From: Treponema sp.
GTDB lineage: Bacteria > Spirochaetota > Spirochaetia > Treponematales > Treponemataceae
Direction of reading: 5' to 3'
Length of the DNA stretch: 34,280 nt
Assembly (NCBI GenBank): GCA_024689365.1
Contig: JAILDQ010000132.1
Coordinates: 1 to 34,280 of the forward strand
Shown piece after piece: positions 1 through 34,280 of the stretch (the first letter of the stretch is position 1; every line of letters starts with the position of its first letter). A program made the position numbers and the translations under genes. The notes beneath the pieces were generated by a model that was not told the DNA's origin, did no database searches, and saw only the letters and a list, made by a program, of their open reading frames with translations.

Positions 1-153
1 TTCTTTAAAATCGCCGGCCGTCCGGACATGGAAAATTTTTGGCGGGGAATTTTATCGCGCGCAAGCCTTTCGGAAAGCGAGGCCAAATACATAGAAAAAA
101 CATTCACCAAAATGGCGGGCCTCGCGTCAAGAAACAATCAATCTAAAAGCTGA
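1..153 (+). CDS. 3' end of a CDS, possibly TrmJ/SpoU-type RNA methyltransferase C-terminus (partial)
   Basis: Open frame from window start ending at TGA 151-153; translation FFKIAGRPDMENFWRGILSRASLSESEAKYIEKTFTKMAGLASRNNQSKS resembles the C-terminal tail of TrmJ-like proteins (…WR.IL.RA.LSE.E…). Convergent overlap with the 143..1324 gene. Confidence 0.4.
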   Translation, partial: FFKIAGRPDMENFWRGILSRASLSESEAKYIEKTFTKMAGLASRNNQSKS

Positions 154-1324
154 TGGCGTCTTCGTCAATCACGCAAGAGTTGCGGGAAAGAATCGCAGCC
201 CGCCTGATGCAAGCCTTAAATTGCCTGAAATTTCCAGGCCATTCGTAACCAATCATTTTTTCAAGCGCCTTCCCTGTTATGCTGAAAGACATGTCCCACT
301 TTCTTTTTATTTCCTCCAATTCATAAGTCACCAAAAGCGGAAAGTCTTCCACCCTTTCTCGCAAGGCTGGCACTTCGATTGGAAAGTCAACGATTCGCCA
401 ATACAAGTCTTCGCGGAAAAGTTTCTTCTTTACCAACAAGTTCAAGTTCGCGTTTGTGGCGAATATAAGGCGGACGTCGCTTTGAAATTCTTCGTCAGAA
501 CCGACTGGCCTAAAGAGTCCTGTTTCTATGACACGCAAAAGCTTTGCCTGGCATTCAAGCGAAAGCTCGGCGATTTCGTCCATGAACAAAGTTCCCTTGT
601 CGGCTTTTTTAAAAAGGCCTTCCCTGTCGCGGGCGTCGGTAAAGGCTCCTTTAACGTTCCCGAACAAAATGCTTTCAAACAATTCTCTGTTGCCGTTTGC
701 CATGTTGGCGATTACAAAGGATTCTTTTTTTCTGAGCGAAAGGTCGTGCGCGATTTTTGCCGTCAAAGTTTTTCCAGTTCCGCTTTCTCCAAAAAAAACT
801 ATCGGAGTGTCCGTGTCGGCCACCATCAAAAGCTTTCGTTTTATTTCATTAACTTTTTGGCAGGAACCGAGCAGGCGGGAAAATTCAGGAATTCTGTCAA
901 GAGCCTCGTTTTCGTTTTTATTGAAGCGGCGCTCGGTTTTCTCTTCGGAAGGGCACTCTTCCAAAGCCTTATTAAAGAACAAAAGAAAATTGCTTTTTGT
1001 AAACGGATAAGGGATGCTTTTTGCATGCTCGGAAAAATTTTTAAAGTAATCGGGAATTTCGGAAAGAGCCGTAAGAATAAAAATTCTGTCTTTGTAAAGC
1101 TCGCAAATCAACCGCCAACAGCCGCCCGTCTTTTCTTTGAATGCCGTGGGCGTGTCTATGAAAATGTAATCGTATTCATTCGGCTTTCTTAACAACTCAG
1201 AGACTTGAGTCGCAAGGAACAAACTCAATTTCACTTCTTCTTCAAAGACGCATTCAAAGAAAAGCAAAATATCGTTGTCGGAAGCGACTACAGCAAACGA
1301 GGCATTGTTGATTTTTGAAAGCAT
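143..1324 (-). CDS. Sigma-54 activator-like AAA+ protein (response-regulator-like N-terminus, no C-terminal HTH)
   Basis: Walker A GESGTGKT, GAFTDA loop, Walker B GTLFMDE, REDLYWRI arginine-finger region, WPGNFRQF; degenerate receiver-like N-terminus (YDYIFIDTP…); ends about 20 aa after the AAA+ domain. Confidence 0.88.
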   Translation of the reverse strand: MLSKINNASFAVVASDNDILLFFECVFEEEVKLSLFLATQVSELLRKPNEYDYIFIDTPTAFKEKTGGCWRLICELYKDRIFILTALSEIPDYFKNFSEHAKSIPYPFTKSNFLLFFNKALEECPSEEKTERRFNKNENEALDRIPEFSRLLGSCQKVNEIKRKLLMVADTDTPIVFFGESGTGKTLTAKIAHDLSLRKKESFVIANMANGNRELFESILFGNVKGAFTDARDREGLFKKADKGTLFMDEIAELSLECQAKLLRVIETGLFRPVGSDEEFQSDVRLIFATNANLNLLVKKKLFREDLYWRIVDFPIEVPALRERVEDFPLLVTYELEEIKRKWDMSFSITGKALEKMIGYEWPGNFRQFKACIRRAAILSRNSCVIDEDAISF

Positions 1325-1330
1325 AAAAAA

Positions 1331-2068
1331 TTACTTTTTGAAAATTCTGTGCCAGACAAGCAATAGTTTAAAGTATAAATATGGAAAAAGCAAGAAAATT
1401 TTCAGAGGATTTCTCAATATCTCGCTCCAAATTTCCCGGCCGGCGTTAAAGGTTGATTCGCGCACTCGGTGAACTTGGTCGCTGAAAATTCCAATCGCGT
1501 CGCGGTAGTAAATAAAGACGCTGGAAGAAAATCTGTTGCGGCGATTGTAGGGCCAACAATCCTTTTCCTTGATTCCTTCGCTGAGCAAAACCAAGGAGGG
1601 CGACGCTTTGTAAATTGCTTGAATGATGTCGTCTTCCTGAGTCTTTGGATAGTAGCCTACATAACGGCCTACGACATGCAAATTAGGGAAAGTTTTCATA
1701 ACGTTTCCGATTGACTTTTGAAGGGATTTTTTTCTTCCGCCCAAAACATAAAAGCTTCTGTAATGCGTGTCCAAAATCGTAAGAATGTGAATCAAGGCGC
1801 TAAAGGGATTGTATCGTTCAGGAATCTCGCGCTTTAAAAAAGCCGCGGCCTTTATAATGCTTTTTGAAATCGGAAGCACAAGGTCCGCGTTTTTCACGCA
1901 CTCGGAAAAAGTGTTTTTTCCGCGCGCCTTTAAAAGCCCCCAGACAGAAAGGAAAACGATTTGCTTTGTGCCCGGCTTCGCCAAAAGCTCAAGAATTTCG
2001 CTCTCAAGATTTTCAGGGCGGCAAACGTCAACGCCAACTCCAACTATGTCAACTCTTTCAATCGCCAT
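1331..2068 (-). CDS. WecG/TagA/CpsF-family glycosyltransferase-like protein
   Basis: ADLVLP segment, YVLGG, and GYYP…IIQAIYKASPSLVLLSEG layout typical of the WecG/TagA fold; C-terminal hydrophobic/basic tail. Confidence 0.75.
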   Translation of the reverse strand: MAIERVDIVGVGVDVCRPENLESEILELLAKPGTKQIVFLSVWGLLKARGKNTFSECVKNADLVLPISKSIIKAAAFLKREIPERYNPFSALIHILTILDTHYRSFYVLGGRKKSLQKSIGNVMKTFPNLHVVGRYVGYYPKTQEDDIIQAIYKASPSLVLLSEGIKEKDCWPYNRRNRFSSSVFIYYRDAIGIFSDQVHRVRESTFNAGREIWSEILRNPLKIFLLFPYLYFKLLLVWHRIFKK

Positions 2069-2082
2069 TTTTTCCTCCCAAA

Positions 2083-2889
2083 CTAATTGTCCAAAGCGCT
2101 TTGGATTGCCGCAGCGGCGTACAAAGCGGCGGTTTCACAACGCAAAATATTAGTGTTAAAATGAACGGCCTTAAAGCCGCGCGACAAAAGCTCTTCAAAT
2201 TCCGCGGGACTTATTCCGCCTTCTGAGCCGATTGCAAAAACGCAAGCGCGAGGTTTTGTTGAAGCCGAAAAAAGCGCGTCGGAAAGCGGAAGAGTTTTTT
2301 GGTTCCGTTCGTACAAAACAATTTTGGCGACGGAATTTTCTTCCTGACCAAGATTTTTTTCTTGGCAAAAAAAATCCGGCCCTTCAATCAAATCCAAGGC
2401 GGCCGAAAGTTTTCGCGGCTCAAAAATTTTCGTTTCAAGCAAGGAACCGCTTTGTTGGCGGGCCTCGCGAATTATCTTTTCAAAGCGCTCGCCTTTTTGC
2501 AAGGGCTTTTCGGAACCCGCTTGCGTGTACTCTCCGATTACAGGGATTATGTTGGCGATTCCGCATTCAGTCGCTTGGCGGACAATCAATTCCATTTTTT
2601 GCGGTTTTGGAATGAATTGCAAAAGCGTGTAAAAGGCGCGGCCGTTTTGCGCTTGCGAACTTTCTTGGCCGCCTGTCTCTTGCGATTGGCAAATTTGAAT
2701 CACGATTTTTTTCGCCGCGTCGTCCGCCTTGCAAAGAGTGGCCTCTTGCGAAAGTCCGCCAGGAAGCGAAAGAGTTATCATGTCGCCAACCGAAAGGCGC
2801 AAAACTTTTCTTAAATAATGAAAGTCTTTTCCGCTTATTTCCAAGAGGCCTTTTGAATCTGGCAAAGAGGAACAAACAAATTGTCTCAT
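2083..2889 (-). CDS. rsmE: 16S rRNA (uracil1498-N3)-methyltransferase
   Basis: FHYLRKVLRLSVGD N-terminus; QFIPKPQKMELIVRQATECGI; IGSEGGISPAEFE; LRCETAALYAAAAIQ: RsmE/SPOUT signature. Confidence 0.93.
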   Translation of the reverse strand: MRQFVCSSLPDSKGLLEISGKDFHYLRKVLRLSVGDMITLSLPGGLSQEATLCKADDAAKKIVIQICQSQETGGQESSQAQNGRAFYTLLQFIPKPQKMELIVRQATECGIANIIPVIGEYTQAGSEKPLQKGERFEKIIREARQQSGSLLETKIFEPRKLSAALDLIEGPDFFCQEKNLGQEENSVAKIVLYERNQKTLPLSDALFSASTKPRACVFAIGSEGGISPAEFEELLSRGFKAVHFNTNILRCETAALYAAAAIQSALDN

Positions 2890-4394
2890 TATTTCTTTTG
2901 TTCAGGCGCTTCTTGCTCGGCTTTGGCTTCCGCCTCTTCTTGCAATTCTTTTAAGGTCTTTGTGCTTTTTACTAGCGTCTTAAAATCGCCTTGGTCAAGA
3001 ACCTTCATCGCTTCAACAAGCTGAACGTCAAAATCCAAATCGTAAAGGACAGGATCCTTTGTCCTTCCAACTTCTATTCTTACCAAACGGCGGAGCAAGC
3101 GCGCGTCCAAGTCGTAATCTTTTTGCAAAAGGTTTGCGTATGAGGCGATGTCATTTTCCGTCATGTTTGGATGCTCCTCGACGTATTTTCTAATCACATC
3201 GTCTTCGCCCAATTTTAGGAAAGCCTTTGTCTGCTCTTCAGTGTACTCTGGGCTGAGCGCGATTTCCTTGTCCGGCGGAATTCCGATTTTGTCAATGTTC
3301 GTGTCGCTTGGCGTGTAGTATCTTGCCATCGTGACTTTGATTCCGTCTTCGTGCTTCAAGGTCATCACTTGCTGAACGCTTCCCTTTCCGTAAGTGCGCT
3401 CGCCGACCAAATAAGCCAAGTGGTTGTCCTTTAAGGCGCCGCTCAAAATTTCGGACGCGCTGGCCGAGCCCTTGTTTATCAAAACCACAATCGGCATGTC
3501 TTTGACAATCGTGTTGTCCGGGCTTGCGTTCATTGAGCGCGTTTCGTAGGACAAGCGGCTTTTTGTGCTTACAATAGGCCCTTCGTCAATGAAGAAGTCT
3601 CCGATTTTCGCGGCGCTGTCCAAAAGTCCGCCGGGATTGTTTCGCAAATCGATTATAAGGCCCGAACATTTTTTTTCTTTAAATGAATCGATGGCCTCGT
3701 ACGCGCGGGGAACTGTGTCGGGAGTGAACTGAATCAGCTTCATGTAACCGTAAAGATTTTTTCCGCTTTGAATCGTTCCAAATTCAACTGTTGGAACTTC
3801 AATCAAATCGCGAATCAATGTTCTTTTAAATGTGACGCTCTTTCCGCGAAGAACGGTGACTTCTACGCCTTCGCCTTTTGGTCCGCGCAATTTTGAAAGA
3901 ACGGTTTCCATCGACATTTCGGGAGTGGGCTCGCCGTTGATTTCTATCAATTTGTCGCCCGCTTGAATTCCAGCCTTGTAGCCGGGAGTTCCTTCGATTG
4001 GAGAAATTACGTCAACGTAAGCCGGATTGTCGGCGGAATTTTCGTTGCGCTTTGAGATTGAAAGGCCCACTCCGTAAAAGGCGCCTTCGGTGGTGTCGTT
4101 CAAAGAGCGCATGTCCTTTGAGTCAAGGTAAACGGTGTAAGGGTCGCCCAGCGACTTCATCATTCCGTCAAGGGCGCCCTTGTACAAAGTTTCGGGATCA
4201 ACCTCTTCGACAAAACGGCTTTGCAGTGTGTAGAAAATCTGCGCTATAGTCCGAATGTATTCACTTGAATCAGCGGCGGAATTTTTTTGTCCGCTCTCGG
4301 CGTAACACTTTGACACGGAAAAGCCCGACACAAAAAAACACAGGGCGAAAAGCGCCGCGCGAAATATTTTTAACTTAGACGAATGCAAGTTCAT
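2889..4394 (-). CDS. ctpA: S41 family carboxy-terminal processing protease
   Basis: Signal peptide, PDZ (GVGLSI…GTPGYKAGIQAGDKLIEING), LIIDLRNNPGGLLDSA, NKGSASASEILSGALKD, GERTYGKGSVQ. Stop overlaps the rsmE start by 1 nt (TAATG). Confidence 0.93.
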   Translation of the reverse strand: MNLHSSKLKIFRAALFALCFFVSGFSVSKCYAESGQKNSAADSSEYIRTIAQIFYTLQSRFVEEVDPETLYKGALDGMMKSLGDPYTVYLDSKDMRSLNDTTEGAFYGVGLSISKRNENSADNPAYVDVISPIEGTPGYKAGIQAGDKLIEINGEPTPEMSMETVLSKLRGPKGEGVEVTVLRGKSVTFKRTLIRDLIEVPTVEFGTIQSGKNLYGYMKLIQFTPDTVPRAYEAIDSFKEKKCSGLIIDLRNNPGGLLDSAAKIGDFFIDEGPIVSTKSRLSYETRSMNASPDNTIVKDMPIVVLINKGSASASEILSGALKDNHLAYLVGERTYGKGSVQQVMTLKHEDGIKVTMARYYTPSDTNIDKIGIPPDKEIALSPEYTEEQTKAFLKLGEDDVIRKYVEEHPNMTENDIASYANLLQKDYDLDARLLRRLVRIEVGRTKDPVLYDLDFDVQLVEAMKVLDQGDFKTLVKSTKTLKELQEEAEAKAEQEAPEQKK

Positions 4395-4402
4395 AATATT
4401 AA

Positions 4403-4431
4403 ATTATACGCCTAAAGCGCGGAATTTTCAA
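4403..4431 (-). promoter_or_regulatory. Sigma70-type promoter for ctpA
   Basis: Minus strand TTGAAA (4431-4426), 17-bp spacer, TATAAT (4408-4403); 8 nt before the ATG. Confidence 0.6.
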
Positions 4432-4486
4432 GAGCAAGGCTTGGCTCTCGCTTGCGAAAAGCGCGCATATGCGCTACTATAATAGA

Positions 4487-5635
4487 ATGCAAATAATTCC
4501 TGTTGCGAGCGGAAAAGGCGGCGTTGGAAAAAGCCTTTTGTCCGCAAACTTGGCCATAGCGCTTGGACAAGCCGGAAAGCGAGTTGTGCTTGCCGACCTT
4601 GACTTGGGCGCGTCGAACCTCCATCTTGTACTCGGACAACCAAGCCCAAAGCACGGCTTGGGAACTTGGCTTTTGGGAAACGGCAATTTCGCCGACATCA
4701 TTCAACCGACAGAATACGAAAACCTGAGCTTTATCGCGGGCGACTCGGAGATTCCAGGCTTGACGGCGCTCAAAGCCCCGCAACGCTCAAAGATAATCAA
4801 AAACTTCAAGAACATTGACTGCGATTATTTAATCATAGACTTGGGAGCGGGAACCCACCAAATCATCTTGGACTTGTTCTTGCTTTCTCCGCAGGGAATC
4901 GTTGTTTCCGCGCCGGCTGTAACGGCGACATTGAACGCATATTTGTTTTTGAAGAACGCGGTTTTCCGCTTGATGAATTCAACTTTTAAAACTTCAAGCG
5001 CGGCGGCCAAATGGTTCCGCGAGTTAAAGAAAAGTTCGTCCGCGATGCAAAAGCTTTACATTCCGCAAATGATGCAAGAGCTTGTCAAGGTTGACCCTAA
5101 AAATTCAGAAGCGGTAATGCGAAACCTAAAAATTTTCCGTCCCCGCCTTGTGATGAACATGATTGACGATCCAAAGGACGCGGACAAGGCGCTTAGAATT
5201 CGCCGCTCTTGCAAAGAGTATTTGGGAATCGACCTTGAACATATGGGCGTTCTTTACCGAGACTCTTTGGAAGACAAGGCGCTCGCGTCAAGGCTTCCAA
5301 TCGTAATCTACAAGCCGCAAAACATTTTGTCGCAGGCGATTTATCGCATTGCGGAAAAAATTCTTTCAAGCGAAACGCTGCGCTTTGGCGACGAGTTTGA
5401 GCCGCCTGCCGACAACGTGAACAATTCGTTTGACGTTGCAACGGAAGAGGCCGCCGAAGACTTTGAGGCAAAGATGGCGGGCCTTCAGGACTTGCTCGGA
5501 AGCGGCGCCTTGACCGAAGGCGAATTGATAGAAACAATCAAAACCCTTTCATACGAATTGACTCAAGTTAGAAAAGAAAACACTTTGCTAAAGTCAAAGT
5601 TGGTCAAAGCGGCCAACCAAGGATTTAAAGTTTAA
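4487..5635 (+). CDS. MinD/ParA-like P-loop ATPase with C-terminal extension
   Basis: Deviant Walker A GKGGVGKSLLSANLAIALGQ, DLDLGASNLH, DYLIIDLGAGTH. Start moved from 4469 to the ATG at 4487 (MQIIPVASGKGG). Long C-terminal tail ending in a coiled-coil-like segment. Confidence 0.88.
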   Translation: MQIIPVASGKGGVGKSLLSANLAIALGQAGKRVVLADLDLGASNLHLVLGQPSPKHGLGTWLLGNGNFADIIQPTEYENLSFIAGDSEIPGLTALKAPQRSKIIKNFKNIDCDYLIIDLGAGTHQIILDLFLLSPQGIVVSAPAVTATLNAYLFLKNAVFRLMNSTFKTSSAAAKWFRELKKSSSAMQKLYIPQMMQELVKVDPKNSEAVMRNLKIFRPRLVMNMIDDPKDADKALRIRRSCKEYLGIDLEHMGVLYRDSLEDKALASRLPIVIYKPQNILSQAIYRIAEKILSSETLRFGDEFEPPADNVNNSFDVATEEAAEDFEAKMAGLQDLLGSGALTEGELIETIKTLSYELTQVRKENTLLKSKLVKAANQGFKV

Positions 5636-5645
5636 GGAGAAGACA

Positions 5646-6626
5646 ATGAATGTCCTTTACATAAATTACCCGTCTTGGATTCATCCGGAGATTTTCCCAG
5701 GCGTTCCATTTTTGGGCCTTTTGCGCTGGTACGGAATGATGTACCTTTTTGCCTTTGGATTCGCCTACATAGCGCTAAAAAAACAATTCAAGGAAGGGGC
5801 TTTGAATTCCCCGGACAAAAGCACTAGCGAAGACGATTTGATCAGCTTCATCGCCACAGGAATCATTTTCCTTTTGCTCGGCGCGCGCATTTTTTCAACC
5901 TTGATTTACGACACAAGCGGAAAATACTTGCAAAAGCCCTGGCTCATTTTTTGGCCCTTTGACGCAAGCGGACGTTGGACAGGCCTTCAAGGAATGTCAT
6001 ATCACGGCGGCGCGATTGGCGGAACCTTTGGAATGTGGGTTTGGTGCAAAATGCGAAAACGCCCTTACCTAAAGTGGACAGACGCGATGTGCACAGCGAT
6101 TCCCTTGGGCTACACTTTTGGCCGCATCGGAAACTTCCTTAACGGAGAGCTTTACGGCCGAATCACCAAAATGCCTTGGGGAATGGTTTTTCCGGACGCA
6201 GAGCGTTTTTCTTCATCAATCGAATGGGTGAAGAATTTTGCCGCGGACATTGGAATGGAAATTCTTCCAAACACTTTGGTAAACTTGCCGCGCCATCCAA
6301 GCCAGCTTTACGAATCCTTCTTTGAGGGAATCGTATTGTTCGCGATTTTGTGGTTCTTGCGAAAGAAAAAGCCCTTTGACGGATTCTTGTCCGGCTTGTA
6401 TTTGGCCGGCTACGGAGTGTTCCGCTTTGCCTTGGAATATTTTAGAATGCCGGATTCAGACTTGGGCTTTAGAATTTCCAGCGACCCGGCCGCGTCAATC
6501 AGCCAAAACACTTCCCTTTTGAACATCTCGACCGGCCAAATATTGTGCTTCCTAATGATTTTGGCGGGAAGCGGAATCATCATCGGCGCCGGAATCGCCT
6601 CAAAGTTAAAAAAGCAAAAAGCGTAA
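5646..6626 (+). CDS. lgt: Prolipoprotein diacylglyceryl transferase
   Basis: Multi-TM; GLLRWYGMMYLFAF, GMSYHGGAIGG, GYTFGRIGNFLNGELYGR, PRHPSQLYESFFEG: Lgt motifs. RBS aaggaga upstream. Confidence 0.95.
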   Translation: MNVLYINYPSWIHPEIFPGVPFLGLLRWYGMMYLFAFGFAYIALKKQFKEGALNSPDKSTSEDDLISFIATGIIFLLLGARIFSTLIYDTSGKYLQKPWLIFWPFDASGRWTGLQGMSYHGGAIGGTFGMWVWCKMRKRPYLKWTDAMCTAIPLGYTFGRIGNFLNGELYGRITKMPWGMVFPDAERFSSSIEWVKNFAADIGMEILPNTLVNLPRHPSQLYESFFEGIVLFAILWFLRKKKPFDGFLSGLYLAGYGVFRFALEYFRMPDSDLGFRISSDPAASISQNTSLLNISTGQILCFLMILAGSGIIIGAGIASKLKKQKA

Positions 6627-6670
6627 ATCCTTTTTTGCCGCTCATTCAAAATCCTTTAGGTGAACGGCAA

Positions 6671-6706
6671 AAAAAAAAGGCTCGCCTGACGGCGAGCCTT
6701 TTTTTT
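6671..6706. terminator. Bidirectional intrinsic terminator between lgt and tkt
   Basis: A8-GGCTCGCC-TGAC-GGCGAGCC-T8 perfect inverted repeat. Confidence 0.92.
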
Positions 6707-6731
6707 GTTAAGCGCTATCGCTTGACAATTG

Positions 6732-8702
6732 CTATTTCTTCAAAACAGCGGCCAACTTTTCAGCGGTAAAGCCCAAGTGCTGGGCAACCTTGTTGGCGGG
6801 TCCTGACTCTCCAAAGCGGTTGATTGTGAACAAATCAGCGGCGCTTGTGGCGTAGCCTTCCCAGCCCTGGCTTACGCCGGCTTCGGCAACTACAACGCGC
6901 TTGGCTCCACCAATGAGCTTAGACTTTTCTTGGGCGCTCAAAGCGTCAAAGGCTGTCTTGTCCATTACAGAAACAACGCGAATCTTCTTTCCGCTCGTCA
7001 ATTTGGCGGCGGCAAGAGCCATGTTCACTTCGCTTCCTGTAGCCAAGATTGTGATGTCAGGAACAGCGGCTCCCTTCTGAACGATGTAGGCGCCGTTCTT
7101 CAAAGACTTCTTCCAGTTCTTGTCTTCCTTTTCGTAAACCGTAAGGTTTTGGCGCGTAAGGGCCAAGCAAACCGGATGGTCTTTTGAAGCCATAGCCAAT
7201 TCCCAAGCCGCGCAAGTTTCTTCCGGGTCGCCCGGTCGCAAAACGTGAACGTTTGGAATCGCGCGCAAGGCGGCCAATGTTTCGATCGGCTGGTGAGTCG
7301 GGCCGTCTTCTCCAACGTAAATTGAATCGTGTGTCAAAACATAAATTGTGTTCAAGCCCATCAAGGCCTGGATGCGCAAGTTTGGTCGCAAGTAATCGCT
7401 GAACACAAAGAATGTCGCGCAGAAGGGCCTGAGTCCTCCGTGCAAGTTGATTCCGGCGCAAACGGCGCTCATTCCAAACTCGCGGATGCCGAACTCGATT
7501 GTGCGGCCCTTCTGGTTTTGGAATGAATAAGTTCCGTCGTCATGCTTGAGGGCTGTCTTGTTCGGGCCCATCAAGTCGGCGCTTCCGCCAACCAAGTTCA
7601 AGTAGCGGTCGGCGATTGCGTTCAACATCTTTCCGCTTGAAGCGCGTGTGGCTTCGCTGTCGCCCACCTTGTATTTGGGAGCGGTAGACTTGCCTGTGGC
7701 TTTTCCGCTGAAGAAAGCGTCCCACATTTTGCGCAATTCAGGATTTTCCTTAGACCACGCTTCAAAGTCTTTTTTCCAATCTTCTTCCTTCTTTGCCCAA
7801 GCGGCTTTCTTGCTTTCAAAGTACTTGACGGCGTCCGGAGAAACATAGAAGTCCTGGTCAACAGGAATGCCAAGCTTTTTGCGGGCGGCGATGATTCCTT
7901 CGGCTCCAAGAGGAGCTCCGTGAACGTCGGCTGTTCCAGCCTTTGGAGCGCCCTTTCCGATTACGCTCTTGAGCATAATCAATGTCGGCTTGTCCTTGCA
8001 TTTTTTGGCTTCGGCAACCAAATCAACGATTTTCTTTACGTCGTACATGCTGCCTTTAAGAACCTGCCAGCCATAGGCTTCATAGCGCTTTGCGATGTTT
8101 TCGTCAAAGGCAATGTCTGTGTTTCCGTCAATGCTTATCTTGTTCTGGTCGTAGAACACGATAAGCTTTCCAAGCTTTAGGTGTCCGGCCAAGCTGCAGG
8201 CTTCGCTAGAAACGCCCTCTTCCAAACATCCTTCGCCAACCAATGAGTATGTGTAGTGGTCAACGATTTTGCGGCCCTTTGTGTTGAAGCGGGCGGCAAG
8301 CATGCTTTCGGCAATCGCCATTCCAACTGACATCGCGACGCCCTGTCCAAGGGGGCCGCTTGTGTTTTCAACGCCGTCTGTCTGGCCGTACTCCGGATGG
8401 CCCGGGCACTTAGATCCAACTTGGCGGAAATTCTTGATGTCCTTGAGGGCAACCTTATAGCCTGCCAAGTGCAAGATTGAATACAAAAGCATTGATCCGT
8501 GTCCCGCAGAAAGAACAAAGCGGTCACGGTCGGCCCACTTTGAATCGGCCGGATTGTGCTTTAAAATTTCGCCGTAAAGAACGGCTGCCAATTCCGCGGC
8601 TCCCAAAGGAAGTCCCGGGTGTCCTGAATTAGCCTTTTGAATGGCGTCCATCGAAAGCGCGCGAACAGACAAAGCCGCCGCCGCAATTCCCTTTTCGTTC
8701 AT
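6732..8702 (-). CDS. tkt: Transketolase
   Basis: ANSGHPGLPLGAAEL, GPLGQGVAMSVGMAIAE, VGEGCLEEGVSSEA, FYDQNKISIDG, GEDGPTHQPIE, LALTRQ. Start moved from 8777 to the ATG at 8702 (MNEKGIAAAAL…), since the longer ORF would overlap the upstream gene. Confidence 0.95.
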   Translation of the reverse strand: MNEKGIAAAALSVRALSMDAIQKANSGHPGLPLGAAELAAVLYGEILKHNPADSKWADRDRFVLSAGHGSMLLYSILHLAGYKVALKDIKNFRQVGSKCPGHPEYGQTDGVENTSGPLGQGVAMSVGMAIAESMLAARFNTKGRKIVDHYTYSLVGEGCLEEGVSSEACSLAGHLKLGKLIVFYDQNKISIDGNTDIAFDENIAKRYEAYGWQVLKGSMYDVKKIVDLVAEAKKCKDKPTLIMLKSVIGKGAPKAGTADVHGAPLGAEGIIAARKKLGIPVDQDFYVSPDAVKYFESKKAAWAKKEEDWKKDFEAWSKENPELRKMWDAFFSGKATGKSTAPKYKVGDSEATRASSGKMLNAIADRYLNLVGGSADLMGPNKTALKHDDGTYSFQNQKGRTIEFGIREFGMSAVCAGINLHGGLRPFCATFFVFSDYLRPNLRIQALMGLNTIYVLTHDSIYVGEDGPTHQPIETLAALRAIPNVHVLRPGDPEETCAAWELAMASKDHPVCLALTRQNLTVYEKEDKNWKKSLKNGAYIVQKGAAVPDITILATGSEVNMALAAAKLTSGKKIRVVSVMDKTAFDALSAQEKSKLIGGAKRVVVAEAGVSQGWEGYATSAADLFTINRFGESGPANKVAQHLGFTAEKLAAVLKK

Positions 8703-8712
8703 AAAGTCACCT

Positions 8713-9174
8713 CTACTCTTTGTTTGCTGCATCGGCGAGTTCATTCGCCGAAGCTCGATTTCTAAGCAAGTCCACAAAGGAATCGCTCTTTATTAGACCA
8801 GCCAATCGTGAAAGGACCTGCAAGTGGCTTTGTGAATTGCTCGTAAGCAAGACAAACATAGTGTCCACTTTCCTGCCATCAGGCGCGTTCATATCAATTG
8901 GATTCTTTAAATAAATAATTGCAATTTGTTGCTCGTCGTCACCCTTTAAAAGAATGTCGCGACAATGAGGAAGGGCTACTCCCCTTCCAACGGCCGTGCT
9001 CAAAATTCTTTCCCTTGCGCAAAGACCTTCACACAAAAAATCAGGAGTGACAGAACTCGGCAAATTCATTTTTGTCTTAATCTGCTCGTAAACTTCAAAG
9101 GGCGTGTTGGCGTCAACGTTGTTTATAACGCCGCCTCTCAAAATCAAATCGCCTATTTTAATATTGTCAGCCAT
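8713..9174 (-). CDS. PTS EIIA type-2 / PtsN-like protein
   Basis: TAVGRGVALPHCRD with conserved phospho-His; PTS_EIIA_2 organisation. Start at MADNIKIGD (9174) preceded by gggagaagtt. Confidence 0.88.
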   Translation of the reverse strand: MADNIKIGDLILRGGVINNVDANTPFEVYEQIKTKMNLPSSVTPDFLCEGLCARERILSTAVGRGVALPHCRDILLKGDDEQQIAIIYLKNPIDMNAPDGRKVDTMFVLLTSNSQSHLQVLSRLAGLIKSDSFVDLLRNRASANELADAANKE

Positions 9175-9193
9175 AACTTCTCCCATTTTTTTA

Positions 9194-10657
9194 TTAAACA
9201 ATTGTAAAATTATTGCGCTTTTCCGTTTCTATAACGCTTCTCAAAGCGCCTTCGATGTCCTCAAAGTTGTATTCCATTCCTTCAAGCGAAAGGCTCAAAG
9301 TGCCTTGGTCCTCAACAGCCGCGTCAGGATTGTTGTCAATCGATTCAAGAATCCTGTTTATGTGCCCAAAGAGCTGGGACAAAATCACAAGCTCGTTTTG
9401 CGGGAACTTGTCAAAATTGGCGGAAGAAGACTCAACGTCATAAACCAAAGAACAAACGCGGCTGTAAAGGCCAAGCGCCTCGTCCCGAATTTTTCCAACC
9501 GGAAAATCCGCAAAGTAATTGTACTGCTTTTTTATTATAGCATGTCGGCTTGCGATGTGCAATAAAACATAGCGTCTTTCATCCTCGGTAAGCGAAAAAT
9601 TTCCAGGGAACATTCTCTTGACCAAAAGCGTCAAATCTTTTTCTTTCTTAAACTCAAAGTCGCGCAAAAAATTATTAAGGACGCATTCCGGAATCTTAAA
9701 CTTTAGGTTGGCCAACTCGCTGGGATTTTTTTTCATGTCGCCCTTGTTCCACTTTCCAACAGCGGGAACGTCCTGGCCCTTGAACCACAAGCGGGTTTCC
9801 ACGCCATACAATTCCAAGTCGATTTTTTTTGAATGCAGCAAATAGTTTTCAACCGAGCCGCAATTAAATGAACAAAGGCCTTCAAGGTTTTCGTAAAAGG
9901 CAAAGGCCAGCTGCTCTTCGATTGTAGCGCAAGGGCCGTCCTTTTCCAAAATTTTTATCAAGGCCTCTTCAAACAAATCGTCCCACAAAAGCCGTTCGTG
10001 ATCCGCGGCGTCCAACTGAACGATTCCGCTTTCCGCGTCGCGCTGTCTTGCCTGAGGAAAAATTTCTATCCAGCCCTTGTCCCAATTTATGACTCTGCAA
10101 ACAATTCTGTCGCCAGCCCTAAGGCCGTTGGAATCGATGAAGCGCTCCAAGTCGCAGCCCGTCACCTTCACTTCCGACGGCAACTCAAAGTCAGTTGAAG
10201 CCAAATCATAGCCGACCATCGCCGGGTCAGCGGCAATGTATTGAACTTCGTATTCCTCGCCGTAAAGAATGTTCAAGTCGAGCGCCGTTTCCTTTCTAAA
10301 AGTTCCAACACGATGGGGAATTTTTTGGCCGTCGTAAAAGTAAGTCCAACTGGCGGGATTTTGCATTTCGTCAACGAAGGGCATAAAGCGGCTTCCGGGA
10401 ACAAACATTTTGTTTTTGAATTCTTCCGCAGTCAAAGTGAAGCTGAAAAATTTATTGGTGAAGGCGGCCGAGCGAGTTACGAATTTTCCGTTTTCAATCC
10501 AAGAAACGTATGGACTGTCAACAAGATACTCTTCCCCTTCTTTTTGCGACAAAACAAAACCTTTGCGGCTCATTTCGCGAGTGAAATCTTTGAGAGTAAA
10601 AGGGCTCTTGCGCGACCTTAAAAAATCGTCAACCGCCAAATCTTCCGAAAATTGCAT
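9194..10657 (-). CDS. Conserved-looking protein of unknown function (487 aa)
   Basis: Long intact ORF; same strand as neighbours with 19 bp to the PtsN-like start; no family motif recognised by eye. Confidence 0.85.
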   Translation of the reverse strand: MQFSEDLAVDDFLRSRKSPFTLKDFTREMSRKGFVLSQKEGEEYLVDSPYVSWIENGKFVTRSAAFTNKFFSFTLTAEEFKNKMFVPGSRFMPFVDEMQNPASWTYFYDGQKIPHRVGTFRKETALDLNILYGEEYEVQYIAADPAMVGYDLASTDFELPSEVKVTGCDLERFIDSNGLRAGDRIVCRVINWDKGWIEIFPQARQRDAESGIVQLDAADHERLLWDDLFEEALIKILEKDGPCATIEEQLAFAFYENLEGLCSFNCGSVENYLLHSKKIDLELYGVETRLWFKGQDVPAVGKWNKGDMKKNPSELANLKFKIPECVLNNFLRDFEFKKEKDLTLLVKRMFPGNFSLTEDERRYVLLHIASRHAIIKKQYNYFADFPVGKIRDEALGLYSRVCSLVYDVESSSANFDKFPQNELVILSQLFGHINRILESIDNNPDAAVEDQGTLSLSLEGMEYNFEDIEGALRSVIETEKRNNFTIV

Positions 10658-10727
10658 TGTTGTTTATAATATAGCGCAATTTTTTTGAGTTGGCAAGCGT
10701 AGCGAATTGCGCGCTTCCCGCAAAAAT

Positions 10728-10757
10728 AAGAAGCCCCGAAACAAGTTCGGGGTTTCT
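10728..10757 (-). terminator. Hairpin terminator downstream of the CBS-ACT gene
   Basis: Inverted repeat AGAAGCCCCGAA … TTCGGGGTTTCTT just after the 10771 stop. Confidence 0.75.
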
Positions 10758-10770
10758 TCAAGCGTCTTGC

Positions 10771-11412
10771 TTAAACGTTTCTAATGTCTTCTATCGGACA
10801 TTTTATTTCAGTAAAAATCTTTTTTAGTTTTGCCATCGGAACGCCAGTCACCTTAAGCGTTAGCGGCCTCTTCTTTTTGTCGCTTGAAGCGGTGGTCACC
10901 AACGAAATGATGTTGCCGCCCGCTTCGGCGATTTTCTGGGAAATCTTCGCCATTTCGCCTGGAATGTCGTTGGGATACAAAACAGCGCGAACGCCCTTTT
11001 GTGTCACGCCGAACATTTCCGCGAACATAAAGAACAAGTCGCTTTCCGTGATGATTCCAACAAGCGCGCTGCCTTTGACTACCGGCAAACAACCGACTTG
11101 CTTTTCCACCATAACGCGGGCGGCTTCCTCAACAACGTCGTCGGGCGAAACGCTAAAGACCTTTGTGGTCATGATTTTCTTTACGTTCAACTTTGAAAGA
11201 AGATAGCTTATTTCGTACATGTCAAGCGTTGTGGCAAGGCTCGGTCCAGCCTGAAGCAAGTCGTTCTTGGTTATAATGCCAACGAGCTTTCCGCCCTTCA
11301 CAACCGGCAATTTGCTGATATTGTTTTTGTTCATCAATTCTTTGGCTTCTGTAACGGTGGTTTCCGGCTCAACAGTAATCACCGATTTTTTCATCACGTC
11401 TTTTACAATCAT
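10771..11412 (-). CDS. Tandem CBS domain protein with C-terminal ACT domain (AcuB-like)
   Basis: MIVKDVMKKSVITVEPETTVTEAKELMNKNNISKLPVV…GIITKNDL; second CBS MTTKVFSVSPDDVVEEAARVMVEKQVGCLPVV…GIITESDLF; ACT-like C-terminus. Confidence 0.9.
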   Translation of the reverse strand: MIVKDVMKKSVITVEPETTVTEAKELMNKNNISKLPVVKGGKLVGIITKNDLLQAGPSLATTLDMYEISYLLSKLNVKKIMTTKVFSVSPDDVVEEAARVMVEKQVGCLPVVKGSALVGIITESDLFFMFAEMFGVTQKGVRAVLYPNDIPGEMAKISQKIAEAGGNIISLVTTASSDKKKRPLTLKVTGVPMAKLKKIFTEIKCPIEDIRNV

Positions 11413-11443
11413 CGCGTTCCTCCAATAAAAAAGCGCTTCTTAC

Positions 11444-11452
11444 ATTATACCA
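11444..11452 (-). promoter_or_regulatory. Extended -10 promoter for the CBS-ACT gene
   Basis: Minus strand TGGTATAAT upstream of the ATG at 11412; -35 poorly conserved. Confidence 0.5.
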
Positions 11453-11465
11453 CAGTTTTTAAAAT

Positions 11466-11506
11466 TATGAAAAAAAAACGCTTCAAGCCGCGCGCCTTTT
11501 TTTCAT
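11466..11506 (-). terminator. Probable terminator at the end of the liv operon
   Basis: TATGAAAAAAA … TTTTTTTCATA 11-bp perfect inverted repeat enclosing a GC-rich centre, after the livF stop. Confidence 0.55.
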
Positions 11507-11546
11507 ATTCAACACCTTGAGCCGCGGCTCTTGATCTTTTCAAGAA

Positions 11547-12251
11547 TCAGCCGCCCAAGTAGGCTTCTTTAACCGCGGGATCTTTTGCCAATTCTTTCGC
11601 GTCGCCGTCTTTTGTAATCGAGCCTGTTTCAAGAACATAAGCGCGGTTGCTGATTGAAAGAGCCTTAAAGGCGTTTTGCTCAACCAACAAAATCGTCGTT
11701 CCGTCCTTGTTGATTTTTTGAATGATTTCAAAAATTTCGTCAACCAAAATCGGAGCCAAGCCCATGCTGGGTTCGTCAAGCAAAAGCAATTTTGGCTGCG
11801 ACATCAAGCCGCGTCCCATCGCAAGCATTTGCAATTCGCCGCCGCTCAAGGTTCCGCTTATTTGATTGATTCTTTCTTTCAATCTTGGAAAGAGCTCGTA
11901 AACTTTTTCCATGTCAGACTTGATTCCAGCCTTGTCGTTTCTTGTAAAGGCGCCCATTTCCAAATTGTCGCGAACCGTCAAATTCAAGAAAATGCGGCGG
12001 CCTTCCGGCACTTGAATCAAGCGTCTTTTTACGATTTCGTTCGGGGCGACGTTGGTGATGTCCTCGCCTTCAAATTCAATCTTTCCGCCGCGCTTTTTTA
12101 TGATGTTTGAAATCGCGTGAAGCGTCGTTGTTTTTCCGGCGCCGTTCGAGCCAATCAAAGAAATTATCTCGCCCTTCTCAACGTTAAAGCTTATTTCTCT
12201 CAAGGCGTTGATCGCGCCGTAGCTAACAGACAATTTTTGAACTTTAAGCAT
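11547..12251 (-). CDS. livF: Branched-chain amino acid ABC transporter ATP-binding protein
   Basis: GSNGAGKTTTLHAISN, VPEGRRIFLNLTVRDNLEMGA, LSGGELQMLAMGRGLMSQPKLLLLDEPSMGLAP. Confidence 0.95.
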   Translation of the reverse strand: MLKVQKLSVSYGAINALREISFNVEKGEIISLIGSNGAGKTTTLHAISNIIKKRGGKIEFEGEDITNVAPNEIVKRRLIQVPEGRRIFLNLTVRDNLEMGAFTRNDKAGIKSDMEKVYELFPRLKERINQISGTLSGGELQMLAMGRGLMSQPKLLLLDEPSMGLAPILVDEIFEIIQKINKDGTTILLVEQNAFKALSISNRAYVLETGSITKDGDAKELAKDPAVKEAYLGG

Positions 12252-13047
12252 TCAAAGCCTCCTGGCCAAGGTAAGCCTTTATTACCTGAGGATTCGTTTT
12301 TATTTGGTCCGGACTTCCCTGCGCGATGATGCGGCCGTAATCCAAAACCATAATGCGCTCGCAGATTCCCATTACCAATCTCATGTCGTGCTCAATGAGC
12401 AAAATCGTCAAGTTGAATTCCTTTCTGATAAAGGCGATCATGTTCATAAGGTCTTCGGTTTCCTGGCCGTTCATTCCGGCGGCAGGCTCGTCGAGCAAAA
12501 GAATTTTTGGATCGCTTGCAAGAGCGCGGGCGATTTCCAATTTTCGCTGTTCTCCGTAAGGAAGATTTTTGGCAAGCTCTTTTTTCTTCGAGTCAATCTT
12601 GAACAATGAAAGCAAGAGGTCCGCCTTCTCTTCCATTTGCTTTTCGTCCTGCCTAAAACGGGGCGTTCTAAAAAGCGCGTCAATCGGATTTGAAGAGCGC
12701 AAATTGTGCAAGGCAACCTTTACATTGTCTTGAACCGAAAGATTTCCAAAAAGCCTGATGTTCTGAAAAGTTCGAGCGATTCCCAAACGGCAGTGTTCCG
12801 CGGGATTCATTTTATTGATGACGCGCGACTTTCCTTTTTTGTCCCAAAAATTTATTTGGCCTTCTGTCGGCGTGTAAACTCCGCTCAACATATTGAAGAC
12901 CGTCGTCTTTCCCGCGCCGTTAGGTCCAATCAAACCGACCAACTCTCCTTCGTAAAGAGAGCAGTCAAAATCGCTTACAGCGCGAAGGCCGCCGAAAACA
13001 ATCGAAACTCCGGAAGCCTGCAAAACCATTTTTCTTTCTTCTGCCAT
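12244..13047 (-). CDS. livG: Branched-chain amino acid ABC transporter ATP-binding protein
   Basis: GPNGAGKTTVFNMLSGVYTPTEG, GIARTFQNIRLFGNLSVQDNV, LPYGEQRKLEIARALASDPKILLLDEPAAGMN. Confidence 0.95.
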   Translation of the reverse strand: MAEERKMVLQASGVSIVFGGLRAVSDFDCSLYEGELVGLIGPNGAGKTTVFNMLSGVYTPTEGQINFWDKKGKSRVINKMNPAEHCRLGIARTFQNIRLFGNLSVQDNVKVALHNLRSSNPIDALFRTPRFRQDEKQMEEKADLLLSLFKIDSKKKELAKNLPYGEQRKLEIARALASDPKILLLDEPAAGMNGQETEDLMNMIAFIRKEFNLTILLIEHDMRLVMGICERIMVLDYGRIIAQGSPDQIKTNPQVIKAYLGQEALNA

Positions 13048-14045
13048 TACTTTGCCTCCGAATTTTTTTTGCCCTTTAATTTTTTCTGAACGAATTTTCT
13101 CGCGCCGTCAAAAGCTTTGACGAATGAAAGCTCTTTTGTTCCAAGCAAGCCTTGCGGCCTGAAAATCATTACCAAAATCAAAACGACTGGATAGAAGAGC
13201 AAGCGGTAGTTCTGCAAGAAGCGCAAGAACTCTTGCAAGTAAGTCAAAACGTAAGAAGCCAAAACGCTTCCTGTTGTAGACCCCATTCCGCCCAAAACGA
13301 CGAAAATCAAGTAATCGATGCTTTTTGTAAAACCCGCTTGGTCAGGCTTGATAAAGCCAATCAAGCAAACGTAAAGCGCGCCGCCGATTCCAGCGACAAA
13401 ACTGGCCATTACAAAGCCAATCATCTTGTAGCGGAAAACTCCGATGCCGCTAGAGTTCGCGGCAATCTCGTCTTCTCGAACTGCAAGAATCGCGCGTCCG
13501 TATGAAGAGCGGATGAAGTTTTGAATCAGGGCAATCAGAATTACCAAGGTTCCAGTAACAACCGCAAAAGCGACAGCGGCGTTAAAAACCATTATTGTGT
13601 TGAACTGAATTCCGTTTGGTCCGCCAGTCCATTGCTTCAAGTTTACCAAGAAGACGCGGATGATTTCGCCAAAGGCAAGCGTTACAATCGCCAAGTAGTC
13701 GCCTTCCAAGCGCAAGGTCGGAAAGCCGATCAAAAAGCCAAAGAAGGCTGTTATAGCGGCCGCCAAAATTATCGCAAGCGGAAGGGGAACATGCGCGTTT
13801 GTACAAAGCAAAATAGTTGAGTATCCGCCAATCGCCATAAAGCCCGCTTGGCCCAACGAAAGCTGGCCTGTGATTCCGCAAATTATGTTTACGCTCAAAG
13901 CCATAATCGCGTTGATTCCCGCCAACGAAAAAATCTGAGCCGTGTACGCGTCAATAACTCCAGCCGCAATCAAAGCCGCGGGAATCGCTGTCGCGGCAAT
14001 TCCAACAATAAACAATATCAATGTGTTTCTAAAATTCTTTGTCAT
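13047..14045 (-). CDS. livM: Branched-chain amino acid ABC transporter permease
   Basis: Multi-TM; GQLSLGQAGFMAIGGY, FPTLRLEGDYLAIVTLAFGEIIR, GGMGSTTGSVLA. Confidence 0.94.
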   Translation of the reverse strand: MTKNFRNTLILFIVGIAATAIPAALIAAGVIDAYTAQIFSLAGINAIMALSVNIICGITGQLSLGQAGFMAIGGYSTILLCTNAHVPLPLAIILAAAITAFFGFLIGFPTLRLEGDYLAIVTLAFGEIIRVFLVNLKQWTGGPNGIQFNTIMVFNAAVAFAVVTGTLVILIALIQNFIRSSYGRAILAVREDEIAANSSGIGVFRYKMIGFVMASFVAGIGGALYVCLIGFIKPDQAGFTKSIDYLIFVVLGGMGSTTGSVLASYVLTYLQEFLRFLQNYRLLFYPVVLILVMIFRPQGLLGTKELSFVKAFDGARKFVQKKLKGKKNSEAK

Positions 14046-14048
14046 ACG

Positions 14049-14948
14049 TCAAACCTTGATTACTCTTTTCTTTCCCAAAAGGCCGGTCGGCTTTACCAAC
14101 AAAATCAAAATCAATATTCCAAAACTGATTGCGTCAGCGTATTGGCTTGGTCCGTAACCCTTGGTCATCGTTTCGGCGATTCCCAAAATCACGCCGCCAA
14201 TCATCGCTCCCGGAATCGAGCCGATGCCTCCAAGAACGGCGGCGACAAAGGCTTTAAGGCCAGGCATATATCCCATCAAAGGATCAACTTGCGGATAGGC
14301 GCTGGCGTACAAAACTCCGCCCGCGCCCGCAAGCACCGAACCAATCGCGAATGTGACGGCAATCGTTTTATTGACGTTGATTCCCATCAAGCTTGAAGCC
14401 TGCATGTCGTAGCTTACAGAACGCATGGCCTTTCCAGTCCTTGTGTAGTTTACCAAAACGTGAAGCGCCAACATTAACAAAACGCTGGCGATAATTACCA
14501 AGGCCTTGATTCCCGGAATTGAAACGGGTCCAATGTTTATCTCTGGAACTGTCAAGGCCGGAAACTGCTTTGGATCCGGGCCGGCAAAGGGAAGAACGCG
14601 CATTAAGTTTTGCAAAATCAATTCCACGGCAATCGCGGTAATCAATGAATTCAACCTGGGCGCGTTTCGCAAAGGCCTGTAAGCCAAACGCTCAATCGCA
14701 AGTCCAAGCAAGCCGCAAAAAACCATGGCGACCAAAAGCGCTCCCGCAAAGCCAAAGCCAGTCGCTCCAAAAGCGACCAATACAAAATAGCCAGCATAAG
14801 CGCCCATCATCATAATGTCGCCGTGCGCGAAGTTGATAAGGGTTACAATTCCATAAACCATCGTGTAGCCAAGCGCAATCAACGCGTAAATGCTTCCAAG
14901 CGAAAGTCCGTTAATGAATTGTTGCAAAAACAAAGAACCGCCGTCCAC
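14049..14948 (-). CDS. livH: Branched-chain amino acid ABC transporter permease
   Basis: QFINGLSLGSIYALIALGYTMVYGIVTLINFAHGDIMMMGAY, AVLGGIGSIPGAMIGGVILG. Confidence 0.95.
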   Translation of the reverse strand: MDGGSLFLQQFINGLSLGSIYALIALGYTMVYGIVTLINFAHGDIMMMGAYAGYFVLVAFGATGFGFAGALLVAMVFCGLLGLAIERLAYRPLRNAPRLNSLITAIAVELILQNLMRVLPFAGPDPKQFPALTVPEINIGPVSIPGIKALVIIASVLLMLALHVLVNYTRTGKAMRSVSYDMQASSLMGINVNKTIAVTFAIGSVLAGAGGVLYASAYPQVDPLMGYMPGLKAFVAAVLGGIGSIPGAMIGGVILGIAETMTKGYGPSQYADAISFGILILILLVKPTGLLGKKRVIKV

Positions 14949-15104
14949 TTTTTTTCTCCGTACCTTTATAATATGTTTTTTGTCAATCGTTTTTAAATTA
15001 ACAAAAATATGTCAAAACAAAATAAAAGCGCCTGCCCCGACCAGCGGAACAAGCGCCTCATTGCGCTAAAATATATTAAAGCATTTTTTACATTTATTCA
15101 AGCC

Positions 15105-15290
15105 CGTTAGTTGCCGCTCATGCGGCTAACAAATATTTTTGGGCTTGCAAAAGTTTTTTTGCCGCCATTTCAGCTGAACAATAGTTCGGCTGAACGCGCG
15201 CGTTTTGCAAGCGCGTTTGTTGCCGCTCATGCGGCTAACAAATATTTTTGGCCTTGCAAAAGTTTTTTTTTGCCGCTATTACGGCTGAAC
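15105..15290. repeat. Two tandem copies (~110-bp period) of a hairpin-rich unit between livK and livH
   Basis: Near-identical segments at 15110-15160 and 15219-15270 (GTTGCCGCTCATGCGGCTAACAAATATTTTTGG[G/C]CTTGCAAAAGTTTTTTT); each contains GCCGC-TCAT-GCGGC; flanking CTGAAC is also duplicated (15174-15179, 15285-15290). Confidence 0.88.
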
Positions 15291-16421
15291 CGTTGTCTTG
15301 TAAACGGCTGACAACTTTCCGTCCTCGCCCTTTACCAATTCAAGCATAACAGCCGCTTTAATCGGGTTGCGCTTTGCGTCAAAAGAAAGGTTTCCTGTAA
15401 CGTAATCGCCCTTAATGCTCTTGAGCGCTTCCTTAACGGCAGTAGCGTCAGCGCTTCCAGCCTTAACGATTGCGTCCTTGAGCAAGTATACGGCGTCGTA
15501 TCCAAGCGCGGCGAAAGAGTTGGGGTCCTTGTTGTACTTAGCGCGGAAAGCGGCAACGTACTTCTGAACAGCCGGGCTTGTTGAGTCAACGGCGTAGTGG
15601 TTTGAATAGAAGCCGTTCAAAACTTCGTCGCCAGCGTTTGATGTCAATCCGTCCCATCCGTCGGCGCCAACAAAAGCGACGTTGATTCCCTGGGCGCGAG
15701 CCTGCTTGGCGATCAAGCTTACAACGTTGTAGTAGTCTGGCAAGTAAAGAACGTCAGGATTGGCGTTCTTGATTTTTGTCAACTGAGCGTTGAAGTCTTT
15801 GTCGTTTGTGGCGTAAGATTCTTTGGCAACGATTTTTCCGCCCAAAGAAACAAAAGTCTTTTCAAAGTTTTCTGTCAAGCCAACTGAATAGTCGTTTCCG
15901 ATGTCGTAGAGAATCGCGGCGTTCTTTGAGCCAAGATTTTCAACAGCGAACTTTCCGCCAACAGTTCCCTGGAAGGGGTCGATGAAGCAAGCGCGGAAAA
16001 TGTAGTCGCCGGCGTCCGTGATGTCCGGAGCTGTGGCGGCAGGAGCGATCTGAACGATTTTCTGAGCCTGGGCGCGGCTTGTAACAGCCTTTGTGCAGCC
16101 AGATGTAAGAGAGCCGATCACCAACTTAACGCCGTCTTTTGTCGTCAATTTCTGGAAGGCGTTTACAGTTTTGTCAGGATTTCCTTCGTCGTCTTCGCTA
16201 ATCAAAACAACTTTCTTTCCGTTAATACCGCCAACTGCGTTGATTTCTTCAATGGCCAAGTCAATGCCGTTCTTGCATTCAACGCCATAAACGCTTACGT
16301 TTCCGCTCAAGGGGAAAATTCCGCCAATCTTGATGCTGTCAGATTCTTTCTTTCCGCATGAAGCCATAGCAAAAAGCGAGGCAGCCGCCAACGCCGCTAA
16401 TACGATTTTTTTCATTTCCAA
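15279..16421 (-). CDS. livK: Branched-chain amino acid ABC transporter substrate-binding lipoprotein
   Basis: Signal peptide with lipobox (LFAMASCGKK); IKIGGIFPLSGNVSVYGVECKNGIDLAIEEINAVGGINGKKV; periplasmic-binding Peripla_BP_6 style. Confidence 0.94.
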   Translation of the reverse strand: MEMKKIVLAALAAASLFAMASCGKKESDSIKIGGIFPLSGNVSVYGVECKNGIDLAIEEINAVGGINGKKVVLISEDDEGNPDKTVNAFQKLTTKDGVKLVIGSLTSGCTKAVTSRAQAQKIVQIAPAATAPDITDAGDYIFRACFIDPFQGTVGGKFAVENLGSKNAAILYDIGNDYSVGLTENFEKTFVSLGGKIVAKESYATNDKDFNAQLTKIKNANPDVLYLPDYYNVVSLIAKQARAQGINVAFVGADGWDGLTSNAGDEVLNGFYSNHYAVDSTSPAVQKYVAAFRAKYNKDPNSFAALGYDAVYLLKDAIVKAGSADATAVKEALKSIKGDYVTGNLSFDAKRNPIKAAVMLELVKGEDGKLSAVYKTTVQP

Positions 16422-16449
16422 TCTCCTTTATAAAATTAGAATTTCGGTA

Positions 16450-16478
16450 ATTTTGCTGAAATAACGCCCTTTTGTCAA
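16450..16478 (-). promoter_or_regulatory. Sigma70-type promoter for the liv operon
   Basis: Minus strand TTGACA (16478-16473), 17-bp spacer, CAAAAT (16455-16450). Confidence 0.5.
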
Positions 16479-16534
16479 TATATTTTAAAAAAAACTTAAA
16501 TTTTTAAGCGACACTCAAAGCAAAAGGCAATAAA

Positions 16535-16560
16535 AAAACCGCGCGGTTTCGCGCGGTTTT
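16535..16560 (-). terminator. Intrinsic terminator at the end of the ribosomal superoperon
   Basis: AAAACCGCGC-GGTTTC-GCGCGGTTTT, followed on the minus strand by a T-run. Confidence 0.88.
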
Positions 16561-16576
16561 GAAAGGCAAAAAGTCC

Positions 16577-16828
16577 TTAGGCCTGAGCTTCAGCAGCAGG
16601 GGCTTCTTCAGCGGCTGGGGCTTCCGCAGCGGCGGGAGCGGCGGCCGGCTTTTCAAGACGAGCCTTGTTCTTAAGGTGGGCTTTGCAGAATTTGCAAATC
16701 ATTACCTTTTTTCCGTCAAGGTCATATTCATAAACAACCTTGATGTTGGGGTTTTTGCAGATAGGACACATACCGCGGCCGTGATTTACGGTCTTGCGAA
16801 GTCCAGTTCCACGATGCGCTTTAGACAT
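16577..16828 (-). CDS. Small zinc-ribbon protein (83 aa) with Ala/Pro/Glu-rich tail
   Basis: [60 protein letters not shown]…; two CXXC knuckles; immediately follows rplQ. Confidence 0.85.
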   Translation of the reverse strand: MSKAHRGTGLRKTVNHGRGMCPICKNPNIKVVYEYDLDGKKVMICKFCKAHLKNKARLEKPAAAPAAAEAPAAEEAPAAEAQA

Positions 16829-17289
16829 TACTTGCTCTCCTTCGCTTCTTTCTTAGCGGGCTCTTTTTTGTCCGCTTTTTTAGCGTCTTTCTTAGCCTGT
16901 GCGGCGGCCTTCTTTTCCTCAACCTTGTCAAGATTGTAGTCAACCAATTCAAGGATTACAACATCAGCGGCGTCGCCTTCGCGGAAGCCCAATTTAAGGA
17001 TGCGAGTGTATCCGCCATTGCGTTCCTTCATGCGTGGGGCGATGTCAGTAAAAAGCTTGTTCAAAACTTTTTCGTCGGCGATATACTTTGCTACTTCGCG
17101 GCGATTGTGAACGCTGTCAACCTTGGCGCGAGTCAAGAGCTTTTCAGCCTTTCTGCGCGCTTCCTTTGCCTTAGCTTTAGTAGTAGTAATGCGTTCAAAT
17201 CTAAAAAGAGAAGTAACCATATTGCGCAACATGGCGCGGCGATGCGCTGTCGTGCGGCTCAGCGCGTTAAAACCAGTTCTATGATTCAT
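16828..17289 (-). CDS. rplQ: 50S ribosomal protein L17
   Basis: [53 protein letters not shown]. Confidence 0.97.
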
Positions 17290-18337
17290 CTGATTCTTCC
17301 TTTTTCTTAGTTAAATTAACAGCATCCTTAAGATAGCTGTAGTCCGTCATACCCAAAGTCAAGTTCCATTCAAGCAACTTTTCTTTGATTTCTGTAAGAC
17401 TCTTTTTGCCAAAGTTTCTAGTCTTGGCAATGTCATCTTCCGTCTTCTTTGTCAATTCGCCGATTGTGCGAATGTTGGCGTTCTTCAAGCAGTTTGAAGA
17501 GCGAACAGACAATTCAAGCTCCTCAACCGGAGTGCTCAACAAGGCGCGGATATGCTCATCCTCTTCGCCCATGTCGTCATCGTTAGTTGAATCGCTGTCG
17601 TCAAAATTGATGAAAACAGAAAAATGCTCTTTCGCGATTTTAGCGGCTTCGCTCAAAGCGTCGGCCGGTTCAATCGATCCGTCAGTTGTAATTTCAAGGC
17701 AGAGCTTGTCGTAGTCGTTTCTTTGTCCAACACGACAAGGTTCAATAGAATACTTAACCTTTTTTACAGGGCTGAAAATCGCGTCCATAGGAATCGTTCC
17801 GACAACTTCAATGTACTTGTCGTTGGTTTCCGCAGGAACGTAACCGCGTCCCAAGTCAACTTGAATCTCAATGTCGATTTTTGCGTCGTCCATCATAGTG
17901 AACAAAAGCATATCTTTCGACATAACTTCAAGATGGCCTTCTTTTTCAAGGTCGTTGCTCGTAACCTTTCCAGGACCCTTGAATTCATAAAGAATTGTGT
18001 CCTGCTCAGTGTCGCCCATAAGGCGCAAGCGAACTTGCTTCAAGCTGTTCAAGATTTCCAAGGTGTCTTCAGACACATTCGGAATAGCCTGGAACTCGCT
18101 CGAAATCACGTGAGAAACATTGTCAGAGTCATAAGAAGTAATTCTAATGGAAGTAATGGCGTATCCCTGAATCGAAGACAGCAAAACACGGCGCAGGGTG
18201 TTTCCTACAGTCGTGCCGAATCCGGGTTCAAACGGATAGGCATAGAACTTTCCACAGTTCGGCTGAGAAGATCCTTGATCCTCAAACTTTACGCCCTTAG
18301 GTCTCTGAAAACCTTTAAGCAGATTTTTGCGAGCCAT
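17279..18337 (-). CDS. rpoA: DNA-directed RNA polymerase subunit alpha
   Basis: [48 protein letters not shown]…[14 protein letters not shown]. Confidence 0.97.
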
Positions 18338-18350
18338 TTGAACTCCTTAC

Positions 18351-18944
18351 TTATTTAGAATAATATTCAACCACGAGCTGCTCTTTTACATCGTAATCGA
18401 TGTCACTGCGAGACGGCAGAGTAGTAACCTTTCCCGATAAATTGTCCTTGTCTGATTCGAGCCAAGCCGGAACTTTGCGTTCTTCGATTCTGGCAACCAA
18501 TTTCTTAATGCTTGAAGAAGCCTTGCTCTTCTCTTTGAACGCGACAACATCGCCGGCTTTAACCAAGTAAGAAGGAATGTCTACCTTCCTGCCGTTTACC
18601 GTAATGTGTCCGTGGTTGACAAGCTGTCTGGCCTCGTTGCGAGTCTTGGCAAAACCAAGTCTGTAAACAACGTTGTCCAAGCGGCTTTCAAGCAACTGAA
18701 GCATAATCTCGCCAGTAACGCCAGGCTTGCGAACAGCCATTTCGTAATAAAGTCTGAACTGCTTCTCGAGAACTCCGTAGATAAAGCGGAGCTTCTGCTT
18801 TTCGTCAAGCTGAAGGCCGTATTCAGATCTCTTGCGGCGAGTTTCCTTTTGATTTCTTTTGCTTACTTTGCCGTAGCCCAAAACGAGCGGATTCAATCCT
18901 AATTTCTTGCAGCGTTTAAGGATAGGTGTAGTGCTTTTACCCAT
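18351..18944 (-). CDS. rpsD: 30S ribosomal protein S4
   Basis: [69 protein letters not shown]. Confidence 0.97.
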
Positions 18945-18961
18945 TATTTACTCCTTAAGAA

Positions 18962-19342
18962 TTACATTGAGCGCGTCTTGCGCGGGCGGCATCCGTTGTG
19001 CGGAATCGGAGTTACATCAGAAATAGACTTAACTTTAAGTCCCTGGTTTCCAATAGCGCGAACGGCGTTTTCACGACCCATGCCGGGTCCCTTTACAAAT
19101 ACGTGAACTTCACGCAAACCATAGCTTACAGCCTTTTGAACAGCTGTTTCGGCAACAGTCTGAGCGGCAAAAGGAGTTGATTTTTTAGCTCCTCTAAATC
19201 CGAGACCGCCGCTTGAAGCCCATGAAAGCGCGTTTCCGTTCAAGTCAGTAACTGTTACGATTGTATTGTTAAAAGACGCCTGAATGTAAACGTTTCCTTC
19301 GTAAACGCTCTTCTTTTCCTTTCTTTTTTTAACAGTAGCCAA
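18962..19342 (-). CDS. rpsK: 30S ribosomal protein S11
   Basis: [46 protein letters not shown]…[16 protein letters not shown]. Confidence 0.97.
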
Positions 19343-19358
19343 TTAGTTTACCTCCGCC

Positions 19359-19727
19359 TTACGCTTTCTTCTTGTTCGCAACAGTCTTCTTCTTACCCTT
19401 GCGAGTTCTTGAATTTGTACGCGTTCGCTGGCCGCGAACCGGAAGTCCTTTGCGGTGGCGCTGGCCACGGTAAGATCCGATATCGATAAGGCGCTTGATG
19501 TTAAGACCGATTTCCGAGCGGAGACGGCCTTCAACCTTGTACTCTTTGTCGATGATTTCACGAAGCTTTGTCAACTCGTCCTGAGACAAATCGTTCATCA
19601 TTGTCTCTTCTTTAATCTCCGCCTTGGCGCAGATTGTGCGAGCCGCTGAACGGCCAATGCCGTAAACATAAGTCAAAGCAATTTTAACTTGTTTATTTGG
19701 GAGGTCAACTCCCGCAATTCGAGCCAT
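19359..19727 (-). CDS. rpsM: 30S ribosomal protein S13
   Basis: [29 protein letters not shown]…[27 protein letters not shown]. Confidence 0.97.
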
Positions 19728-19737
19728 CTGTTACTCC

Positions 19738-19851
19738 TCAACCCTGTCTCTGCTTGTGCTTAGGATTTACGCAAATGATGCGGACGATGCCGTTTCTTTT
19801 GATAACCTTACACTTGTCGCAGATAGGCTTTACGCTGGTTCGTACTTTCAT
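19738..19851 (-). CDS. rpmJ: 50S ribosomal protein L36 (not in the supplied ORF track)
   Basis: Manual translation of 19851-19738: [37 protein letters not shown], stop TGA; zinc-binding (C+) form. Confidence 0.97.
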
Positions 19852-19879
19852 AAAAGTCCCCCTGGAAATGTGATAGATA

Positions 19880-19921
19880 TTTCCCGATTATGGCAATTCG
19901 CAATGAATTACAATCGGGAAA
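19880..19921 (-). promoter_or_regulatory. 5' leader stem-loop upstream of rpmJ
   Basis: TTTCCCGATT (19880-19889) / AATCGGGAAA (19912-19921) perfect 10-bp inverted repeat with inner AATT/AATT pairing. Confidence 0.6.
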
Positions 19922-19925
19922 CACG

Positions 19926-19934
19926 AGTATAGCA
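19926..19934 (-). promoter_or_regulatory. Extended -10 promoter for rpmJ-rpsM-K-D-rpoA-rplQ
   Basis: Minus strand TGCTATACT just upstream of the leader hairpin; no good -35. Confidence 0.45.
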
Positions 19935-19973
19935 CATTTCGCCATTTTTAGTCTAGAGCTTTGCCCAAAAAAC

Positions 19974-21299
19974 TTACAGATTTCTTGAGCGGCTTCTACC
20001 CTTCTTCATGAATCCATCCATATGGTGCATTCTCAAAAGGGCTTCAATTTGGCTCATTGTATCCAAGTCAACACCAACCATAATTATCAATGAGGTTCCG
20101 CCCATCAACATCGCTACTGACTGCGGGAACTTAAAGACAAGCTGGATGATTGTCGGCAATATCGCTATTACCGCAAGGAACAACGCGCCTGGCAAAATCA
20201 AACGGTTGAGTATTTTCTGCAAATGCTCTTCCGTCTTGTCTGTCCTTACTCCGGGAATGGAGCCGCCGTTTTCTCGGATTTGCTTTGCTATTTCAGTGGG
20301 GTTCAGGGTTACCTGAGTGTAGAAGTATGCAAAGAAGATGATAAGGACAACCAACAATACGTTATACCATACACCCGTCGGATTCAGAATTACAGCCAAT
20401 TTCTGAACCCATCTTGCAGCGCCAGAGTTGCTAGCGATTGATGAAACAAGCTGCATGGGAAGCGTCAAAAACGATGAAGCGAAAATCAAGGGAATTACAT
20501 TTGACGGATTCACCTTAAATGGGATGTATGTGTTCTGGCCGCCATACATTTTTCTGCCTACAACGCGCTTGGCGTAGTTGACAGGAATCTTTCTCTCGCC
20601 GGATTCTTCAAATACAACGAGGGCGATGATTCCAACAAAAATGATGAGGGCTACAATTACAAAAACAATGTTCAGTTGGCCGTTGCGAACCTGTTCAACA
20701 AGTTCAGCGACCGCGCTGGGCATGCGGGCTACGATACCGGCAAAAATCATGATTGAAATGCCGTTTCCGATTCCGCGAGCCGTGATTTGGTCGCCAAGCC
20801 AAACTGTTACCATAGAACCTGTCGTTACGGTCAAAATCGCAAGGAGCTTAAAGGCAACTTCGTTGTTCAACGAAATAACGCCGATGTTCTTTGCGTAAAT
20901 TGTAACCGCGAACGATTGGATAACGCAGACAAGAATCGTTCCTGTTCTTGTCCACATTTGCATTCTCTGCTGGCCGCCTTCTTCCATTACCGCTCTTTTC
21001 ATAGAAGGGAAAATGATAAGAAGGAGCTGCATGATAATCTGCGTTGAGATGTAGGGCATTACGCCCAACATGAATACAGAAAAGTTTGAGAACGCGCCGC
21101 CAACAAAGAAGTCCATATAGCTTGCAAAAGCGTTGTTGTTTTGAGCGGCAAGGTTGTTAAAGTATTCAAACAAAGCTGCAGCGTCCACGCCCGGAATTGT
21201 GAGAACGCATCCGAGTCTGTAGACAGCCAGGACAACTATTGTAAAGAGAAGGCGGCTGCGTAGTTCTTTAATTTTAAACATGTTCGCAATAGAATTCAT
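19974..21299 (-). CDS. secY: Preprotein translocase subunit SecY
   Basis: RLGCVLTIPGVD, LGVMPYISTQIIMQLL, VWLGDQITARGIGNGISIMIFAGI, PFKVNPSNVIPLIFASS. Confidence 0.97.
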   Translation of the reverse strand: MNSIANMFKIKELRSRLLFTIVVLAVYRLGCVLTIPGVDAAALFEYFNNLAAQNNNAFASYMDFFVGGAFSNFSVFMLGVMPYISTQIIMQLLLIIFPSMKRAVMEEGGQQRMQMWTRTGTILVCVIQSFAVTIYAKNIGVISLNNEVAFKLLAILTVTTGSMVTVWLGDQITARGIGNGISIMIFAGIVARMPSAVAELVEQVRNGQLNIVFVIVALIIFVGIIALVVFEESGERKIPVNYAKRVVGRKMYGGQNTYIPFKVNPSNVIPLIFASSFLTLPMQLVSSIASNSGAARWVQKLAVILNPTGVWYNVLLVVLIIFFAYFYTQVTLNPTEIAKQIRENGGSIPGVRTDKTEEHLQKILNRLILPGALFLAVIAILPTIIQLVFKFPQSVAMLMGGTSLIIMVGVDLDTMSQIEALLRMHHMDGFMKKGRSRSRNL

Positions 21300-21309
21300 T
21301 TATTCCGCC

Positions 21310-21804
21310 TTAGTCTTTTTTTTCTGTTTTTTCAGCCTTTTTAACCTCAACGACAGAGCCGCCGGCCTTTTCTACCTTTTCTTTCGCAGACTTTGAAACC
21401 TTGTCAAGAGAAACTGTAACCTTCTTTGTAAGGTTTCCTGTTCCCAAAAGTTTGACAGAAAGATTCTTTGACTTGTTGGCCTTGATAAGCTTTTTGGCAA
21501 TCAAAGTTTCTTTGTTGACGGTTTCGCCGTCAGCGTACTTGGCTTCGATGTCGCAAAGGTTTACAACGTCAAATTCAACCTTGAACGGATAGTTTGAGAA
21601 TCCGCGCTGGGCAATGCGGCGGTAAAGAGGCATCTGTCCGCCTTCAAAGCCTACGTAAGGCTGTGGCGAACCGCTTCTTGACTGGGCGCCTTTGTTACCC
21701 TTGCCGGCTGTCGTTCCGAGTCCTGATGAAGAGCCGCGGCCGACAATTTTTCTCTTTTTATTAGCTCCTTCAGGGGCTGTCAATACTGGATTGTACTCTG
21801 CCAT
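21310..21804 (-). CDS. rplO: 50S ribosomal protein L15
   Basis: GANKKRKIVGRGSSSGLGTTAGKGNKGAQSRSG…GFEGGQMPLYRRIAQRGF. Confidence 0.97.
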   Translation of the reverse strand: MAEYNPVLTAPEGANKKRKIVGRGSSSGLGTTAGKGNKGAQSRSGSPQPYVGFEGGQMPLYRRIAQRGFSNYPFKVEFDVVNLCDIEAKYADGETVNKETLIAKKLIKANKSKNLSVKLLGTGNLTKKVTVSLDKVSKSAKEKVEKAGGSVVEVKKAEKTEKKD

Positions 21805-21986
21805 TATTGGATCTCCTCAACTTTTACAAGGTGAGCCACAGAGGCCACCGCTCCGCGTACAGAAGGAGTGTCTTCCTGCACTACAGAGGAACTGATTTTC
21901 TTTAATCCCAAACTTCGGACAGTGGCGCGCTTGGCGGGCTTTTGTCCGATAACGCTTTTTACAAGTGTAATCTTAAGTTTTGCCAT
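21804..21986 (-). CDS. rpmD: 50S ribosomal protein L30
   Basis: [58 protein letters not shown]; start moved from 21998. Confidence 0.96.
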
Positions 21987-21988
21987 GA

Positions 21989-22504
21989 TTAACCCCACAT
22001 CTCGCTCAGAGTTTTGCCTCTGTTCTTGGCGACAACGCCGGCGTCAAGCATGTGCTCGATGGCGTCAAATGTCGCGCGAACTACGTTCACAGAAGAGCTT
22101 GAGCCAAGGGACTTTGAAATGATGTCCGTAACTCCAGCCGCATCCATAATGGCGCGAACAGGGCCGCCGGCGATGATTCCAGTACCGGCGCTGGCTGGGC
22201 GCAAAAGAACTTCTGAGCTCTTGAATTTTCCAATTACGTCGTGAGGAACAGTTCCGCGTTTAATCGGAAGAGTGATAAGGTTTCTCTTGGCGCGATCGAG
22301 ACTCTTTTTGATAGCCTCAGTTACGTCATTGGCCTTTCCAAATCCGTATCCTACACGACCCTTCTGGTCGCCTACAACGCTGAGCGCCGCGAAAGACATT
22401 CGGCGGCCGCCCTTTACAGTCTTTGAAGTTCTGTTAAGAGTAACGAGCTTTTCAACGAACTCTTTTTCCTTAGGCTCTTTGTCAAATTTATTCTGGCGTT
22501 CCAT
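21989..22504 (-). CDS. rpsE: 30S ribosomal protein S5
   Basis: [44 protein letters not shown]. Confidence 0.97.
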
Positions 22505-22512
22505 AGTATCTC

Positions 22513-22875
22513 CTAGAATATAATACCCGCTTCGCGAGTACCGTCAGCAAGAGCCTTTACAACTCCATGATAAAGATAACCATTGCGATCAAAAACCACA
22601 GTGGTAATGTTCTTTTCCTTAAGGCGCTGGCCAAAAGCTTTGCCAAGTTTTGCGGCGCCTTCAACTGTCGGTTTTACGGTCGCAAAATCTTTTTCCATCG
22701 TAGAAATGGCGGCGAGAGTTTTTCCTTCGTCGTCATTGATTACCTGAACATAAAGGTTCTTGTTGCTGCGAGTAACTGTCATGCGAGGGCGTTCAGCCGT
22801 TCCGTAAACAGTCTTGCGAATGTGAACCTTTCTGTGAAGGCGCTTTCTATCTTTGTCGTTAAGTTTTCTAATCAT
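22513..22875 (-). CDS. rplR: 50S ribosomal protein L18
   Basis: [31 protein letters not shown]…[25 protein letters not shown]. Confidence 0.97.
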
Positions 22876-22886
22876 ATCGCCCGCCT

Positions 22887-23426
22887 TTATTTAACGCCAG
22901 TCTTACCGACTTTGCGTCTAATAACTTCAGTTGAATAGCGGATTCCCTTTCCTTTGTAAGGCTCGGGAAGGCGCAACTTGCGGATTTGGGCGCAGAATTC
23001 GCCGATTTGCTGCTTGTTGATTCCTGAAACTGCAATCTTTCCAGACGGGTCCGCTACAACCGCAAGACCTTCAGGGATAATAGCGATAAAATCGTTTGAA
23101 TAGCCCAAGTTCATAATAAGTTCCTTGCCTTTAACTTCAGCGCGGAAACCTACTCCGTTGATAATGAGAGACTTGGTGAAACCGTTTGTAACGCCCTCTA
23201 CCATATCCTTTACCAAAGAACGGTACAAACCGTGATCGGCGTTGGCTTGGCGGCTTTCGTTAAGCGGCTTTACTGTAATCTCATTGTTTTCAAAGGCAAC
23301 TTCAACATTTTTGCTGAACTTCTGCTTGAGTTCGCCTTTGGCTCCCTTTACAGCAATTTCGTTGTCTTTGATAGTCACTGTCACGCCAGCGGGTACGGCA
23401 ACAGGAAGCTTTCCTAATTTAGACAT
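22887..23426 (-). CDS. rplF: 50S ribosomal protein L6
   Basis: [33 protein letters not shown]…[25 protein letters not shown]. Confidence 0.97.
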
Positions 23427-23439
23427 TTTCTTCCTCCTA

Positions 23440-23838
23440 TTACCAAACTTTGCAGACTAATTCGCCGCCGACCATCTTTTCTGACGCTTTCTTTCCAGTT
23501 GTAACGCCAGCTGATGTCGAAACAATGACTGAACCGTATCCGTTGCGAACACGGGGCAGATCTTTATAACCTGAATAAACACGGCGGCCAGGAGTTGAAA
23601 TCTTTTCAATTCCGTGAATTACCGGTTCATTCTTGTCATCATACTTGAGGAAAATGCGGATTGTGTTCTTTCCGTCTTCCTGAACTTTCTTGAAGTTTTT
23701 AATGTATCCTTCAGTCTTGAGAATCTTTACAATTTCCAACTTCAATTTTGACGCCGGGATATCCACTTTTTCGTGGCGGGCCATCACCGCATTGCGGATT
23801 TTTGTAAGCATATCTGCTACTGGATCTGATGCGCTCAT
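23440..23838 (-). CDS. rpsH: 30S ribosomal protein S8
   Basis: [32 protein letters not shown]…[24 protein letters not shown]. Confidence 0.97.
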
Positions 23839-23854
23839 ATTACTTCTCCTACCA

Positions 23855-24040
23855 CTACCAACTTGACTTTGTTACGCCAGGTAACAAACCTTCACTAGCA
23901 TACTTGCGGAAGCAAAGACGGCACATCTTGAACTTGCGGAGATATCCTCTCGGACGACCGCAAAGCTGACATCTATTGTACTGACGTGTCGAGTACTTAG
24001 GAGCGCGCTTTGCTTTGATAATCATCGATTTTTTAGCCAT
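23855..24040 (-). CDS. rpsN: 30S ribosomal protein S14, zinc-binding type
   Basis: 61 aa; [41 protein letters not shown]. Confidence 0.97.
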
Positions 24041-24051
24041 GACTTCCTCGT

Positions 24052-24603
24052 TTACTTTCTAAAGGGCATATTGAACTTGTTGAGCAAAGCGCGGGCCTCG
24101 CTGTCAGTTCTTGCGCTTGTTACGATAGTGATATTCATACCCGCAATCTTAGTGATCTTGTCAAAGTCGATTTCGGGGAAAATGATCTGCTCCGTAATTC
24201 CAAGAGAGAAATTTCCGTGGCCGTCAAAACCAGTGGCCTTGATGCCGCGGAAGTCCTTAACGCGCGGAAGGGCAACATTGATCAAGCGGTCCAAAAATTC
24301 ATACATAATTGTTCCGCGCAATGTTACCATAGCGCCGATTTCTGCGCCCTCACGAAGTTTGAAGTTGGCAATCGATTTCTTTGCCTTTGTCTTGACCGCT
24401 TTCTGACCTGTGATTTGTGTCAAGTCAGCAACTGCGGCGTCAAGAAGTTTCTTATTTCCGAGAGCTTCGCCAACGCCCATGCTTACTACGATCTTTTTGA
24501 TCGCAGGAATCTGCATAGGTGATGTATATCCCAACTCTTTGAAGAGTTCGGGAGCGATAGTGTCTTTATAGACTTTCTTAAGCCGGGGTACGTAATTTGC
24601 CAT
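24052..24603 (-). CDS. rplE: 50S ribosomal protein L5
   Basis: [45 protein letters not shown]…[17 protein letters not shown]; start moved from 24621. Confidence 0.97.
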
Positions 24604-24920
24604 TATAGCGCTTCTCCACATTTGCGGCAGACACGAGTTTTCTTGTCTCCGTCGAGCTTATAACCAATTTTTACAGGGCGTTTGCATTTAGGGCAAACGA
24701 TGCCCACGTTTGAAATATGAATCGGCGCCTCAACTTCAGCGATGCCGCCGGCATCCTGTTGGCTGCGTCTTTTCATAGCCTTCTTTACAAAGTTAACGCC
24801 AGATACAATTACTGCATCTTTTTTGGTAAGAACGCTGACAACTTTTCCTTGCTTGCCTTTGTCCTTTCCTGTAAGAACCTGTACTGTATCGTCTTTGCGA
24901 ATCTTGAATTTCTTAACCAT
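24603..24920 (-). CDS. rplX: 50S ribosomal protein L24 with zinc-ribbon C-terminus
   Basis: [30 protein letters not shown]…[30 protein letters not shown]. Confidence 0.97.
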
Positions 24921-24931
24921 ACCTACACTCC

Positions 24932-25300
24932 TTACAGAACTTCCGGAGCCAACGAAATGATCTTCATGTAATCTTTCTCACGAAGTTCGCGGGCTACAGG
25001 TCCAAAAATGCGTTTTCCAACAGGGTTCTTGGAATCGTCTACAATTACGCAGGCGTTGTCGTCAAAACGGATGTATGTTCCGTCCGGGCGGCGGTATTCC
25101 TTGGCTTGGCGGACAATAACCGCCTTCTTAATTGAACCCTTTTTGATTGTTGACGTAGGAATGGCTTCTTTGATTGCCACTACTACGATGTCGCCGATAC
25201 CAGCATAGCGGCGGTGAGTTCCGCCGAGCACCTTGATGCACTGGGCAATCTTGGCGCCGGAGTTGTCGGCTACTGTCATGCATGACTGCATTTGAATCAT
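24932..25300 (-). CDS. rplN: 50S ribosomal protein L14
   Basis: [27 protein letters not shown]…[28 protein letters not shown]. Confidence 0.97.
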
Positions 25301-25312
25301 AATCTTAACTCC

Positions 25313-25585
25313 TTACTTCGCTCGTTCAACGATTGATTCCAAGCGCCAGCGCTTGTCTTTGCTCAATGGACGGCACTCAACAATCTTTACTGTATCGCCG
25401 ATGTGAGCGTCATTCTTTTCATCGTGCGCCTTGCACTTCTTGCTTCTTGTAACGTATTTCTTGTAAAGAGGATCCATGCGTTTTGTAGTGATTGTAACTA
25501 CGATGGTTTTGTCCATCTTGTCGCTAGTTACGAGTCCTACATAAGAGCGCTTTCCACTTTTTACAGCTTTCTGTTCTTCTGCCAT
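25313..25585 (-). CDS. rpsQ: 30S ribosomal protein S17
   Basis: [66 protein letters not shown]. Confidence 0.97.
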
Positions 25586-25595
25586 GGGTCAACTC

Positions 25596-25829
25596 CTACT
25601 TTTTGCCTTCAGAAGAACCGGCCTTTTGCTCGGCGGCCTTCTGGGTGATGAACGTGTTCAAGCGGGCGATTTCGCGGCGCATGTTGCGTTTTTCCATCGG
25701 ATTGTCTACATGAGAAACAATCATCTTGAATCTCAATTCCATGTACTTCTGCTTAAGCTCGTCGCGGCGCGCAACCAATTCGGCATAAGACAGTTCTTTA
25801 TCGTTGTTCTTTTTCTTTGAATCAGCCAT
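25596..25829 (-). CDS. rpmC: 50S ribosomal protein L29
   Basis: ELSYAELVARRDELKQKYMELRFKMIVSHVDNPMEKRNMRREIARLNTFI. Confidence 0.95.
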   Translation of the reverse strand: MADSKKKNNDKELSYAELVARRDELKQKYMELRFKMIVSHVDNPMEKRNMRREIARLNTFITQKAAEQKAGSSEGKK

Positions 25830-25841
25830 CTTATTCCTCCA

Positions 25842-26261
25842 TTACGCGTGCGTAGGCTTAAAAGCAATCTTTGTCAAAACCGGCAATTTGGCGCTGGCCA
25901 AGCGCAAGGCTTGTTCGGCCAACTTAATGTCAACTCCGCCGATTTCAAACAAAATCATTCCAGGCTTGAGGTTGGCGGCCCAGAATTCAGGGGCGCCCTT
26001 ACCCTTACCCATGCGGACTTCAGCCGGCTTCTTAGAGATCGGCTTGTCCGGGAATACACGAATCCAAATATTTCCTTTGCGGTCAAGTTTGCGGCTAATG
26101 GCAACACGACAGGCTTCGATAACGCGAGCGTTAAGCCATGCGGGTTCCATTGCAACAAGAGCTATATCGCCAAAGTCAATATGATTATCGCGGGTAGCGA
26201 AACCACGCTGCTTTCCGCGCTGCACCTTTCGGTGCATTACTCTTTTTGGTGCGAGAGGCAT
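25842..26261 (-). CDS. rplP: 50S ribosomal protein L16
   Basis: MPLAPKRVMHRKVQRGKQRGFATRDNHIDFGDIALVAMEPAWL…VRMGKGKGAPEFWAA. Confidence 0.97.
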   Translation of the reverse strand: MPLAPKRVMHRKVQRGKQRGFATRDNHIDFGDIALVAMEPAWLNARVIEACRVAISRKLDRKGNIWIRVFPDKPISKKPAEVRMGKGKGAPEFWAANLKPGMILFEIGGVDIKLAEQALRLASAKLPVLTKIAFKPTHA

Positions 26262-26264
26262 CGT

Positions 26265-27023
26265 TTAACTCCTTGCCTTTGCGACAGTATCTTTTGTCTG
26301 CTTTTCAGACTCAGACTTATCAGAAGAACGCTGAGGACGGTCGCGTCTTGGCTTTCTTACCATCTGACCTGCGTCTTCGTTCTGCTCGTGACCATAGTTC
26401 ATTCCGTTATAAACCCAAACCTTGATGCCGATTTTTCCGTAAGTTGTAAGGGCTTCAAACGTGCCATAGTCGATGTCAGCGCGAAGAGTGTGAAGAGGAA
26501 CGCGTCCTTCCTTGTGTTCCTCTGTCCTTTTCATTTCAGCTCCGCCGAGACGGCCAGCCAAGCGAATCTTAATTCCCTGGGCTCCGGCGCGCATCGCGTT
26601 GGAAGCTGACTGCTTAAGAGCCTTGCGGAATGAACCGCGACCCATAAGCTGGCGGCCGATATTCTGGGCAATCAAAGAAGCGTTCAAATCACCGCGTTTG
26701 ATTTCTTTAATCTTAATTTGAACTTTCTTTGTAAGCTGCTTTTGAATGTCAGCGCTGATTTTTTCAATTGTCGCGCCCTTAAGTCCGATGATAACACCGG
26801 GATGCGCAGTGTGAATTACAATAGTAACACGCTGCGGGTGGCGAACAATCTCTATTTCGGCAATATCCGCGCCCTTGCATTCAGGAAGGCTTGAAACCAA
26901 CTTTCTGATTTTGAAGTCTTCCAAAACCAAGTCTGCGTATTCGCGAGGATCCGCATACCAGCGGGATTGCCATGTTTTGTTTACGCCCAAGCGCAAACCA
27001 ATCGGATTAACTTTCTGACCCAC
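26265..27023 (-). CDS. rpsC: 30S ribosomal protein S3
   Basis: [40 protein letters not shown]. Confidence 0.97.
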
Positions 27024-27026
27024 TTT

Positions 27027-27383
27027 TTATTCCCCCGCCTTTTCAGCAACAGTGACGGTAATATGACACATGCGTTTGAGCAACTGATCGGCTCTTCCGC
27101 GAGCTCGGCACCAAATTCTCTTAAGTCTTGGACCTTCGTCTACGCGAATCTCTTTTACATAGAGCATATCTTCATCCAACTTGTCGTTAGCGACAAGGGC
27201 GTTCGCCATGGCTGACTTCAAAGTCTTGCCGATGAGCTTTGCGCCTTTCTGAGGCATGTTCTCAAGAACAGCCACCGCTTTTGAACAAGGCATTCTGGAA
27301 ATTGCGTGAGCTACAGGGCGAACCTTTGTAGGAGACGCAATAAGGAATTTTGTAGTGGCTACATAGCCTTTTGTTTCTGCCAT
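27027..27383 (-). CDS. rplV: 50S ribosomal protein L22
   Basis: KGYVATTKFLIASPTKVRPVAHAISRMPCSKAVAVLENMPQKGAKLIGKTLKSAMANA; start moved from 27392. Confidence 0.97.
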   Translation of the reverse strand: MAETKGYVATTKFLIASPTKVRPVAHAISRMPCSKAVAVLENMPQKGAKLIGKTLKSAMANALVANDKLDEDMLYVKEIRVDEGPRLKRIWCRARGRADQLLKRMCHITVTVAEKAGE

Positions 27384-27394
27384 AATATCCACCT

Positions 27395-27688
27395 TTATTT
27401 GTCAGCCTTATCGGCTGTCTTGTCGGTTCCGCCATGTCCGCGGAATACACGTGTAGGAGCAAACTCGCCGAGCTTGTGGCCAACGAGGTTTTCCGTAATG
27501 TAAACCGGAATCCATGACTTTCCGTTGTGAACAGAAATAGTGTTTCCAACCATTTCAGGAATAATTGTGGAACAACGAGAATATGTTTTTACCATCTTCT
27601 TTTCGCTGGCTCCAGACTTATTCATTTCAACAATCTTCTTGTAGAGCGACTTTTCAACAAAAGGCCCTTTTTTAACAGATCTTGACAC
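27395..27688 (-). CDS. rpsS: 30S ribosomal protein S19
   Basis: [19 protein letters not shown]…[47 protein letters not shown]. Confidence 0.97.
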
Positions 27689-27702
27689 AGTTAACTCCTA
27701 GC

Positions 27703-28527
27703 CTATTTCTTGCGACGTGAAATAATAAATTTGCTCGACGGCTTGCGCTTGTTGCGAGTTTTGTAACCCTTGCAAGGCTGGCCCCACGGAGTAACCGGAT
27801 TGCGTCCCTTACCGGCGCCTTCACCACCACCAAGCGGGTGGTCAACCGGGTTCATCGCCATACCGCGAACAGTAGGACGAACTCCCATCCAACGACGGTG
27901 TCCGGCTTTTCCAAGCTGAACGTTCATATGATCTTCATTGCCTACAACGCCAATGGTCGCATAGCATTTGGCGTGAACGCGGCGCAATTCGCTTGATGGA
28001 AGGCGGATGATTACATAATCGCCTTCTTTGGCTGCGATTTGTGCGCTGGCTCCGGCTGAGCGGGCAAGCTGTCCGCCGCGGCCAAGGTTCAACTCAATGT
28101 TGTGAACCGTGAAACCAACCGGGATTGCCGCGAGAGGCAAAGCGTTTCCAACTGTCGGCGCGACGTTTTCGCCGGCCATAACTTTCATTCCAACTTTGAG
28201 ATCTTTCGGCGCGATGATATAGCGCTTGTCTCCGTCGGCGTAATAAATCAAAGCGATGTTTGCGCTGCGGTTGGGATCGTATTCAATTGAATGAACAGTT
28301 CCCGGAATTCCGTGCTTGTTTCGCTTGAAATCAATTATACGGTACTTCTGTTTGTGACCGCCGCCCTGATGGCGCACTGAAATGCGTCCGCCAGCGCCGC
28401 GTCCACCGCGGGATGATTTGCCTGAAGTCAATTTCTTTTCGGGTTTGTCGGCTGTCAGGTCGTCCCTGCGGAGGTCAACACGTCCGCGAGTACCAGGTGT
28501 AATTGGCTTAAATACTTTAAGAGCCAT
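27703..28527 (-). CDS. rplB: 50S ribosomal protein L2
   Basis: [25 protein letters not shown]…[30 protein letters not shown]…[13 protein letters not shown]. Confidence 0.98.
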
Positions 28528-28555
28528 CTGATTCCCCTTAGTTATCTATATTGCT

Positions 28556-28834
28556 CTATTCGAACAACTTAATTGTTTCGCCATCCGCTACGCGAACGAT
28601 GGCCTTCTTGTAAGCGGCTGTCTTGCCCTTGCTTCCGCGAAGGCGCTTGACTTTTCCGTCTACGTTGATAGTCGTGCAAGAAATTACTTTTACATTGAAA
28701 AGCTTTCTAACGGCTTCCTTAATCTGAATCTTGCTTGCGTCCGGGCGAACAACGAAAACATACTTGTTCTCTTCGCGAAGGGCGTTTGCCTTTTCAGTTA
28801 CAACTGGCTCAATAAGAATGTCTGTGAATTCCAT
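28556..28834 (-). CDS. rplW: 50S ribosomal protein L23
   Basis: TDILIEPVVTEKANALREENKYVFVVRPDASKIQIKEAVRKLFNVKV. Confidence 0.96.
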   Translation of the reverse strand: MEFTDILIEPVVTEKANALREENKYVFVVRPDASKIQIKEAVRKLFNVKVISCTTINVDGKVKRLRGSKGKTAAYKKAIVRVADGETIKLFE

Positions 28835-28836
28835 AA

Positions 28837-29475
28837 TTATTCAGCCTCCTTTTTATCCGCATAGAAGTCGCTGAGATTCTTAGCGGCGCTTTCAAGCAAG
28901 ATTACCTTGCGGCCGTAATACAAATCATGCGCTCTGAGGCGGTTGTATGAAAGGAAATGCACATTGTAAAGGTTGCGTCCAGCCTGCTTGATTTTGGCGT
29001 CGTCGTCCTTAAGAATGATGACTGTGCGCTCGTCCTTGGCGAAGTTGTCAAGGATTTTAACCAAGTCTTTTGTCTTTCCGCTTTCTACAGTGAAATCTTC
29101 TACAACAGTAAGTCTGTCGCTCTGAGCCTGCATGCTCAAGATAGACTTCATTGCAAGGCGCTTTTCCTTTTTGGGAAGAGAGTAGCTAAAGTCTCTGGGC
29201 TTAGGTCCAAAGATAGTTCCTCCGCCAACCGTAATCGGAGACTTCTTGTCACCGCGGCGGGCGTTTCCTGTTCCCTTCTGCTTATACGGCTTCTTGTTAG
29301 ATCCGTGCACTTCGGCGCGAGTCTTTGTGCAAGCCGTTCCAACACGCTTGTTTGCTAATTCGTTAGTGATGGCGTAGTAAATAACATCTTCATTTACCGG
29401 CTGGCCGAATACGTTATCGTCGAGTGAAATTGTACGCAGCTCTTTTCCATCGGTTGAATAGACTTTCTTTTCCAT
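28837..29475 (-). CDS. rplD: 50S ribosomal protein L4
   Basis: RVGTACTKTRAEVHGSNKKPYKQKGTGNARRGDKKSPITVGGGTIFGPKPRDFSYSLPKKEKRLAMKS. Confidence 0.97.
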   Translation of the reverse strand: MEKKVYSTDGKELRTISLDDNVFGQPVNEDVIYYAITNELANKRVGTACTKTRAEVHGSNKKPYKQKGTGNARRGDKKSPITVGGGTIFGPKPRDFSYSLPKKEKRLAMKSILSMQAQSDRLTVVEDFTVESGKTKDLVKILDNFAKDERTVIILKDDDAKIKQAGRNLYNVHFLSYNRLRAHDLYYGRKVILLESAAKNLSDFYADKKEAE

Positions 29476-29492
29476 AAATCTTTTCCTCCGCC

Positions 29493-30113
29493 TTATTTCT
29501 TAACCGCGGACTTGACGATCAGCGTGCAGTTCTTATTCCCGGGGACGGCCCCGCGAACCATGATAACCTTCAATTCCGGATCGATTTTAACGATGCGAAG
29601 GTTCTGTACCGTAACGCGTTCTGTACCCATGCGTCCAGGCAACTTGATGTTCTTGAAGCTGTGGCCCGGAGTTGTACACTCGCCTGTTCCACCTGGCTCA
29701 CGATGAAATTTAGAACCGTGAGTGGCTCGGCCTCCGTGGAAGCCCCATCTCTTCATTACGCCCTGAAAGCCCTTTCCTTTAGAAGTGGCTGTTACATCAA
29801 GAAAGCGAGTCTGTTCAAAAAGCTCAACGCCAATCTGGTCGCCGATCTTAACTTCGCCTTCAAAATCGCGGAACTCTTTCAATGTTCTTTTGGGAGTAAC
29901 ATTTTCTGTAAACTGTCCGGCGTAAGCCTTGTTCACCTTTGACGGCTTCAAATCGTCAAGGCCAAGAACAACGGCGTCATATCCGCAGTTTTCCTTTTTC
30001 TTTGTGGCAACGACAGTGTTAGGCTCAACGCGGATCACGGTCACTGGTGTCAGATTTCCGCTTTCGTCGAATACCTGGGTCATGCCCACTTTTTTTGCTA
30101 TCAGACCTTTCAT
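29493..30113 (-). CDS. rplC: 50S ribosomal protein L3
   Basis: [34 protein letters not shown]…[30 protein letters not shown]; start moved from 30137. Confidence 0.97.
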
Positions 30114-30190
30114 CTGAAATCTCCTATAGGTCGCCATCCCGGATCCACGGGACCGTGCCTTTTAATTGCAGCGAGCGTTGTTGCCAACGC

Positions 30191-30502
30191 TTACTGTTTA
30201 ATTTCTACATCTACACCGGCTGGCAGTTCAAGTTTCATCAAAGAATCCATAACGTCTGAAGATGGATTCAAAATGTCAATAAGGCGTTTGTGCGTGCGCA
30301 TTTCAAACTGCTCGCGTGACTTCTTGTTTACGTGAGGTGAACGAAGCACGGTAAACTTATTGATTCTTGTTGGAAGCGGAACCGGTCCTGCAACCTTGGC
30401 GCCCGCCTTCTGAACTGTTTGCACGATGGCTTTAGCGCTCTGATCGATCAACTCAACATCGAATGCTCTGAGTCTGACACGAATTTTGCCATTAGCAGCC
30501 AT
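30191..30502 (-). CDS. rpsJ: 30S ribosomal protein S10
   Basis: [72 protein letters not shown]; start moved from 30544. Confidence 0.97.
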
Positions 30503-30572
30503 GATTCCTCCAAAAATATACAACTGGCCAAGGCACGCTCGCAAGGAGCTTTAAAGCCTTGACTCAGTCGTT

Positions 30573-30604
30573 TTGCGGGCTTGCGAAACAACGCAAACCC
30601 GCAA
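30573..30604 (-). other. Stem-loop in the tuf-rpsJ gap (possible weak terminator/attenuator)
   Basis: TTGCGGG (30573-30579) / CCCGCAA (30598-30604) with inner TGCG/CGCA; no strong T-run. Confidence 0.45.
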
Positions 30605-30610
30605 TCTCAA

Positions 30611-31795
30611 CTATTCAATGATCTTTGTAACCTGACCAGAGGCGATTGTGCGTCCGCCTTCGCGAATAGCGAGCTTGAGACCTTCGTCCATGGCGATCGG
30701 GTGAATCAATTCACCTGTGATCTTTGTGTTGTCGCCCGGGTTAACCATTTCAGTGCCGGCTCCCAACTCTACAGTTCCAGTGATGTCCGTTGTGCGGAAG
30801 TAGAACTGAGGGCGGTATCCAGAGAAGAACGGCTTTGCGCGTCCGCCTTCTTCGGCTGTCAAAACGTAAATCTGAGCTTCGAACTTTGTGTGCGGGTGGA
30901 TTGAACCCGGCTTTGCAAGTACCTGACCGCGAACAACGTCTTTCTTTTCAACGCCGCGGAGAAGGATACCAACGTTGTCACCCGGAATACCCTGGTCCAA
31001 AGTCTTCTGGAACATTTCGATGCCAGTAACTGTAGAGGCCTGTGTCGGGCGGATACCAACCAATTCTACGGGGTCGTTCATGTTAACGATTCCGCGCTCT
31101 ACACGACCAGTAACTACTGTACCGCGTCCAGAGATTGTGAAGATGTCTTCGATCGGCATCAAGAACGGCTTGGCTTCGTCGCGAACTGGATCATCGAACC
31201 ATGTGTCCATGGCTGTGAGCAATTCTTCGATGCACTTTGTGTTTTCAGCGTTTTCAGACTCGTTCAAAGCCTTGAAAGCTGATCCAGTGATGATCGGTGT
31301 GTCTCCAGAGAAGCCGTACTTCTCGAGAGTTTCCTGAACGTCAGCAACGCAGAGCTCGAGCATGTCGGGGTCAGCGATGTCGGCCTTGTTCAAGAATACG
31401 ATGATCTTCGGAACGCCTACCTGGCGAGCGAGCAAAAGGTGCTCTTTTGTCTGAGGCATAACGCCGTCTGTACCGGCTACTACGAGGATAGCTCCATCCA
31501 TCTGAGCGGCGCCAGTAATCATGTTCTTGATGTAGTCGGCGTGGCCCGGGCAGTCAATGTGAGCGTAGTGGCGCTTGTCTGACTGATACTCAAGGTGGCG
31601 GGTATTGATTGTAATACCGCGCTCTTTCTCTTCCGGAGCGTTGTCGATTTCATCATACTTGAGAGCGTGGTCACCGTACTTTTTCGCGCAGTACATTGTG
31701 ATTGCCGCTGACAATGTAGTCTTACCATGGTCTACGTGACCAATAGTACCAACGTTCATGTGAGGTTTGGTTCTTTCGAACTTCTCCTTTGCCAT
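30611..31795 (-). CDS. tuf: Translation elongation factor Tu
   Basis: [63 protein letters not shown]; start moved from 31909 to the ATG preceded by aaggaga. Confidence 0.98.
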
Positions 31796-32240
31796 GTTTT
31801 TCTCCTTGCCGGCAACCTGTTTGCCGACACTTAAAAAATATTTTATGTGCTGCGCTTTAAACCAGAACCCTCGCCCTTTCGAAGAAAGAACTTGGATTCG
31901 CATACACATCTTTTTTATGCGACTGTTTGATGAACGTTAATGACGGTAAAAGAATAATTTTCTAACATAACGCTCCATAATTTCGGAACATTTATGGCCG
32001 ACACCACCTGTTCATTGTCAAACGCCGCTTGACAACCGGTTTGGCGCTCTGAGCCGCGGGGCGCTCTTCTGAAAGAAAAGCCGCCGCAGAAATCCCCGTA
32101 TGGAAGTTCTATTGCCTTGTTGACAACAAGGCATTCCACCCAAGAACCGCGAAACCTGAAAGTTGCAAGCAACTGACTTTACGGTTCCGCCGGAATTGTA
32201 AATTCCGCCTGACTCTCAAAGAACCAAAGATAGGTTTTAG
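31796..32240 (-). promoter_or_regulatory. Long structured 5' leader of tuf (candidate)
   Basis: Hairpins at 31810-31826, 32015-32035, 32113-32133 and 32162-32173 plus GGAATT/AATTCC near 32190-32205; no convincing ORF. Confidence 0.55.
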
Positions 32241-32241
32241 A

Positions 32242-32270
32242 AATATATAGAATTTGTCAAAAAAGGTCAA
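32242..32270 (-). promoter_or_regulatory. Sigma70-type promoter for tuf
   Basis: Minus strand TTGACC (32270-32265), 17-bp spacer, TATATT (32247-32242). Confidence 0.6.
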
Positions 32271-32281
32271 TAGCAATAAAG

Positions 32282-32458
32282 GAATTTTTAGAAAAAAACT
32301 TCCCCCAAAAAAAGCGGGTCCCAGCGACGAGAAAAAGGGGACGGAGCCTACCGTCATTCGCTTGCGTCTTTACGCCTTTGGCAAAGCCGCTTCGCTGACG
32401 GGTCCTTCCACCCCTTTTCCTCTGCGTCCCGCTTTTTTTCGGTTTTTCCTAAAAATTC
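32282..32458. repeat. Large imperfect palindrome (MITE/REP-like candidate)
   Basis: GAATTTTTAG (32282-32291)/CTAAAAATTC (32449-32458); AAAAAAAGCGGG (32307-32318)/CCCGCTTTTTTT (32428-32439); GAAAAAGGGG (32331-32340)/CCCCTTTTCC (32411-32420); CCGTCA (32351-32356)/TGACGG (32396-32401). Confidence 0.8.
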
Positions 32459-32472
32459 GTCGGGGGATAAAA

Positions 32473-32497
32473 AAACCGCCCTCGGAAGGGCGGCTTT
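32473..32497 (-). terminator. Intrinsic terminator after rpsG
   Basis: CCGCCCT-CGGA-AGGGCGG stem followed on the minus strand by T7. Confidence 0.88.
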
Positions 32498-32504
32498 AGG
32501 AAAA

Positions 32505-32975
32505 CTACCAGCGGTAGTGGGCGAAAGCCTTGTTGGCTTCGGCCATCTTGTGGGTGTCTTCCTTTTTCTTGTAAGCAGAGCCAGTGTTGTTGAAAGCGTC
32601 AAGAAGTTCGGCGCTGAGAGTGTCGGCCATTCCGTGACCATTGCGGTTGCGGGCTGCGTCGATGATCCATCTCATGGCGAGGGCTTCTTTGCGCGTGTCG
32701 CGAATCTCTACCGGCACCTGGTATGTCGCGCCGCCAACACGGCGAGATTTTACTTCTACTTGAGGCTTAACGTTCTCAAGAGCCTTGAGGAACACTTCCA
32801 AAGGATCCTTTTCGGTCTTGGCCTTAAGCTTGTCCATCGCTTCGTAAACGATGCGTGTGCAGATGTCCTTTTTTCCGTCCAACATCATGCGAGTAACGAA
32901 TTTTGAAACAACTTGGCTGTTGTATCTTGAATCCGGCACAATCGGGCGGTTGACAGATTTCTTATGTCTTCCCAT
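32505..32975 (-). CDS. rpsG: 30S ribosomal protein S7
   Basis: [29 protein letters not shown]…[26 protein letters not shown]…FAHYRW. Confidence 0.97.
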
Positions 32976-32987
32976 CTTATTCCTCCA

Positions 32988-33362
32988 TTATGCCTTAGGC
33001 CTTTTGGCGCCGTATTTTGAACGGCCGCGCTTGCGGTCTTCAACGCCAAGAGTGTCTTTTGTTCCGCGAATAATGTGATAGCGAACGCCAGGAAGGTCCT
33101 TAACGCGGCCGCCGCGGATCAATACTACTGAGTGCTCCTGCAAGTTGTGTCCGATTCCAGGAATATAAGCTGTAACTTCGATTCCGTTGCTCAAGCGAAC
33201 ACGAGCTACCTTGCGGAGAGCCGAATTCGGTTTTTTGGGAGTAACCGTCATAACGCGCGTGCAAACGCCGCGTTTCTGCGGACAAGACTCAAGCGCGGGG
33301 GATTTGGTCCTGTTGGCAGCGGTTTTGCGTCCCTTTTTAATCAATTGGTTAATTGTAGGCAT
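32988..33362 (-). CDS. rpsL: 30S ribosomal protein S12
   Basis: [13 protein letters not shown]…[75 protein letters not shown]. Confidence 0.98.
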
Positions 33363-33387
33363 CTAAAAATGTCTCCTTTATAAATTG

Positions 33388-33623
33388 CCGGGCAGCACCC
33401 CCGGTTAAATTCATTTATTGCGGTAACGGCAACTTTACCAAAATCTCGCGATTTGGTCAAGAGCCGCCCGTATTTTTGCTTCACGACCATAACGGTTGTT
33501 TCGGGCGGTTTAACCGCGTCCTTTCGGACGCTGCATGGGCCGCGACCAGTTTTCGAGAATCGACCGGCGCGGACTGCGACGGTTGATTCTCGTTAAGTTC
33601 ATAAGGCGGACAGCCTTATGAAC
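33388..33623 (-). other. Cluster of stem-loops in the rpoC-rpsL intergenic region
   Basis: CCGGG/CCCGG 33388-33404; ACCAAA/TTTGGT 33437-33457; CCGCCCG/CGGGCGG 33464-33508; GCGTCC/GGACGC 33516-33531; CGAGAATCGACCG/CGGTTGATTCTCG 33554-33592; GTTCATAAGGC/GCCTTATGAAC 33597-33623. Confidence 0.7.
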
Positions 33624-33626
33624 GAC

Positions 33627-34280
33627 TTAGTCCGCGTCCTCGCTGTCAAAGCTGGCAGTTGCGGCTTCCTTCTCGCGCTCGGCTTCCGCTTCGGCAAGCT
33701 CTTTTTCGATTCTGCGGCGTTCGATGATTTCATTCATCTGAATGTCCAAGTCCCTGTCGCCAGAGTCGTAAACCTTAACGCCCTTGTAATTCCTGATGCC
33801 TGTTCCGGCTGGAATCATATGGCCAATCGCAACGTTTTCCTTTACGCCGCGGAGGGCGTCAACAGATCCGGCGATGGCGGCGTTGGTAAGAACGCGCGTT
33901 GTTTCCTGGAACGAGGCCGCCGAAATGAAGGAGTCTACGTTCAAAGAAGCCTTTGTAATTCCCTGGAACATCGGGCGGCCGATTGCCGGCTGTCCGCCTT
34001 CTGCGATTACGCGAGCGTTCTCTTCGCGGAAGCGGTATTTGTCAACCTGCTGGCCGAAGATAAAGCGTGTGTCGCCTACAGAAACGATTTCAACCTTGCG
34101 CAACATTTGGCGCACGATGATACCGATGTGCTTGTCATTGATGCTTACGCCCTGGGCGCGGTAAACTTGCTGGATTTCGTCCATCAAGTAATTCTGCAAT
34201 GAGTTCTCGCCCAAAATCGCAAGGATGTCGTGGGGGCTTGGCTGTCCGTCGCAAAGCGGATCGCCGGCCTCAACTTTGTC
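33627..34280 (-). CDS. rpoC: DNA-directed RNA polymerase subunit beta' (C-terminal part, runs off window)
   Basis: [60 protein letters not shown]…[30 protein letters not shown]; frame open through 34280. Confidence 0.97.

Follow-up and report, generated by a model that had tools for sequence, protein, structure and literature searches.

A probably mobile, terminator-like hairpin repeat dispersed through the genomes of gut and rumen Treponema

Introduction

The gap between rpsG and tuf in a draft genome of Treponema sp. (assembly GCA_024689365.1, contig JAILDQ010000132.1) holds a long imperfect palindrome directly next to the tuf promoter, which raises the question whether this structure belongs to the str region and its regulation or came from elsewhere. 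We analysed positions 1 to 34,280 of the contig, the 34,280-nucleotide stretch referred to as the window, to whose first letter all coordinates without a locus or contig name refer, and compared the palindrome with genomes of the same genus and order. Many of these genomes are drafts, genes were called as simple open reading frames, and the model searches across genomes scored limited numbers of candidates.

The palindrome and its conserved unit

Read directly from the sequence, the palindrome of 177 bp occupies positions 32282-32458. As originally predicted, it lies between the intrinsic terminator of rpsG (hairpin and T tract, 32469..32493, minus strand), which is outside the element and has an equivalent hairpin in relatives, and the neighbouring tuf promoter (TTGACC-17-TATATT, 32242..32270, minus strand), whose -35 box TTGACC starts at 32270, 12 bp away. 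Of the pairing arms named at the outset, the outer tips (10/10), the arm AAAAAAAGCGGG/CCCGCTTTTTTT (12/12) and CCGTCA/TGACGG were likewise found. Folding gave -41.7 kcal/mol as DNA (z -5.8) and -67.8 kcal/mol as RNA (z -6.0), and in both cases none of 200 dinucleotide shuffles was as good.

The unit that is repeated and conserved is the inner part only, a core of 119 nt (32314..32432, RNA orientation on the minus strand) that matches the copies in its own genome with BLAST E values of 2e-23 to 6e-11; the outer tips are unique to the rpsG-tuf locus. The covariance model matches the window copy at 32306-32440 with 102.5 bits. On the minus strand the core begins with the conserved 5' motif GCGGGACGCAG (32422..32432; family consensus GYGGGACGCAG, columns 9-19 of alignment A1), which varies little or not at all among 40 copies, and ends with the conserved 3' motif CGTCGCTGGGACCCGC (32314..32329), whose CCCGC end pairs with GCGGG of the 5' motif to form helix P1. 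The interior (32330..32421, minus strand) comprises helix P2 (A-rich/T-rich), a second internal loop, an ACCCGTC/GACGG helix and an apical hairpin; it is variable yet paired, its sequence being specific to subfamilies and genomes.

As a separate observation, the leader of tuf, some 440 nt long (31796-32240, minus strand; GGTTCTTTGA...CGTAAAG...TTTCAG...), has conserved blocks in 18 Treponema genomes. It has no Rfam match and is, judged by these blocks, a candidate structured tuf leader RNA.

Copies, empty sites and inversion

The BLAST search proposed with the original prediction gave strong partial matches to the 177 bp on four other contigs of the same genome (G000; 337 contigs, 82% complete, 5% contamination), in which the covariance model finds six copies. 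Within the genus, 62 of 146 genomes have copies by the same model, usually 1-22 each; since 22 candidates were scored per genome, which equals the maximum count, the highest counts are lower bounds and the top count is at least 22. In an order-wide sample 27 of 244 genomes carry the element (24 within Treponema, three outside), representing four of 82 genera, so that it is rare outside its own genus. Named carriers include Treponema sp. JC4, C6A8, UBA3813 and UBA4377 as well as many rumen metagenome-assembled genomes, and the copies are dispersed between the genes of these gut and rumen treponemes. Half-elements (L006, L128, L383) and a variant form (L051) also occur. A location on phages was considered and rejected: the 3' motif was matched by 16 viral contigs, and none of these had a credible 5' end. 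Copies in opposite orientation can lie about 100-720 bp apart (G092:C1 2325399-2325779, G092:C1 1343831-1344295, L094:4496-5446).

Empty sites, also looked for on the suggestion of the original prediction, were found between rpsG and tuf in three close relatives, G060 (rpsG 96% identical), G065 (91%) and G050 (90%), and at other loci. The element is absent as well from every other genome in which the rpsG-tuf gap could be read, the spacer there being short. In the three close relatives and in many more distant genomes tuf follows about 540-710 bp after rpsG without any element, and because of these element-free gaps the suggestion that the repeat sits where fusA would be in other bacteria is unneeded and was rejected. 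Between the rhomboid gene and serA, the element is found in G000, G090, G050, G375 and G065, and G060 and G115 have an empty site. In place of the element, G358 (L330) and G319 (L333) carry long hairpins unrelated to it, with A and T tracts at their borders. At rdgB-flaB it is present in G000, inverted relative to G000 in G079, and missing from G319, where the junction is clean, as well as from G060, G358 and G115. At the typA locus it occurs in G015 and G108 and is missing from G003, G092 and G120, and at the L218 locus G004 has it and G039 does not. Presence, absence and inversion at these loci are how a mobile repeat behaves, and the window copy is most simply a recent gain in the lineage of G000, loss in all others being less parsimonious. 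The prediction of a MITE- or REP-like dispersed repeat is thus borne out by an intergenic hairpin that is multicopy, lineage-specific in its presence and accompanied by empty sites; as the palindrome is not a single copy conserved at one locus, the dispersed-repeat reading stands.

The typA copies, whose cores are 73% identical between orthologs and 100% between paralogs, made us consider concerted evolution by conversion; G003, G092 and G120 being empty at typA, however, independent insertion explains the cores equally well.

Other repeats came to light at these loci. At L003:1670-1826, on contig C250 of the own genome, and in relatives there is another dispersed palindrome, about 155 bp long (GCGGAAACTCTCTGTTTGCGCC...GAGTAGCGCAGTTATCAAGCGGTTCCGC) and more abundant than the present element; in close relatives most BLAST matches to the query, roughly 14-44 per genome, belong to this second repeat, which also occupies the apex of the rdgB terminator in G319. 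A repeat of the form TAAGGCCGCTGGCGGCCGGTGTT...AGCGTTAAAAAAAATGC..GCATTTTTTAGC follows typA (L376, L381, L383, L214, L215), and in G015 it sits inside the apex of the present element.

A conserved internal loop between covarying helices

When 40 copies are aligned, it is the internal motifs GYGGGACGCAG and CGTCGCTGGGRCCCGC that do not vary, and not the outer tips. These two motifs close the 5-bp helix P1 and leave an asymmetric internal loop, followed by helix P2, which is freely variable in sequence yet paired (GC/GC, AC/GT, GG/CC, AG/CT, AA/TT, CA/TG etc.). In the structure tested, consisting of 21 pairs (8 outer, 5 in P1, 8 in P2), 89.4% of cells are paired, versus 72% with shuffled partners and at most 59% when one side is slid; both-sided changes occur at 13 of the 21 pairs, and the covariation score is 0.488 versus 0.18. 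The long form has, according to RNAalifold, a further helix (CCCGYC/GRCGGG) and the apical hairpin, with double changes that preserve pairing at 14 of 35 pairs. Short forms of about 74-76 nt end in CCC-loop-GGG, some of them with GNRA loops.

The pairs that deviate from Watson-Crick pairing are polar with respect to the strand. Read on the minus strand, G-U exceeds A-C in P2 by 30:8 over distinct sequences, such pairs in P1 are almost exclusively U-G, and in the outer arms the G-U:A-C count is 130:68, the ratio in cross-paired controls being 1.39. This excess points to an RNA (or single-strand) fold of that strand, and thus supports a fold formed by the minus strand as RNA, although the same strand may instead fold as single-stranded DNA.

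Do these features mark a functional structured RNA, either non-coding or cis-regulatory, with GGGACGCAG/CGUCGCUGGGACCC as a ligand- or protein-binding loop, which became multicopy by chance? An invariant asymmetric internal loop between covarying helices, GNRA-like apical loops in the short forms and strand polarity would all suit such a molecule. The copies themselves speak against it: the functions of neighbouring genes are inconsistent, copies stand in every gene arrangement including antisense tandems, presence at a given locus is unstable among close relatives, and no Rfam match was obtained, neither at E<=1 for six loci nor at gathering score for the window. We consider a functional RNA of this kind unlikely, yet it is the strongest competitor of the mobile repeat.

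Outer arms that are specific to each locus

The original prediction saw terminal inverted repeats in the tips GAATTTTTAG/CTAAAAATTC. They are not those of the family, because other copies carry different arms: the outer arms, supposed terminal repeats included, vary among copies but stay paired. On average 12.6 of 15 flanking positions pair with their own partner, versus 7.3 of 15 with flanks of other copies, and the median ungapped arm measures 14 bp versus 1 bp in cross-pairs. The clearest case is G015, where L208, L209, L211 and L212 share identical cores of 124 bp inside unrelated arms of about 15-22 bp; arms around identical 124-bp cores are near-perfect palindromes of 15-25 bp and mutually unrelated. 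A...T tracts bound many copies. Members of the long subfamily, which is present in G000, often have an outer motif of the type GCGGRCAAA in common, so that in them the element may extend into the arm.

At rpsG-tuf, the 3' outer arm TTTTTTTGGGGGAAGTTTTTTTCTAAAAATTC (32282..32313, minus strand) aligns in its distal part with ancestral sequence upstream of the tuf promoter, 24 of 30 positions being identical to the empty site of G050 in a hand alignment; on this alignment the right arm (TTTCTAAAAATTC...) would be ancestral. The 5' outer arm GAATTTTTAGGAAAAACCGAAAAAAA (32433..32458, minus strand) is unlike the arm of any other copy and nevertheless pairs with the opposite flank. Close relatives with an empty site lack it, and nothing in G050 corresponds to the left arm GAATTTTTAG, which is the exact inverse of the right arm. 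This might mean that the left arm was copied in inverted form from the target flank, either during insertion or later, a reading that we hold to be doubtful because the sequences are AT-rich. Equally tentative is its generalisation, a hairpin mobile element whose insertion itself creates the surrounding palindrome. If true, integration would go along with a hairpin fold-back (template switch) by which one target flank is copied, and the target duplication would be inverted, not direct.

The reverse order of events, with arms older than the core and insertion solely into the apex of pre-existing terminator hairpins, has some appeal, since the arms, which differ from locus to locus, resemble terminator stems with A/T tracts, and since G319, empty at rdgB, already has a stem resembling a terminator there, albeit one holding a different repeat. 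Against it, the outer palindrome is missing where rpsG-tuf, typA (in G003) and the L218 locus (in G039) are empty, and the pairing continues up to the core with no traces of an old loop. We judge this order somewhat less probable even than a functional RNA.

What moves the element

A transposase with matching ends, which the original prediction proposed to look for, was not found. No longer, autonomous copy with an open reading frame was seen among the copies examined, and no gene family accompanies them: adjacent reading frames share none beyond orthologous loci and common permeases. Rpn/PD-(D/E)XK proteins lie beside two loci and were dismissed as associates, 1-2 of about 86 loci being concerned. 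A target-site duplication as a general feature of the genus was rejected too, since direct repeats outside the arms (4.52 nt) are no longer than in cross-paired controls (4.39 nt); a few copies have direct repeats of 7-9 bp there.

Movement by an IS200-like Y1 (RAYT) transposase, as for a REP or REPIN, would fit dispersed, strand-polar intergenic palindromes, and Y1 transposases do occur in the genus. None was found in G000 or in the copy-rich G004, G015, G020, G090 and G092, nor in most carriers, and the association is, if anything, negative (10 of 62 carriers versus 25 of 84 non-carriers, Fisher p=0.08). REPs of the GTAG- and CGTC-tagged types are 20-40 bp long and carry a short tail and a terminal tag that is not paired, and the CGTC type, which lacks a dedicated transposase, has been reported from Spirochaetes (PMC3733652). 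The Treponema element is a dispersed palindrome like these (PMC3733652), but its cores mostly measure 74-124 bp and carry no GTAG-type terminal tag; its CGTC is internal and followed by GC, not AT, and its 3' side ends in CCCGC and the outer arm, without a CCA tail. The distribution of Y1 and the missing tag largely refute RAYT/Y1 as the mobiliser, and we regard this origin as very improbable. Separate from the element, sequences resembling CGTC REPs (CGTCATTGCGAGCGAAGCGTGGCAATCCA) lie at the typA loci L370 and L372 and also at L366, consistent with the CGTC REPs reported from Spirochaetes (PMC3733652).

Finally, a structural element conserved as part of the str operon and confined to this locus, the other possibility raised originally, has its position beside the tuf promoter in its favour and is refuted, virtually beyond doubt, by the further copies in the own genome and the empty gaps of relatives; no other genome in which tuf follows rpsG carries the element there.

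A terminator-like 3' hairpin

Many copies combine features of a terminator, namely a stem, a T tract and nearness to gene 3' ends. In convergent pairs the median distance from the copy to the stop of the antisense gene is 24 nt, in antisense tandems 34.5 nt, and the relevant arrangements have medians of 24-67 nt overall. By crude reading-frame calls, the orientation of neighbours is mildly biased (convergent 31, divergent 18 of 113). Some convergent gene pairs without the element, as in G003, leave hardly any space for a terminator. A simple terminator scan, whose loop limit is 8 nt, did not flag the outer stem. It should also be noted that rpsG has its own terminator, so that such a role at rpsG-tuf would be redundant.

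We favour, with a probability of about 0.6, a non-autonomous, dispersed, terminator-like mobile hairpin repeat of gut and rumen Treponema, whose most economical role, suggested by its position and fold, would be that of a bidirectional terminator-like 3' hairpin. Copies would be inserted into 3'-flanking gaps of genes by an enzyme supplied in trans, and the long stem with its A/T tracts might then act as an intrinsic-terminator-like hairpin, possibly in both directions; at rpsG-tuf it could end or shield read-through between rpsG and the tuf promoter. Recent amplification and/or conversion would keep the cores alike within a genome, and the outer arms would stay or become locus-specific and complementary.

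Relation to known repeats

Dispersed mobile repeats with a conserved RNA-like secondary structure are known as bcr repeats from the Bacillus cereus group; the present element would share these traits and differs in sequence, host and target. An integron attC site (RYYYAAC/GTTRRRY core boxes, cassette array) was discarded, as the element ends in GYGGG/CCCGC and its copies stand singly between housekeeping genes.

Prokaryotic MITEs such as ERIC and QMITE2, the latter residing mainly in 3' untranslated regions (PMC10969869), are of similar kind: roughly 75-200 bp, palindromic, intergenic, non-coding, variable in copy number and present or absent among relatives (PMC10969869). The Treponema element is likewise short, non-coding, multicopy and dispersed. 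It would differ from MITEs in seemingly lacking conserved terminal inverted repeats at its outer ends (the core ends in the 5-bp inverted repeat GYGGG/CCCGC, and the palindrome extends into unrelated arms); it has no consistent target-site duplication (4.52 nt versus 4.39 nt, as given above), no parental insertion sequence was found among the copies examined, and it shows compensatory, strand-polar helix changes.

The pneumococcal SPRITE and BOX repeats are small and interspersed, extensive RNA structure is predicted for them, and their mobility is probably non-autonomous, SPRITE being named for its sequence and structure resembling a Rho-independent terminator (PMC3049150). In all these respects they are like the Treponema element, whose terminator aspect recalls SPRITE (PMC3049150); they differ in phylum and sequence, BOX-like modules are absent here, and in contrast to both the Treponema element conserves its internal core alone, with outer arms that are locus-specific but complementary. 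By analogy, it would behave essentially like prokaryotic MITEs and, in its terminator aspect, like SPRITE.

In a search of open-licence papers neither the core sequence nor any MITE of Treponema was found described, and the family is, as far as we found, previously undescribed. Its recognition explains a conspicuous palindrome that annotation would overlook or mistake for a regulatory element of tuf, and adds to the gut and rumen treponemes a widespread, apparently undescribed repeat family with an RNA-like fold. The conserved asymmetric internal loop, combined with exchanged inner and outer helices, amounts to a natural experiment on terminator turnover, and the family also bears on the question by what means short hairpins spread when no transposase is obvious.
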